Assembly (NCBI GenBank): GCA_947628315.1
Contig: CANQZJ010000012.1
Location: forward strand, 1 to 50,088
Origin: an uncultured Oscillospiraceae bacterium
GTDB taxonomy: Bacteria; Bacillota; Clostridia; Oscillospirales; Oscillospiraceae
DNA: 50,088 nucleotides
Direction of reading: 5' to 3'
Below the pieces are notes generated by a model. The model saw nothing but the letters and a program-made list of their open reading frames with translations. It searched no databases and had not been told where the DNA came from. Numbering within the stretch: position 1 is the stretch's first letter; every line of letters starts with the position of its first letter. The position numbers and the translations under genes are program-made. Shown here in pieces: positions 1-50,088 of this stretch.

Positions 1-152
1 ACCACCCGCAGGCCGATGGAGCGGGCATACGCCTCGCAGTCGGCCACCTGCTGCTCGATGGAGACATCCTTCTGGTTATGGGTGGAGTACCGGGCATAGA
101 TGACGCACTCGCCCTGGTATTCCACCGGGAGACCACCACCAACGCCCATCAT
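1..152 (-). CDS. Large serine recombinase (integrase), N-terminal fragment
   Basis: The reading frame starts at ATG 152-150 (a second ATG follows directly) and runs off the left edge, giving about 50 residues. It contains VIYARYSTHNQKDVSIEQQ, the hallmark N-terminus of serine recombinases: the Ser of the YARYS segment is the expected nucleophile, and SIEQQ begins the following helix. Large serine integrases join phage and host attachment sites. The start overlaps the stop of the upstream lipoprotein gene (ATGA), so the two are translationally coupled. The gene reads leftward out of the window, so attL probably lies outside the window beyond its 3' end. A small resolvase/invertase cannot be excluded without the C-terminus. 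Confidence 0.85.
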   Translation of the reverse strand, partial: MMGVGGGLPVEYQGECVIYARYSTHNQKDVSIEQQVADCEAYARSIGLRV

Positions 153-718
153 TCGTCCAGATCGACCGGCTCGCCGGTCGCTATATCATAAATCCGGCTG
201 TCCAGCAGCTCCCCGGAGAACAGAAGGTTAGCGTCGTGTTCCTCGCCCTTCACATATTCCAGTGTATCGACGAACAGCAGGCCGCCGGAGGCAGTAATGC
301 GCGTCATAGTTCCCAGGGTAGCATTCCAGACCGCGTGGATTTCATCATCGGAAGAAAAGAGCGCCTCATAATATTCCAGGGCACAATCCGCCGGGGCCAT
401 ACTGTCAGCAGTAGTAGCCAGCCGCCACTTCCCCGTCACATCGTTTCGGACGCTATCCGAGAAATTGAGGTTCAGCCCACAGGGGAGGGTGTAGCTGCCA
501 GACTTGACCGCCCCGGCCTCGCTGGCCTCCGGCTCCGTAGCTACGGCCTCCGACGGGGCCTCGCTCTCCGGCGCTGCCTCAGACGTAGAGGGGGACGAAG
601 AACCGGCGGCCCCGGCGGGCGGCGTCGTCTGGGCCGGATCAGCGGAGCAGCTGGAGAGGGAGAGCGCCGCCAGCAGGGACAAGGAAACCGCCGCCAGTTT
701 GATTTTTATCTCGTTCAT
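149..718 (-). CDS. Secreted lipoprotein in the lysogeny module
   Basis: This 189-residue protein starts at ATG 718, preceded by a GAAGG ribosome site. It has a type II signal peptide with lipobox LSSC (Cys at about residue 24). A low-complexity Ser/Pro/Ala/Glu linker spans about residues 25-75, and a compact acidic domain of about 110 residues follows, which I do not recognise. It is predicted to be anchored outside the membrane and is coupled to the integrase gene. A lipoprotein between integrase and repressor genes is the arrangement of superinfection-exclusion proteins such as Ltp of Streptococcus phage TP-J34. That function is inferred from position only. Confidence 0.8.
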   Translation of the reverse strand: MNEIKIKLAAVSLSLLAALSLSSCSADPAQTTPPAGAAGSSSPSTSEAAPESEAPSEAVATEPEASEAGAVKSGSYTLPCGLNLNFSDSVRNDVTGKWRLATTADSMAPADCALEYYEALFSSDDEIHAVWNATLGTMTRITASGGLLFVDTLEYVKGEEHDANLLFSGELLDSRIYDIATGEPVDLDE

Positions 719-745
719 ACAGATATACCTTCTTTCGATTTTTTG

Positions 746-778
746 AGGGGGAACCAGCCCACCGTGGCCGGTTCCCCC
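746..778. terminator. Strong inverted repeat, terminator-like
   Basis: A GGGGGAACC arm pairs with GGTTCCCCC around a short GC-rich loop, followed on the plus strand by TTCTTTTTTT. The T-tract suits termination of plus-strand transcripts, although both flanking genes are on the minus strand. It may insulate the lysogeny genes from incoming transcription, or fold in the leader of the lipoprotein mRNA. Confidence 0.5.
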
Positions 779-849
779 TTCTTTTTTTGCGCTTCACAGG
801 GAGAACCCTCCGCCATACCATATTTTTTTGTGATGGCGGAGCCGCCAGA

Positions 850-1347
850 CTAAGAGACTTCGGACGCGGCCCCCGCTTCTTTTTCTTCGGCAAGTTGCTG
901 GTCAAGCTCGGCATGAAGCTCTCCTGCCGACATTTCGTCCGGGGATTTCCGGCCCGGTAGAGCTGCCGTTCCCGGCGCTACATCGCCAAAGCCCTCGACC
1001 ACTTCCCGCAGAAACCCCATGATGGTGTTCTGCGCCGATTCAGGCAGACCGACCAGCTTCTCAATAAACACATAGGTCTCATGCGTCATTTGAGGATAGC
1101 GAACCGCCAGGGCATCCAGCTCCGAGGTTGGGGACGGAACAAACATCTCGCCCTGACCAGAGCGGAGCCATTCTTCCCGGACATGGCATTCCCGGCAGAT
1201 AGCGAGGATGACCTGGTCGGAAGCGTTACGCTTGCCGGATTCAATCAGAGCGACGCTGTTCTGCTTAATCCCGATCTGATCTGCGAGGGCCTGCTGAGTC
1301 AGGTCTTTTTCTTTTCGGATTTTTTTAATCCGTTCACCAAGCGTCAT
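850..1347 (-). CDS. Phage repressor, XRE/HTH_3 family
   Basis: This 165-residue protein is read from ATG 1347, which has AGGAGG eight bases upstream; an upstream in-frame ATG at 1380 has no ribosome site. Residues about 2-60 form a Cro/CI-type helix-turn-helix (RIKKIRKEKDLTQQALADQIG, then SVALIESGKR). The C-terminal half is not a recognisable LexA-type peptidase: I see no Ser/Lys catalytic dyad context. It is transcribed away from the early operon, with operator-like repeats between the two promoters, the classic arrangement of a lysogeny repressor. If RecA-stimulated self-cleavage is absent, induction probably uses another route. Confidence 0.85.
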   Translation of the reverse strand: MTLGERIKKIRKEKDLTQQALADQIGIKQNSVALIESGKRNASDQVILAICRECHVREEWLRSGQGEMFVPSPTSELDALAVRYPQMTHETYVFIEKLVGLPESAQNTIMGFLREVVEGFGDVAPGTAALPGRKSPDEMSAGELHAELDQQLAEEKEAGAASEVS

Positions 1348-1370
1348 TCTTTTCACCTCCTGATATAGCA

Positions 1371-1399
1371 AGGATACCACAAGAACATTTCAAAGTCAA
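1371..1399 (-). promoter_or_regulatory. Repressor (leftward) promoter
   Basis: On the minus strand the -35 is TTGACT (1399-1394) and the -10 is TATCCT (1376-1371), with a 17-bp spacer. It lies just upstream of the repressor ribosome site. The -35 overlaps the first operator-like repeat, which suggests autoregulation. Confidence 0.65.
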
Positions 1400-1476
1400 T
1401 AAAAAATTTCACAGTCAACAAAAAATATCTTGACAAAGATAGCCCAGCGATGTATGATAATAGCACAATCAACAAA
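1395..1476. promoter_or_regulatory. Repeated operator between repressor and early operon
   Basis: Two direct copies of GTCAAYAAAAAAT lie at 1395-1407 and 1414-1426, 19 bp apart (about two helical turns). A shorter related copy (ATCAACAAA) is at 1468-1476. The first overlaps the leftward -35, the second abuts the rightward -35, and the third follows the rightward -10. These are the likely binding sites of the adjacent repressor. Confidence 0.6.
1430..1458 (+). promoter_or_regulatory. Early (rightward) promoter
   Basis: A consensus -35 TTGACA (1430-1435) and a -10 TATGAT (1453-1458) are separated by exactly 17 bp. The first plus-strand gene begins about 30 bases downstream after AGGAGG. This should drive the early operon. 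Confidence 0.75.
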
Positions 1477-1489
1477 GGAGGCGAACAAA

Positions 1490-1687
1490 ATGAAGCCCGA
1501 CAAGACCTACACCCCTGCCCAGCTCGAAAACGCTGACCGGGCGATGGCCTTCCTCGCCAGCCTGCCGGATGGCCAGCGATCCATGGTAGTCACGGTCGCC
1601 AGCGCATTCATCGCCGGGATGGAGGCACAGACCAGACTGACGGCCCAGGAACAGACCGGCAAAGCAAGCGCAACGCCCAACGCCTAA
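1490..1687 (+). CDS. Small early protein, unknown
   Basis: This 65-residue protein starts at ATG 1490 behind AGGAGG. It is the first gene after the early promoter, the position of Cro-like or antirepressor genes, but I see no helix-turn-helix. It is mildly helical (ENADRAMAFLASL, MVVTVASAFIAGM). Function not recognised. Confidence 0.7.
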   Translation: MKPDKTYTPAQLENADRAMAFLASLPDGQRSMVVTVASAFIAGMEAQTRLTAQEQTGKASATPNA

Positions 1688-1701
1688 AGGGGAAGATCAG
1701 C

Positions 1702-1893
1702 ATGAAAGAACCCACCATCAAAATCGCCGCCACGGGCCGGATCGATCCAGAGAGGATACCCCAGTATGTGGCCCAAAATATCGCCCAGGCCGCCCTAAGC
1801 GGCATCCTCCGGGCCTACAACGATCCTATAATCCGGGCCGATTATGAACGGTGGAAAGCGGAGCGAAAAGCGCGGGAAGGAGTGAAAGCGTGA
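1702..1893 (+). CDS. Small early protein, unknown
   Basis: This 63-residue protein starts at ATG 1702 behind AAGGGGAAG. It is an amphipathic helical protein with a basic C-terminus (YERWKAERKAREGVKA). Its stop overlaps the GTG start of the next gene (GTGA). Function unknown. Confidence 0.65.
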   Translation: MKEPTIKIAATGRIDPERIPQYVAQNIAQAALSGILRAYNDPIIRADYERWKAERKAREGVKA

Positions 1894-2312
1894 ACGAGGA
1901 ACTTCTGCGGGCCCTGAGTGAGTTAACCGAAACGATGGACAAAGGTTTTTCTGACATGAGCGCCAGATTCGTGTCCATCGAAAATCGGCTGTCGGCGCAG
2001 GAGAAAAAGACCCGCAAGACCTACACCCGGCAAAAGCTGATGGAGGCCGATGTTCAAACCCTGAAAAAAATCGTCCGCGAACTGGCGGAAAAAGAGCCGT
2101 GCCGAGTGAGGCCGGACGGGACTGCCATACGGAAAGAGGCGGCCTATGAGAAATTCGGAGACTGCGGCATCGGGAAGGTCAAGGCCCTGTGCGCCCTCCG
2201 GGATGCCGGCGTCATTCAGACCGACAGCAAGGGGAAGAACACCTGCACCATCTGGCTGGACAACAGACCCCAGCGGGTGCTCATCGTTATAGAAAGGGGT
2301 GAGCAAAGATGA
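1890..2312 (+). CDS. Coiled-coil protein with possible C-terminal winged-helix domain
   Basis: The start is taken as GTG 1890, which overlaps the previous stop and has AAGGAG upstream, giving 140 residues. The first half is a coiled coil (LSELTETMDKGFSDMSARF, LKKIVRELAEKE). The second half (about 80-140) reads like a small DNA-binding fold: a conserved-looking GKVKALCALRDAGVIQTDSKG stretch resembles a helix pair and wing. It may be an early transcription or replication accessory factor. That is inference from fold-like features only. Confidence 0.6.
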   Translation: MNEELLRALSELTETMDKGFSDMSARFVSIENRLSAQEKKTRKTYTRQKLMEADVQTLKKIVRELAEKEPCRVRPDGTAIRKEAAYEKFGDCGIGKVKALCALRDAGVIQTDSKGKNTCTIWLDNRPQRVLIVIERGEQR

Positions 2313-2542
2313 GGGGCAAAACGCCGTCTCTTGCGATTTATCTGAGCGGGCTTGAATCCGGCGAGCTTTCGTATAGATGCGTTGCATCGACTGATGACAA
2401 AGAATTATTGGCGGCCGTAATGGTTGCGATCAGCGAACTGGCCAAACGGGATGGGTTTGCGCCATCCACCTCCGCTCGGGCAATCGCAAATATTCTGGAG
2501 GCTCACCCAGATCTTTTTGCGAAGCGGTGCGAATGCGAGTGA
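2309..2542 (+). CDS. Small early protein, unknown
   Basis: This 77-residue protein starts at ATG 2309 in an ATGA overlap with the previous gene. It has two predicted helices (DDKELLAAVMVAISELAK and SARAIANILEAHPDLF) and a Cys-containing end. I do not recognise a family. Confidence 0.65.
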   Translation: MRGKTPSLAIYLSGLESGELSYRCVASTDDKELLAAVMVAISELAKRDGFAPSTSARAIANILEAHPDLFAKRCECE

Positions 2543-2559
2543 GAAAGTGAGGAAACACC

Positions 2560-3348
2560 ATGGACTGGGATGCCATTGAAGCGAAAATCGAACAGGCCGC
2601 ACAGGAACAGGCCGAAGCGAAGCGCCAGCAGATCTCCGAAAGGAGAGCGGCGCACCGCGCCAGGAAACGTCGGAGGAAGATCGCACAGATCGTCGGAGCC
2701 GCCGCCGCCCTGGCCCTCGGAGCTTCCATCGTCGCAGCTGCGGCCACAGCCGGGAGCCGGGAGCCTACGCCTTCGGCTCCCTCTGATTTACAGGGGCCGG
2801 AACCGACGGCCACAGCATACATACCGCCGACAGAATCCATCGTGCTGCAGGCCGCCCCATCACCGGCCCCGGCCCCGCCGCCGGAGCCGGAGCAACCGGC
2901 GAAGCTCCTGGAGAGCGTCCCCCTCGACGCGGAGACGCAAGCCGCAATCTTCGACCTTTGCGGACAAGACCCGGAGTTGTTCTGCGCTGTCATGGCCATC
3001 GCCTGGAGAGAGAGCCGCTTCCGCTCGGACGTGGTCGGGGACAGTGGGGTGAGCAAGGGAATGTACCAGATCAACACCCGCTGGCACACCGAACGCATGA
3101 AGAAGCTGGGGGTGACCGACCTCACCGACCCGGTACAATGCACCGCCGTGGCCCTGGACTACCTCCGGGAGCTTTCAACACGGTACGGCTTCGGGTGGGT
3201 GCATGACAACACCCTCTTCATGGGGTACAACGCTGGCCCCAGTAGGGCCCAGAGGATGCTCCGCAACGGAGTGACCTCCACAGCCTACAGCCGGGAGACC
3301 ATCGCCCTCATGGAGACCTACCTGGCGGAGATGGGGGCGGCGAAATGA
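2560..3348 (+). CDS. Membrane-anchored lytic transglycosylase (SLT/goose-lysozyme-like fold)
   Basis: This 262-residue protein has a charged cytoplasmic N-terminus, one membrane segment (about residues 46-68, IVGAAAALALGASIVAAAA), a Pro-rich linker to about 110, and a C-terminal lysozyme-like domain. The domain shows AWRESRF with the likely catalytic Glu, GVSKGMYQIN, and MGYNAGPSRA, the signature order of SLT transglycosylases. It should cut peptidoglycan from the outer face of the membrane. The early operon is an unusual place for a wall hydrolase, since the lysis and tail genes lie 40 kb away. Roles in superinfection or lysogenic conversion are possible. Confidence 0.8.
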   Translation: MDWDAIEAKIEQAAQEQAEAKRQQISERRAAHRARKRRRKIAQIVGAAAALALGASIVAAAATAGSREPTPSAPSDLQGPEPTATAYIPPTESIVLQAAPSPAPAPPPEPEQPAKLLESVPLDAETQAAIFDLCGQDPELFCAVMAIAWRESRFRSDVVGDSGVSKGMYQINTRWHTERMKKLGVTDLTDPVQCTAVALDYLRELSTRYGFGWVHDNTLFMGYNAGPSRAQRMLRNGVTSTAYSRETIALMETYLAEMGAAK

Positions 3349-3713
3349 AGATGGCCCTGCAGGGGAACAACCTGCTGATTAAAGAGGCGGACAACGTGCA
3401 GTTCGCCGTCATCAAAAGCTGGAACAAGATGCGCTGGGACAGAAAGACACAGCTCCTGTCCGGCATCGCGGACATGGAACTGCTGGACAAGCTCTCCGGC
3501 ATCGTCCGCCTGCCCCCCACCATCGCCCAGCGCCGGGAGCAGCTCCACGCGGTGCAGAGCGCAATCGACCGGGAGCGGGTAAACCCGGAGCCGAAGCCGG
3601 TCACCAAATACCCCGTGAAGATGTCCCTCTACGCCCACCAGGTGCGGGGGGCCAATATGTGCCTGGTCGCCTTCGGGTGGGCCAGCCCGGAACAGATCGG
3701 AGGAAACCAATGA
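3345..3713 (+). CDS. N-terminal piece of a split SNF2-type helicase
   Basis: This 122-residue protein has segments VQFAVIKSWNKMRWD, LSGIVRLPPTIAQRREQLHA and PVKMSLYAHQVRGANMCLVA. I recognise these as the region that precedes the Walker A motif in Clostridial SNF2/DEAD helicases; the YAHQ..G segment corresponds to their Q-motif. It stops before any Walker A motif. The remainder, beginning just before FEMGCGKT, is a separate gene at 6296-7666. The two parts may act as a split enzyme, or this may be a remnant. It overlaps both neighbours by ATGA junctions. Confidence 0.6.
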   Translation: MKMALQGNNLLIKEADNVQFAVIKSWNKMRWDRKTQLLSGIADMELLDKLSGIVRLPPTIAQRREQLHAVQSAIDRERVNPEPKPVTKYPVKMSLYAHQVRGANMCLVAFGWASPEQIGGNQ

Positions 3714-4069
3714 ACCTGAACGACATCATCGCCCAGCTGGGAAGCCTGCGAGACAACAGCAAAGACAGCCTGCGGGCAGACCCGGAGAATGAGATCTACA
3801 CGGCGGACGTTACCGCCTGTGAGACGGCCATCCGCGTCCTCGCCGCCCTGGTCGGAGAGGGCTGCGCCGATCTCGACGGGGTGCTGGACATCCTGCAGGA
3901 TTACCGCACCCTGGCAAAGCAGTACCAGAACCTCCACAGGAAGTTCGAGATCCCCGGCAAGCCCATCCACAAGGATGGCGTATGGCACTGCCCCGCCTGC
4001 AACAGCAGAGTGAGCCCGAACCACACTCACTGCCACCGCTGCGGGAAGAAGATGGGGTGGAAGCGGTGA
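3710..4069 (+). CDS. Zinc-ribbon protein, unknown
   Basis: This 119-residue protein starts at ATG 3710, overlapping the previous stop, with GGAGG upstream. The N-terminal two thirds are helical and acidic. The C-terminus carries a four-cysteine zinc ribbon (WHCPACNSRV then HCHRCGKKMG). It may bind nucleic acid or protein. Its stop overlaps the next gene. Confidence 0.7.
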   Translation: MNLNDIIAQLGSLRDNSKDSLRADPENEIYTADVTACETAIRVLAALVGEGCADLDGVLDILQDYRTLAKQYQNLHRKFEIPGKPIHKDGVWHCPACNSRVSPNHTHCHRCGKKMGWKR

Positions 4070-4754
4070 GGATCCTGGTGGCCTGCGAGGAAAGTCAAGC
4101 CGTCTGCATCGCCCTCCGGGAGCTGGGCCACGAAGCCTACAGCTGCGATATAGAGCCCTGCTCTGGCGGGCACCCGGAGTGGCACATCCAAGCGGACGCG
4201 ATCCCCCTCATCAACGGACGATGCACCTTCACCGACTGCGGGGGGGGCACCACCATATCGGAACCCAATGGGATATGCTCTTTGCTTTCCCTCCCTGCAC
4301 CTACATGACCAACGCCGGAGCGGTGCGGATGAGGGTACGCGGGGAGATCCAGCCGGAGCGGTACGCCAAAGCCATGGAGGCAAAGGCATTCTTCCTGAAG
4401 TTTTACAACGCGGACTGCCCCCGGATTTGCATCGAGAACCCCACCCCCATGAAGCTCATCGGACTGCCGCCCTACACCCAAGCCATCCAGCCATGGGAAC
4501 ACGGAGAACCCTACACAAAACGAACGTGCCTCTGGCTGAAGAACCTTCCCCTCCTGCGCCCCTCCAACATCATCACCGAAGGAGTGACCCCATACGTCAA
4601 CGGCGGGTGCAAAGATGCCAACGGCAACTACCGCCGGTTCCAGGGCCGCAAGGAACGGGATCCTAAAACCCGGAGCAAGACCTTCCCCGGAATCGCAAAG
4701 GCGATGGCGGAACAGTTCGCAGGCAAAGCAGACCTTCACAGCCAACCCGGCTGA
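4066..4754 (+). pseudogene. C5-cytosine methyltransferase-like gene broken in a G8 tract
   Basis: Read from GTG 4066, the first frame gives RILVACEESQAVCIALRELG and CDIEPCSGGHPEWH, a SAM-binding start typical of phage cytosine methyltransferase-like proteins. It goes out of frame at eight G (4240-4247) and ends near 4308. The family continues in another frame: WDMLFAFPPCTYMTNAG (PPC, motif IV-like), ICIENPTPMKL (ENP, motif VI-like) and RSKTFPGIAKAMAEQFAG near the end. Nine G would restore one frame of about 229 residues. The break may be a true mutation, a slippery or phase-variable tract, or a sequencing error. Confidence 0.75.
4240..4247 (+). repeat. Poly-G tract (8 G) at a frame break
   Basis: Eight consecutive G lie exactly where the methyltransferase-like reading frame shifts. 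One added G, or a -1 ribosomal slip, joins the two halves. Confidence 0.85.
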
Positions 4755-4781
4755 GAGGAATAAACGAAAGGAATGAACAGC

Positions 4782-5768
4782 ATGAACAAGCCCCAAAAAA
4801 TCTTCCTGTCCGGCCCGATCTCCACGCGGCTGGACACCTACAAGGCGGAGTTCGACAAGGCTGCGGAGATCGTGGCCGATGCCGGACACATCCCCCTGAA
4901 CCCGGCCTGGATGCCCCTCGGCCTCCAGCAGAAAGACTACATGAGGATCTCCATGGCCATGCTCGAAAGCGCAGACCTGCTGGTCGCCCACCCGGACTGG
5001 GCAGAGAGCAAAGGAGCGACCATCGAGCGAACCTACGCGGAGAAGGTCGGGATCCCGGTCATGAGCTGGGGAGACTTCCTCGCGGCGGTCACCCCGCAGG
5101 CCCCTGCGGTGCCCAGCTGCGAAGTCGTAGCCACCACCCGCCGGTTGGAGACCGTCGACCTGGCAAAGTTCCGGGATGCCCTCGGAACCGGGCGGGCCTC
5201 CGACATCCTCCGGCCCTTCGACATGATCAGCGTCCATTTAACCAACGGAGACACGGTAGCCATCCAGTGCGCCTTCGTGGGGACAGACTACGCCCGGTTC
5301 ATTTTCCTGGACTGCGTCGGGGACTTCATGATGAACGATGAGCCCACGAACGAGGGCGGCTATTACAAGAGCCAGGGCCGCAAGGCCGTCCTGGAGGAAA
5401 TCTACCCGCTCCTGCCCGCAGAGCTGAGAGCCATGATCCGCCCCCGGACGATCAGAGAGACCATCAACGGGGAGACGGTCGAGTACGCGGATCCGCTCTG
5501 GCTCCCCTCCGCCACCGACGTGTTCGGCAGCCCGAAGGACAAGTGGTGGCCGGATGAGAATGACAGCTTCCACCTCCCGATCTTCACGCGGGAGAGGAAC
5601 CGGGTGAAGGAATGCGGAGACCACGGGTCATACCCGTGGTGGCTGCGTTCGGTCTTTGCGACCTACACGACGAACTTCTGCATTGTGTACTCTGACGGGG
5701 GCGCGAGCTACCGCAACGCCTACAGTTCGTATGGCTTTGCGCCGGGCTTTGACATTGCCAAATCCTGA
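4782..5768 (+). CDS. Second DGR target: DUF4406 domain fused to a DUF6273-like variable domain
   Basis: The start is taken as ATG 4782, nine bases after AAAGGA; ATG 4773 abuts the ribosome site. The protein has 328 residues. Residues about 1-90 match DUF4406 (nucleoside 2-deoxyribosyltransferase-like): KIFLSGPIS, then HPDWAESKGATIERTYAE. A middle region follows. The C-terminus is a DUF6273-like, C-type-lectin/FGE-type fold ending in WWLRSV...GFAPGF. The last about 38 residues are encoded by variable repeat VR2. There is no signal peptide or membrane segment, so it should be cytoplasmic. Genes around it belong to DNA metabolism, not to the virion. The substrate of the DUF4406 part is unknown. 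Confidence 0.8.
   Translation: MNKPQKIFLSGPISTRLDTYKAEFDKAAEIVADAGHIPLNPAWMPLGLQQKDYMRISMAMLESADLLVAHPDWAESKGATIERTYAEKVGIPVMSWGDFLAAVTPQAPAVPSCEVVATTRRLETVDLAKFRDALGTGRASDILRPFDMISVHLTNGDTVAIQCAFVGTDYARFIFLDCVGDFMMNDEPTNEGGYYKSQGRKAVLEEIYPLLPAELRAMIRPRTIRETINGETVEYADPLWLPSATDVFGSPKDKWWPDENDSFHLPIFTRERNRVKECGDHGSYPWWLRSVFATYTTNFCIVYSDGGASYRNAYSSYGFAPGFDIAKS
5637..5750 (+). repeat. DGR variable repeat VR2
   Basis: These 114 bp align without gaps to template positions 42396-42509. I count 13 differences, all at template adenines and mostly in AAC/AAT codons (for example AAT to TTT, AAC to TAC, AAC to CGC, AAT to AGT). All non-A template positions are unchanged. This is the signature of adenine-specific mutagenic retrohoming. 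Confidence 0.92.
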
Positions 5769-5780
5769 AATCCAGCAAAT

Positions 5781-5802
5781 CCCCGGAGCGAAAGCTCCGG
5801 GG
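5781..5802 (+). promoter_or_regulatory. GAAA-loop hairpin downstream of VR2
   Basis: A perfect 9-bp stem (CCCCGGAGC with GCTCCGGGG) closes a GAAA tetraloop 30 bp past the end of VR2. Bordetella phage DGR targets need a similar hairpin or cruciform just downstream of the VR for efficient homing. An equivalent hairpin follows VR1, and I find none after the TR. Confidence 0.8.
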
Positions 5803-5831
5803 AGAAGCCCCAAAGAAAGGAGGCGAGAACG

Positions 5832-6038
5832 ATGGGACTGGCCGATGCCTTCACTGCCGAAGATAGAGTGCAGGTGAAATTCAGCGATTTTTATAACCTC
5901 GTGCGAGAGAGCGCCAAAGCGGAGCTGATGATGAACGCCATCCGCTGCGACGTGCCGCACCGCTTCATCCGGGAGACCATGACCGGCAAGAGCGAAGAAC
6001 CCGAAAACGGAGGTGAGCCCAATGAAGGAACCCTGTGA
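5832..6038 (+). CDS. Small early protein, unknown
   Basis: This 68-residue protein starts at ATG 5832 behind AAAGGAGG. It is mostly helical (FYNLVRESAKAELMMNAI) with an acidic tail. It overlaps the next gene. No family recognised. Confidence 0.65.
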   Translation: MGLADAFTAEDRVQVKFSDFYNLVRESAKAELMMNAIRCDVPHRFIRETMTGKSEEPENGGEPNEGTL

Positions 6039-6309
6039 GATGTGCCTCAACGCCAGAGTTTCCGGCGGGGAGCTGACAGACGAAAATGACTACCACGCCA
6101 GAACGATAGGCTTTGCACAAAAGGGGAACCGCCTGCTGGCCAGCGCCGGATGGGGCCGGGGGCTCACGATCCAGGCCGAAGCCTGGAACGAGGAACGCCA
6201 ACAGTGGGAGGCGGTGGCGATCTACCATCCGAAGCACTGCCCGAACTGCGGCAGAGAGCTGAAGGAGTACGGCCCCTTGAAGGACGGTGTGAGCGATGGC
6301 GGTCAATAA
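6022..6309 (+). CDS. Small zinc-binding protein, unknown
   Basis: This 95-residue protein starts at ATG 6022, eight bases after GGAGG. Paired cysteine knuckles at the two ends (CEMC near residue 5; HCPNCGREL near residue 75) suggest a single zinc site. Between them is a short beta-rich segment. It overlaps the start of the helicase gene by 14 bp. It resembles the many small Cys-rich proteins of Clostridial phages. Confidence 0.65.
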   Translation: MKEPCEMCLNARVSGGELTDENDYHARTIGFAQKGNRLLASAGWGRGLTIQAEAWNEERQQWEAVAIYHPKHCPNCGRELKEYGPLKDGVSDGGQ

Positions 6310-7666
6310 GGGCTTCGGTTTCCTGTTCGAGATGGGCTGCGGCAAGACGCTGACGGCCATCGCCGTAGCCGGGGCCGGGTACCAGCAGAAACGGATCCGG
6401 CGGGTGCTGATCGTCGCCCCGACCTCCGTGGTGGCCGTTTGGCCGAAGGAGTTTCAGGACTACGCCGCGTTCCCATACACCATCAAGACCCTGCTGGGCA
6501 CGAAACAGCAGAGGCTCAAGGCCCTGGCTGATCTCGAACGGTTCCCCTACCCCCACCTGCAGGTGGCGGTCATCAATTACGAGAGCACCTGGCGGGAGGA
6601 CATCATCGACGCACTCCTGGACTTCGATGCAGACCTGATCATCGCGGATGAGAGCCAACGCATCAAGACGCACGATGCCGCCCAGAGTAAAGCCATGCAC
6701 CAGCTGGGGGACAAGGCCCGGTACAAGCTCATCCTTTCGGGCACCCCGGTACAAAATGAGGCGGTAGACCTCTGGAGCCAATACCGCTTCCTCGACCCGA
6801 CCATATTCGGCCTGAATTTTTACGCTTTCCGCAACCGCTACTGCGAAATGGGCGGGTTCAACCGCAAGCAGATCGTCCGTTACAGAGACCTGGACACCCT
6901 CATCCGCAAGGAACACAGCATCGCCTACCGGGTCACAAAGGCCGAAGCACTCGACCTCCCGGAACAGACCTTTGAGAACCGCTACATCACCCTGAACAGG
7001 ACGGAGAAGAACCTCTACGACAGGCTCCGGCGGGACAGCTACGCGGAGCTGGCAGATGGAGGAACGATCACCGCCACCACCGTCCTGACGAAGCTCCTGC
7101 GCCTTCAGCAATTCACCGGCGGCTTTTTGGTGGAGGACGATGCCGTCCAGCCGAAGCTGGTCAGCCGGGGGAAGCTGGAGGCCCTGGAGGACATCCTGCA
7201 GGACTACGTCGTGGAGGGCAAAAAGAAATTGGTGATCTTCGCCCGGTTCATCCCGGAGATCCACGAAATCGAGCGGCTCTGCGAAAAGACCCTGCGCCCA
7301 ACCGGGATGCGGGCCGTGGCCATTTACGGGGACATCAAAAAGGAGGAACGCGGGGACATCGTCCAGCAATTCCAGACCGACCCAAAAACCATGGTGTTCA
7401 TCGGCCAGATCGACACCGCCGGAACCGGCATCACCCTGACGGCGGCGGACACCTGCATTTTTTACAGCGTCAACTTCAACTACGCCACATACAGCCAGAG
7501 CCTGAGCCGGATCCACCGCATCGGCCAGCACCACCCCTGCACCTACATCCACCTGCTGGTCGAAAAGACCATCGACCAAACGGTGCTCCAGGCCCTGCAG
7601 AAAAAAGAGGATCTCGCCAAAACCGTGGTGGACGATTGGCGGCAGCTTCTCAGCGGGGAGGGATGA
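6296..7666 (+). CDS. SNF2-type DEAD/DEAH helicase, catalytic part
   Basis: This 456-residue protein begins directly before Walker A (FEMGCGKTLTAIAVAG, about residues 10-25). Further motifs in order: VLIVAPTSVVAVWPKEF (Ia), DLIIADESQRIK (DEAD-box II variant), LILSGTPVQNE (III), and the C-terminal lobe with LVIFARF, QIDTAGTGITLT (V) and QSLSRIHRIGQ (VI). All ATPase motifs look intact. The usual N-terminal region is missing here and appears as the separate gene at 3345-3713. ATG 6296 has AAGGA upstream. It probably remodels DNA during phage replication. Confidence 0.9.
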   Translation: MAVNKGFGFLFEMGCGKTLTAIAVAGAGYQQKRIRRVLIVAPTSVVAVWPKEFQDYAAFPYTIKTLLGTKQQRLKALADLERFPYPHLQVAVINYESTWREDIIDALLDFDADLIIADESQRIKTHDAAQSKAMHQLGDKARYKLILSGTPVQNEAVDLWSQYRFLDPTIFGLNFYAFRNRYCEMGGFNRKQIVRYRDLDTLIRKEHSIAYRVTKAEALDLPEQTFENRYITLNRTEKNLYDRLRRDSYAELADGGTITATTVLTKLLRLQQFTGGFLVEDDAVQPKLVSRGKLEALEDILQDYVVEGKKKLVIFARFIPEIHEIERLCEKTLRPTGMRAVAIYGDIKKEERGDIVQQFQTDPKTMVFIGQIDTAGTGITLTAADTCIFYSVNFNYATYSQSLSRIHRIGQHHPCTYIHLLVEKTIDQTVLQALQKKEDLAKTVVDDWRQLLSGEG

Positions 7667-7669
7667 CCA

Positions 7670-7870
7670 ATGCCAAAAAAGAAGGGCTCCGACACCTGCA
7701 TCCTCGGAAAGCCGCAGCCCGACGATCCACGCCTGGGGTGCGTTCCGGGAGCCTGCGAGACCTGCGGGTGGAACCCGGAGATCCACCGCCAGCGGCTCTG
7801 GCAGATCAAGACGCTGGGCCTCACGACCCGGCCCGATGGCCTCGCCGGTCTGATTTTTCGCAAGAGATAG
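7670..7870 (+). CDS. Small Cys-containing protein, unknown
   Basis: This 66-residue protein starts at ATG 7670, four bases after the helicase stop, with GGGAGGGATGA upstream. It has a CXXXXXXCXXC arrangement (LGCVPGACETCGWN) that could bind a metal, and a basic C-terminus. Function unknown. Confidence 0.65.
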   Translation: MPKKKGSDTCILGKPQPDDPRLGCVPGACETCGWNPEIHRQRLWQIKTLGLTTRPDGLAGLIFRKR

Positions 7871-7881
7871 GAGGGAAAACC

Positions 7882-8070
7882 ATGGCAAACGATGACAAGA
7901 AGCTCTGCCCCTACAAAAAGACGGTGGAGCGGGAGTACAGCGGGAAGAACGGGAGATACACCCTGCATGAGCGGTTCGAGGTTTGCGCCGGGGAGCGGTG
8001 CATGGCCTACCGTAAGGGCCCCTTCGACAGCAAGTCCCAATGCCTGAGATTGGAGGGCTGCAAGGAATGA
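7882..8070 (+). CDS. Small Cys-rich protein, unknown
   Basis: This 62-residue protein starts at ATG 7882 behind GGAGGG. Four cysteines (KLCPYK, EVCAGERCMAY, SQCLRL) suggest a structural zinc. It overlaps the ASCH gene (ATGA). Similar small proteins accompany helicases in related phages, but no function is known to me. Confidence 0.65.
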   Translation: MANDDKKLCPYKKTVEREYSGKNGRYTLHERFEVCAGERCMAYRKGPFDSKSQCLRLEGCKE

Positions 8071-8612
8071 AAGCCATAACCATCTGGCAGCCGTGGGCCG
8101 ATCTCATCGTCCTGGGCTACAAGCAGATCGAGACCCGCTCGTGGCCCGGATATTGCACCGGCCCCATCGCCATCCACGCCGCGAAGTTCCGAAAGTTGCC
8201 CCACGAGGTGTACGAAAGCATCGCCCAGGCGATCGGCATCACCCCGGAGAACTACAAGGGAAGCTGGCTCGACCTGCTGGAGCAAGGCGAACCGGCGGAG
8301 AGGTTCGGAGCCATCCTCGGAACGGCAGACCTTCAGCAAGCAATGCCCACCACGCTGACCATCGCCAGCCCGATGGAGCAGGCCCTGGGTAACTTCCTGC
8401 CGGGGCGGTACGCATGGCCGCTGAAGAACGTCACAGCCCTACGAACCCCCATCCCCTACAAGGAGAAGCAGGGCATCTGGGAGATCCCGGCTCCGCCATT
8501 CGGGCCGATGATCATCATGGATGAGGTCGGGCCAGCACCGGGGCCCGAAGTCCTCCGCCGGATAGCCCAGAGGGACAAACAGACTGACAGCCCCGCCGGG
8601 GCTTCAGAATAA
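8067..8612 (+). CDS. ASCH-domain protein
   Basis: This 181-residue protein is read from ATG 8067 in an ATGA overlap. The N-terminus MKAITIWQPWADLIVLGYKQ followed by ETRSW is the conserved opening of ASCH domains, a PUA-like fold that binds RNA or modified nucleosides. A later segment (GRYAWPLKNV) also fits the family. Some ASCH proteins hydrolyse N4-acetylcytidine; whether this one is enzymatic cannot be told. It sits in the early operon between helicase and replication genes. Confidence 0.85.
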   Translation: MKAITIWQPWADLIVLGYKQIETRSWPGYCTGPIAIHAAKFRKLPHEVYESIAQAIGITPENYKGSWLDLLEQGEPAERFGAILGTADLQQAMPTTLTIASPMEQALGNFLPGRYAWPLKNVTALRTPIPYKEKQGIWEIPAPPFGPMIIMDEVGPAPGPEVLRRIAQRDKQTDSPAGASE

Positions 8613-8633
8613 ACCGCAAAGGAATGAACGCCC

Positions 8634-9068
8634 ATGAGAACCCTGCTCGAAATGGTCAAGGATTACCAGTTCCTCCTCAAAGAGAAGGAGCAACTGGAAA
8701 TCCAGGTCAAAGAAAACACCGCCGCCATCGAGGCGGCAAAGGCGGAGATCACTCAGCAGATGATCGACGATGACTGCCCCCGGATTTCCGTCGGCGGGTA
8801 CAGCTTTTCCCTGCAGAGCAAAGTCAGCTACAGGAAACGCTCCGAAGAAGATCTGGCGGGGGCCGGTTTGGATTTCCTGGCCACCCTCCGGGAAGAAGGG
8901 CTGGGAGACATCATCAAAGAGACGGTGTCCGCCCAGACCCTGCAATCCAGCCTGCGGGCATACGTCGAGGAACATGGGGAGCTCTCCGAGGCCCTGAGTG
9001 CCGTGGTGAGCACCTTCGAGTACAACGACATTCTCCGCAGAAAAGAAACAAGGAGGAAAACCCAATGA
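8634..9068 (+). CDS. Coiled-coil early protein, unknown
   Basis: This 144-residue protein has an N-terminal coiled coil (about residues 5-42, FLLKEKEQLEIQVKEN) and then a mixed domain with YSFSLQSKVSYRKRSEEDL. Its length and its position before the candidate SSB resemble host-nuclease-inhibitor or siphovirus Gp157-type proteins, but I cannot confirm that. The next gene overlaps its stop by ATGA. Confidence 0.65.
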   Translation: MRTLLEMVKDYQFLLKEKEQLEIQVKENTAAIEAAKAEITQQMIDDDCPRISVGGYSFSLQSKVSYRKRSEEDLAGAGLDFLATLREEGLGDIIKETVSAQTLQSSLRAYVEEHGELSEALSAVVSTFEYNDILRRKETRRKTQ

Positions 9069-9541
9069 GAGAAGAATACGAACAGATGGAGCTGGACACC
9101 CGGCGGCAGCTCGACAAGGCCATCACCAAACTGGCGGAGGACTCCGTCAAGGAAGCCGGAGAGATGATCCTGGCCTGCGGGGAAGCCCCGACCGCCGTCC
9201 GCAACCGCCATGAAGCCTACGGCATCGCGGCGGAGCGGCTGGCCAAAATCAAAAAGGCCGTCAAGTCCATCGACGGGGACACGGCCATCCTGCTGGGCAC
9301 TCTGCCCGACCCCAACTTCCCCGCCATCGAGGCGGTCAGCAGCATCTGCAACAGCACCCTCGAAGCCGCCGCCGTGATGATCGAGGCGGCGGCGGAGATG
9401 CGGCGCACCCTGCGCGATCTCTACGAGGCGGAGCACCTGGGCAAGAACGACGATGAGCCCACCCCCATGGAGGAACTGGCCAGCGCCGCCGAGTTCCAGG
9501 ACGCGGAACCCGCCGATGAAAATGAAACGGAGGATGAGTAA
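9065..9541 (+). CDS. Helical acidic early protein, unknown
   Basis: This 158-residue protein is almost wholly alpha-helical (LDKAITKLAEDSVKEAGEM; SICNSTLEAAAVMIEAAAEM) and ends in a very acidic tail (PADENETEDE). It lies between the coiled-coil protein and the SSB-like protein, so a recombination or replication role is likely but unproven. Confidence 0.65.
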   Translation: MREEYEQMELDTRRQLDKAITKLAEDSVKEAGEMILACGEAPTAVRNRHEAYGIAAERLAKIKKAVKSIDGDTAILLGTLPDPNFPAIEAVSSICNSTLEAAAVMIEAAAEMRRTLRDLYEAEHLGKNDDEPTPMEELASAAEFQDAEPADENETEDE

Positions 9542-9543
9542 AA

Positions 9544-10473
9544 ATGACCACCAAGAAGAACGAAACCGCCATGGCCACCACTGAACCCTTCCACCTGACC
9601 AAACGGTATGACGGCCTCGACCCGGAGCTGCTGGCCGAGATCCAGGATGAGCTCGGAGACCTCGACCCGGAGAGCGGCATCAACTGCCTGAAGATCAAGA
9701 TCCCCTCTGGTGGGGGCACCGCCTACACCGTCCAGAGCGATGAGGACGGCGATGAGGAATACATGAAAACCATCGACGCGGTGATCGTTTTCACGCACCG
9801 GGCCAACGGCTACTGGCCGAAGCCCTACGGCTCCGGGGACGACACCAACGAACCCCCCATCTGCGCCAGCATGGACGGCAAGACCGCCATCTGGGCGGAG
9901 ACCGGCGAACTCCGCAGCTGCGAGGGTTGCCCCTACAATGAGTACCGCTCCGGCACCGACCAGAACGGGAACCAGAGCCGGGGCAAAGCCTGCAAGAATA
10001 TGCGCCGGATTTACCTCATGATGAGCGGGGATCCCAACCTCTACCTCCTGTCTGTTCCGCCCACCAGCGTCAGGGACGTGAACCGCCAGCTGACGAAGAT
10101 CCTGGCGGCGGGCACCCCCTACGTCAGCATGATCCTCCGCTTCACGCTGGAGAAGGCCCAGAACGCCAACGGCATCGCCTACAGCAAGGTGGTCATCAAG
10201 CGGCAGGGGACGCTCCCGCCCGAAGTGGCCGCCCAGGCCACCGCCCTGCGCCGCCAGATCAAGGAACAGTACAAGACCGTGGCCCTCACCCTGGACGATT
10301 ACGCCCCCGCTGACCCGCAGGGGCAGGGACAGCCCACCCCCGCCCGGAGCAACGGCGTGGACGCTGGCCCGATCAGCGATGAGGAATGGGCCAGCATCAC
10401 CGGGGAGGCCGCCGGGGCCCCCGCCTTTGAGGAAGCGCCCTCCGGCGATGACCCCGCCCTGCCCTTCGGCTGA
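9544..10473 (+). CDS. Replication-module protein, possible single-stranded-DNA-binding protein
   Basis: This 309-residue protein has a beta-rich centre, a four-Cys segment (CEGCPYNEY and GKACKNMRR) and a linker rich in Pro, Ala and Asp. It ends in DDPALPFG, very like the acidic DDDIPF-type tip by which SSB proteins recruit partners. The primase-helicase follows directly and also ends in an acidic EELPF tip. I see no classic OB-fold motif by eye, so SSB is inference from the tail and the position. Confidence 0.5.
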   Translation: MTTKKNETAMATTEPFHLTKRYDGLDPELLAEIQDELGDLDPESGINCLKIKIPSGGGTAYTVQSDEDGDEEYMKTIDAVIVFTHRANGYWPKPYGSGDDTNEPPICASMDGKTAIWAETGELRSCEGCPYNEYRSGTDQNGNQSRGKACKNMRRIYLMMSGDPNLYLLSVPPTSVRDVNRQLTKILAAGTPYVSMILRFTLEKAQNANGIAYSKVVIKRQGTLPPEVAAQATALRRQIKEQYKTVALTLDDYAPADPQGQGQPTPARSNGVDAGPISDEEWASITGEAAGAPAFEEAPSGDDPALPFG

Positions 10474-10481
10474 TAGACACC

Positions 10482-10511
10482 GGGGAGGGCATCGGCAGCG
10501 GTGCCCTCCCC
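10482..10511 (+). promoter_or_regulatory. Perfect hairpin between SSB-like and primase genes
   Basis: A 10-bp perfect inverted repeat (GGGGAGGGCA with TGCCCTCCCC) surrounds a 10-base loop, with no T-tract. It may slow transcription, protect the upstream mRNA or act as a processing site. Confidence 0.6.
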
Positions 10512-10562
10512 TCCCCCCGGCGCAACCCATGAAACTACAGACAAGGGACAGGCGGTGATTTG

Positions 10563-13235
10563 ATGACAATGGACAGCGTGAACCTCGATCAAGTCGTGGA
10601 CTATCGAGCGGAGTACACCGCCGTCATTCAAAGATACAAGATCGCAGGGGACAGCCTGACCGGCCTCTGCCCTTTCCACAAAGACCGAAATGACAGCTTC
10701 AGCGCCGATCTCAAAACCGGGAAATGGCACTGCTTCGCAGAGGATGAGGGCGGCAATTTCGTCACCTTCTGGGCAAAGTACCGGGGCATCGACACAAAAG
10801 ATGCCTACAAAGAGATCCTCACCAAATACGGCGTAGCCCAGGAACGGGAGAAGCCAAAGCCGCAGACCGACGGCGGCCTGGGCTCCTACACGCTGGAACA
10901 GTACAGCTTCGAGAAGCGCCTCCCGGCGGATTTCCTGCGGGACACCTGCCGGGTGGACACGGGCAAAGACCGGGACGGGACAGAGTACCTGCGGATGCCG
11001 TACTTTTTCGAGGACGGCAAGGAAGCGGCCACCCGGAAACGGTACGCCCGAAAAGAGTTCCGCTGGATGCGGGGGAGCAAGGGCAAGATATGCCTCTATG
11101 GGGAATGGCGGCTGCCGGAGATCAAAAAGGCCGGGTGCGCCGTGCTGGTCGAGGGGGAGAGCGATACACAGACCCTCTGGTACCTCGGCTTCCCCGCCAT
11201 CGGCATCGCCGGGGCCTCCATGTTCAAGCCGTACCAGACCATGGGCCTGCAAGACCTGAAGCTATACATCCACAAGGAGCCGGACACCGGCGGAGAGACC
11301 TTCTACCGCAAAGTGACCCATGCCCTCGCGGACACCGGCTTCAGCGGGGAGGTCTACGTCTGGAGCTGCCAGAGCCTGGGCAAGAAAGACCCGTCCGACG
11401 TATACCTGGCCAACGGCAGGGATGAGGCAAAGGCGCTGATCCGGGAAGCCATGAAGCGGGCAAAGGCCGTAGACCTGGAAGCGGAAATGCGGGAGGATCC
11501 CATCAGCGGAGCGCCCATCAGCCTACGCACCCCGGAGGGCTGGCTTTATTCGGACAAGGGCATCAGCTGGATAGACCCAAAGACCCACACCCCCGCCAAC
11601 GTCTGCAGAACCCCGGTCATTTTGACACAGCGCCTGAAAAGCCTCGAAACCGGGGACGAAAAGATGGAAATCGCCTTCAAACGGGATGGGGAGTGGCAGA
11701 AAGCCATCTACCCCCGGTCGGTGATCTTCAGCAGCCGGAGCATCACCGCCCTGGCCGATCTCGGATGCACGATCACGTCGGAGAATTCGAAAAACGTAGT
11801 CAAGTTCCTGGGGGCGCTGGAGGCGGAGAACATCGACATCATCCCGAAGAACGACGCAACCTCCACCTTCGGCTGGCAGCCGGGACGGCGGTTCATCCCC
11901 GGACACGATGAGGGGATCACGCTGGACATCGACCCGTCCCAGAGGGGGATGGCGGCGGCCTACTGCCAAAACGGAACGATGGAACGCTGGGTGGAGCACA
12001 TGAGGCCACACCGGGCCAGAGACCGCTTCAGGTTCATCCTCGCCGCCAGCTTCGCCGCCCCGCTTTTGCGGATCGTCCGCCAACGGATATTCTTCGTTTA
12101 CAACTGGGGCGGGAGCAAGGGCGGCAAGACCGCCGCCCTCAAGGCGGCCCTCTCCGCCTGGGGAGACCCGGAGCGGCTCATGGTCAATTTCAACGCCACA
12201 CAGGTCGGCCTGGAGCGGACGGCGGCATTTTACTGCGATCTCCCCCTGGGCATCGACGAACGGCAGCTGGCCGGGAATAACCAGGGGGCGCTGGAGCGCA
12301 TCGTCTACATGATCGCCAGCGGCACCGGCAAGATCCGGGGCGCAAAGGCCGGGGGCATCCAGACGGTAAACCAATGGCGCACCGTGGCCCTGGCCACCGG
12401 CGAAGAACCTCTCAGCACCGACACCACCCAAACTGGCGTCAGCACCCGCGTCCTGGAGATCTACGGCGGCCCCTTCGACAGCGAACAGGATGCCGCCCTC
12501 ATGCACCAACAGGCCGCCACCGACTGCGGATGGGCGGGCCCGCAATTCATCGACCACATCCTGGCCATGGATGAGCGGGAGATCCTGGAACGTTACGAGG
12601 ATATGCAGAGATACGTCCGGGAGATCAGTCAGGGGAAGAACGGATCCCACATCGCCGGGATCGCCGCCGTGGCCCTGGCGGACAGCTTCATAGACCAATG
12701 GTTCTTCGGGGGCACCCCGGAGAGCGCCCTGCAGGCCGCGAAACAGATGGCCGCCAACATCCTGGTCAATCAGGTGGAGGCCAACAGCACCGACGTGAAC
12801 GAAAACGCGGTGCAGTTCGTGGTGGACTGGGTGCTGGCCAACAAGGCGTACTTCGGGACGAACGCCATAGGCACCTGCCTCGGCTTCACCAGCGAAACCG
12901 GGAACACTGCCTACATTTTCCCCTCCACGCTGAACCAGGCCCTGGCCAAAGCCGGTTACTCCCCCCGCAAGACCATGAAGTACATGGCGGAGCGGGGCCT
13001 CATCGGAGCGGAGAAGGACAAGACCACCGGCAAGACAGCCTATTCAGTGCGAAAGTGGTTCGGAACGCGGGTGAGCCGGTTCGTGGAATTTTACATCGGC
13101 AAGATCGCGGAGAACAAGGATGCCCTCGACGATGTGGATGAGATCGGCAGCTCCAACACAGAGACCGGCGGCGATCATTGGGAGCAAACAGCCTTCACAG
13201 AGATCCAGGGCGGCGATGAGGAACTGCCCTTCTGA
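10563..13235 (+). CDS. Primase-helicase: CHC2 zinc finger, TOPRIM and SF3/DUF927-like ATPase
   Basis: This 890-residue protein is read from ATG 10563 (TTG 10560 and ATG 10569 also possible). Residues about 35-66 form a CHC2 zinc finger (LCPFHKDRNDSFSAD, KWHCFAEDEGG). Residues near 190-215 carry a TOPRIM motif (AVLVEGESDTQTLWYLG). A DUF927-type helicase core at about 500-640 shows YNWGGSKGGKTAALKAAL as Walker A, PLGIDERQLAGN and VALATGEEPLS. It should prime and unwind phage DNA. No phage DNA polymerase is visible in the window, so host polymerase is probably used. The candidate origin follows directly. Confidence 0.9.
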   Translation: MTMDSVNLDQVVDYRAEYTAVIQRYKIAGDSLTGLCPFHKDRNDSFSADLKTGKWHCFAEDEGGNFVTFWAKYRGIDTKDAYKEILTKYGVAQEREKPKPQTDGGLGSYTLEQYSFEKRLPADFLRDTCRVDTGKDRDGTEYLRMPYFFEDGKEAATRKRYARKEFRWMRGSKGKICLYGEWRLPEIKKAGCAVLVEGESDTQTLWYLGFPAIGIAGASMFKPYQTMGLQDLKLYIHKEPDTGGETFYRKVTHALADTGFSGEVYVWSCQSLGKKDPSDVYLANGRDEAKALIREAMKRAKAVDLEAEMREDPISGAPISLRTPEGWLYSDKGISWIDPKTHTPANVCRTPVILTQRLKSLETGDEKMEIAFKRDGEWQKAIYPRSVIFSSRSITALADLGCTITSENSKNVVKFLGALEAENIDIIPKNDATSTFGWQPGRRFIPGHDEGITLDIDPSQRGMAAAYCQNGTMERWVEHMRPHRARDRFRFILAASFAAPLLRIVRQRIFFVYNWGGSKGGKTAALKAALSAWGDPERLMVNFNATQVGLERTAAFYCDLPLGIDERQLAGNNQGALERIVYMIASGTGKIRGAKAGGIQTVNQWRTVALATGEEPLSTDTTQTGVSTRVLEIYGGPFDSEQDAALMHQQAATDCGWAGPQFIDHILAMDEREILERYEDMQRYVREISQGKNGSHIAGIAAVALADSFIDQWFFGGTPESALQAAKQMAANILVNQVEANSTDVNENAVQFVVDWVLANKAYFGTNAIGTCLGFTSETGNTAYIFPSTLNQALAKAGYSPRKTMKYMAERGLIGAEKDKTTGKTAYSVRKWFGTRVSRFVEFYIGKIAENKDALDDVDEIGSSNTETGGDHWEQTAFTEIQGGDEELPF

Positions 13236-13248
13236 CCCGAAAAAGGTG

Positions 13249-13510
13249 TCAGGTGCAAGGTTAGGTGCAAGGTTAGGTGCAAGGCGGGAAAACCCAGGCA
13301 CCGCAAGGCTTTAGGGCCTTCCCCTTGCAACTAATACACCGATTTTTCAACAATACACCTATTTATGGCGCAAGTTTTCCACAACGCACGATTTCCTGAC
13401 TTATTGCAATAAATTTCTAAAATGGGGACGGTGTGCAGAGGTTAGGTGCAAGGTCGGAGAAAAACGCCCGGAACCCCCACCGTCACGGGAAAGAGGCCCC
13501 TTGCACCTAA
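13249..13510 (+). other. Candidate phage replication origin with iterons
   Basis: Six copies of the 12-mer TTAGGTGCAAGG or close variants occur. Three are in tandem at 13249-13284, one is inverted with a mismatch at 13323-13334, one direct at 13442-13453, and one inverted at 13499-13510. Between them lies an AT-rich stretch (about 13330-13425) holding TTTTCCACA (13375-13383), one base from the DnaA box TTATCCACA. Its place just after the primase-helicase gene supports an origin. The 13236-13559 gap has no convincing gene. Confidence 0.75.
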
Positions 13511-13559
13511 AGCCGGAAATAGGTGTCAAATGCCCCGAAAGGAAGGAAGCGCAAAAACG

Positions 13560-13814
13560 ATGACCACAAGAGAACGGATTGCAGAAATGCAGAGATCGGG
13601 AACGCCGATCAACTTCGGAGCCATGCCCCTCCAGAAAAACACCCGGAAAAGGCCATGGCCCGACTGGCAGCCCACCACCTGCCCCCTCTGCGGACAGCCC
13701 TGCTGGTACCAGGGAGAGAACGGGGAGCTCCTGCGGAGAGTGTACCCCGATGCCGTGTTCGTTTGCACAGAGTGCGCCATGAAGGGAGGCCGGAGCCGCG
13801 ATGACCGACAGTGA
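13560..13814 (+). CDS. Zinc-finger early protein, unknown
   Basis: This 84-residue protein is read from ATG 13560, after GGAAGGAAG; ATG 13530 in the same frame is an alternative. It has two Cys pairs (TCPLCGQPCW and FVCTECAMK), forming a treble-clef or zinc-ribbon-like unit. It overlaps the next gene. The sequence MTTRERIAEMQRSG looks helical. It may act at the adjacent origin, which is inference from position. Confidence 0.65.
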   Translation: MTTRERIAEMQRSGTPINFGAMPLQKNTRKRPWPDWQPTTCPLCGQPCWYQGENGELLRRVYPDAVFVCTECAMKGGRSRDDRQ

Positions 13815-14370
13815 GCGAATGGCCAGCATTGAGAGCGATTTCGAGAAGCTAAAAAGGAACCGGGAGAAGATCCCGCTGCAGAAACTGCAGACCACCTACG
13901 CCAAGAGTTACTACACCCTGTCCGAAACCCTCACCAGAGGGGCGGACTGGTACGCCGATCAATACCTCACCCTCCTGGTGGACAATTGGCCCAGGCACGA
14001 AAAGGACACCGGCGGGAATGAATGGATGGACAGGAAGGTCGCCGCCATCATTGAGGAAGAAAACCAGCCCGGAGGTTTGCGAGACCGCTGGCGCAAGGCC
14101 CTGATTGCAGACCTCGACTGGCCACAGTTTGTCCAGCTGGTCTACGAGCGGTACGCCCGCTGCGAACGGGAAGCCTTCGACCCCTACTGGCAGCGCCACA
14201 ACAAGTGGGTGGGAGAGCCGGGGAAAAGGTGGATCTTCAACGACATCATCCAGCGGTTCTGGCTCCCACCCGGCAAGGATGACCACTGGCCGAACGGAGC
14301 CTGGATCGACAGCAAGTACAACGTCTACAACACCAACTGGCCACCAGCCATCGGAGATGACAAGGAATGA
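13801..14370 (+). CDS. Early protein rich in Trp/Tyr, unknown
   Basis: This 189-residue protein starts at ATG 13801 inside the end of the previous gene. It is helical with many aromatic residues (AKSYYTLSETL, FDPYWQRHNKW, RFWLPPGKDDHWPNGAW). I do not recognise the family. It ends with an ATGA overlap into the PP-loop gene, so the two are probably made together. Confidence 0.65.
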   Translation: MTDSERMASIESDFEKLKRNREKIPLQKLQTTYAKSYYTLSETLTRGADWYADQYLTLLVDNWPRHEKDTGGNEWMDRKVAAIIEEENQPGGLRDRWRKALIADLDWPQFVQLVYERYARCEREAFDPYWQRHNKWVGEPGKRWIFNDIIQRFWLPPGKDDHWPNGAWIDSKYNVYNTNWPPAIGDDKE

Positions 14371-15191
14371 ACATCGTTTCTTTCGGAGGCGGCACCAACA
14401 GCACCGCCATGATCATCGGAATGTACCAAAAGCAAATCCCGGTTGACCTCATACTTTTTGCAGACCCCGGAGCGGAGCAACCCCACACCTACGAATTCAT
14501 CGATACCTTCAACGGATGGCTCACCGCCCACGGCCTGCCAGAAATAACGCCGGTTTTTCACCGGGACAAGGAAGGAAACCGCCTGACCTTGGAGGCGGAG
14601 TGCTTGGCAAGCGAGACGCTGCCCTCTATAGCCTACGGCTTCAAGCGTTGCTCCCTCAAACACAAGATCGGCCCGCAAGCGGTTTTCTGCAATGGCCACC
14701 CCGGATGCCGTGCGGTCTGGGGTAGCGGCCAGCGTGTCCACAAGTACATCGGATACGACGCGAAAGAGACCCGGCGAATCGAACACGCCGCACCGGCAGA
14801 CGCGGCAGACAAAAAGTATGAGAACCATTACCCCCTTTTTGAATGGGGATGGAACCGGGAAATCTGCGTCCAGGTGATAAAGGACGCTGGACTTCCACCA
14901 CCAGGAAAAAGCAGCTGCTTTTTCTGCCCATCGATGAAAAAGGCGGAAATCCAAGCCCTGTGGGAAAGATACCCGGAGCTTTTCTGGAGGGCCGTAGCCC
15001 TGGAACACAATGCCGCCCCCACCTTGAAAACGGTCAAGGGCCTGGGCCGAAATTGGAGTTGGGAGAGCTACCGGGAAGAATGGCTGCGAAATAAGGAATT
15101 CCAGGACGCACAAATCACCTTTGACGATTTATTCCCTGATGCACCCGGCGGCTGCCTTTGCGGAGCGCCCTGCGGGTGCTATGACGGATAA
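14367..15191 (+). CDS. PAPS-reductase-like PP-loop (adenine nucleotide alpha-hydrolase) protein
   Basis: This 274-residue protein opens with NIVSFGGGTNSTAMI, a PP-loop variant (SxGGxxS) that binds ATP pyrophosphate. A CysH/DndC-like layout follows: LILFADPGAEQPHTYEF, AYGFKRCSLKHKI, YIGYDAKETRRI and PPPGKSSCFFCPSMKK, plus a Cys-rich end (GGCLCGAPCGCYDG). CxxC pairs suggest an Fe-S or zinc site. Members handle sulfate activation, tRNA thiolation or DNA phosphorothioation. No dnd partners are visible, so the substrate is open. It lies between replication and late-control genes. Confidence 0.8.
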   Translation: MNIVSFGGGTNSTAMIIGMYQKQIPVDLILFADPGAEQPHTYEFIDTFNGWLTAHGLPEITPVFHRDKEGNRLTLEAECLASETLPSIAYGFKRCSLKHKIGPQAVFCNGHPGCRAVWGSGQRVHKYIGYDAKETRRIEHAAPADAADKKYENHYPLFEWGWNREICVQVIKDAGLPPPGKSSCFFCPSMKKAEIQALWERYPELFWRAVALEHNAAPTLKTVKGLGRNWSWESYREEWLRNKEFQDAQITFDDLFPDAPGGCLCGAPCGCYDG

Positions 15192-15202
15192 GGAGGATAG
15201 CC

Positions 15203-15700
15203 ATGAGAGAGATCCCATTCAACATCCGGGCGAAGCTCGGCAGCGCCCCTGAAGTCCTCTCCTACATCGACCGCCTGCAGGCCACGATAGACAGCCTGCA
15301 GAAAGAGGTCGAGTGGAAGGACAAGGTCATCGACCTGATGCAGCGGTTGGAACAGGAAGCCCGGAAAACCGCCAAAGACGCGACCATCATGAATGAAACC
15401 GCCATCATGGCCCTGCACAACGCCACGGAGAAGATCAAGAGCCTGTGCGCCGATCTTCAGGATATGCGGAACAGAGAAGGAGATGGCGGCTGGGTGCCCG
15501 TGGAGCGCGAAGTCCCGGCCAGCGATGAAGATGTGCTGTTCGTGCTGACCGGCGGAGACCGGCCAATAAAGTCCGGCATTCGTGTCGAGAATGGCCGCTG
15601 GTGGACTGGCGGAGAATGGTACGAGGCCAACGAGGTGAGCCATTGGAGGCGGCTGCCGGAGAAGCCCGGAGGGGGTGAATGCAAAGATGCAGACCTATAA
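15203..15700 (+). CDS. Coiled coil with C-terminal DUF551
   Basis: This 165-residue protein has a long coiled coil (about residues 18-90, SYIDRLQATIDSLQKEVEW). A C-terminal DUF551 follows: GWVPVEREVPASDEDVLFVL, then RWWTGGEWYEANEVSHWRRL. DUF551 is common in phage genomes and has no known function. The protein probably multimerises through its coiled coil. Confidence 0.75.
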   Translation: MREIPFNIRAKLGSAPEVLSYIDRLQATIDSLQKEVEWKDKVIDLMQRLEQEARKTAKDATIMNETAIMALHNATEKIKSLCADLQDMRNREGDGGWVPVEREVPASDEDVLFVLTGGDRPIKSGIRVENGRWWTGGEWYEANEVSHWRRLPEKPGGGECKDADL

Positions 15701-15911
15701 CCCCATCCAGGCATCCATCGCCCAGGCACACTTCTGCGTCAGCCGGGGGTACCCGAATTTTACGCCACCCGGAGGAAGCTGCCCCTGCGGCGTGAACATC
15801 TACCAGGAACACCGATGGCCGGACGGCCACATTACCGGGATCTCCGTGGAGCGGGCGGGCAAGGGCCTCATCACCGCCTGCCCGCACTGCCACAGGACGT
15901 TCTGCGACTGA
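15687..15911 (+). CDS. Small Cys/His protein, unknown
   Basis: This 74-residue protein is read from ATG 15687, nine bases after a GGAGG-type site at the end of the upstream gene. Two Cys pairs (GGSCPCGVN and TACPHCHRTFC) suggest a zinc fold. No family recognised. Confidence 0.65.
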   Translation: MQTYNPIQASIAQAHFCVSRGYPNFTPPGGSCPCGVNIYQEHRWPDGHITGISVERAGKGLITACPHCHRTFCD

Positions 15912-15929
15912 CAGAAAGGAAGGAATGAA

Positions 15930-16184
15930 ATGACAACCTGCAGAGGATGCGGAAAGCCCATCAAATGGATCAGAACCCCCGGCGGCAAGAGAATGCCGGT
16001 TGACCCGGAGCAAGTGACCTATTGGAACACCCCGGACGGGAAGGAGCGGATCGTCACCCCAAACGGAGAGGTGCTCCCCTGCGAGATCCCGGAGAGCAAA
16101 GACCACCTGCGCCGGGTGACCGGCATCGGATACATCCCCCACTGGGCCACCTGCCCGCAGGCGGACAAGTTCAAGAAAGGGTGA
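15930..16184 (+). CDS. Small zinc-ribbon-like protein, unknown
   Basis: This 84-residue protein starts at ATG 15930 after AAAGGAAGGA. The opening TTCRGCGKPIKWIRTPGGK and KRMPVDPE resemble small phage proteins with one Cys pair near the N-terminus and another Cys late (HWATCPQ). Probably a metal-stabilised fold; function unknown. Confidence 0.65.
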   Translation: MTTCRGCGKPIKWIRTPGGKRMPVDPEQVTYWNTPDGKERIVTPNGEVLPCEIPESKDHLRRVTGIGYIPHWATCPQADKFKKG

Positions 16185-16190
16185 AACGGA

Positions 16191-16391
16191 ATGAGCAGCT
16201 GCCCAAAGACCTGCCCCCACTTCGGGAAATGCCTCGCCTGTGAGCGGAGCGAAATCAAGCGGGGCCTCGTGATCCGCTGCAAGGCCGGAGACCGGCGAGG
16301 CCCGCACAGCCGATGCTTCCGCTGCCTGAAGCAAGGAAACTGCAAAAGGAGGAACGAACATGAACAGAACAGCCAACATCGCCCGGTTTGA
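16191..16391 (+). CDS. Small Cys-rich protein, unknown
   Basis: This 66-residue protein starts at ATG 16191. Seven cysteines (SSCPKTCPHFGKCLACE, then RCFRCLKQGNC) indicate a zinc-bound mini-protein. It overlaps the HD gene start by 32 bp. Function unknown. Confidence 0.6.
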   Translation: MSSCPKTCPHFGKCLACERSEIKRGLVIRCKAGDRRGPHSRCFRCLKQGNCKRRNEHEQNSQHRPV

Positions 16392-17094
16392 GGCGGAGCT
16401 CGGAAAGGTCAGCCGCCCCGGCCTCGATAAGCTCTTGGAGTTCATCCGGCGGAGCGATTTCTACAAGGCCCCGGCCAGCACGAAGTACCACCTTTCCTGC
16501 GAGGGCGGCCTCCTTCAGCACAGCCTCAACGTGCTGGATGCCCTGCGGTGCCTTTTGACCGCCAAAGATGAGGAAGGAAGCGAATGGTTCTACATCGTGG
16601 CGGGCCGCCCCGTGGCCACCGTCCCGGATGAGAGCGTGATCATCGCCGCCCTGCTCCATGACATCTGCAAGACGCACTTCTACGTCGCCAGCACCCGGAA
16701 CGTGAAGAACGAAAAGACCGGCAAGTGGGAGAAGGTGCCATGCTACGCGGTGGATGACAAGATGCCGCTGGGACACGGGGCCAAAAGCGCCATGATCGTG
16801 AAGCAGTACATGGAGATCACCACGCAGGAAATGTACGCCATCTGGTGGCACATGGGATTTACAGACACCGCCAGCACCGACACCCTGACCCTCAGTCAAG
16901 CCATTGACAAGTACCCCTTCATCTGGGCGCTCCACACCGCCGACATGATGGCCTCCCACTTCATGGAGGACACCATCGGCAACCTGGCGAAATTCGCGGA
17001 CAGCCCCGCCGGAGCCGCAGCCGCAGAACCGGCCTCCGCCCCGGCCAGCGCCCCGCAGTTCGAGGATGCCCCGGCCATCGGAGCCGGAGCCTGA
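16360..17094 (+). CDS. HD-domain phosphohydrolase
   Basis: This 244-residue protein has an HD fold in residues about 40-195: EGGLLQHSLNVLDALR supplies the first His, ALLHDICKTHFYV the HD pair, and later PLGHGAKSAM, WWHMGF and ALHTADMMAS the remaining likely metal ligands. The family hydrolyses nucleotides or cyclic nucleotides; the substrate cannot be inferred. The C-terminal 30 residues are an Ala/Pro/Glu-rich tail. In phage early operons HD proteins may adjust nucleotide pools or counter signalling-based defence; both ideas are inference. Confidence 0.85.
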   Translation: MNRTANIARFEAELGKVSRPGLDKLLEFIRRSDFYKAPASTKYHLSCEGGLLQHSLNVLDALRCLLTAKDEEGSEWFYIVAGRPVATVPDESVIIAALLHDICKTHFYVASTRNVKNEKTGKWEKVPCYAVDDKMPLGHGAKSAMIVKQYMEITTQEMYAIWWHMGFTDTASTDTLTLSQAIDKYPFIWALHTADMMASHFMEDTIGNLAKFADSPAGAAAAEPASAPASAPQFEDAPAIGAGA

Positions 17095-17109
17095 CGGGAG
17101 GCGAAAGAC

Positions 17110-17253
17110 ATGGTGCAGATCGCTGACATTTTGGAGCTGGTGGCCGCCGCCCTGTGGCTGGGCCTCGGCGTTTACCTCGCCCGCCGGAGCCGTGCGCTCC
17201 TTCGCCGCCTGGACACCGTGGTGTCGGAGCTGGAGAGGGACGTGTACCGATGA
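17110..17253 (+). CDS. 47-residue single-pass membrane protein
   Basis: ATG 17110 follows GGGAGGCGAAAG. The protein is MVQIADILELVAAALWLGLG at its start, one membrane helix (about residues 8-24), then a basic segment and a short amphipathic tail. Its stop overlaps the ATG of the nuclease gene (ATGA). Too small for family assignment. Confidence 0.55.
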   Translation: MVQIADILELVAAALWLGLGVYLARRSRALLRRLDTVVSELERDVYR

Positions 17254-17579
17254 AAGCAGAGCCGGAGCACAAAGAGAGCTACTACCAGGCCCGCATCATC
17301 AAGTGGCTCAAGGACACCTACCCCGGAGCGTTCGTCTGGAAAGCCCAGGCGGGCCCGTACAGCAGACAGGGGATCCCGGACATTTGCGCGATCATCGGCG
17401 GTCACTTCTTCGGCTTCGAGGTGAAACGCCCGGAGAGCGGCAGGCTCTCCGCCGTCCAGGCCCAGACCATCAAACAGATCAACGCCGCCGGGGGCACGGC
17501 CCTCGTGGTCAGCTACCCGGCCCAGGTTCAGGAGGCAATCGAAAAATGGGAGACACGAAATACAAAGAAGGGGAACTGA
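17250..17579 (+). CDS. VRR-NUC domain nuclease
   Basis: This 109-residue protein is read from ATG 17250. It is a stand-alone VRR-NUC domain of the PD-(D/E)XK superfamily: ESYYQARIIKWLKDTYP, then GIPDICAIIGGHFFGFEVKR with the catalytic Asp, Glu and Lys, and Gln in RLSAVQAQTIKQI. Phage VRR-NUC proteins are thought to resolve branched DNA, typically acting beside helicases. The position just before the late genes suits processing of replicated DNA for packaging. Confidence 0.88.
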   Translation: MKAEPEHKESYYQARIIKWLKDTYPGAFVWKAQAGPYSRQGIPDICAIIGGHFFGFEVKRPESGRLSAVQAQTIKQINAAGGTALVVSYPAQVQEAIEKWETRNTKKGN

Positions 17580-17770
17580 TCATCTACCAGAACGGGGACA
17601 GCTTCGAGATCGGGAAGATCAAGAGGCTCACCCCAACCGGGGCCTTCGTTTTTTACCACAGCGGAGACACCGCAGCCAAAACCCCCTATGAGAACATCCA
17701 CAAGCTGGTGAACGCCTACACGATCACCGACACCGTCCTCGGAGGGTACGGCGATGGGGAAACAACGTAG
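17546..17770 (+). CDS. Small beta-rich protein, unknown
   Basis: This 74-residue protein is read from ATG 17546, ten bases after CAGGAGG. The sequence KEGELIIYQNGDSFEIGKIK, then GAFVFYHSGDTA, looks like a small beta barrel, similar to phage proteins seen beside ArpU-type regulators. No known activity. It overlaps both neighbours. Confidence 0.65.
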   Translation: MGDTKYKEGELIIYQNGDSFEIGKIKRLTPTGAFVFYHSGDTAAKTPYENIHKLVNAYTITDTVLGGYGDGETT

Positions 17771-18029
17771 GTACAGCCCGCTCAACAGCGCACAAGCCAC
17801 CGCCGTGGCGCAGATGGAAGTCCTGCCAACCTATGCCCTGGTGGCGGCCATGAACGGAATGAACGAAGTGCTCCGCCGGAGGGGCCAGCCCATCCGGGAC
17901 TGGGACGAAAAGGACAAGGTCATCCAGCAATTCAGCATCATCGGCGGAAAGGTGTACGCCCTGGCACCGAAGCCAAAATTGACGGAGGTACAAACCTATG
18001 GCGATGGAGATCAAAAACCGGGAGGATGA
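17754..18029 (+). CDS. Small early protein, unknown
   Basis: This 91-residue protein starts at ATG 17754, overlapping the previous gene. It is helical ([20 protein letters not shown]) with [11 protein letters not shown] and [10 protein letters not shown] near the end. No family recognised. It overlaps the late regulator, so its translation is probably coupled. Confidence 0.65.
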
Positions 18030-18444
18030 GCGGACGGTGCTCAAACAATACCTGACCCGTTATTATCGCTCGAAAAAGAGGCAGGCCATCCTCGCGGAGC
18101 GCCTGCGTCAGCTTCGCCGCGATCTTCACCGCCAGAGTGCGGGGGATGTTTCGGAGGTTGAGGCCAGAATCCAGAAACAGGCGAGGAAAGCGGAGCGGAT
18201 TATTCTGGAGATCATGGACGTGATCGAGCTGCTCCCGGAGGAATCCACGGAGCGGATGATTTTAGAGCTCCGCCACATCGACTGCAAGTCCTGGAACGAA
18301 ATCCAGCGGACAGTCCACCTGACCCGCACCCCGTGCTATGACCACTACAACCGCGCACTGGACACCCTGCTCGAAGCCGAAGAAGTACACGCCGCACTCG
18401 CAAAGTTCCGGGCTTTTTCCAGCGGAAAAAACAGCGGTTTTTAA
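17998..18444 (+). CDS. ArpU/RinA-like late transcription regulator
   Basis: This 148-residue protein is a basic helical protein whose second half contains [20 protein letters not shown] and [20 protein letters not shown], a sigma-70 region-4-like helix-turn-helix as in ArpU, RinA and DUF1492 proteins. These activate late phage operons. It is the last early gene and lies directly before the noncoding region and the packaging genes, as expected. Confidence 0.75.
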
Positions 18445-19149
18445 GACCTCCCCAAGCGTGGACACCGCCGAAAAACAGCGCCCCTGTGTGGCCCTCGTAG
18501 GGCCAAAGAAGGGCATTCATAAAAGGGCACATAGGGGGCTGATTTAAAGAAATCGGCCCCCTATTTTACTGGCCCCATGGGGCCGGGATTTTTATTCAAC
18601 CCGGTTTAAAATGCAGGGCCACAGCGGAGCGCCCCTCCGTAGGAGCGCAGCTGCAAAAAGCCCCCGCTGTGAAGGGGGCCATGAAACAGGGGGTGTAGCA
18701 GGGGGCTTTATTTCAGAGGGGCCAGAAAACAGGGGCCACAGAACAAGCACCCCCATGCAGGCCCAGGGCAAGGGGGCACAGAAACAGTGAGCACAGGGGA
18801 ATAGCCAAAGAGACCACAGGGAAAAGGCACCCCCATAGGGGCATGGGTATAGGGCCCAGAGTTTTACAATGTCAGGACTCAAAAGGACTTTTTATTATGT
18901 TAATTTGTTTACAAGCAGCAAAGGGCAAGCTGCTCGTTCATTCCTTCCACCCTGGGCAGAGAGGGCCTGCGAGGCGATCAAAAGCTCTCTCTGCCAACGG
19001 GGCACACCCGGCGATGGCCGTAGGTACTACCGACACCCACCCCCTGACGCGGGGCGAGGAAGGCGCGATATTTTTTCGGATAAAATCGAAAAATTTTCCG
19101 GCGTTTCGTTACGCAAGCCCCCGTAGCTGAAGCCGAAGGAGGGCCAGAG
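18445..19149. other. Noncoding region before the packaging genes
   Basis: About 700 bp with no convincing gene. Besides the terminator it holds the perfect palindrome GGCCCCATGGGGCC (18571-18584), a GCCCCC/GGGGGC hairpin near 18660-18682, and many short G-rich units (ACAGGGG, GGGGCCA; GCACCCCCAT twice). An AT-rich patch near 18885-18912 and another near 19069-19100 follow. Candidate roles are the late promoter with the regulator's binding site and a cos/pac packaging site, as it precedes the terminase block. None is proven. Confidence 0.5.
18531..18564 (+). terminator. Early operon terminator
   Basis: A 15-bp stem (ATAGGGGGC pairing with GCCCCCTAT, extended inward with one wobble) around an AAAG loop, followed by TTTACT. 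It lies about 90 bases after the late regulator and probably ends early transcription. Confidence 0.8.
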
Positions 19150-20481
19150 ATGCAATTCGAGCGGAGAAAACTCGCGGACTTGAAGCCCGCTGAATACAAT
19201 CCCAGAAAGCAGCTGACCCCGGAGGACAAGGAGTACCAGGACATCAAACGCTCCATCCTGGAGTTCGGCTACGCGGATCCCATCGTGATCAACTGGGATG
19301 GCACCATCATCAAGGGGCACCAGCGCCGGACGGTGATGATGGATCTCGGATACGAGGAAGCAGACGTCATCGTCCTGGACATCCGGGACAAGACCAAAGA
19401 GAAAGCCCTGAACACCGCCCTCAACAAAATCACCGGCAAGTGGGATAACCAGCTTTTGAAAGACCTTCTGGTGGAGCTCGACCTCGAAGGGTACGACTTC
19501 AGCGTGACCGGCTTTCAACGGACAGACCTGGAGGATTTGATCCAGCTGACAGACGTTCCCCCGGAGGCCCAGGATGATGGCTTCGACCCCGATGCAGAGG
19601 CGGAGAAGATCGCGGAGCCGGTCAGCAAGCTCGGCTCCATCTGGTGGCTGGAGCGGCATCGGCTCATGTGCGGAGACGCAACCGACCCCGATGACGTGGC
19701 CCAGCTCCTGGGCGGAGAGAAGCTCGACCTGGTGATCACCGACCCGCCCTACAACGTGGACTACGGCGAAAAGACGGAGCACCTGGCAAAGAACGGGTAC
19801 GGGAAAGCGATGGCCAGCATCGAGAACGACAAGATGGACACCGCCAGTTTTTACGGTTTCCTCCTGGCGTCGTTTCGGAATTTCAACGAAGCCATGAGGC
19901 CCGGAGCCGCCATCTACGTTTTCCACGCCGAAAGCACCGGCCTGCAGTTCCGGCAGGCATATGCGGACGCAGGGCTGAAGCTCTCCCAATGCCTGGTCTG
20001 GGAGAAAAACGCCTTCGTCATGGGCCGGAGCGATTACCAGTGGAGGCATGAGCCCATCCTCTACGGCTGGAAGGAAGGGGCCGCCCATTATTTTGTGAAC
20101 GACCGAACGCAGGACACGGTCATGTTGGAGGACAACCTCGACCTCAAGGCCATGAAGAAGCAAGAGCTCCTGGCCCTCATCGATAAGATCTTCCGGGATT
20201 ACAAAGACCAAACCAGCGTCCTCTTCGAGAACAAGCCCACCCGGAACGCCCTGCACCCGACCATGAAGCCCGTCCCTCTGGTGGGCCGTTTGATGAACAA
20301 CTCCAGCAGGCCGGGATGGGCCGTCGGTGACTTCTTCGGAGGAAGCGGGACAACCCTCATCGCGGCGGAGCAGCTGGGCCGGACAGCCTACATCATGGAG
20401 TACGACCCCCGCAACACCGACGTGATCGTCCACCGCTGGGAGCAGCTCACCGGCAAAAAGGCGGTGCTTGCCAATGGCTAA
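19150..20481 (+). CDS. ParB-like nuclease domain fused to DNA methyltransferase
   Basis: This 443-residue protein starts at ATG 19150 behind AGGAGG. Residues about 1-85 are a ParB/sulfiredoxin-like domain (KLADLKPAEYNPRK, DPIVINWDGTIIKGHQRR). The rest is a beta-class amino-methyltransferase: DLVITDPPYNVDYG (motif IV, about residues 192-205), then motif I near the end (VGDFFGGSGTTLIAAEQLGR), with HPTMKPVPLVGRL between. DPPYN chemistry targets adenine N6 or cytosine N4. No restriction enzyme is next to it, so it is a solitary phage methylase, likely protecting or marking DNA near packaging. Confidence 0.92.
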   Translation: MQFERRKLADLKPAEYNPRKQLTPEDKEYQDIKRSILEFGYADPIVINWDGTIIKGHQRRTVMMDLGYEEADVIVLDIRDKTKEKALNTALNKITGKWDNQLLKDLLVELDLEGYDFSVTGFQRTDLEDLIQLTDVPPEAQDDGFDPDAEAEKIAEPVSKLGSIWWLERHRLMCGDATDPDDVAQLLGGEKLDLVITDPPYNVDYGEKTEHLAKNGYGKAMASIENDKMDTASFYGFLLASFRNFNEAMRPGAAIYVFHAESTGLQFRQAYADAGLKLSQCLVWEKNAFVMGRSDYQWRHEPILYGWKEGAAHYFVNDRTQDTVMLEDNLDLKAMKKQELLALIDKIFRDYKDQTSVLFENKPTRNALHPTMKPVPLVGRLMNNSSRPGWAVGDFFGGSGTTLIAAEQLGRTAYIMEYDPRNTDVIVHRWEQLTGKKAVLANG

Positions 20482-20530
20482 CCGCCAGAGGACAGCGAAA
20501 TGACCACCGAAGATTTGACCCTTGAATTGC

Positions 20531-20541
20531 GGGGGGGGGGG
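20531..20541 (+). repeat. Poly-G tract (11 G) at the terminase small-subunit start
   Basis: Eleven consecutive G lie between a well-placed ATG at 20500 (with AGAGGA upstream) and the main terminase frame. Adding one G would give one continuous protein beginning MTTEDLTLELRGG. Confidence 0.8.
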
Positions 20542-20549
20542 CGCTCTAT

Positions 20550-21101
20550 TTGGATAGCAACGGAAAAGTAGCAGGCGGCGGGTATTACCGGGTGGAGATC
20601 ATCGCCCAGCTTTTCGGGGTGACCGTCCGGCGCATCCAGCAGCTCACTCAGGAAGGAGTGCTGCCCACCACCGAAACCACAGAGGGGCGGCGCTACGACC
20701 TGGTGCCCACGATCCAGAGCTACGTCAAGTACCTCTCCGACAAGGCATACGGGAAGAACCGCTCCGAAAAGGAGAGCGAACTCCGCGAACAAAAGATGCA
20801 GGCGGACATCGCCCTGAAGGAGAGCCAGGGGGAGCTCCACCGTTTGCGGACGGAGATCGCCGCCGGGAAGTACATCTCCGTGGAGGAAGTGACGCTCGAT
20901 TACACCCGGTTCTTCGTTACGTTTAAGAACTTCGCCATGGCCATCCCGGCCAGGGTGTCGGACATGATCAGCGGCTACGTCGACCCCGTGGAGACCCGGA
21001 GGATTGAGAAAACGCTCCAACAGGAAGTGCGCCGGATCCTGACGGCCTTCGTGGTGGCAGGCGTGACAGAGGCGGAGGATAACGATGGCAAGAAAAAGTA
21101 G
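20550..21101 (+). CDS. Terminase small subunit (Nu1-like)
   Basis: The uninterrupted frame starts at TTG 20550 and gives 183 residues. An N-terminal winged helix (YYRVEIIAQLFGVTVRRIQQ, then EGVLPTTETTEGRRYDL) matches Nu1-type terminase small subunits. A coiled coil (KSEKESELREQKM-like region) and a helical C-terminus (VDPVETRRIEKTLQQEVRRI) follow. It recognises the packaging site and recruits the large subunit. The true start may be ATG 20500: the two frames meet at a G11 tract and are one base out of register. TTG 20550 has no ribosome site. Confidence 0.85.
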   Translation: MDSNGKVAGGGYYRVEIIAQLFGVTVRRIQQLTQEGVLPTTETTEGRRYDLVPTIQSYVKYLSDKAYGKNRSEKESELREQKMQADIALKESQGELHRLRTEIAAGKYISVEEVTLDYTRFFVTFKNFAMAIPARVSDMISGYVDPVETRRIEKTLQQEVRRILTAFVVAGVTEAEDNDGKKK

Positions 21102-22929
21102 GGGCCTCCGTTTTCGCAGGTACAAGGTCGCCGCCTACCAAAAGCAAGCCCTCGCCGCCCTTCAGCCGCCGGACGATATGACCACATCCGAATGGGCTGA
21201 ACGGTTCCGCATCCTCTCCAACAATGCAAACCCAGGCCCATGGAGGAACGAAAAGACCCCCTACCTCGTGGGCATCATGGATGAGCTCTGCAATTACGAG
21301 ACCGAAGAAGTCATCTTTGTGAAGCCCACCCAGGTGGGAGGCACCGAAACGATTTTGAACAGCATCGGCAGGATCATCCAGCAAGACCCCGCCCCGACCA
21401 TGGTGGTCTACCCCTCGGATACCCTGGGGGAGAGCGTCAAGAAAAACCGCATCGACCCGATGATCAAGGCAACGTCGGAGCTGAAGCGCCGGTACCACGA
21501 AAGCGATTCCTCCCTTTCGGAGCTGCAGTTCGATGGGATGTACATGGTGATCGTCGGATCCAACAGCCCGTCGCAGCTGGCAAGCCGCCCCATCCGAAAC
21601 CTTTTTCTTGATGAGGTGGACAAGTACCCCGGAGCTTCGAAAAAAGAATCCGACCCGATCTCCCTGGCCAGAGAGCGAACAAAGACCTTCCGCAACAAGA
21701 AGATCATGATGACCTCCACCCCGACGCTCAAGACCGGCCACATTTGGAAAGCCATGGAGGAAGCCGATGAGATCAGGCACTACTTCGTGCCCTGCCCGCA
21801 CTGCGGGGAGTTCATCGAGCTGAAATGGGCGCAGATCAAATTCCCGAACGAAGAAGGGATGACCTACGCAGACCGGGCGGAGTTCGCGGTTTACGTCTGC
21901 CAGGAATGCGGGGCGATCATCACCGACCGCCACAAGCCGGAGATGCTCCGCCTGGGGGAATGGCGGACAGTCAGCAAGCAGACCCAATTCCCCCGAAAGA
22001 TCGCCTTCTGGATCAACACGCTGTACTCCCCCTTCGTCCGTTTTTCAGAGGTGGCCAGGGCATTCCTCACCAGCAAGGATGACCCGGATCTCTTTCAGAA
22101 TTTCACGAACAGCTGGCTGGCGGAGCCCTGGGAGGACACGAAGCTCAAGACCAACGCCGACCTCGTGCTGGAGAGGCAAACCAGCCTGCCGGAGTTCACC
22201 GTCCCGAAGTGGGCCAAAATTCTGACCGCCGGAATCGACGTGCAGGAAACCAGCGTGTACTACGTCATCCGGGCCTGGGGCAATTACCTCACGTCCCAAA
22301 AGATAACCAGCGGGCAGGCGTTCAACTTCGCAGAGATCGAGCGGATCATGAACCTGCAGTACGCCAGAGAAGAAACCGGGGAGCTCCTGGTGGTGTCCCT
22401 GGCCCTCATGGACAGCGGTGACAACACCGACGTGGTCTACGACTTCTGCGCTGACAACGCGGACTGGGCGATGCCCAGCAAGGGGGCCAGCCACCCCATG
22501 GATACACACTTCCGGCTGTCGAAGGTGAACAAGATCGACAGCAAAGCCTACGGGATGCAGCTGGTGATCATCGACACCGGCAAGTACAAGGACATGATTG
22601 CAGGCCGCATGAGGAAGAAGAACGGAACCGGGAGCTGGATGGTTCACAAGGGCTGCGACCGGGAATACGCGGAACAGGTTACGGCGGAGCACAAGGTCAA
22701 CGTCAAGAGCGGCCAGCGCACCGTCCAGCAATGGGTGCTCAAAAGCACCCATGCCGATAACCACTACCTGGACTGCGAGGTTTACGCCATGTGCGCCGCC
22801 GATATGCTCGGCGCTCGAACCTTCCACCTGCAGGACGTGGAGCTGCCGCCCAGGGCGGAGACCCCGCCGAAGGAGCAGGCCCCAACCCCGGAGGAAAACT
22901 GGATCGGCCAGAACGAAGGATGGCTATAG
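21085..22929 (+). CDS. Terminase large subunit, GpA family
   Basis: This 614-residue protein starts at ATG 21085, overlapping the small subunit. The ATPase part (to about 270) has FVKPTQVGGTE as Walker A near residues 74-84 and RNLFLDEVDKYPG as Walker B near 172-184. A zinc knuckle (CPHCGEF, CQECGAII) lies at about 235-280. The C-terminal half is the nuclease region (AGIDVQETSVYYVIRAWG; ALMDSGDNTDVVYDF). This is the lambda-GpA type that cuts and pumps DNA into proheads, consistent with cos-type packaging. Confidence 0.95.
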   Translation: MARKSRGLRFRRYKVAAYQKQALAALQPPDDMTTSEWAERFRILSNNANPGPWRNEKTPYLVGIMDELCNYETEEVIFVKPTQVGGTETILNSIGRIIQQDPAPTMVVYPSDTLGESVKKNRIDPMIKATSELKRRYHESDSSLSELQFDGMYMVIVGSNSPSQLASRPIRNLFLDEVDKYPGASKKESDPISLARERTKTFRNKKIMMTSTPTLKTGHIWKAMEEADEIRHYFVPCPHCGEFIELKWAQIKFPNEEGMTYADRAEFAVYVCQECGAIITDRHKPEMLRLGEWRTVSKQTQFPRKIAFWINTLYSPFVRFSEVARAFLTSKDDPDLFQNFTNSWLAEPWEDTKLKTNADLVLERQTSLPEFTVPKWAKILTAGIDVQETSVYYVIRAWGNYLTSQKITSGQAFNFAEIERIMNLQYAREETGELLVVSLALMDSGDNTDVVYDFCADNADWAMPSKGASHPMDTHFRLSKVNKIDSKAYGMQLVIIDTGKYKDMIAGRMRKKNGTGSWMVHKGCDREYAEQVTAEHKVNVKSGQRTVQQWVLKSTHADNHYLDCEVYAMCAADMLGARTFHLQDVELPPRAETPPKEQAPTPEENWIGQNEGWL

Positions 22930-22940
22930 GAGGGTAACGC

Positions 22941-23165
22941 ATGGAAAACGACTACACGCCACAGCAGCGGCTCACCGAAGTGAACAAGGCCATCCAGGCC
23001 GTCCTCCTCGGAGGCCAGAGCTACAAGATCGGATCCCGGAGCCTCACCAGGGCAGACCTGGCCCTGCTTCGGGCAATGCGGGACGATCTCGAAGCGCAGA
23101 TCGCCAGCGGGGAGAACAGCCACCTGCTGGACAGCACATACGTCGCATTTTTTGATGGGAGGTGA
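22941..23165 (+). CDS. gpW-like head-tail joining protein
   Basis: This 74-residue protein starts at ATG 22941 after GGAGGG. It is a helical hairpin-type sequence (TPQQRLTEVNKAIQAVLLGG; SLTRADLALLRAMRDDLE) typical of gpW/DUF6148 proteins, located exactly between terminase and portal as in lambda. It probably plugs or extends the portal ring. Confidence 0.8.
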   Translation: MENDYTPQQRLTEVNKAIQAVLLGGQSYKIGSRSLTRADLALLRAMRDDLEAQIASGENSHLLDSTYVAFFDGR

Positions 23166-23169
23166 CGGG

Positions 23170-24783
23170 ATGAACTGGCTCGACACAATCATCGGATGGT
23201 TCAGCCCGGAGACCGCCGCAAAGCGGGAAGCCTGGAGACAGGTGCTGGACGAACAGCGCCACTACGATGCCGGAGACCACCGGCGGCTGAACAGCGGCTG
23301 GTACGCCACAAACCAGAGCGCGGAGATCACCGACCGATACAGCCGGGACACCGTCCGGGCCAGGGCAAGAGACCTGGAGCGGAACAGTGACATGATGAAC
23401 TCCGTGATCGGCCCCTTCGTGCGGAACGTGGTCGGCAAGGGCCTCATCCTTCAGGCGGAGACCGGCAACACCGACCTCAACCGGGAGATCGAGCGGCTCT
23501 GGAAGATCTGGTGCAAAAAGAGGAACTGCGACGTGACCGGGACGCAGAGCCTGAGCCAAATGCTGCGGATGGCGGTTCGCCGGAAAAAGGTAGACGGCGG
23601 GATCCTTTTCGTCAAGAGGTACACCTCCGGCGGGATCCTCCCGTTCAAACTTCAGATCTTCGAGGTGGATGAACTGGATTCGACACAGGTGGCCCCGAAG
23701 CACAACGGGAACCGGGTGGTCGGCGGAATCGAGTACAACAGGTACAACGCCCCGGTCGGCTATTGGATCCGGCAATATTCCCTCGACGGATTTTCCACGG
23801 TTGACCCCACCTTCATCAAGGCGGACGATGCCATTTTTTACTTCAGCAAACGCCGCCCGTCCCAGCTGCGGGAGATGTCCGACATGAGCCAGACCATCAC
23901 CCGCATCCGGGACGCAAACGAATTCATGGTGGCGGTCAGCGTGAAGCAGCGCATCGAAGCCTGCCTCTCCGTTTTCATCAAGCGGGCAATCCCGACAGCT
24001 GGCCTCGGACGTGGGCCCACCTCCTCCGGCGGCCCCCGCCACACCTACGAGGGCAAGACCATCTCCCCCGGCATGATCAAAGAGATGAACGTGGGAGACG
24101 AAATCCAGGTGGTCAACCCGCAAGGGCAGGCCACAGACGCTTCCAGCTTCATCAAGCTCATGCAGAGGCTGAACGGTGCCGGACAGGGTATCAGCTACGA
24201 GGCCACCTCCCGCGATATGAGCGAATCCACCTACAGCAGCGCCCGCCAGGGCCTGATTGAAGATGGCATGACCTACGCGGAGGAAGATGAGCTCCTGGCC
24301 GATGTCCTCGATGAGATCTACGAGACCTTCATCATTTCGGCGGTTTTGGCCGGGGCGGTGAAGATCCGGGACTTTTGGAAGAACAAGGAGAAATACTTTG
24401 CACACTCCTTCACGAAGCCCCCGAAGGACTGGATCGACCCCAGCAAAGAAACCGTCGCCACAAAGACCGCCCTGCAGACAGGGCAAAAGACCTTTAAGCA
24501 GATCGCCGCCGAAAATGGCCAGGACTGGCGCAAGCAGATCGACGACATCTGCGAGGTACTCCAATACGCCCGTGACAAGCACGGAATAGACCTGGGAGGT
24601 GTAATCCTTGGACAAAAGAAATCTGACGGCCTCTATGACGATGAGGATGACGGGGGCAATCCCCCCGCAGCCCCCGAAGCCACTCAGCCGCCCGCTGGGC
24701 CCGACGGCAACCCTCCCCCTCCGGCAGAGGGAGATGGAGAGCCTGCAGGAAATGAGGGCGGCGGAGAAAACGAGGACAACTGA
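23170..24783 (+). CDS. Portal protein, lambda family
   Basis: This 537-residue protein is read from ATG 23170 after GGGAGGTGA. It has lambda-portal hallmarks: RARDLERNSDMMNSVIGPFV, VVGKGL, VRRKKVDGGILFVKR, RPSQLREMSDM, and SYEATSRDMSESTYSSARQG. It forms the dodecameric ring for DNA passage and head-tail joining. The C-terminal 50 residues are a Pro/Gly/Asp/Glu-rich tail whose coding sequence overlaps the start of the protease gene. Confidence 0.95.
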   Translation: MNWLDTIIGWFSPETAAKREAWRQVLDEQRHYDAGDHRRLNSGWYATNQSAEITDRYSRDTVRARARDLERNSDMMNSVIGPFVRNVVGKGLILQAETGNTDLNREIERLWKIWCKKRNCDVTGTQSLSQMLRMAVRRKKVDGGILFVKRYTSGGILPFKLQIFEVDELDSTQVAPKHNGNRVVGGIEYNRYNAPVGYWIRQYSLDGFSTVDPTFIKADDAIFYFSKRRPSQLREMSDMSQTITRIRDANEFMVAVSVKQRIEACLSVFIKRAIPTAGLGRGPTSSGGPRHTYEGKTISPGMIKEMNVGDEIQVVNPQGQATDASSFIKLMQRLNGAGQGISYEATSRDMSESTYSSARQGLIEDGMTYAEEDELLADVLDEIYETFIISAVLAGAVKIRDFWKNKEKYFAHSFTKPPKDWIDPSKETVATKTALQTGQKTFKQIAAENGQDWRKQIDDICEVLQYARDKHGIDLGGVILGQKKSDGLYDDEDDGGNPPAAPEATQPPAGPDGNPPPPAEGDGEPAGNEGGGENEDN

Positions 24784-25345
24784 GCTGCACCGTTACGCAA
24801 CCCTCCACCGCATGGAGGGCGAAGGGAACGAGCGCAAGTTTACCCTGTCCTTCTCTTCGGAGGAACCCGTGGAGCGGTGGTTCGGATCCGAGATCCTCGA
24901 CCACGCCCCCGGAGCCGTTGACCTGACCCGGCTGAACGAAATCGGCTGCCTCCTGTTTAACCACAACAGGGACAGAGTACTCGGCAAGATCAACCGGGCC
25001 TGGGTGGAAGATTACAGAGGCTACGCGGAGGTAGAATTCGACACCGACGATGATGCCGAAGTGATCTACCAAAAGGTGCTCAATGGGACGCTGAAAGGCG
25101 TGTCCGTGGGGTACCGCATTGATTCACTGGAGGAAGTATTGGTCGGAAAGACCAGCGCAGATGGCAGATTCATGGGGCCTTGTGAGATCGCGAGGAAGTG
25201 GTGGCCCTTCGAGATCTCCATCGTTTCGGTACCAGCTGACGGAACGGTCGGCGTGGGCCGAGAGGCGGAGCAACCCGGAACAATCCCGCAGGCCGTCCCG
25301 CTGGCCGTATTCGAGAACCAGCTTCAAATCAACTATAACACATAG
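24752..25345 (+). CDS. Prohead protease (HK97/S78-like)
   Basis: The start is uncertain: ATG 24752 is chosen (197 residues; ATG 24734 is also possible). Both lie within the end of the portal gene. FNHNRDRVLGKINRAW carries the likely catalytic His, KGVSVGYRI the Ser region, and WWPFEISIVSVPADGTVGVG the closing signature of caudoviral prohead proteases. It should process capsid or scaffold during head maturation. Its place between portal and capsid genes fits. Confidence 0.85.
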   Translation: MRAAEKTRTTELHRYATLHRMEGEGNERKFTLSFSSEEPVERWFGSEILDHAPGAVDLTRLNEIGCLLFNHNRDRVLGKINRAWVEDYRGYAEVEFDTDDDAEVIYQKVLNGTLKGVSVGYRIDSLEEVLVGKTSADGRFMGPCEIARKWWPFEISIVSVPADGTVGVGREAEQPGTIPQAVPLAVFENQLQINYNT

Positions 25346-25357
25346 GAGGAAAGCACC

Positions 25358-26929
25358 ATGAACAAGAAAAAAAAGAAAGCTGCCAAGATCCAGCGTCAGC
25401 AGGCTCTGGTGAATGCCGCCAGGGCCGCGAACCGCTCCCTCACTGCGGAGGAACAGGCGGAGTTCGATACCCTTCAGAGGGACATCGATCAGCTGACCGC
25501 CGAGATCGATGCCGAGGAACAGCGGCAGGCCCCCACTGGCACCCCCGCTCCGGCTGAGCCCACCACCGCCGGAGCCGCCACCCCGGAGGGCACCACCACC
25601 CCCGCCACCGATGCCCAGCGGGCAATCGAGGGTGAGCGCAACCGCGTGACTGAGATCACCGCCATGTGCCGCGATCTCGGCATCGACGCGGATGAGTACA
25701 TCGCCAACGGTTCCTCCGTTGACCAGGTGAGGGCGGCCATCGTCGAACAGCTCCGCACGACCCATGCCCCCCTATCCACCGGCGTCCACGTTACCAACAC
25801 CGGGGAGGATGACTTCCGCCGGGACGCTGCCGATGCCCTTCTGCTTCGGTGCTCCAGCGTTCAGGTGGAGAACCCCTCCGCCGGGGCCCAGCAGCTGCGC
25901 GGGATGAGCCTGCGCGACCTGGCCATCGAGTGCCTGATGCGGGAGGGTGACCGCAACGCCAGCACCCTGCTCCGCATGAACACCGATGACCTCTACATCG
26001 AGATGTGCCGCCAGTTCTACAACCCCACCGCCGCCTTCCCGGCCATCCTGGATGAGACCATCCGCAAGAGCATCGTGTACCTCTACGACCACGTCCCCAC
26101 CACCTTCCAGGCGTTCACCACCAAAGGCAGCCTGAAGGACTTTAAGCAGACCGCTGACCACGAGTATGTCATCGGCGGTGTGGGCGATTTCCTGCTGGTG
26201 CCTGAGAACGGCGAGATCAAGCCGGACAAGCCCCGGACTGAGAAGCTGCCCCAGCGCAAGCTGGACACCTACGGTAAATCCTTCAGCATGACCCGGCAGG
26301 CGTTCATCAACGATGACATCGGCTTCCTGACCGAAGTCCCCGGCCTGTATGCGACGGCGGCGAAAAAGACCATCGACAAGCAGGTCTACAAGATCCTGTT
26401 CGAGAACAAGCCCATTTTTGATGGGAAAAAGCTGTTCTGCCCGGAGCACAAGAACCACATCACCACCGGCGCGAAGCCCTCTCAGGAGACCATCCAGGCC
26501 ATCATCCTGCAGATGCAGCAGCAGACCGATCAGTTCGGTGAGGCGATCTACATCACCCCCCGCACCATCCTCCTGCCCGTGGGCTACGAGTTCGACATGG
26601 CCGTCATCCTCCGCTCCGCCCAGGTGACCGGCTCCGCAAACAACGACATCAACCCGCTGTACAACTACCCCCTGCAGGTTGTGCAGTCCCCCGTCCTCAA
26701 CGTCCTGGCCGGGAAGGGTGCCTGCCCCTGGTTCATGTTTGCCAGCAACGACAGCGCCCGTGGCATTCAGGTGGACTACCTGAACGGCCAGGAGAACCCC
26801 ACCGTCCGCCGGATGGAGACCCCCGGTACCCTGGGCTTTACTTGGGATATGTGGCTGGACTGGGGCATCAGCGTCCGCGACTTCCGTGGCATCGCCCGGA
26901 ACGACGGCGTGGCCATCAAAACCGCCTAA
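25358..26929 (+). CDS. Major capsid protein with N-terminal scaffold domain
   Basis: This 523-residue protein starts at ATG 25358 after GGAGG. Residues 1-65 are a Lys-rich coiled coil (ANRSLTAEEQAEFDTLQRD), typical of an HK97-type delta/scaffold domain. A Pro/Thr-rich linker follows at about 65-90. The capsid body follows (DETIRKSIVYLYDHVPTTFQ, GKSFSMTRQAFINDDIGFL, ITPRTILLPVGYEF, SARGIQVDYLNG). It is close to the fused protease/capsid proteins of GpA-type phages. Cleavage of the N-terminus by the upstream protease is likely. Confidence 0.9.
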   Translation: MNKKKKKAAKIQRQQALVNAARAANRSLTAEEQAEFDTLQRDIDQLTAEIDAEEQRQAPTGTPAPAEPTTAGAATPEGTTTPATDAQRAIEGERNRVTEITAMCRDLGIDADEYIANGSSVDQVRAAIVEQLRTTHAPLSTGVHVTNTGEDDFRRDAADALLLRCSSVQVENPSAGAQQLRGMSLRDLAIECLMREGDRNASTLLRMNTDDLYIEMCRQFYNPTAAFPAILDETIRKSIVYLYDHVPTTFQAFTTKGSLKDFKQTADHEYVIGGVGDFLLVPENGEIKPDKPRTEKLPQRKLDTYGKSFSMTRQAFINDDIGFLTEVPGLYATAAKKTIDKQVYKILFENKPIFDGKKLFCPEHKNHITTGAKPSQETIQAIILQMQQQTDQFGEAIYITPRTILLPVGYEFDMAVILRSAQVTGSANNDINPLYNYPLQVVQSPVLNVLAGKGACPWFMFASNDSARGIQVDYLNGQENPTVRRMETPGTLGFTWDMWLDWGISVRDFRGIARNDGVAIKTA

Positions 26930-26950
26930 TCGGAGAAAGGAGACAAAAAC

Positions 26951-27448
26951 ATGGATACCGTTTCTATGGCCACCTACATCCAGCGCGGTGAGGCGCTGGA
27001 CTACACCAACGCGACCGACGCGGTCATCCCCGCCGGTTCCGTGGTCAACCTGACCAACCGCATCGGCGTGGCCGGTACCGACATCGCCCCCGGAGCCTTG
27101 GGCAGCATCCACGTCATGGGGGTGTTCGCCATGGACAAGACCGAGAGCGAGGACATCAAGATCGGTGAGCCCCTCTACTTTGACGCGGAGACCGGCAAGA
27201 TCACCAAGACCGGCGATGGCAAGGTTCCCGCCGGGTACGCCGCCGCCGATTCCGCCACCGAGGACACCACCGTGGCCGTCAACATCGGCTTCCCGCCCGC
27301 CGCTGGCGGCTCCGCTCCCGCCCCCGCTGGCAAGAGCAAGCTGTCCGAGCTGGAGGACGTGGAGATCTCCGGCGAAGCGGACAGCGATGTCCTCACCTAT
27401 GAGAGCTCCAGCCAGAAGTGGAAGAACAAGCCCGCTGCCGGGGCCTGA
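26951..27448 (+). CDS. Head decoration protein (DUF2190) with fiber-like tail
   Basis: This 165-residue protein has a DUF2190 capsid-decoration domain in residues about 1-118 (YIQRGEALDYTNATDAVIPA, IGEPLYFDAETGKIT). After a Gly/Ala/Pro linker, the last about 35 residues (KLSELEDVEISGEADSDVLT, then YESSSQKWKNK) look like the trimeric repeat seen in tail fibers. The protein may trimerise on the capsid surface and display a short spike. Confidence 0.8.
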   Translation: MDTVSMATYIQRGEALDYTNATDAVIPAGSVVNLTNRIGVAGTDIAPGALGSIHVMGVFAMDKTESEDIKIGEPLYFDAETGKITKTGDGKVPAGYAAADSATEDTTVAVNIGFPPAAGGSAPAPAGKSKLSELEDVEISGEADSDVLTYESSSQKWKNKPAAGA

Positions 27449-27450
27449 TC

Positions 27451-27756
27451 GTGGGTGGGAACGACGGGAAGCGCCTCCTGGCGCTGACTGACATTCAGAC
27501 CGACGGCGGCTTCACCCAATACCGGGCCGGGGACTTCCTGCCCCCGGAGCACCCGGACGCGCAAGCGTGGGTGGAGGCTGGAAGCGCGAAGCTGGTGGAT
27601 GCGGACTATGAGCCGCCCACCTATGCACGGGCCAGATCCATAACGGCCCCGGCTGGCCTCCCCGGCCTCGCAGTAGGCGGGGAGGCCACCGGGGATGACC
27701 TGGTAGGCCGGGTACCGATGACACGCGAAAGGATGCGAGGAAAATGGAGAGCTTGA
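27451..27756 (+). CDS. Head-completion region protein, unknown
   Basis: The best start is GTG 27451, directly after the decoration gene, giving 101 residues; no strong ribosome site is visible. The sequence LLALTDIQTDGGFTQYRAGD, then DAQAWVEAGSAKLV, resembles small head-joining region proteins. The basic C-terminus overlaps the next gene. Function inferred only from position. Confidence 0.6.
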   Translation: MGGNDGKRLLALTDIQTDGGFTQYRAGDFLPPEHPDAQAWVEAGSAKLVDADYEPPTYARARSITAPAGLPGLAVGGEATGDDLVGRVPMTRERMRGKWRA

Positions 27757-28079
27757 CCTTCAAGGAAATCATCCACCAGGACATCAAGCGGGTATTCCTC
27801 AACCTGGACGAATTCGGAGAGACCCACAACGTCAACGGGAAAGAGATGGCCGTGATCTTCGATGACATCGAGAACGTGGAGCGCGAAAAGAAGATGAAGT
27901 CCAACATGGACGGCCTCTATGTGCGCCAGTATTTCCTCTTTGTCAGCGCGGATGATTTCGGCCCCCTCCCGGCCCAGGGCAAGCTGGTGACCGTCAACGG
28001 GAAGCGTTACGCGGTGATCGACGCAACCGAAGAATCCGGGATGTACGGCATCACCCTGGAAGCGAACCGAAGCAAATGA
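27744..28079 (+). CDS. Head-tail joining protein
   Basis: This 111-residue protein has VFLNLDEFGETHNVNGKEM, VIFDDIE and LYVRQYFLFVSADDFG, followed by QGKLVTVNGKRYAVID. This beta-rich pattern is found in gpFII/XkdH-type head-tail connectors of contractile phages. Its stop overlaps the next ATG. Confidence 0.7.
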   Translation: MESLTFKEIIHQDIKRVFLNLDEFGETHNVNGKEMAVIFDDIENVEREKKMKSNMDGLYVRQYFLFVSADDFGPLPAQGKLVTVNGKRYAVIDATEESGMYGITLEANRSK

Positions 28080-28735
28080 GCGCCAGAGCCACAGCCCGTG
28101 ATGGCCTTGTCAGCTTTGAGATTGATGAGGCCGCCCTCTCCGCCATTGAAAAGGCGCTGGGCAGCCTGCGGAGTGAGAGCCGCAAGGTTCTCAAAAACGC
28201 GGTGAACGCCACCGCGAAACAGGCCCGCTCCGATCTCGCCAAAAAGGCGCAAGAGGAATACACGGCCAAAAAGTCCGCCCTGAACTCTTCGATGAAGCGA
28301 AAGAACGCCACCACCTCCAACCCCACCGCAACGATCACCGTCACCGGGGAATCGCTCGAACTTCGGCAGTTCAAGACGTCCACCCCCCGGAGCGGGGCAA
28401 AGGTGAAGATCACCGCCAGCGGATCTCTGAAGCTCATCCAGTCCAGGAAGGGCGATAGAGCAAAGGCATTCCTCGCAACCTTCGCCAGCGGGCACCAGGC
28501 CATCGTTCAGAGGCAATACGGTCAAAAGTACAAGACCGCCAAAGGCCGTGCCGCCCGACAGGAGAAATGGGGCCGGGGAGCAGACATGACGCAGATCAAA
28601 AAGCTGCTCTCCATTTCGGCCCCCAAGATGATCGGGGATGAAAAGAAGGTCTACGGTGTCCTCCGCCCGGAAATCTACGCCAACCTCGCAAAGAACATCC
28701 AAAAGGAGATCAACAAGGTGGTGAGCGCCAAATGA
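28076..28735 (+). CDS. Minor tail protein Z-like
   Basis: This 219-residue protein is basic and helical: SRKVLKNAVNATAKQARSDL, then VTGESLELRQFKTSTPRSG and RKGDRAKAFLATFASGHQAI. The order and composition fit the gpZ minor tail protein family, which acts in tail termination and joining. It overlaps the next gene by ATGA. Confidence 0.75.
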   Translation: MSARATARDGLVSFEIDEAALSAIEKALGSLRSESRKVLKNAVNATAKQARSDLAKKAQEEYTAKKSALNSSMKRKNATTSNPTATITVTGESLELRQFKTSTPRSGAKVKITASGSLKLIQSRKGDRAKAFLATFASGHQAIVQRQYGQKYKTAKGRAARQEKWGRGADMTQIKKLLSISAPKMIGDEKKVYGVLRPEIYANLAKNIQKEINKVVSAK

Positions 28736-29196
28736 CCGCAAGAGATCTGCAGGATTACATCGTGGAGGATCTGCAAAAGGTTTTCCGCAGAGACCATTTC
28801 AAGACCCCGGACGGGAAGATGGCCGCCCCCCGCGTCTACGCCCAGTACCTCCCGAAGAAGGAGACCAACGATGAGGATGACCCGTTCCCGTACATCATCG
28901 TCCGGCTGGACAGCGGCAGCATCGAGAAGCAGACGGATCCGCACAAGATCGCGGTCATCCTCCTGGTCGGCATCTTTGATGACAACCTGGATAACCAGGG
29001 CCACAGGTCAGTCCTGGAGATCATCGAGCGCATCCAGTTCCACTACGAGGAAACCCCGGCGCTGAAAGAGTTTGTTTTCATCGACCCGTTCAACTGGGCC
29101 CTGCAGGACGAAGAAAGCTACCCCTATTATTTCGGGGCGGTTAACCTGACATTCCAGGGCCCAGCACCAAGAGCAAAATGGAGTGAACTCGTATGA
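28732..29196 (+). CDS. Tail-completion/terminator-like protein
   Basis: This 154-residue protein has DPFPYIIVRLDSGSIEK, HKIAVILLVGIFDDNLDNQG and VLEIIERIQFHYEE, an alternating beta/alpha pattern typical of tail terminators (gpU-like ring proteins) just before the sheath gene. Assignment rests on pattern and position. Confidence 0.65.
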   Translation: MTARDLQDYIVEDLQKVFRRDHFKTPDGKMAAPRVYAQYLPKKETNDEDDPFPYIIVRLDSGSIEKQTDPHKIAVILLVGIFDDNLDNQGHRSVLEIIERIQFHYEETPALKEFVFIDPFNWALQDEESYPYYFGAVNLTFQGPAPRAKWSELV

Positions 29197-29480
29197 AAAA
29201 GACCACAAGCAAAGCGGCCACGAAAGCGGGGCCGCAGACCCCCTTCATGTACGTCGGCCCCACCATCCTCGGCGTGGCCACGCGGAACACGGTCTACAGC
29301 GAAAAGCCGAGAGGGCTGGAAGCGGCCATCAAGGCTGCGCCATTCATGGCCGGTCTCTGCGTTCCGATCTCCGGGCTGGCCGATGCCATGGCCCAGATCA
29401 GCCGGGGGGAGGGCGGCTACTTCACCCTCTACCAAAGGGCGCTCAATGAGAGCGCCACCATTCAGAAAGGAGCGAACTAA
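29193..29480 (+). CDS. Small structural-region protein, unknown
   Basis: This 95-residue protein sits between tail terminator and sheath. FMYVGPTILGVATRNTVYSE and LYQRALNESATIQKGAN are its recognisable stretches. A gene of this size is common at this place in contractile phages of Clostridia; its function is unknown to me. Confidence 0.65.
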   Translation: MKKTTSKAATKAGPQTPFMYVGPTILGVATRNTVYSEKPRGLEAAIKAAPFMAGLCVPISGLADAMAQISRGEGGYFTLYQRALNESATIQKGAN

Positions 29481-29482
29481 CC

Positions 29483-30994
29483 ATGGCATTCCAGCATGGC
29501 ATCCGGGTGCAGGAACAGGCCACCAGCGTCACTGCCCCCATTACCGGGACGGCTGGCCTGCAGGTGGTGGTCGGGACTGCGCCCATCAACCTCGCTGACG
29601 ATCCCTACGCCGTGACCAATAAACCCATCCTGGTCAACAATTGGGGCGAGGCCGTCAGCAAGCTCGGCTACAGCGAGGAAAAGGATGAGAACGACCACTA
29701 CCTCTACAGCCTGTGCGCCTCCATGTACGCCAGTTTTAAGCTGTTCAATGTGGCCCCGGTTATTTTCATCAACGTCCTCGACCCGCAGAAGCACAAGAAG
29801 AACAACGAGGAAAACACCTACCCCGTGGAGAAGATGGAGGCCACCGTCCCCATCACCGGCATCCTGCCCAACACCGTCAGCGTGAAGAAGGGCGATGACG
29901 AAACGCCCTTGGAGGCGGACACGGACTACCTCCTGTCTTTCAACGATGACGGCCATCTGGTCATCACCCTGATCGCCGGGGGCGGCGGGGAGAAAGCGGA
30001 GAGCCTGAAGGTTTCCTCCACCTCCATCGACCCCAGCGTGGTCAAGGCGAATGACATCATCGGAACCACCTCCGGCAGCGATGAGAGCGGCTTCGAAGTG
30101 ATCCGCCAGGTCTACCCAAAATTCGGGATGACCCCCGGACAGCTCATCGCCCCCGGCTGGAGCCACATCCCCGACGTCGGTGTTGTCCTTAACGCCAAAA
30201 CCCAGGAGATCAACGGGTACTTCAGCTGCGAGGGCTACGTCGACATCGACAGCACCGCCAGCGGATGCACCGTCTACACCGACGTGAAGCAGTACAAGGA
30301 GAACGCCGGGACTACCGGCTCCCACGTTATGGCCCTCTGGCCCTGCGTCGTTTCGGGATCCATCAAGTTCTGGTACAGCGCCGTGATGGCCGCCCTGACC
30401 GCCTACCTGGACGCGAACAACGACGACGTCCCGAACCTCTCCCCGTCCAATAAAACGCTGGGCATCACCGGCACCGTTCTGGCGGACGCGAAGTACACCG
30501 AGAACGCGGACGGCACCGGCGGCACCTGGGACAAGGAAGTGCTCCTGGATCAGCAGCAGGCCAACGTGGTCAACAGCTTCGGCGTCACAACCGCCTTCAA
30601 CAACAACGGCTGGAGAACCTGGGGCAACCGCAGCGCCGCCTACCCGGCCAGCACCGACCCCAAGGATATGTGGTTCTGCGTCCGCCGGTTTTTCAGCTGG
30701 TGGGGCAACAGCTTCATGCTCTCCTACGCCAACAAGGTCGATGACCCTTCGAACCGCCGTCTCATCGAGGACGTGGTCGACGCGGAGAACATCCGGGGCA
30801 ACGCCTACGTCGCCCAGGACAAGTGCGCCGCCGCCAGAATCGAGCTGGTGCCTTCGGAGAACCCGGTCACCAACCTGATCGACGGGAAGCTGCAGTTCCA
30901 CCAGCACCTGGCCCCCTACGTCCCGGCGGAGGACATCCTCAACCTGCTGGAATTTGACCCCGACGCTCTCGTGAGCGCCCTGACTGGAGGTTAA
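29483..30994 (+). CDS. Contractile tail sheath protein
   Basis: This 503-residue protein has the sheath signatures: an N-terminus with ITGTAGLQVVVGTAPINLA, a central insert, APGWSHIPDVGVVLNAKTQEI, and the conserved C-terminal part AAYPASTDPKDMWFCVRRFF with YANKVDDPSNRRLIEDVVD. Its presence makes this a myovirus-type phage. It assembles around the tube made by the next gene. Confidence 0.93.
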   Translation: MAFQHGIRVQEQATSVTAPITGTAGLQVVVGTAPINLADDPYAVTNKPILVNNWGEAVSKLGYSEEKDENDHYLYSLCASMYASFKLFNVAPVIFINVLDPQKHKKNNEENTYPVEKMEATVPITGILPNTVSVKKGDDETPLEADTDYLLSFNDDGHLVITLIAGGGGEKAESLKVSSTSIDPSVVKANDIIGTTSGSDESGFEVIRQVYPKFGMTPGQLIAPGWSHIPDVGVVLNAKTQEINGYFSCEGYVDIDSTASGCTVYTDVKQYKENAGTTGSHVMALWPCVVSGSIKFWYSAVMAALTAYLDANNDDVPNLSPSNKTLGITGTVLADAKYTENADGTGGTWDKEVLLDQQQANVVNSFGVTTAFNNNGWRTWGNRSAAYPASTDPKDMWFCVRRFFSWWGNSFMLSYANKVDDPSNRRLIEDVVDAENIRGNAYVAQDKCAAARIELVPSENPVTNLIDGKLQFHQHLAPYVPAEDILNLLEFDPDALVSALTGG

Positions 30995-31000
30995 TGAATT

Positions 31001-31525
31001 ATGGCAATCGCAGGAATTCCCGAAGTCATCCATGACTTCAACCTTTACAGAACCGGGAACAAGCTGGCAGGCGTGACCGGCGAGGTCGCCATTCCAGACT
31101 TCGAGGCCATGACCGCCACCATTTCCGGCGCTGGCCTGCTGGGCGAGTACGAAACCCCCATCCCCGGCCACTTTGGGAGCCAGGTGATGGAGATCCCCTT
31201 CCGCTGCATCGACAGGGACTACTTCGAGCTGGTCGATCAGACCCAGCCCATCGAGCTGACGCTGCGTGGAGCAATCCAGTACAGCGTAGCGGCCACCCAG
31301 GCCACAGACTACATGGGTATGCGGGTGGTTGTTCGGGGCAAGCCGAAAATCATCAAAATCGGAACTGTCCGCCAGCGGGGCACCATGGACAGCTCCGTTT
31401 CCGTAGAGCTGACCTACATCTTCATCGAGATGGACGGGAAGCCTCGGCTGGAGCTGGACAAAATCAACCCCACCTGGAAGAAGGACGGCGTCGATATGCT
31501 GGCCAAGGTCAAGCAGCTCACCTAA
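31001..31525 (+). CDS. Tail tube protein (FII-like)
   Basis: This 174-residue protein opens with IPEVIHDFNLYRTGNKLAGV, the hallmark of P2 FII-type tail tubes. MEIPFRCIDRDYFELVDQTQ and RGTMDSSVSVELTYI follow. It forms the inner tube of the contractile tail. It lies directly after the sheath gene, as in P2. Confidence 0.92.
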   Translation: MAIAGIPEVIHDFNLYRTGNKLAGVTGEVAIPDFEAMTATISGAGLLGEYETPIPGHFGSQVMEIPFRCIDRDYFELVDQTQPIELTLRGAIQYSVAATQATDYMGMRVVVRGKPKIIKIGTVRQRGTMDSSVSVELTYIFIEMDGKPRLELDKINPTWKKDGVDMLAKVKQLT

Positions 31526-31540
31526 TAGGAGGAATGAAAA

Positions 31541-31882
31541 ATGGAACAGCCTGAGACCGCCCTCGTGGAAGCCCCTGCCAAAGAGGCGGAGCCCACCACC
31601 CTGCTCAAGTTCAGCAAGCCCTATCGCTTCGAGGGGCAGACCTACACGGAGATCAACCTCGCCGGTTTAGACAACCTGACCGCAGAGGACATGATCGCCG
31701 CAGAGAAGTACACCAACCGCTCCGGGATCATCTCGCCCATCCCGGACATGACCATGGAGTACATCTGCTACATCGCCGCCAGAACCGCCCAGCTGCCCGT
31801 TGAGTTTTTCAAGGGGCTGCCCCCGAAGGACGCAACGCGGCTGAAGAACAAGGTCACAAGTTTTTTCTACGGCGAGGATTAA
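31541..31882 (+). CDS. Tail assembly chaperone, short form
   Basis: This 113-residue protein starts at ATG 31541 after AGGAGG. LLKFSKPYRFEGQTYTEINL and GLDNLTAEDMIAAEKYT match the gpE/gp41-like chaperones that coat the tape measure. A slippery heptamer T TTT TTC at 31861-31867 is in phase for -1 slipping six codons before the stop. Some ribosomes should therefore make the long form. Confidence 0.85.
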   Translation: MEQPETALVEAPAKEAEPTTLLKFSKPYRFEGQTYTEINLAGLDNLTAEDMIAAEKYTNRSGIISPIPDMTMEYICYIAARTAQLPVEFFKGLPPKDATRLKNKVTSFFYGED

Positions 31883-32046
31883 GGCCGGAAGATGGGCCAG
31901 AGTTCCGCCGGGTATGCGTTGATTTGGCATTAGTCCTCCATTCGGATTTTGCCTATTTCATGCGGATGCCCATCGGGGCTCTGGCCCAAACCCTAAACGA
32001 CACGGTAAAGGAGGTGGCGAAGTTTGGCAGGCGCAAGCGGAAATAA
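31541..32046 (+). CDS. Tail assembly chaperone, long form by -1 frameshift
   Basis: A -1 slip at T TTT TTC (31861-31867) continues in an open frame starting CTA CGG and ending at TAA 32044-32046. It adds about 59 residues, including RPEDGPEFRRVCVDLALVLH, FAYFMRMPIGALAQTLND and KEVAKFGRRKRK. This extension has no start of its own, fills the gap before the tape measure and overlaps its start. P2 E/E' and lambda G/GT use the same strategy. Confidence 0.8.
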
Positions 32047-34654
32047 GCAGTACAAGCTCGCCATCGAGATCGCCGGTAAGGTCGCAAGTTCCTTCAACAG
32101 CGCCGTCAGCAAGGCGCAGGGAACCCTCTCCAAACTGGGGAACGCCGTGGGCACAATCGGAAAAGCGGCGGCGGTGGCAATCAGAGCCGCAACCACCGCC
32201 GCCGTGGCCTTTGCAAAATCCTCCATCGACGCGGGAATGCAGTTCGACAAGGGCATGGCCCAGGTCGCCGCCACCATGGGTACCACCGTAGACCAGATCG
32301 GGGATCTCCGCAAGTTCGCCATGGACATGGGCGCAAAGACCGCCTTCTCTGCAACGCAGGCGGCAGAGGCCCTCAATTACATGGCGCTGGCCGGGTACGA
32401 TGCCCAAACCAGCATGGCCATGCTGCCGAACGTCCTGAACCTGGCAGCCGCAGGCGGGATGGAGCTTCAACTGGCCTCGGATATGATCACGGACGCACAA
32501 TCCGCCCTGGGGCTCTCCCTGGAGCAGACCACCACCATGGTCGATCAGATGGCCAAAGCATCCAGCATGACGAACACCAGCGTGTCACAGCTGGGCGATG
32601 CAATCCTCACCGTCGGCGGAACCGCCCAGTACATGGCCGGAGGAACAGCGGAGCTGAACTCCGTCCTCGGCGTTCTGGCGGACAACGGCATCAAGGGCAG
32701 CGAGGGCGGTACCCACCTGAGAAACATCCTGCTCAAGCTGGCCTCCCCCACGAAGGACGCTACCGGGCTTTTGAACAGGCTCGGCGTCCAGATTTTCGAT
32801 GCCGAAGGGAATATGCGGAGCTTTGCTGAGATCTTCCCGGAGCTCAATGCTGCCATGAGCACCCTGACCGATCAGGAACGCCTCGACGCGATGGCTACCC
32901 TGTTTAATTCCCGTGACATTGCGTCCGCAACCGCGCTCCTTTCCACAAGCGCAGACCGATGGTCGGAGCTGGGGGATGCCCTCGGAGACTGCGCCGGATC
33001 CGCAGAACAGATGGCCAACACTCAGCTGGATAACCTGGCCGGAGACGTTACCCTGTTCAAGTCGGCCCTGGAAGGAGCACAGATCACCCTCTCAGACCAA
33101 CTGACCCCCACCCTGCGAGAGTTTACGCAATTCGGTACCAGGGCGGTGTCCTCCCTTTCGGACGCATTCAGAGAGGGCGGGCTCTCCGGCGCGATGGCCG
33201 CTCTGGGCGGCGTTTTGAGCGAAGGGCTGAACATGATCATCGAGGCCCTGCCCTCCATGATCGACGCTGGAATGCAGCTCCTGGGCGCACTGGGACAGGG
33301 CCTGCTGGACAACCTCCCCGCCATCACAGACGCGGCGCTTCAGGTGTGCACGATGCTGGTTCAGGGCATCATTTCCGCCCTGCCCAGCGTAACCACAGCC
33401 GCCGTAGACCTCGCCACCACGCTGGCGGGCGGACTATCCAGCGCCCTGCCGGATTTGGTGCCCACGATCATCGACGCAATCCTGGACTTCATCGAATCGC
33501 TGACGAACCCGGAGACAGCCGCAGCACTCGTGCAAGCGGCCACCGACATCATGGTCGGGCTCGGCAAAGGACTGATCGCGGCAGCGCCCAGGCTCCTCGA
33601 AGCCGTCCCCACCATCATCGGGAACATTGCCAATGCGCTGGTCGAATCCGTCCCCATCCTCCTGGCTGGCCTCGGAGAGATGTTCGGGCAACCCGGAATT
33701 TTTGACGGCCTGCTCCAGATCGCCCAGACCATCGTCCCGGTCATCCAACAGATTTTCGCGGAGGCGGGCCCGCTCATTTCCGGGATTTTGAGCAACATAG
33801 GCACAGCGGTCTCCACCGTGGCCGGTATCATTTCGAGCGCAATTCAGGCCGCCATGCCCGTGATCCAAGTCCTGGTCGACATCTTCATGCAGATTGCAAG
33901 CGTGGTCATTCCCGCCGTCCTCGCCGGATTTCAGGCATTCAGCGCCGGGATCAGCGCCGCGATTTCCGGCGTCCAGACCATCTTCCAGGGCATCATCGAT
34001 TTCATCACCGGCGTGTTCACCGGCAACTGGCAGCAGGCATGGCAAGGCGTCTGCGACATTTTCTCTGGGATTTTCCAGGCCCTGGGCGGCCTGATCAAAG
34101 CGCCGATTAACGCCGTGATCGCTTTGGTCAACAGAGCGATCTCCGGCATCAACAGCTTGGGCATCACCATCCCCGACTGGGTGCCGTTCATCGGAGGAAA
34201 GAGCTTCAAGCTCAACGTCCCGCAGATCCCCATGCTGGCCAAGGGCGGCATCGTGGACAACCCCACGCTCCTGGAAGCAGGCGAAGCCGGGACAGAGGCC
34301 ATCGTTCCCCTGTCCGAACTCTGGAGCCAGATGCAAGGGATGATCTCGGAATCCATCGGTGGGCTCACCGACCGGGTGGCAGCCCTCGCGCAAAAGATGG
34401 AGGACGCACAGGTCGGACAGGCCGCGTTCCCGCTGCCGGAGCTCATCGGAGGGCTGGCCAGCGGAATCGGCGGAGACGGCGGAGCACCGGGAGAAAGCGG
34501 CCCGATTTACCAGATCACCTACAACCCGGAGTACCACATCGACGGCGGAGGCCCCGTCAGGGATGAGCTGGTCGAGGCGGAGCGCATCTCGCAGGCCGAA
34601 TTCGACCGCAAGATGTCCCAGTGGATAAAGGACAACAGCAGAAAGAGGTTCTGA
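32024..34654 (+). CDS. Tape measure protein
   Basis: This 876-residue protein starts at TTG 32024, with AGGAGG ten bases upstream. It has a TP901-type tape-measure core (GMQFDKGMAQVAATMGTT, FSATQAAEALNYMALAGYDA). A long hydrophobic helical middle (residues about 390-680) has many membrane-helix-like stretches. The C-terminus has GGIVDNPTLLEAGEAGTEAI, a motif common at tape-measure ends. Length sets tail length; 876 residues suggests a tail near 130 nm by the usual 0.15 nm per residue (inference). Confidence 0.92.
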   Translation: MAGASGNKQYKLAIEIAGKVASSFNSAVSKAQGTLSKLGNAVGTIGKAAAVAIRAATTAAVAFAKSSIDAGMQFDKGMAQVAATMGTTVDQIGDLRKFAMDMGAKTAFSATQAAEALNYMALAGYDAQTSMAMLPNVLNLAAAGGMELQLASDMITDAQSALGLSLEQTTTMVDQMAKASSMTNTSVSQLGDAILTVGGTAQYMAGGTAELNSVLGVLADNGIKGSEGGTHLRNILLKLASPTKDATGLLNRLGVQIFDAEGNMRSFAEIFPELNAAMSTLTDQERLDAMATLFNSRDIASATALLSTSADRWSELGDALGDCAGSAEQMANTQLDNLAGDVTLFKSALEGAQITLSDQLTPTLREFTQFGTRAVSSLSDAFREGGLSGAMAALGGVLSEGLNMIIEALPSMIDAGMQLLGALGQGLLDNLPAITDAALQVCTMLVQGIISALPSVTTAAVDLATTLAGGLSSALPDLVPTIIDAILDFIESLTNPETAAALVQAATDIMVGLGKGLIAAAPRLLEAVPTIIGNIANALVESVPILLAGLGEMFGQPGIFDGLLQIAQTIVPVIQQIFAEAGPLISGILSNIGTAVSTVAGIISSAIQAAMPVIQVLVDIFMQIASVVIPAVLAGFQAFSAGISAAISGVQTIFQGIIDFITGVFTGNWQQAWQGVCDIFSGIFQALGGLIKAPINAVIALVNRAISGINSLGITIPDWVPFIGGKSFKLNVPQIPMLAKGGIVDNPTLLEAGEAGTEAIVPLSELWSQMQGMISESIGGLTDRVAALAQKMEDAQVGQAAFPLPELIGGLASGIGGDGGAPGESGPIYQITYNPEYHIDGGGPVRDELVEAERISQAEFDRKMSQWIKDNSRKRF

Positions 34655-34657
34655 CCC

Positions 34658-34867
34658 ATGGACACGATCACCACCACCCAGGGCGATACCTGGGACACCA
34701 TCGCAAAGCGCATCTATGGGGACGAAAGGAAAGCCCAGGCCCTCATGGAGTGCAGGGACAACATCCGCCTGCTGGACACTCAGGTATTCCCCGGCGGCGT
34801 CCGCGTGGCCACACCGGCGCTGCCGGAGGACACCCCAGCGTTTGACCTCCCGGATTGGAGGCGATGA
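34658..34867 (+). CDS. Tail protein X, LysM-like
   Basis: This 69-residue protein has TTTQGDTWDTIAKRIYGDER and LLDTQVFPGGVRVATPALPE, the single LysM-like fold of P2 gpX proteins that helps build the baseplate-tail hub. The order tape measure, X, D is that of P2-like phages. Confidence 0.88.
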   Translation: MDTITTTQGDTWDTIAKRIYGDERKAQALMECRDNIRLLDTQVFPGGVRVATPALPEDTPAFDLPDWRR

Positions 34868-34870
34868 GGC

Positions 34871-35902
34871 ATGGAGCCACGCTCGGCAACCGTGGCGCTG
34901 ACCTATAACGATGTCAGCGCCACTGCCTCCATCACCCCCACGCTGGGATCCTTCAGCTACACAGACGTGGCCAGCGGGAGCAGCGACAGTATCAGCGTGG
35001 AGCTGACTGACAAAGAGCGGCGCTGGATCGGGCCATGGTTCCCCGAAAAGGGGGACACGCTGAAGCCCATCATTCAGACCCGGAACTGGGACGGCGAAGG
35101 GGACAACAGAAACTTCCCCTGCGGAACCTTCCAGGTGGATGATTTCGGCTTCAGCGGGGGCCCGCCCATCAAACTGAGCCTGCAGGGGCTGGCCATCCCG
35201 TCGGATAGCAGCTTCAAAACCACGGAGCGGACAATCACCTACGAGGACGCAACCCTGAAGGAGATCGGGCAGGAAATCGCAGGGCGGGCCGGGATCTCGC
35301 TCGTTTACGAGGCGGACACCGTCAGCATCAAGCGGGTGGAGCAAACAAACCAGACCGACTGCGATTTTTACAATAAGCTGGTCACCCAATACGGCTTCGT
35401 CCTTAAGATCTACGACAATAAGCTGGTGGTTTTTTCGGAGGCCACCTACGAGGGGAAGGCCGTGAAGCTGACCCTGACAGAGACCGACCTCGACCCCGGC
35501 TGGTCATGGGACACCGCCCTGCTGGGCACCTACACCGGCATCAAGTACCAGTACACCAACGCCGATAAGAACAAGACCTTCACTGTGGAGGCCGGGGGCG
35601 GCAAGCGCATCAAAACCAGCAACACCGCCGCCGACAACCTGGCCGAAGCGATCTCCATCGCCCTGGCGGAGCTGAACGAAGCCAACAAGGGCACCACCAC
35701 CATGAGCGCCACCATCAAGGCCGTGCCCGGACTGATCGCCAGTGACTGCGTGGAGATCAAGGGCCTGGGCAAAATCGACGGGAAGTATTACATCGAGAAG
35801 ATCACCCACAACATCGGGGACGGGTACAAGATGAACCTGGAAATGCGCCGGGTGGAAAAGCGGTTCACTTCGGTGACCGTCGCAAAGCAGAGCTCCAAGT
35901 AG
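34871..35902 (+). CDS. Baseplate hub / late control protein D-like
   Basis: This 343-residue protein has SYTDVASGSSDSISVELTDK near the start, FPCGTFQVDDFGFSGGPPIK, and LKEIGQEIAGRAGISLVYEA, a conserved part of the gpD/gp27-like hub fold. AEAISIALAELNEANKG and EIKGLGKIDGKYYIEKITHN near the end are also typical. It forms the hub on which the spike sits. Confidence 0.88.
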   Translation: MEPRSATVALTYNDVSATASITPTLGSFSYTDVASGSSDSISVELTDKERRWIGPWFPEKGDTLKPIIQTRNWDGEGDNRNFPCGTFQVDDFGFSGGPPIKLSLQGLAIPSDSSFKTTERTITYEDATLKEIGQEIAGRAGISLVYEADTVSIKRVEQTNQTDCDFYNKLVTQYGFVLKIYDNKLVVFSEATYEGKAVKLTLTETDLDPGWSWDTALLGTYTGIKYQYTNADKNKTFTVEAGGGKRIKTSNTAADNLAEAISIALAELNEANKGTTTMSATIKAVPGLIASDCVEIKGLGKIDGKYYIEKITHNIGDGYKMNLEMRRVEKRFTSVTVAKQSSK

Positions 35903-35920
35903 CCGGAGAGGGGGAGACAC

Positions 35921-36424
35921 ATGGATAAGCAGCTGCTCCGGGTGGGCCGGATCTCCAGCTTCAACTACCCGGACGGAACCGCCAGAGTCACCTACGGGGA
36001 CAAGGACGGAGAAACGACCCCGGAGCTCCCCTTCCTGGCCTGGGAGTATTGGATGCCGAAGATCGGAGACCAGGTGCTGGTGGGCCACCTTTCCAACGGC
36101 ACCAGCAGAGCGGTCATCCTCGGCCCCATCTGGTACGAGGGCCACCGGCCCTACAATGGCCGGGAGGGGCTCTACCGGCAAGAGTACACCAATACCATCG
36201 GCGGGGATGCCGCTGAGTATGACGGCAAGACCGCAGCCCTCACCATCAAGGCCGGGGGATGCACCATCGTCCTGAAGGACGGGCAGGTCTCGGTGGAGGC
36301 CCCCGCCGGAGTGACGGTCAGCACCACCGTAACAGCGGCCACAGAGGTGACGGCGGCGGGCATCAGCCTGACGAAGCACACCCACACCGGCGACAGCGGC
36401 GGGAGCACCAGCCCGCCCCATTGA
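35921..36424 (+). CDS. Baseplate spike protein gpV-like
   Basis: This 167-residue protein has an OB-fold start (LRVGRISSFNYPDGTARVTY), then PKIGDQVLVGHLSNGTSRAV, and a repetitive beta-helix-like tail (VSVEAPAGVTVSTTVTAA) ending in THTGDSGGSTSPPH. The His-containing tip recalls metal-binding spike tips. It punctures the host surface on contraction. Confidence 0.88.
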   Translation: MDKQLLRVGRISSFNYPDGTARVTYGDKDGETTPELPFLAWEYWMPKIGDQVLVGHLSNGTSRAVILGPIWYEGHRPYNGREGLYRQEYTNTIGGDAAEYDGKTAALTIKAGGCTIVLKDGQVSVEAPAGVTVSTTVTAATEVTAAGISLTKHTHTGDSGGSTSPPH

Positions 36425-36436
36425 TAGGAGGGAGCC

Positions 36437-36832
36437 ATGGCAATCGGAAACTGGGGATCCAGAATCATCTTCCGGGTGAGCGAACAGGAAGCCCTGCTCC
36501 TTCAGAACCTGACACGCACGGTCGGCGCGGAGTGGGCGAAGCACAGCCGGATGGGCCTCAAAGACCAATCCGAGTTCATCCGCCCAAGCCTTCAGCAAGC
36601 AAACTTCACGATGGTGATGGATGCCACCCTCGGCGTCCGCCCCAGGGACATGATCGAGCTGCTGGAGGAAGCAACGGAGACCGGCGAGGTCAATCCTCTG
36701 GTCATCGGTGGCCGGAGGGTAGGCCGTTACCAATGGAAGATCAACAATCAAAGCGAAACCTGGAACACCATCCTGGACGGGGGCCAGCTTCTGCGGGCTT
36801 CGGTCACGGTGTCCATGGAAGAATACCTGTGA
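36437..36832 (+). CDS. Phage tail protein GpU-like
   Basis: This 131-residue protein starts at ATG 36437 after GGAGGG. WGSRIIFRVSEQEALLLQNL and DMIELLEEATETGEVNPLVI, with GRYQWKINNQSETWNTIL, look like the P2 GpU family. It is placed among baseplate genes. GpU proteins are implicated in tail completion. Confidence 0.7.
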   Translation: MAIGNWGSRIIFRVSEQEALLLQNLTRTVGAEWAKHSRMGLKDQSEFIRPSLQQANFTMVMDATLGVRPRDMIELLEEATETGEVNPLVIGGRRVGRYQWKINNQSETWNTILDGGQLLRASVTVSMEEYL

Positions 36833-36847
36833 GGGGAGGAACCGGCG

Positions 36848-37156
36848 GTGGAGATCGCAAGCATTCAGGTGGCATTTGAATATGGCACCGGGGATAACGC
36901 CTTGGATCGAGAGATCGTCCGCAACTGCGAGATGATCATGAGCACACCAAAGGGTTCCTCCCCCCTTTTTCGTGATTTCGGAATCGAAACGTCCATGCTC
37001 GACAGACCGCTGGACGTGGCGCAAAACCTCTTCGCGGTGTCCGTCATGGAGGCCATAGAGAAGTGGGAGCCACGGGCCAGGGTGACGCGGGCAACCCTCA
37101 CCCCGGATAAAGACGGGAAAATCAATGCAAAGGCGGTGATCGTCCGTGCCCAGTGA
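36848..37156 (+). CDS. Baseplate wedge protein gp25/gpW-like
   Basis: This 102-residue protein starts at GTG 36848, behind GGGGAGGAAC. IVRNCEMIMSTPKGSSPLFR, DFGIETSMLDRP and AIEKWEPRARVTRATLTPDK are the standard signature of gp25-like wedge proteins. It joins sheath to baseplate. Confidence 0.9.
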   Translation: MEIASIQVAFEYGTGDNALDREIVRNCEMIMSTPKGSSPLFRDFGIETSMLDRPLDVAQNLFAVSVMEAIEKWEPRARVTRATLTPDKDGKINAKAVIVRAQ

Positions 37157-38303
37157 GACCCTGAAGCCGCTGGCAGATTTGCCGGACGTGTCTTTTATTG
37201 ACAACGACACCATCGAGGCGATGACCCAACGCCTGGTGACCAACTATGAGCGCCGGTATCGAGAGATCACCGGCCAGGAAGTGAGCCTGGGGATGGCTGA
37301 CCCCATGCGGATCGCCCTCTATTCCGTGGCCCTCGATTTTTACCAGGTGGAACAATTTGTAGACCGGGCCGGGAAGCAAGACCTCCTGAAGTACAGCTAC
37401 GGGGAGTTTTTGGACAACCTCGCCGCCAACCGAAGCGTGAACCGCAGAGATGCAACGGCGGCCAGCACGTCCCTCAAATTCACCGCCTCGGAGGTGAAGG
37501 ACTACGCCCTGCCCATCCCGGCTGGGATCCGCGTGACCAACGGCAGCGGGATCTATTTTCAGACCGCTGAGTACGCGGAGATCGCCCCCGGAGACGAAAG
37601 CGTGGAGGTCGAAGCCGTCTGCACCGTCGTGGGAGCGGCGGGAAACGACTTCCTGGCGGGGCAGATCAATATCCTGGTAGACCCCCTCCCCTACATCCAG
37701 AGCGTGGAGAACACCAGCACATCGGCAGGCGGCGGGGAACAGGAAAGCGATGAGAGCCTCGCAGAGCGTGTCTACCTGGCCCCGTCCAGCTACAGCACCG
37801 CAGGCCCAGCCGATGCCTACGTTTACTGGGCTAAGACCTTCAACCCCAACATCGGATCCGCAAAGTCCACAAGCCCGGAGCCCGGAAAGGTCGACGTGTA
37901 CGTCGTCATGGCGGACGGGACGCTGCCGGAGGATGAGATGCTCCGCCAGCTGACCGATTTTCTTTCCGCAGACACCATCCGCCCCATGACCGACTACGTC
38001 ACCGCCAAAAAGCCGGAGACCGTAGACTTTGAAATCAACCTGACCTATTACATCAATCGCAGCGACCGGGCAAAGGCGGTCACCATCCAAGAGGCGGTGG
38101 ACAAGGCCATCGCGGAGTTCACCGAATGGCAGACCACCGAAATCGGCAGGGACATCAACCCGGATGAGCTGGTGAAGCGCATCAAGTCCGCAGGGGCGAA
38201 GCGGGTGGAGCTGACCTCCCCCGCCTTCAGCACCGTGGCCGAAACACAGGTGGCGCACTGCACCGGCAAGACGGTGAACAACGGGGGGCTGGAGGATGAC
38301 TAA
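37146..38303 (+). CDS. Baseplate assembly protein J-like
   Basis: This 385-residue protein starts at GTG 37146, overlapping the wedge gene. It shows IALYSVALDFYQVEQFVDRA, SVEVEAVCTVVGAAGNDFLA, and SYSTAGPADAYVYWAKTFNP with VYVVMADGTLPEDEMLR. All are hallmarks of gpJ/gp47-like baseplate wedge proteins. It overlaps the gpI gene by 8 bp. Confidence 0.92.
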   Translation: MPSETLKPLADLPDVSFIDNDTIEAMTQRLVTNYERRYREITGQEVSLGMADPMRIALYSVALDFYQVEQFVDRAGKQDLLKYSYGEFLDNLAANRSVNRRDATAASTSLKFTASEVKDYALPIPAGIRVTNGSGIYFQTAEYAEIAPGDESVEVEAVCTVVGAAGNDFLAGQINILVDPLPYIQSVENTSTSAGGGEQESDESLAERVYLAPSSYSTAGPADAYVYWAKTFNPNIGSAKSTSPEPGKVDVYVVMADGTLPEDEMLRQLTDFLSADTIRPMTDYVTAKKPETVDFEINLTYYINRSDRAKAVTIQEAVDKAIAEFTEWQTTEIGRDINPDELVKRIKSAGAKRVELTSPAFSTVAETQVAHCTGKTVNNGGLEDD

Positions 38304-39033
38304 GCTCTACGACGGCCAGATCACAGACCTGCTTCGGAACAACCCCCTCCAGTACAGCCCGGAGGTGGAGGCCCTGGCCTACGCCGTGCGGGCGGAGAAG
38401 CAGAGGATCATGGACGAAGCGGTGCAGACCCTCACCATGTCCATGGTCGAAACGCTGCCGGAGAACATCCTCGACGTGCTGGCCGTGGAGCTGAGAACCC
38501 CGGCATACGATGAGACCTACCCCATCGAAACGAAGCGGGCCCTCATCAAAGGCACCCCGTCCTTTTACGCGCACCTGGGAACGCCCTGGGCGGTCAACTG
38601 GGTAATCCGAACCATCTTCGGGAACGGGCACATCACAGACTGGTACCAGTATGGGGGCAAGGCCCACCACTTCCGGGTGAGCGCCCTGAACGACGGAACC
38701 TTCGAGACGCTGGAGGGGCTGACCGCCTTTTTGCGGATCGTCGCCTCGATCAAGCGCCTGTCCAGCTGGCTGGACGGCATCACCGTTGACACCGAAATGG
38801 GCGAACAGCCCATCCGCATCGGCGGACTGATGGCCATTCAGACCAAAATGCCCCTGCCGGAAATTACTCAGATCACCATGTTCGGGGCCAGCGTTGAGAT
38901 GGGCACCCACATGGCCCTCACGCCCAGGGTCGCCGTGCCGGAGATCCCGGACGAAATCACCCTCGAAACCACAAGCCGGGTGGGCCTGCACATGGCGGTG
39001 ACCACTACCATCCGCCTGCCCGAAATCCCATAA
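38296..39033 (+). CDS. Tail protein I-like
   Basis: This 245-residue protein has the P2 gpI pattern: LLRNNPLQYSPEVEALAYAV, ENILDVLAVELRTPAYDETY and TPSFYAHLGTPWAVNWVIRT. The C-terminal 60 residues form two similar beta units (EITQITMFGASVEMGTHMAL; EITLETTSRVGLHMAVTTTI), a probable fiber docking site. Confidence 0.9.
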   Translation: MTKLYDGQITDLLRNNPLQYSPEVEALAYAVRAEKQRIMDEAVQTLTMSMVETLPENILDVLAVELRTPAYDETYPIETKRALIKGTPSFYAHLGTPWAVNWVIRTIFGNGHITDWYQYGGKAHHFRVSALNDGTFETLEGLTAFLRIVASIKRLSSWLDGITVDTEMGEQPIRIGGLMAIQTKMPLPEITQITMFGASVEMGTHMALTPRVAVPEIPDEITLETTSRVGLHMAVTTTIRLPEIP

Positions 39034-39047
39034 GGAGGACGAACACC

Positions 39048-39854
39048 ATGGAATACGGATTTAAACCCACCACCAACGGACGTGCCCTCATCGCCGCCTG
39101 CGGGGCTTTGGAGAAACCCCTGAAGCTGACAAAGGTCTGCTTCGGCAGCGGCCTGGTGCGGGACGGTACCAACCTGGCGGATCAACACGAGCTGGTCAGC
39201 TACGTCGCGGACGGGGAGATCGGAGAGCGGACGCACGAAAACGACCGCCTCTATCTCTCTGTCCAGTACGACAACAGCAAGCACCCCGATCAAGGGGCCT
39301 TCAACCTGGCGGAGTTCATTATCTACGCGGAGCACCCGGAGACGCAGACGGAGACCGATGTGGCCTACGCCACCCTGGGCGATTACCAGCAGCCCGTCCC
39401 GGCCTACACCCCGGAGATCCCGGCAAGCGTGTTTGCCTTCCCCATGGTGCTGGTGGTGGCGGATGACATCAAGGTGGTCATTTCCGCCGCACCCGGAACG
39501 GTGACGCACAACGATCTCCAGCAGCTGCTCAACGAAGGGATCATCGGGATCTCCAAACAGGACATCACCATCCCCACGGAGGGCTGGGAGAATGACCCCA
39601 TGGGAGCGGAGGACGGCCCCGGCAGCGACTACCCCCAGCAGCTGGACATCGAGCTGGAGAGCGTCACCTCCCGCATGACCCCCATCCTGACGGTTCACCC
39701 GGAGTCCCTGGCTGACGCGGAGGGCATCTGCCCCACCTGTCAGACCCTGGACGGGAAGCTCCGGCTTTTTGCAAAGGCGGCCCCCAAAGCAGAACTGAAA
39801 GCCACCCTGGCCCTGGTGGGCGGCTCCGGCAGAATCGAATTCACCACCGAATAA
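39048..39854 (+). CDS. Tail-collar fiber protein
   Basis: This 268-residue protein has a phage tail-collar fiber N-terminal domain at about 1-150: TTNGRALIAACGALEKPLKL, FGSGLV and FNLAEFIIYAEHPETQTETD. The C-terminal third (VTSRMTPILTVHPESLADAE) is short for a fiber shaft and probably carries the next protein or a receptor-binding tip. It is preceded by AAGGAGG. Confidence 0.85.
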   Translation: MEYGFKPTTNGRALIAACGALEKPLKLTKVCFGSGLVRDGTNLADQHELVSYVADGEIGERTHENDRLYLSVQYDNSKHPDQGAFNLAEFIIYAEHPETQTETDVAYATLGDYQQPVPAYTPEIPASVFAFPMVLVVADDIKVVISAAPGTVTHNDLQQLLNEGIIGISKQDITIPTEGWENDPMGAEDGPGSDYPQQLDIELESVTSRMTPILTVHPESLADAEGICPTCQTLDGKLRLFAKAAPKAELKATLALVGGSGRIEFTTE

Positions 39855-39869
39855 GGAGGAAACAGAACT

Positions 39870-41696
39870 ATGGGATTCGGCCCCGTAAACACCCCCAGCT
39901 CCGGCGGAAGCGGAGAGGAACTGGAGGCCGTCCGCAAGCTCGCACAAGGGGCAGCGGACACAGCAGGCTCCGCTAAGAACGATGCAGAGAGGGCACAGCA
40001 GACCGCCGATGCCGCCCTGCAGGCCGCAAATGCGGCGGGAACCGCCGCCGCCGGAGCGCAAAAGACAGCCGACCAGGCGCTGGAGGCGGCGAACGCCGCC
40101 GGAAGTCTGGCCCAGACCGCAAAGGACACCGCCGACAAGGCCCTGGAGACCGCCAACGGCGCAAAGAGCACAGCGGACTCCGCCCTGCAGGCGGCACAGA
40201 CCGCCCAGCAGACCGCAGATGCCGCCGCCGCGTCCATCAAGAAGCTGACGAACACGATCAGCACCACCCCCAGCCAGAACGGCACCCTCACCTACAACGG
40301 CGATACCCAGTCCCCCAGCTGGAACAGCTACGACCCGGAGCAGCTGACGCTGGGCGGCGTCACAGAGGGCACCAACGCCGGGGAGTACCAGGCCACCTTC
40401 ACCCCGAAAGAGGAATACACCTGGGCGGACGGCACCCAGGATGAGAGGCAGGTCACCTGGGTGATCAAGCGCAAGACCGTCCCCCTGCCCACGCAGAAGG
40501 ACAGCCTGACCTACTCCGGGGAGGCCCAGTCGCCCACCTGGAACGACTACAGCGCCGGGGAGCTTGACCTGGACGGGAACACCTCGGAGACCAACGCAGG
40601 CACCTACCAGGCCACCTTCACCCCGAAGTCGAACTACCAGTGGAGTGACGGCACCTTCGCCGCCCGGAACGCCTCCTGGAGCATCGCAAAGGCCCAGGGC
40701 ACCCTGAGCCTGACCCCGTCCCAGCTGACGCTGGACATTTCCGCCCTGAGTAAGGACTTCACCGTCAACCGGGCCGGAGACGGAAAGATCACCATCCAGG
40801 TGGACAACGGAGCCGTGGCCGATGCGACCCTGGCCGGGACGAAGGTCACCGTCAAAGGCAAGACGAAGGGCAGCGCAAAGGTGACCGTCTCGGTCGCCGC
40901 CGGGACGAACCACACCGCTCCCCCGAACGCCATCTGCACCGTCAACGTCACCCTGCCCAGCAAGACCCTGGCGGACAATGACCCGGCCACCATCCAGGCC
41001 GCAGGAAAGGCCGGAACCGGGGCCACATATTGGGCGGTGGGCGATAAAATCCCCATCAAGGTCAACGGTACCTTCGGAGGGCTGACCTACAACGATACCG
41101 TCTACGCCTTCATCCTTGGCTTCAACCACAACCAGAGCGTGGAGGGCAACGGGATAGACTTCCAATTCGGAAAAACGGCGGACGGGAAAGACATCGCCTT
41201 CGTCCAGCAGTACGGCAGCACCGGCGTCGGCTTCTGCATGAACACCACCAACACCAACAGCGGCGGGTGGGCGACCAGCCACATGAACACGGTGATCTGC
41301 CCCGCCTTCCTCAAGGCCCTGCCGTCCAACTGGCAGAGCGCCATCAAGGAATGCACCAAGTACAGCGACAACACCGGGAACAACGGCGACACCGCCAGCA
41401 AGGTCACCGCCAGCACACAGAAGATCTTCCTCCTGGCGGAGTTTGAGGTGCAGGGCCAAAAGACCTACGCCAACAGCGCCGAACAGACCTATCAGAAGCA
41501 GTACGCCTACTACGCGAACGGCAACAGCAAGGTGAAGAACCAGCACACCAATACAGGCTCCGCCTGCGCTTGGTGGCTGCGTTCGGTCTCTGCGACCAAC
41601 ACGGCGAACTTCTGCATTGTGGGCACTGGCGGGAGCGCGAACGCCAACAGCGCCTACGCTTCGGGTGGCTTTGCGCCGGGCTTTAAGTGTGCCTAA
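39870..41696 (+). CDS. DGR target 1: variable tail fiber / receptor-binding protein
   Basis: This 608-residue protein starts at ATG 39870. Residues about 10-130 form an Ala-rich coiled-coil shaft (QKTADQALEAANAAGSLAQT). Two related beta repeats follow (LTYNGDTQSPSWNSY...NAGEYQATFTPK; LTYSGEAQSPTWNDY...NAGTYQATFTPK), then a third Ig-like unit. The C-terminal about 240 residues are a DUF6273-like domain ending WWLRSVSATNTANFCIV...GFAPGF. VR1 encodes residues about 563-605. It is the last tail gene, next to the DGR machinery, and is the expected host-binding protein. Confidence 0.92.
   Translation: MGFGPVNTPSSGGSGEELEAVRKLAQGAADTAGSAKNDAERAQQTADAALQAANAAGTAAAGAQKTADQALEAANAAGSLAQTAKDTADKALETANGAKSTADSALQAAQTAQQTADAAAASIKKLTNTISTTPSQNGTLTYNGDTQSPSWNSYDPEQLTLGGVTEGTNAGEYQATFTPKEEYTWADGTQDERQVTWVIKRKTVPLPTQKDSLTYSGEAQSPTWNDYSAGELDLDGNTSETNAGTYQATFTPKSNYQWSDGTFAARNASWSIAKAQGTLSLTPSQLTLDISALSKDFTVNRAGDGKITIQVDNGAVADATLAGTKVTVKGKTKGSAKVTVSVAAGTNHTAPPNAICTVNVTLPSKTLADNDPATIQAAGKAGTGATYWAVGDKIPIKVNGTFGGLTYNDTVYAFILGFNHNQSVEGNGIDFQFGKTADGKDIAFVQQYGSTGVGFCMNTTNTNSGGWATSHMNTVICPAFLKALPSNWQSAIKECTKYSDNTGNNGDTASKVTASTQKIFLLAEFEVQGQKTYANSAEQTYQKQYAYYANGNSKVKNQHTNTGSACAWWLRSVSATNTANFCIVGTGGSANANSAYASGGFAPGFKCA
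41556..41685 (+). repeat. DGR variable repeat VR1
   Basis: These 130 bp align without gaps to the template at 42381-42510. I count 16 differences, all at template adenines, most in AAT/AAC codons (AAT to GCT, AAT to TCT, AAC to GGC, AAC to GCC, AAT to GGT). The flanking sequence diverges sharply on both sides. Confidence 0.93.
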
Positions 41697-41722
41697 TCCA
41701 ATAATCAAAAACCAAGTGGAGC

Positions 41723-41744
41723 GGTGGGGGCGAAAGCCCCCGCC
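41723..41744 (+). promoter_or_regulatory. GAAA-loop hairpin downstream of VR1
   Basis: GGGGGC pairs with GCCCCC around a GAAA loop (41726-41741), extended by three more pairs, one of them a wobble, to about 9 bp. It lies 37 bp past VR1, mirroring the hairpin after VR2. Likely a DGR homing element. Confidence 0.75.
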
Positions 41745-41785
41745 AGCGAAACGCCGACCTCCACCGGGGAAAGAGAGATGGAACC

Positions 41786-42355
41786 ATGTCCGTTTACAAA
41801 TCCCGAAGGAAAGACGCATCCGCCCAGTTTATCGCTGACGCGAGGGAGCTGCGGCGGCTGGTCGCCAGGGCGGTGAGACGGTTCCCCAACAGCTACCGCT
41901 ACATCGTCACCAACGGCCTGCTGGAGATGGCCAGAGAGATCGTGGTCAATTCCATCAAGGGGAACGGCGTTTATTTGCACAAAGACCTCTCGCAAGAGGA
42001 CTTCAAGCTGCGCCACCGCTACCTGAAGATGGCGGAGGTCACCGCAGATGCGCTCCTGGAGGAAATCACCTTTGCATACGAGCTGGTGGCAGAGGGCAAT
42101 AACTTCTTCAAGAGCAAAGAGGAATACGAAAAGGTGTTCAGCGGCCTGACGGCCCAGGGAAACACCGTCCTCAAGCGCCTGCGGAATTTGATCTCCAACG
42201 ATCAGGACAGGTGGCGGCGGTACCAGAAAGAAAAGGCGGAGGCGGAAGCGGCAGCAAAGGCCGCCGCCGAAGCGGCTACAAAGGCCGCCGAAGCCAAAGC
42301 AAATGCCGAGGGCACCGGGGCCGGGGAACCGGCCCCCGCCCAGGCCGAAGAATAA
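41786..42355 (+). CDS. avd: DGR accessory variability determinant (Avd-like)
   Basis: This 189-residue protein lies between VR1 and TR, the usual place of Avd. The helical core (about 1-150) has DARELRRLVARAVRRFPNSY, EMAREIVVNSIKGNG, and LRNLISNDQDRWRRYQKEKA. This fits the basic four-helix bundle that forms a pentamer and binds both RT and template RNA. An Ala/Glu-rich tail of about 40 residues is extra compared with the usual about 130-residue Avd. It is required for mutagenic homing in the Bordetella system. Confidence 0.82.
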   Translation: MSVYKSRRKDASAQFIADARELRRLVARAVRRFPNSYRYIVTNGLLEMAREIVVNSIKGNGVYLHKDLSQEDFKLRHRYLKMAEVTADALLEEITFAYELVAEGNNFFKSKEEYEKVFSGLTAQGNTVLKRLRNLISNDQDRWRRYQKEKAEAEAAAKAAAEAATKAAEAKANAEGTGAGEPAPAQAEE

Positions 42356-42380
42356 GTGACCCATTAGGGCAAGCTCTGAC

Positions 42381-42510
42381 GGCTCCGCCTGCAATTGGTG
42401 GCTGCGTTCGGTCAATGCGACCAACACGACGAACTTCTGCATTGTGAACACTGACGGGAGCGCGAACAACAACAACGCCTACAATTCGAATGGCTTTGCG
42501 CCGGGATTTA
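42381..42510 (+). repeat. DGR template repeat (TR)
   Basis: This 130-bp region is nearly identical to VR1 (41556-41685), and positions 42396-42509 match VR2 (5637-5750). It is rich in AAT and AAC codons at the variable positions, including four AAC in a row (42465-42476), the design that lets A-mutagenesis reach many amino acids without stops. It is not inside a conserved gene. It should be transcribed and reverse-transcribed with errors at A. Confidence 0.93.
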
Positions 42511-42868
42511 GGAAACCACACAGGGGCCAGAAACAGTAGCCGGACGGCGAACCCGTGCCCCTCCCCTAAAGGAGAGTTTGCACCTTGGAGCCTGCCTCGG
42601 AATCGAGGTTCAATCCTAAAATCGCCCCACGACACGATCCGCCCGGACGCTGCTTGCATGGCCGGGGAGTTTGGTGGGCACCGACCCGGAGCCTCAGAGA
42701 GACCGGGAAGGGCCTCCCCGGTTTCATTGGCGGACGTTATGCAGCTGAGACAGAAAAACCACCCCCGGCGGCGGGACAGGTGCAGGCACCGACGCACCCT
42801 GCAAACCACCCGCAAGAGGGGCCGTCTGTGCGTGGGGGCCGCGTCATTCCCAGAAAAGAGGTACCCGC
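42511..42868 (+). ncRNA. Probable TR RNA 3' region / spacer before the RT
   Basis: This interval of about 360 bp lacks a convincing gene. It contains small hairpins, for example CTCC...GGAG (42561-42574) and CCTCG-GAAT-CGAGG (42595-42608). In studied DGRs the sequence just after TR forms the structured RNA that primes cDNA synthesis and binds RT-Avd. That role is inferred from position. Confidence 0.5.
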
Positions 42869-44119
42869 GTGACAAGTGAGGAACGCCGCGAGGGCAGGTA
42901 CCAGCGCCGCAAGGCAAAGCGGGAGGCAAAGGCCAGAGAGGTGACCGGGAAGTCCTTCGGAGAAGTGGTCAACTTCGGAAACCTGATCCGGGCCGGGAAA
43001 GGGGCCTGCGACGGATCCCGATGGAAAACCTCGACGATCCTGTTTGAAGCCAACCTCCTGTCGGAGTGCAAGGATATCGATGACACGCTGACAGCGGAGC
43101 GGCGGAGGTTCAAGGGCTTCCACAGTTTCACCACCGTGGAGCACGGAAAGGCCAGAGCCATCGACGCACTGCCCATCAAAGAGCGGACAGGCCAAAAGTG
43201 CCTGTGCCAGAATTACCTGACCAAAGCGTATTCCCGCAGCTTCATCAACACGAATTCCGCAAGCCTGGAGGGCCGGGGCATGGACTACGCCCTGGAGACC
43301 CTGTGCGGACAGCTCAGAGCGCACTACCGAAAGCACGGCCTGCAGGGCGGGATTTATCAATTCGATTTCAAGGGCTACTTCGGGAGCCTGCCACACGATC
43401 GCATCAAGGCCAGGGCCAGGAAGATCATCCAGGACGATAAGCTGTTCCGGCTTTACTGCAGCTACATCGACGATTTCCTGAAGATGCGAACCGCAGACAG
43501 GAACGCGGAGCGTCCCCGTGGCGTGGGCCTGGGGAGCGAAGTGTCGCAGATCACCGCCCTGGATGCCGCCAGCCCGATAGACCACTACTTCAAAGACCGG
43601 CGGCGGGTGGAAGCCTATGGCCGGTACATGGATGACGGGTACGCGATCAGCCCCTCCTTGGAGGAACTGCGAGACCTGGACAGATGCAACCACCTGATGG
43701 CCGCCGATCTCGGCCTGACCCTGAACGACAAGAAATGCACCATCACCCCATTCAGACACCACAGCTTCACGTTCCTGAAGGTGCGCTTCACCCTGCAGGA
43801 AAGCGGCAAGGTCACCATGAAGCTGGGCCGCCGGAGCATCAAGGCCATCCGCCGAAAGATGGACATCTTCAGGCGCTGGGTGACCGAAGGGAAGATGGAC
43901 GCGGAGGATGCCATTCAGAGCTACCAGAGCTGGAGGGCCCACGCGAAGCGGTGCGACAGTTACCGCACACTGGAGGCCATGGATGCCCGGTTCGTCTCTA
44001 TGTTCGCCCCGGAGCTGCGCCGCCGGAAAAACAAATTTCCCTGCACCCTCCGAGCCAAAAAGACACGGGCCGGATGGGAGTACACCCGCAACATACCGCC
44101 CGCCCAAAAGGCGGCATGA
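42869..44119 (+). CDS. DGR reverse transcriptase
   Basis: This 416-residue protein starts at GTG 42869, with GAGGT six bases upstream. The RT core shows QFDFKGYFGSLPHDRIKAR (first catalytic Asp, about residue 165). The DGR-type motif GLGSEVSQ is at about 220-227, where retroviral and group II enzymes have QG...SP; it is linked to low fidelity at A. YMDD is at 253-256, and SFTFLKVRF follows. It copies the TR RNA into A-mutated cDNA that replaces VR sequence. No maturase or endonuclease domain is present. Confidence 0.95.
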   Translation: MTSEERREGRYQRRKAKREAKAREVTGKSFGEVVNFGNLIRAGKGACDGSRWKTSTILFEANLLSECKDIDDTLTAERRRFKGFHSFTTVEHGKARAIDALPIKERTGQKCLCQNYLTKAYSRSFINTNSASLEGRGMDYALETLCGQLRAHYRKHGLQGGIYQFDFKGYFGSLPHDRIKARARKIIQDDKLFRLYCSYIDDFLKMRTADRNAERPRGVGLGSEVSQITALDAASPIDHYFKDRRRVEAYGRYMDDGYAISPSLEELRDLDRCNHLMAADLGLTLNDKKCTITPFRHHSFTFLKVRFTLQESGKVTMKLGRRSIKAIRRKMDIFRRWVTEGKMDAEDAIQSYQSWRAHAKRCDSYRTLEAMDARFVSMFAPELRRRKNKFPCTLRAKKTRAGWEYTRNIPPAQKAA

Positions 44120-44134
44120 GGAAGGAAGAACGCC

Positions 44135-44551
44135 ATGGAATACATCGTACACCACCGCTGCCGGGAGACCTCGGCCACCGGCGAACGGCTCAACCTGCCC
44201 TACGGTACCAGGCTGGAGACCATCGGAGATTTCATCGCCACCCCGGAGGGAAAGGCCCTCTGCTTCACCACATCGGAGCTGGCCCACCGCTATCTGGCCC
44301 GCAACGATGACGGGCAGGGCCTGGAGCGGGGCAAGCTGACCTGGGCCATCGCCTACAGCCAAAGAGAGCGCCGGAGCGATGACGGCCACCGCCGCCAGCG
44401 GTTCACCGACGCGGAGATCGATATGCTGGAGCGGTATTGGAGCCGGTACCTCGTGCCCGACATCGAGACCATCCTGTTTAACCACGCCTTCTTCCAGGCG
44501 GAGCCGGAGGAACTGGCCCCCCTGGCGGCGGCGCTCAAAATCAAAGTTTGA
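44135..44551 (+). CDS. Protein following the DGR RT, unknown
   Basis: This 138-residue protein starts at ATG 44135, 15 bp after the RT. LPYGTRLETIGDFIATPEGK and ALCFTTSELAHRYLARNDDG, with a helical end (DAEIDMLERYWSRYL), are its main parts. I recall no function for this family. Proximity could mean a DGR accessory or simply the next late gene. It runs into the carbohydrate-binding gene. Confidence 0.65.
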   Translation: MEYIVHHRCRETSATGERLNLPYGTRLETIGDFIATPEGKALCFTTSELAHRYLARNDDGQGLERGKLTWAIAYSQRERRSDDGHRRQRFTDAEIDMLERYWSRYLVPDIETILFNHAFFQAEPEELAPLAAALKIKV

Positions 44552-44565
44552 AGGAGGACACCCCC

Positions 44566-45201
44566 ATGTTCAAAATCGTAAGTTCCGGGAAAATCGTAGC
44601 CATCTGCGACCACCCCAGGTACATCGCCAAAAACCCGGAGACCGGGACGCTGGTGGAGACCACAGCGGACAATGCCATCGGCGTATCCGTGGCCGGGACG
44701 CTCTACAACCTGAACGGCGGCAAGGAGATCCCGGAGGCCCCGGATGCCATCGTGTCTGACGTGGAGGGCGGGGAACTGATCTTCAGCACCATGGCCCAGG
44801 TGGACACGGTGAACACCACCAACGGAATCGCCTTCGTGGCCATGGCGGAGGCGGGCACCATCGACGATGTGACCGCCGGGGAGCACGTCGACCTGTTCAC
44901 CCCCTGGGCCTACCCGGTCAACTACACCGAAGGGCAGCTCCGGCAGTACGGCGGCAAGCTGTACCGCTGCATCAGCGCCCACACCTCCCAGGCGGACTGG
45001 ACACCCGACATCACCGCCAGCCTGTGGAAAGAGGCCGCCGACCCGGCGGAGGAATGGCCGGAGTGGAGCCAGCCCCTCGGAGCCCACGATGCCTACAACG
45101 CCGGGGACAAGGTAAGCCACAATGGCCAGCACTACACCAGCGACGTGGACGGTAACGTCTGGGAGCCTGGGGTGTACGGCTGGACGGAGGCCGGGGAATG
45201 A
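44566..45201 (+). CDS. Carbohydrate-binding (CBM5/12-like) structural protein
   Basis: This 211-residue protein is read from ATG 44566, seven bases after GGAGG. The N-terminal 110 residues are beta-rich. Two chitin-binding-type modules follow: YTEGQLRQYGGKLYRCISAH, ending ASLWKEA, and YNAGDKVSHNGQHYTSDVDG, ending VYGWTEA. Such modules on phage tips bind wall or surface polysaccharide. It may add a conserved adhesion to the variable fiber. Confidence 0.8.
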   Translation: MFKIVSSGKIVAICDHPRYIAKNPETGTLVETTADNAIGVSVAGTLYNLNGGKEIPEAPDAIVSDVEGGELIFSTMAQVDTVNTTNGIAFVAMAEAGTIDDVTAGEHVDLFTPWAYPVNYTEGQLRQYGGKLYRCISAHTSQADWTPDITASLWKEAADPAEEWPEWSQPLGAHDAYNAGDKVSHNGQHYTSDVDGNVWEPGVYGWTEAGE

Positions 45202-45392
45202 CCAACCTCCAGATGATCGAGACGCTCTGCGGTTTGTGCGAGGAACAGAGCCGTCTCATCCGGGCCATGGCGCTCCGCTTGGGCGAACTGGGCGACACGG
45301 CGCTCCGGGATGAAATCAGAAAGGCGGATGAGCGATACCGCCAGATCGTCGGCAGCGATGAGCAGCCGGACGCTCCGCCCAGAGGGAGGTGA
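45198..45392 (+). CDS. Small coiled-coil protein, unknown
   Basis: This 64-residue protein starts at ATG 45198 in an ATGA overlap. It is all helical (MIETLCGLCEEQSRLIRAMA) with a Pro-rich end. It sits just before the holin-like genes and may be a lysis-cassette accessory. Confidence 0.65.
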   Translation: MTNLQMIETLCGLCEEQSRLIRAMALRLGELGDTALRDEIRKADERYRQIVGSDEQPDAPPRGR

Positions 45393-45397
45393 GACCC

Positions 45398-45676
45398 ATG
45401 TACATCGACGCGAACACCATCATCCTGGCGGCGTCCCTCCTGGGAGCGATCAGTGCCCTGATCGGGGCCATCATTGCCGTCTACAAAGTCATCGAGAACA
45501 ACAACCGGCAGAACGAAGCCATCAAGGCCATCCAAAAAGAGCAGACCATCATCTGCTATGGCCTGAAGGGGGCGCTCCAGGGGCTCATCGAGCAGGGGTG
45601 CGACGGCCCCTGCAAAGAGGCCCTCACCATGCTGGACAAGCACCTCAACAAAGGGGCGCACAATGCAAATCTTTGA
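45398..45676 (+). CDS. Membrane protein of the lysis cassette (holin/antiholin-like)
   Basis: This 92-residue protein is read from ATG 45398 behind GGGAGGTGAG. It has one N-terminal membrane helix (about residues 5-26, IILAASLLGAISALIGAIIA), then a helical cytoplasmic segment with two Cys (IICYGLKG, GCDGPCKEAL). It probably partners the next gene in timing lysis. Confidence 0.65.
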   Translation: MYIDANTIILAASLLGAISALIGAIIAVYKVIENNNRQNEAIKAIQKEQTIICYGLKGALQGLIEQGCDGPCKEALTMLDKHLNKGAHNANL

Positions 45677-45697
45677 TTTTGAAAGGAGAAGAAAACC

Positions 45698-45904
45698 ATG
45701 TGGTGGGAAACCTTCATTAAACGGTTCGCAAACATTTTCACGGTCAAGTCGCTGGTGACCCTGGCGCTGACCGGGGCCTTCGTGGCCCTGACGATCAAGG
45801 GCACACTCCCGGAGGGCTTCATGACCATCTACACGGTGGTGATCGGATTTTACTTCGGGATCCAGAGCACCAAAGAATCCGGCAACGGGGGCGGCAACGA
45901 ATGA
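45698..45904 (+). CDS. Holin-like protein
   Basis: This 68-residue protein starts at ATG 45698 after AAAGGAG. It has two membrane helices (SLVTLALTGAFVALTIKG; FMTIYTVVIGFYFGIQS) and a short charged, Gly-rich end. Size, topology and the ATGA overlap with the endolysin gene make a class II-type holin the best call. Confidence 0.8.
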   Translation: MWWETFIKRFANIFTVKSLVTLALTGAFVALTIKGTLPEGFMTIYTVVIGFYFGIQSTKESGNGGGNE

Positions 45905-46962
45905 GCGCCGCTCCTCTCGCGGTGATGACACCGCAGGCCCGCCTCCTGCTGGTCGCCGTCGCTGAAATCGGCTACCACGAAAAGGCCAGCAATGCCGATC
46001 TCGACAGCAAGACCGGGAACAGCGGCAGCGCCAACTACACGAAGTACGCCCGCGATCTCGACAGCCTCGGCAACATTTACAACGGGAGGAAGCAGGGCTA
46101 CGATTGGTGCGACGTTTACGTCGATACCATGTTCGTGATGACCTTCGGGGTTGAGCTGGCCATGAAGCTGCTCTGCCAGCCCTACAAGGGGTGCGGAGCC
46201 GGGTGCAAATACTCCATGGGGTATTACCAGGCGAAGGGCCAGTTCCACAAGACCGGCCCGCAACCCGGAGACCAGATCTTCTTCGGAGACGCAAACTCCA
46301 CCTGGCACACCGGCATCGTGGAGAAGTCCCAGGGCGGCTACGTTTACACCATCGAGGGCAACACCGGCAACGGCTCCGTGCAGGTGGAGCGGTGTGCGTA
46401 CAGCCTCAACTACAAGTACATCAAGGGCTACGGTCGGCCCGATTGGAGCCTGGTGTCCAGCACCCACCTGACCGGCTGGCAGGGCTACGTCGCTAACACC
46501 GGCGATGAGGGGCTCAACTGCCGCACCTACCCCACCAGCGGGACGGTGATCAAGACCTTCCCCGAAAACTCCACCCTGACCATCATCCAGGAGCTGAACG
46601 GATGGGGCCTCGTGGAATCTCAGGGATGGGTGTCCCTGGGGTACGTCAACAAAGGGACACCGGCCCCGGCCCCGACCCCGCCGGAGCCTACACCAACACC
46701 AGGAGGTGACGATGACATGGATCAAGCGAAATTCAATCAGATGTTCACGGTGGCCATGGAGGCTTATCGGACAACGCTCCAGGACAACGACAGCTGCGAT
46801 TACAGCGAAGCCGCCCGCAAGTGGGCCATCGAGAAGGGCATCGTCGTGGGCGGCGGCAACGGCCCGGACGGGCAGCCCAATTATATGTGGGCTGACTTCA
46901 TGACCCGCGAACAGGCCGTGACCATCCTCTACCGCACCGCCGTGGCCCTCGGACTGGCATGA
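45901..46962 (+). CDS. Endolysin: CHAP amidase/peptidase, SH3-like and SLH-like domains
   Basis: This 353-residue protein has a CHAP-type domain at about 15-175, with Cys in GYDWCDVYVDTMF, PQPGDQIFFGD, His in STWHTGIVEKSQGGYVYTIE, and EGNTGNG. An SH3-like unit at about 195-255 (DEGLNCRTYPTSGTVIKTF) is followed by a Pro linker and a C-terminal SLH-like segment (AARKWAIEKGIVVGGGNG; MTREQAVTILYRTAVAL) for wall binding. It degrades peptidoglycan after holin opening. An internal start at 46717 may add a separate binding subunit. Confidence 0.88.
   Translation: MSAAPLAVMTPQARLLLVAVAEIGYHEKASNADLDSKTGNSGSANYTKYARDLDSLGNIYNGRKQGYDWCDVYVDTMFVMTFGVELAMKLLCQPYKGCGAGCKYSMGYYQAKGQFHKTGPQPGDQIFFGDANSTWHTGIVEKSQGGYVYTIEGNTGNGSVQVERCAYSLNYKYIKGYGRPDWSLVSSTHLTGWQGYVANTGDEGLNCRTYPTSGTVIKTFPENSTLTIIQELNGWGLVESQGWVSLGYVNKGTPAPAPTPPEPTPTPGGDDDMDQAKFNQMFTVAMEAYRTTLQDNDSCDYSEAARKWAIEKGIVVGGGNGPDGQPNYMWADFMTREQAVTILYRTAVALGLA
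46717..46962 (+). CDS. Internal-start endolysin C-terminal subunit (candidate)
   Basis: An in-frame ATG at 46717 lies seven bases after a perfect AGGAGGTGA (46701-46709), inside the linker codons of the endolysin. Translation from it would give an 81-residue SLH-like wall-binding piece. Some Gram-positive phage endolysins (for example Lys170) are known to assemble with extra binding domains made this way. Confidence 0.6.
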   Translation: MDQAKFNQMFTVAMEAYRTTLQDNDSCDYSEAARKWAIEKGIVVGGGNGPDGQPNYMWADFMTREQAVTILYRTAVALGLA

Positions 46963-47288
46963 GGGGCAAGCGTGAAGCGGCGGCCCCGGAGCCGAAGCCG
47001 GAGAAGAAGCGCATGGGCAACACCGACCGGCTGGCCTGGGCCCTGGTGGCCCTGCTGGCGGCAGGGCTGGCCGGAGGCTTCGTCCTGGCGGTGATGAGCA
47101 TCCGCCACCAGTACACCGGGGCCCTGGTCTGCTGGACGGCAGCCTTCGCCCCCATCGGAACGGCGGTCAGCGTCGTGCTCTGCCGGGTGGTGGACAAGAG
47201 CCGTGCAGAGAACACAGGCCCGAACGGCGAAGGGGTAAAGTACGCAGCTGCGGAGGCCAGCGGATTTCAAGAAAGCCCTCCCATCTGA
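46959..47288 (+). CDS. Two-helix membrane protein, late operon end
   Basis: This 109-residue protein overlaps the endolysin stop. A basic N-terminus is followed by two membrane helices (LAWALVALLAAGLAGGFVLA; ALVCWTAAFAPIGTAVSVV) and a polar tail. It could be a second holin or a spanin-like lysis regulator, or a conversion protein. I can assign only the topology. Confidence 0.65.
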   Translation: MRGKREAAAPEPKPEKKRMGNTDRLAWALVALLAAGLAGGFVLAVMSIRHQYTGALVCWTAAFAPIGTAVSVVLCRVVDKSRAENTGPNGEGVKYAAAEASGFQESPPI

Positions 47289-47300
47289 AGCAAGCAAAGA

Positions 47301-47337
47301 GCCCTCCCGCATGGCGCAAAACCATACGCGGGAGGGC
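47301..47337 (+). terminator. Late operon terminator
   Basis: A perfect 10-bp stem (GCCCTCCCGC with GCGGGAGGGC) with an inner ATGG/CCAT pair, followed by CGCTTTGTTTTCC. It lies 12 bp after the last late gene. Confidence 0.85.
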
Positions 47338-47499
47338 CGCTTTGTTTTCCCCTCTGTTTGCCCGTAGGAAAGCCGCTGTGGGCCGCATAGCGCAAGGAAG
47401 GTAAAGTTACACCCCAGGAGCCGTGCGGGGGTCTTTTTTCCGCTGGAAAAAGCCCCACACGCCGCCGGAGAGGTAGACCGTGGACAGGGGCAAAAAGAA

Positions 47500-47540
47500 G
47501 GAGCGGCCTGCGGCCCTGTGTAGGGCCGTGTAGCCGCTCC
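47500..47540 (-). terminator. Terminator of the minus-strand gene 47553-47759
   Basis: GGAGCGG pairs with CCGCTCC, and inside it CGGCCCT pairs with AGGGCCG. On the minus strand it is followed by TTCTTTTTG, so it terminates leftward transcripts. The rest of 47338-47552 holds no convincing gene. Confidence 0.8.
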
Positions 47541-47552
47541 GCGTTTTCCCTT

Positions 47553-47759
47553 TCAGTAGAGGCAAGTGGTGAACCCGTTTCGGTCGAGGTAGGCCCTCGC
47601 CTGGGCCTCCTGGGTGAAGATCCGGGATTTTTTCTTTTGACGATCTCGGCCCAGCACCACGGTGTCCCCGATGCCCTTCACAACCCATTGGAGCCGCCCG
47701 TTCTTTTCCACCAGATTGAAGTAGACCATCTCGCCCCGGTCGTTTGCGAATTTCGCCAT
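47553..47759 (-). CDS. Small protein, unknown (prophage right-end operon)
   Basis: This 68-residue protein is read from ATG 47759 after AAAGGGGGA. MVYFNLVEKNGRLQWVVKG, then IFTQEAQARAYLDRNGF: a small beta/alpha protein. It is expressed away from the lytic genes and has its own terminator. No family recognised. Confidence 0.65.
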   Translation of the reverse strand: MAKFANDRGEMVYFNLVEKNGRLQWVVKGIGDTVVLGRDRQKKKSRIFTQEAQARAYLDRNGFTTCLY

Positions 47760-47813
47760 GTTCAAGTCCCCCTTTCAATTTGTGCCCTCGTGACCTCCGG
47801 GGCGGGGCCGCCC

Positions 47814-48113
47814 TCAATGGAGAGCGGCGGAGATTTTATCGCACAGGATGTCGAAGCACTGCTCCAGGTAATCGGTTACAACGTCCCAGACCCGGTAATT
47901 GGTGGTCATCTTTTTGACCTGGTCGTAGAGGCCGAAGTCCTCGTTGGTGAGAGCTACGAGCCGCTTCATCATGCCCTCAGTGATCACCACATAAGGGACG
48001 AACTCGTTTCCCCGCAGATCCTGGAGAAAATCCTTTTTGCTGAGCTGCTGCTCGGCTACCGAGGTAACATTCTCGCTGTCCTTCCAGTGACCAATCGCCG
48101 CGTAAACCTTCAT
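47814..48113 (-). CDS. Small protein under the shared operator, unknown
   Basis: This 99-residue protein is read from ATG 48113, with AAAGGAACGGGGG upstream. MKVYAAIGHWKDSENVTSVA opens it; DYLEQCFDILCDKISAALH ends it. It is the first gene of a leftward transcript whose promoter carries the 14-bp operator. A lysogen-expressed or conversion role is likely from context. No family recognised. Confidence 0.7.
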   Translation of the reverse strand: MKVYAAIGHWKDSENVTSVAEQQLSKKDFLQDLRGNEFVPYVVITEGMMKRLVALTNEDFGLYDQVKKMTTNYRVWDVVTDYLEQCFDILCDKISAALH

Positions 48114-48145
48114 TTTTTTGTCCCCCGTTCCTTTAGGTTGATTAA

Positions 48146-48174
48146 ATAATACCATACACACGCATGGAATACAA
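48146..48174 (-). promoter_or_regulatory. Leftward promoter with operator in its spacer
   Basis: On the minus strand the -35 is TTGTAT (48174-48169) and the -10 is TATTAT (48151-48146), with a 17-bp spacer. The spacer holds the 14-mer CCATACACACGCAT (plus-strand reading, 48152-48165). It drives 47814-48113. Confidence 0.75.
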
Positions 48175-48207
48175 GTCTTTTTCGAGAAATAAATTGCACA
48201 AAAAACA

Positions 48208-48221
48208 ATGCGCCTGTATGG
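48208..48221 (-). promoter_or_regulatory. Inverted degenerate operator copy
   Basis: Reads CCATACAGGCGCAT on the minus strand, two mismatches from the shared 14-mer, midway between the two divergent promoters. An equivalent inverted copy is at 49864-49876. Confidence 0.55.
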
Positions 48222-48234
48222 TAATATTGACAGA

Positions 48235-48263
48235 TTGACAAAACCATACACACGCATTATAAT
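48235..48263 (+). promoter_or_regulatory. Rightward promoter of the HTH gene with operator in its spacer
   Basis: A consensus -35 TTGACA (48235-48240) and a perfect -10 TATAAT (48258-48263) with a 17-bp spacer. The 14-mer CCATACACACGCAT occupies 48244-48257, directly against the -10. Repressor binding here would block the polymerase. Confidence 0.8.
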
Positions 48264-48294
48264 AGGGGCAGAACCCGAAGGAGGTGCTGAAGAA

Positions 48295-48543
48295 ATGGCA
48301 AGACGCATGACGCTGACGGACAACATGACCAAAATAGACCGCAAGTGCATCGAGGCCGGGATCAGCAGGCTGGAGCTTTCCCGCCGGAGCGGCGTCCCGC
48401 CCAGGACGCTGGAAGCCTGGGCCCGGAGGCTCCGCGTTCCCCGTGACGTGTACGTCCTCCAGAAAATCGCCAGGGCCCTGGACTGCCCCATCGAGGATCT
48501 GATCGAGCCGGAGCCGGAGAAGGGGGGCGGCGGGAATGCCTGA
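48295..48543 (+). CDS. HTH (XRE-type) regulator, probable binder of the shared operator
   Basis: This 82-residue protein is read from ATG 48295 after AGGAGGTG. The whole protein is a helix-turn-helix: KCIEAGISRLELSRRSGVPP, RTLEAWARRLRVPRD, then KIARALDCPIEDLIEPE. Its promoter carries the same operator as two leftward promoters, so it probably autoregulates and controls the small-gene operons. It overlaps the next gene by 8 bp. Confidence 0.8.
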   Translation: MARRMTLTDNMTKIDRKCIEAGISRLELSRRSGVPPRTLEAWARRLRVPRDVYVLQKIARALDCPIEDLIEPEPEKGGGGNA

Positions 48544-48812
48544 AGCACCGAAGGAACCTGAGACGATCTTTGCCCCTTCGAGTTTGGAGCACGAACACGG
48601 CCTCCGGGCTTCCAAACCGGGGCCATTCTGGAAGCATTGGATGGAGACCAAACAGATAAGAATGGAAGCGGAAGCGGAAGCGATCGGAGCGGCCACGTTC
48701 AACCCATACCAATCGAGCCGGAGCCGGAGAGAGGTGGCGGTGGGGATGCCTGAAGAACCGAAGGAACCTGAGACGATCTTCGCCCTTTCGAGCTGGGAGC
48801 TCAAGCACTGGG
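48502..48812 (+). repeat. Direct repeat of about 100 bp (two diverged copies, 210 bp apart)
   Basis: The block starting ATCGAGCCGGAGCCGGAGA at 48502 recurs at 48712. Similarity stays high for about 80 bp through GAAGGAACCTGAGACGATCT and fades by about 100 bp. The 210-bp offset is 70 codons, so the downstream protein has two in-frame repeats. The first copy spans the HTH gene end. Confidence 0.8.
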
Positions 48813-48982
48813 CCCGATCAGGCAAGACGAACCTGCCCTGGGAGTATTGGGCAGAGGGCCAAAGGATGCGGGCAGAGTTGGCGGAGAACGACAGGTTCAA
48901 GTTCCTCCGCACCGAAGCACCAGACAGCCCGGAGAACCACGCCCAAAGGCCCTTCCGCCCCGGAGGGCAGCTACCCGAATAA
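48536..48982 (+). CDS. Two-repeat acidic protein, unknown
   Basis: This 148-residue protein starts at ATG 48536, overlapping the HTH gene. It has two about 70-residue repeats: PKEPETIFAPSSLEHEHG...FWKHWMETKQIRMEAEAEA and PKEPETIFALSSWELKHW...PWEYWAEGQRMRAELAEND. Each has a Trp-rich helix. The coding repeat is visible in the DNA, so it is a recent internal duplication. It is co-transcribed with the regulator. Function unknown. Confidence 0.7.
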   Translation: MPEAPKEPETIFAPSSLEHEHGLRASKPGPFWKHWMETKQIRMEAEAEAIGAATFNPYQSSRSRREVAVGMPEEPKEPETIFALSSWELKHWARSGKTNLPWEYWAEGQRMRAELAENDRFKFLRTEAPDSPENHAQRPFRPGGQLPE

Positions 48983-48989
48983 AAAGAAA

Positions 48990-49010
48990 CCCCCGGCCAT
49001 TGGCCGGGGG
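48990..49010. terminator. Bidirectional terminator between converging genes
   Basis: A near-perfect palindrome (CCCCCGGCCA then TGGCCGGGGG) with ATTTTCC on the plus side and TTTCTTTTTA on the minus side. It serves both the HTH operon and the leftward operon that ends at 49019. Confidence 0.85.
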
Positions 49011-49018
49011 ATTTTCCT

Positions 49019-49222
49019 TCAGATGGACACCAGCTCGAACACGGGATCACCGATGAAGTGGGCCAGCTGGTAGGCCCTCTTATTCACCATCTCGAACCTG
49101 AGCCCCTCCTGGGCGGCTTCGGCGTCCAGCCGCTCCATTTTGTCCTGGGCGCTGAAGGAGCAGATGTTCTGCTGGCAGCGGGCATATTCCCTACACATTT
49201 CGGCTTTTCTGGCTTCGGTCAT
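49019..49222 (-). CDS. Small helical protein, unknown
   Basis: This 67-residue protein is read from ATG 49222, after GGGAGG. TEARKAEMCREYARCQQNIC and a helical body end in GDPVFELVSI. The two-helix, Cys-containing layout is not assigned. It is the last gene of a three-gene leftward operon under the shared operator. Confidence 0.65.
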   Translation of the reverse strand: MTEARKAEMCREYARCQQNICSFSAQDKMERLDAEAAQEGLRFEMVNKRAYQLAHFIGDPVFELVSI

Positions 49223-49238
49223 TTTCAAGTCCTCCCTT

Positions 49239-49553
49239 TCAAAATTCATACCCGGCGCAGCGGGCGGTTTCAACGATGGCGTTGTAGGTGCGCTTCCCGA
49301 CGGTGTCGTACCAGCGGCTTTTATATTCGCGGCCGTCCTGCTGGTAGCTGACGTGGCAGATGCCGGAAGCCCGGTTCACGAACACCCGGACGGTGTAGGT
49401 GGCGGTGCGCTTGCCATACCAGGCAACCTCGATCTCCTTCGACCAGGTGCGCTCCAGGATGACACCGTCGCACTGGCGGAGCGCCTCGGCCTCGATGGGC
49501 TGTTCAACAAAGCCCCGCTCCTTCAGAACATCGACCATTTCAAACTTTTTCAT
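49239..49553 (-). CDS. Small protein, unknown
   Basis: This 104-residue protein is read from ATG 49553, with GAGGT upstream (TTG 49559 is also in frame). An N-terminal helix (KKFEMVDVLKERGFVEQPIE) precedes a beta-rich body (ATYTVRVFVNRASGICHVSY). Second gene of the leftward operon. No family recognised. Confidence 0.65.
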   Translation of the reverse strand: MKKFEMVDVLKERGFVEQPIEAEALRQCDGVILERTWSKEIEVAWYGKRTATYTVRVFVNRASGICHVSYQQDGREYKSRWYDTVGKRTYNAIVETARCAGYEF

Positions 49554-49555
49554 TT

Positions 49556-49765
49556 TCAAGACCTCTTTTCCTTGGCGTTCAGCAGATTGCTGGAGTGGTA
49601 GCGGACGGAGTGCCGGACACCCCAGATATGATTCAGGATCAGGTAGTTGCTGGCATCCAGCGGGTTCTTGGCGTACACATAGAGGGTTTGACGATTGCGG
49701 GTGCCCTTCGGGGTGAAGTCGATCTCAAAGAGGAAGGAGCCCTCGAACTTAGAATTTAGCGTCAT
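49556..49765 (-). CDS. Small protein, unknown
   Basis: This 69-residue protein is read from ATG 49765, with AAAGGAACGGAGGGC upstream. The pattern FEGSFLFEIDFTPKGT, QTLYVYAKNPLDASNYL is beta-rich. First gene after the leftward promoter at 49798-49826. No family recognised. Confidence 0.65.
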   Translation of the reverse strand: MTLNSKFEGSFLFEIDFTPKGTRNRQTLYVYAKNPLDASNYLILNHIWGVRHSVRYHSSNLLNAKEKRS

Positions 49766-49797
49766 TTTTTTGCCCTCCGTTCCTTTAGGTTGTCTGT

Positions 49798-49826
49798 ATA
49801 TTACCATACACACGCATGGAATACAA
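49798..49826 (-). promoter_or_regulatory. Second leftward promoter with operator in its spacer
   Basis: The -35 is TTGTAT (49826-49821) and the -10 is TAATAT (49803-49798), with a 17-bp spacer holding CCATACACACGCAT (49804-49817). The flanking DNA is a near copy of the region around 48140-48225, so the whole promoter module was duplicated. Confidence 0.75.
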
Positions 49827-49892
49827 GTCTTTTTTGAGGCATAATTTGCACAAAAAAAACAAGACGTGCGTATGGTAGTAATGACAACAAAA

Positions 49893-49922
49893 AAGCACCC
49901 GGCCAGAGGGGCCAGGTGCTTT
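49893..49922 (-). terminator. Terminator of the right-edge minus gene
   Basis: AAGCACC pairs with GGTGCTT, with inner GGCC/GGCC pairs and one mismatch. On the minus strand it is followed by TTTTTTG. It lies just past the stop of the partial gene. Confidence 0.8.
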
Positions 49923-49925
49923 CTT

Positions 49926-50088
49926 TTAGCGCCGCCGGGGCAGCGGCATGGCCAGAACGAACACGGAACCGGCGAGGTAAATCACCGTTTGTGGTTCGTC
50001 TGGCTCCCCATTGGTGGAGGGCTGGGGAGCGTATACGAACCGCCCCTCCGGCCCAGCAAGGGCCTCGGCGTCCATGACCAGGGCCATG
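49926..50088 (-). CDS. C-terminus of a membrane-anchored protein (partial)
   Basis: An open minus frame enters from the right edge and ends at TAA 49928-49926 (about 53 residues visible). It has a polar linker (PQPSTNGEPDEP), then QTVIYLAGSVFVLAMPLP and RRR at the end. The Pro-Gln-Thr, hydrophobic stretch and basic tail order resembles a degenerate sortase-type wall-sorting signal, or a simple C-terminal anchor. It may be prophage cargo or the first host gene. Confidence 0.55.
   Translation of the reverse strand, partial: MALVMDAEALAGPEGRFVYAPQPSTNGEPDEPQTVIYLAGSVFVLAMPLPRRR

Follow-up and report, generated by a model that had tools for sequence, protein, structure and literature searches.

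An early gene of a contractile-tailed phage of a gut bacterium is almost certainly a real target of the phage's diversity-generating retroelement (DGR), with its variable repeat (VR2) lying ~36.8 kb from the template repeat (TR). Its product, for which T2 (the early DUF6273 protein) serves as a working name, joins a diversified DUF6273 domain to a DUF4406 domain that is probably, as judged by profile comparison, a nucleotide N-glycosidase-like enzyme domain. Among everything compared, this fusion appears only here. The explanation that best accounts for the observations overall, and that we favour with modest confidence, is that T2 works in the cytoplasm as a DGR-diversified binder to which a nucleotide enzyme is joined, perhaps in counter-defence. 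An earlier note on this DNA had described a second, remote, non-tail DGR target combining a nucleotide-enzyme-type domain with DUF6273, and the VR2/TR match and Pfam bear that description out.

Results

One template repeat serves a tail-fibre-like gene and a remote early gene

The window is the whole 50,088-nt stretch of contig CANQZJ010000012.1 that was analysed, and the assembly that contains it is fragmentary (2.69 Mb in 198 contigs, 76.8% complete). The phage is marked by a terminase at 21 kb, a head protein at 25 kb, a tail sheath at 29 kb and an endolysin-like gene at 46 kb. Two AT-rich 96-nt direct repeats (48110-48205 and 49762-49857), 89% alike, lie close to the window's right end. 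The DGR cassette runs from the TR through an RT-2 RNA to the reverse transcriptase (RT), and its single TR (42381-42510) serves two variable repeats, VR1 in the tail-fibre-like first target T1 and VR2 in T2 (Table 1). Motifs picked out by eye in the RT at 42869-44119 are LGSEVSQ (SQ-type) and YMDD, which we take to be DGR-type RT motifs. The RT-2 RNA may form the 3' portion of the template RNA that the DGR uses in such phages. The candidate Avd reading frame at 41786-42355 matched the Avd of phage Shimadzu weakly (23% identity, E 0.002), showed no similarity to the Avd of phage Toutatis and gave no Avd family match in family-profile scans.

Table 1. Coordinates of the features of the window that bear on the DGR and on T2
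Feature	Coordinates	Strand	Basis or remark
SLT transglycosylase, upstream of T2	2560..3348	+	Pfam SLT E 1.7e-13; hydrophobic segment at 44
DNA methyltransferase-like gene	4179..4754	+	directly upstream of T2; phrog_757 E 1.6e-36
T2, second DGR target gene: DUF4406 + flexible linker + DUF6273	4782..5768	+	
DUF4406 domain of T2	4797..5063	+	residues 9-97 of 331-aa reading; Pfam E 8.6e-23
DUF6273 domain of T2	5334..5756	+	residues 188-328; Pfam E 2.3e-12
VR2, variable repeat	5637..5750	+	13/13 mismatches vs TR at TR A
DNA hairpin	5780..5803	+	10-bp GC-rich stem, GAAA loop, 29 nt past VR2
First DGR target T1, tail-fibre-like, alanine zipper + DUF6273	39870..41696	+	family profiles
VR1	41556..41685	+	within T1; 16/16 mismatches at TR A
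Possible Avd accessory ORF	41786..42355	+	position and weak similarity only
TR, template repeat	42381..42510	+	repeat and TR/VR comparison
RT-2 RNA (Rfam RF03077)	42522..42797	+	69.7 bits, E 6.1e-14; between TR and RT
DGR reverse transcriptase	42869..44119	+	Pfam RVT_1; phrog_1423 E 2.4e-73

The 114-nt alignment of VR2 (5637-5750) with TR 42396-42509 is gap-free, and all 13 mismatches fall at TR adenines, exactly as had been claimed. With 29 adenines in 114 positions the probability of this outcome is ~1.6e-9, and a chance repeat was rejected on that value. Compared with the TR reading, ten residues of T2 are altered (N295F, N298Y, N306Y, T307S, S310G, N312S, N313Y, N314R, N318S and N320Y, in 331-aa numbering). 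One change, A to C at TR 42506, is common to VR1 and VR2 and may be a fixed difference of the initiation of mutagenic homing (IMH) site. The two repeats otherwise look to have changed independently, a check that the earlier note had proposed: seven mutated adenine sites are held in common against 6.3 expected, and the base is identical at two of the seven.

A hairpin follows VR2 that, folded as single-strand DNA, has a predicted energy of -17.3 kcal/mol (z -5.16, 0/200 shuffles). The hairpin past VR1 scores less strongly (z -2.70, 2/200 shuffles), and none was found past the TR of the window (flank z 0.14). Phage BPP-1 is described as needing such a hairpin, and the hairpins of phage DGRs as having a GRNA loop and a spacing of 4-34 bp (PMC3240598). 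A terminator was rejected as an explanation of the hairpin downstream of VR2, since no terminator-like site was found.

T2 is an intact protein with two predicted domains

The T2 reading frame is open over 4773-5768 (331 aa) with no stop in frame, and the start Met at 4782 (328 aa) is better spaced after a GAAAGGA stretch than the alternative Met at 4773. The prospect of a gene killed by a frameshift, which would have undone the original proposal, was rejected on the open frame and on purifying selection in two pairs of relatives. The DUF4406 domain scores 81 bits against a Pfam cut-off of 22. In the AlphaFold model of T2, block means are 89-98 at residues 11-100 and fall below 50 at residues 110-121, the linker, which is rich in proline and alanine; the part at 5133-5765, modelled as the DUF6273 domain alone, reaches a pLDDT of 91.8 and a pTM of 0.89. 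DUF6273 is described as a C-type lectin fold (PMC10743442). A T2 sequence profile searched against the PDB returned chance matches only and, up to E 1, no lectin chain, and phmmer of T2 against the PDB gave no match.

The full-length T2 proteins read numbered 34. No hydrophobic segment (19 residues averaging at least 1.4) was found in any of the 23 tested, and it is this hydropathy scan that supports the earlier statement that the protein has no signal peptide. PADLOC, whose library holds defence rather than counter-defence families, gave no match for T2. T2 is probably a cytoplasmic, non-virion protein.

Gene neighbourhood and an envelope role

The T2 gene of the window lies 15 kb ahead of the terminase gene and distal from the tail genes, preceded by the methyltransferase-like gene (no Pfam match for 4179-4754) and followed by an SNF2-type helicase. 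In Shimadzu T2 lies between a methyltransferase and Erf, and in phage Fontainebleau it adjoins DNA polymerase I. A scan of the gene directly upstream at 17 other loci gave one methyltransferase (L130) and six cell-wall hydrolases or endolysin-like genes; beyond L130, an upstream methyltransferase was seen in the window, Dulem virus 34 and Shimadzu. The commonest neighbour was a peptidoglycan hydrolase (SLT, Hydrolase_2 or 3D), which at 19 of 32 T2 loci lies on the same strand no more than 3.5 kb upstream. In nine phages (L044, L057, L058, L126, L128, L134, L137, L138 and L139) it directly neighbours T2, with its end close to the T2 start or overlapping it, and the early hydrolases inspected have an N-terminal hydrophobic segment. 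PADLOC recognized a generic helicase and a weak zinc-ribbon match among the T2 neighbours.

This association is the main support for an envelope or virion role, in which T2 and the membrane-anchored hydrolase of the same early run would act together and the lectin face of T2 would recognise a ligand in the cell wall or on the surface; entry, superinfection exclusion and release are examples of where this could happen. The ligands of other DUF6273/C-lectin targets are likewise taken to be surface ligands (PMC10743442). We regard this role as rather unlikely: the T2 proteins tested lack a hydrophobic segment, the N-terminal additions found (the DUF4406 enzyme and a CPxC stretch) fit the cytoplasm, and the gene stands well before the terminase gene. 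A hydrolase was found near 6 of 80 DUF4406 loci, a comparison figure that is biased because the hydrolase queries were taken from T2 loci.

Second targets in related phages

Across 15 VR2/TR pairs from the window and 13 other phages or genomes, 233 of 242 mismatches fell at A, a figure to be read with the selection in mind, as the scripts kept repeats with at least 60-70% (in one run 50%) of their mismatches at A and so are biased towards pairs of this kind. The counts were 13/13 for the window, 22/22 for G207, 11/12 for G232, 13/15 for G247, 18/18 for G031, 15/16 for Dulem virus 34 (a circular record), 18/18 for G651, 18/19 for G652, 15/16 for G656, 11/11 and 21/21 for G613, 15/15 each for Shimadzu and Fontainebleau, 15/17 for Lelie and 13/14 for Toutatis. 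For G031, G247 and one of the G613 pairs, TR and VR2 are on separate contigs, and their origin from the same phage is putative. When only non-A sites were considered, VR2 matched the TR of its own phage best in all 11 pairs tested of the 15 (G613, Lelie and Toutatis not being among them), as repeated homing would predict. In the sequence stretches examined, no VR2/TR pair was listed for G653, G627, G654, G655, G026, G030 or the second T2-like gene of G232. An RT was found in three of six IMG/VR records and in seven of eight genomes searched for one. Whole-protein searches of IMG/VR and GTDB, together with a TR-derived pattern run in IMG/VR, returned no close relative or strain of the window phage.

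The proposal that diversifying an early non-structural protein would be unusual holds for the DUF4406 fusion, seen only here, and is overstated for the arrangement itself, which has A-specific pairs in 13 other phages or genomes. Comparable cases have also been published, in Quimbyvirus (PMC8008677), four prophage species (PMC12629997) and Lelie, CP11 and Shimadzu (PMC11792537), as these sources describe them.

A hairpin follows VR2 in nine of nine core T2 phages, with stems of 5-11 bp and loops that are GNAA in eight (five strictly GRNA, three GCAA) and of five bases in G031. Both VR2s of G613 are followed by a 7-bp stem whose loop, also of five bases, is of a different kind. The best stems after the TRs of T2 phages are 4-8 bp, those of Dulem virus 34 and G656 being a 4-bp stem with a GNAA loop.

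Several further arrangements were observed. In G613 (L114, L115 and L116) a single TR accompanies three VRs: one is close to it, and the other two lie in small DUF6273 proteins far off, one of them on another contig. The same genome region of G232 has a second T2-like gene (L040 9082-9762) that shows no A-specific match with the TR and is perhaps an escaped or decayed target. The window's own genome holds a further DUF6273-like gene with a 241-codon open frame (L048, G000:C7:16547-17041), for which no A-specific pair was listed within 19 kb around the gene or with the window. Very similar tail-fibre genes with differing VR1 occur in prophages of different genera (L043 10437-10562 in G247 and L049 8354-8479 in G237).

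An earlier tree that included VR columns (30 T2 and 12 T1 rows) joined the T1 and T2 of Shimadzu and placed the T2 of G030 among the T1s. Because of this mixing the tree was rebuilt without VR columns, G030, Fontainebleau and some near copies, and with L153 added (23 T2 and 10 T1 rows). Outside the VR the T1 and T2 domains then formed separate groups, save for weakly placed Shimadzu rows, and T2 as a recent copy of T1 was rejected. The same separation tells against superinfection exclusion, in which early T2 would bind the host receptor or the tail tips of related phages as they arrive, as does the independent variation of VR1 and VR2 in the window. While the DUF6273 domain and single TR common to T1 and T2, and the position of T2 away from the tail genes, speak for such a role, we consider it improbable.

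Change is concentrated in VR2 in four close pairs of relatives

Sequence comparison of close pairs of relatives showed change concentrated in VR2. Between G653 and L123, mismatches numbered 27/485 upstream, 26/123 in the VR and 1/60 downstream, and between L138 and L139 they numbered 40/485, 23/123 and 2/60. The respective dN/dS values were 0.02/0.269 outside and 0.271/0.19 inside the VR for the first pair, and 0.067/0.279 and 0.301/0.036 for the second. Two tandem T2-like copies in G026 (L046 13565-14188 and 16008-16637) are identical over ~430 nt and then diverge in the VR, and no A-specific pair was listed for this contig. Lelie and Toutatis differ at 29 positions in 648 nt, 17 of them inside a 67-nt part of VR2.

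No VR excess was present in four diverged pairs (upstream divergence 22-31%), in which VR mismatches (of 123) against upstream mismatches (of 485) were 22 against 109, 31 against 125, 35 against 149 and 27 against 128. An excess in these pairs may be hidden by synonymous change and by VR positions fixed by the TR, and they are not counted as support. An invariant VR2 among relatives, named beforehand as the outcome that would speak against the idea, was thus not what the four close pairs showed; the four diverged pairs gave no excess, and all the pairs come from phages other than strains of the window phage. In print, both VRs of CP11 (Faecalibacterium) are described as varying across cognate genomes, and read variation is described as not seen in the Lelie VRs (PMC11792537).

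These data bear on by-catch, the idea that VR2 is a stray homing site that shares the IMH and hairpin and accumulates diversity without a selected role. A transplanted IMH and hairpin are reported to be enough for BPP-1 homing (PMC3240598), and the missing excess in the diverged pairs is in keeping with this idea. VR2 is nevertheless kept across diverged phages along with its own hairpin, and in the two pairs tested dN exceeds dS in the VR and lies below dS elsewhere. A to T changes are also commoner in VR2 than in VR1 (41/125 against 22/129 over eight phages with both, Fisher p 0.0055; clearly higher in four phages, about level in three and lower in one). We consider by-catch very improbable.

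The DUF4406 fusion and its enzyme domain

Among the 34 full-length T2 proteins read, DUF4406 was present in that of the window only. By eye, the others either stand alone at 189-227 aa or carry either of two unnamed N-terminal extensions of ~70-90 aa; two T2 proteins of G613 have an N-terminal CPxC stretch that is weakly zinc-ribbon-like. In 13 other T2 proteins submitted to Pfam, DUF6273 was the one family above the cut-off, with Lelie and Fontainebleau just below it. The search for DUF4406-DUF6273 fusions that had been suggested found none elsewhere: DUF4406 ran on into T2 at none of 80 IMG/VR DUF4406 loci (the best 80 of 301 relatives), and among 300 genomes of the family and 391 of the class the window's own was the sole match spanning DUF4406 and T2. 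In 394 order genomes the search was for T2 only, and fusions were judged just from the T2 proteins read.

As separate genes the two do occur together. At 7 of 31 other T2 loci a DUF4406 gene on the same strand starts 0.9-2.4 kb after the T2 start. Since the separate gene lies downstream in these relatives, the fusion seems to join near neighbours with their order changed, and as the two are separate genes of one run in some relatives, the fusion suggests that T2 and DUF4406 work together. A tight link is weakened by the loci taken from the DUF4406 side, where T2 lay within 3 kb at 2 of 80 (again the best 80 of 301 relatives in IMG/VR) and not at the other 78, and by a prophage of G237 in which SLT and DUF4406 are present and T2 was not found. 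A chimera, with two neighbouring genes falsely fused in a fragmentary assembly, would account for a fusion seen in this genome only and for the downstream DUF4406 of relatives that have both, yet it can be given almost no weight beside the single clean open frame, the proline/alanine-rich linker and the lack of any second DUF4406 in the 50-kb window.

A DUF4406 profile built from 16 chosen sequences matched the N-glycosidase MilB (4jel) weakly, at E 0.0022. BlsM against the same profile gave E 0.17, among chance ribosomal-protein matches (E 0.11). Residue E85 of the T2 DUF4406 domain aligns with a glutamate of MilB that is presumably the catalytic residue, and it is kept in 16 of the 16 chosen rows.

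Discussion

The preferred reading, a cytoplasmic diversified binder with an attached nucleotide enzyme, leads to a counter-defence role for T2 that we put forward tentatively and somewhat short of even confidence. It is the best guess because the virion genes are at a distance from T2, because the diversified face is lectin-like with many aromatics, in line with the A to T excess over VR1, and because T2 is linked with a nucleotide enzyme and, in a subset of phages, with methyltransferases. Against it count the blank PADLOC result for T2, the hydrolase as the commonest neighbour, the single methyltransferase among the 17 upstream genes scanned, and the occurrence of DUF4406 mostly without T2. 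The weak MilB match, the diverged pairs without a VR excess and the unvarying Lelie reads (PMC11792537) also weigh against the preferred reading.

By analogy with BPP-1, the RT at 42869-44119 would introduce mutations at adenines as it copies the TR RNA, and the resulting cDNA would be directed to VR2 by the 3' IMH and the GAAA-loop hairpin and take its place. The gene would then encode an early protein without a signal sequence, whose C-terminal lectin-like domain bears about ten DGR-changed residues and is tied by a flexible linker to a DUF4406 domain weakly resembling CMP-type N-glycosidases, with the aligned glutamate kept. The diversified face might then capture a fast-changing host partner in the cytoplasm, probably a defence protein, and DUF4406 might act on a nucleotide at the captured partner as counter-defence. 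In its fullest form, which we consider unlikely, this would be an enzyme-armed, fast-evolving intracellular binder: the DGR would reshape the lectin face to track changing host immune proteins, the fused DUF4406 N-glycosidase would destroy or edit a nucleotide or signal at the captured complex, and the separate T2 and DUF4406 proteins of other clostridial gut phages would do the same as a pair.

A diversified domain fused to a probable nucleotide enzyme offers a biochemical handle on the ligand of a second target, and the existence of named phages with a second-target arrangement (Lelie, Fontainebleau and Shimadzu) makes the question directly testable; Lelie is reported to have been induced in culture (PMC11792537). 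If the ligand is a defence protein, the directed evolution carried out by the phage would be aimed at intracellular immunity, beyond adsorption. A search of open-licence PMC papers found none pairing a diversity-generating retroelement with DUF4406 and two pairing one with DUF6273, and one survey states that its own approach would miss remote targets (PMC8144416).

Comparison with known systems

The enzyme half of T2 resembles MilB, a CMP/hydroxymethyl-CMP N-glycosidase (4jel) that aligns with DUF4406 including the glutamate, though the match is weak and MilB is without a lectin domain. The DGR resembles that of Bordetella phage BPP-1 in its A-specific TR/VR differences, its IMH and the GC-rich GAAA-loop hairpin after the VR, whereas the BPP-1 target is the tail-tip protein Mtd (PMC3240598). 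Phages nd4 and nd12 share with the window one TR and two DUF6273/C-lectin targets with differing VRs (tentaclin and tgt2), but both targets are described as lying in the DGR cassette, and tentaclin as having N-terminal lectin and Ig domains (PMC10743442). The DUF6273 domain of the window T2 is C-terminal, and the Pfam scan gave no match to an Ig family.

Further counterparts are found among clostridial phages. Lelie and CP11 are described as having large and small DUF6273 targets (PMC11792537). The Faecalibacterium phages Lelie and Toutatis encode a small DUF6273 protein in the early region with VR2 mismatches mostly at A; they differ in that only the VR part is similar to T2, in having ~37 residues beyond the VR and in giving no DUF4406 match. 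In Roseburia phage Shimadzu (LR596903), orf43, cited in PMC11792537 as a protein of unknown function, is a T2 homologue (28% identity over 85% of the domain) with VR2 mismatches at A in 15 of 15 cases. It is a stand-alone protein of 209 aa, however, and a deoxyribosyltransferase is annotated separately as orf49.

Non-tail second DGR targets have been reported in phages since at least 2021. In four gut prophage species a distal second VR is described near counter-defence genes (Nature 2025, PMC12629997); we liken them to T2 by description, in which DUF6273 and DUF4406 are not named. Quimbyvirus, from a Bacteroidetes host, is described as diversifying a target in the tail region and also a distal, non-structural C-lectin protein that neighbours a nuclease and methyltransferases in a defence-related island, with earlier phage targets called structural (PMC8008677, Benler et al. 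2021). That description, on which our comparison is based, does not mention an enzyme domain. The window T2 has the same kind of setting, distal from the tail genes with a methyltransferase-like gene alongside. As remote second targets are already known in print, what is new here is the enzyme fusion and the breadth of the early DUF6273 family across clostridial phages.
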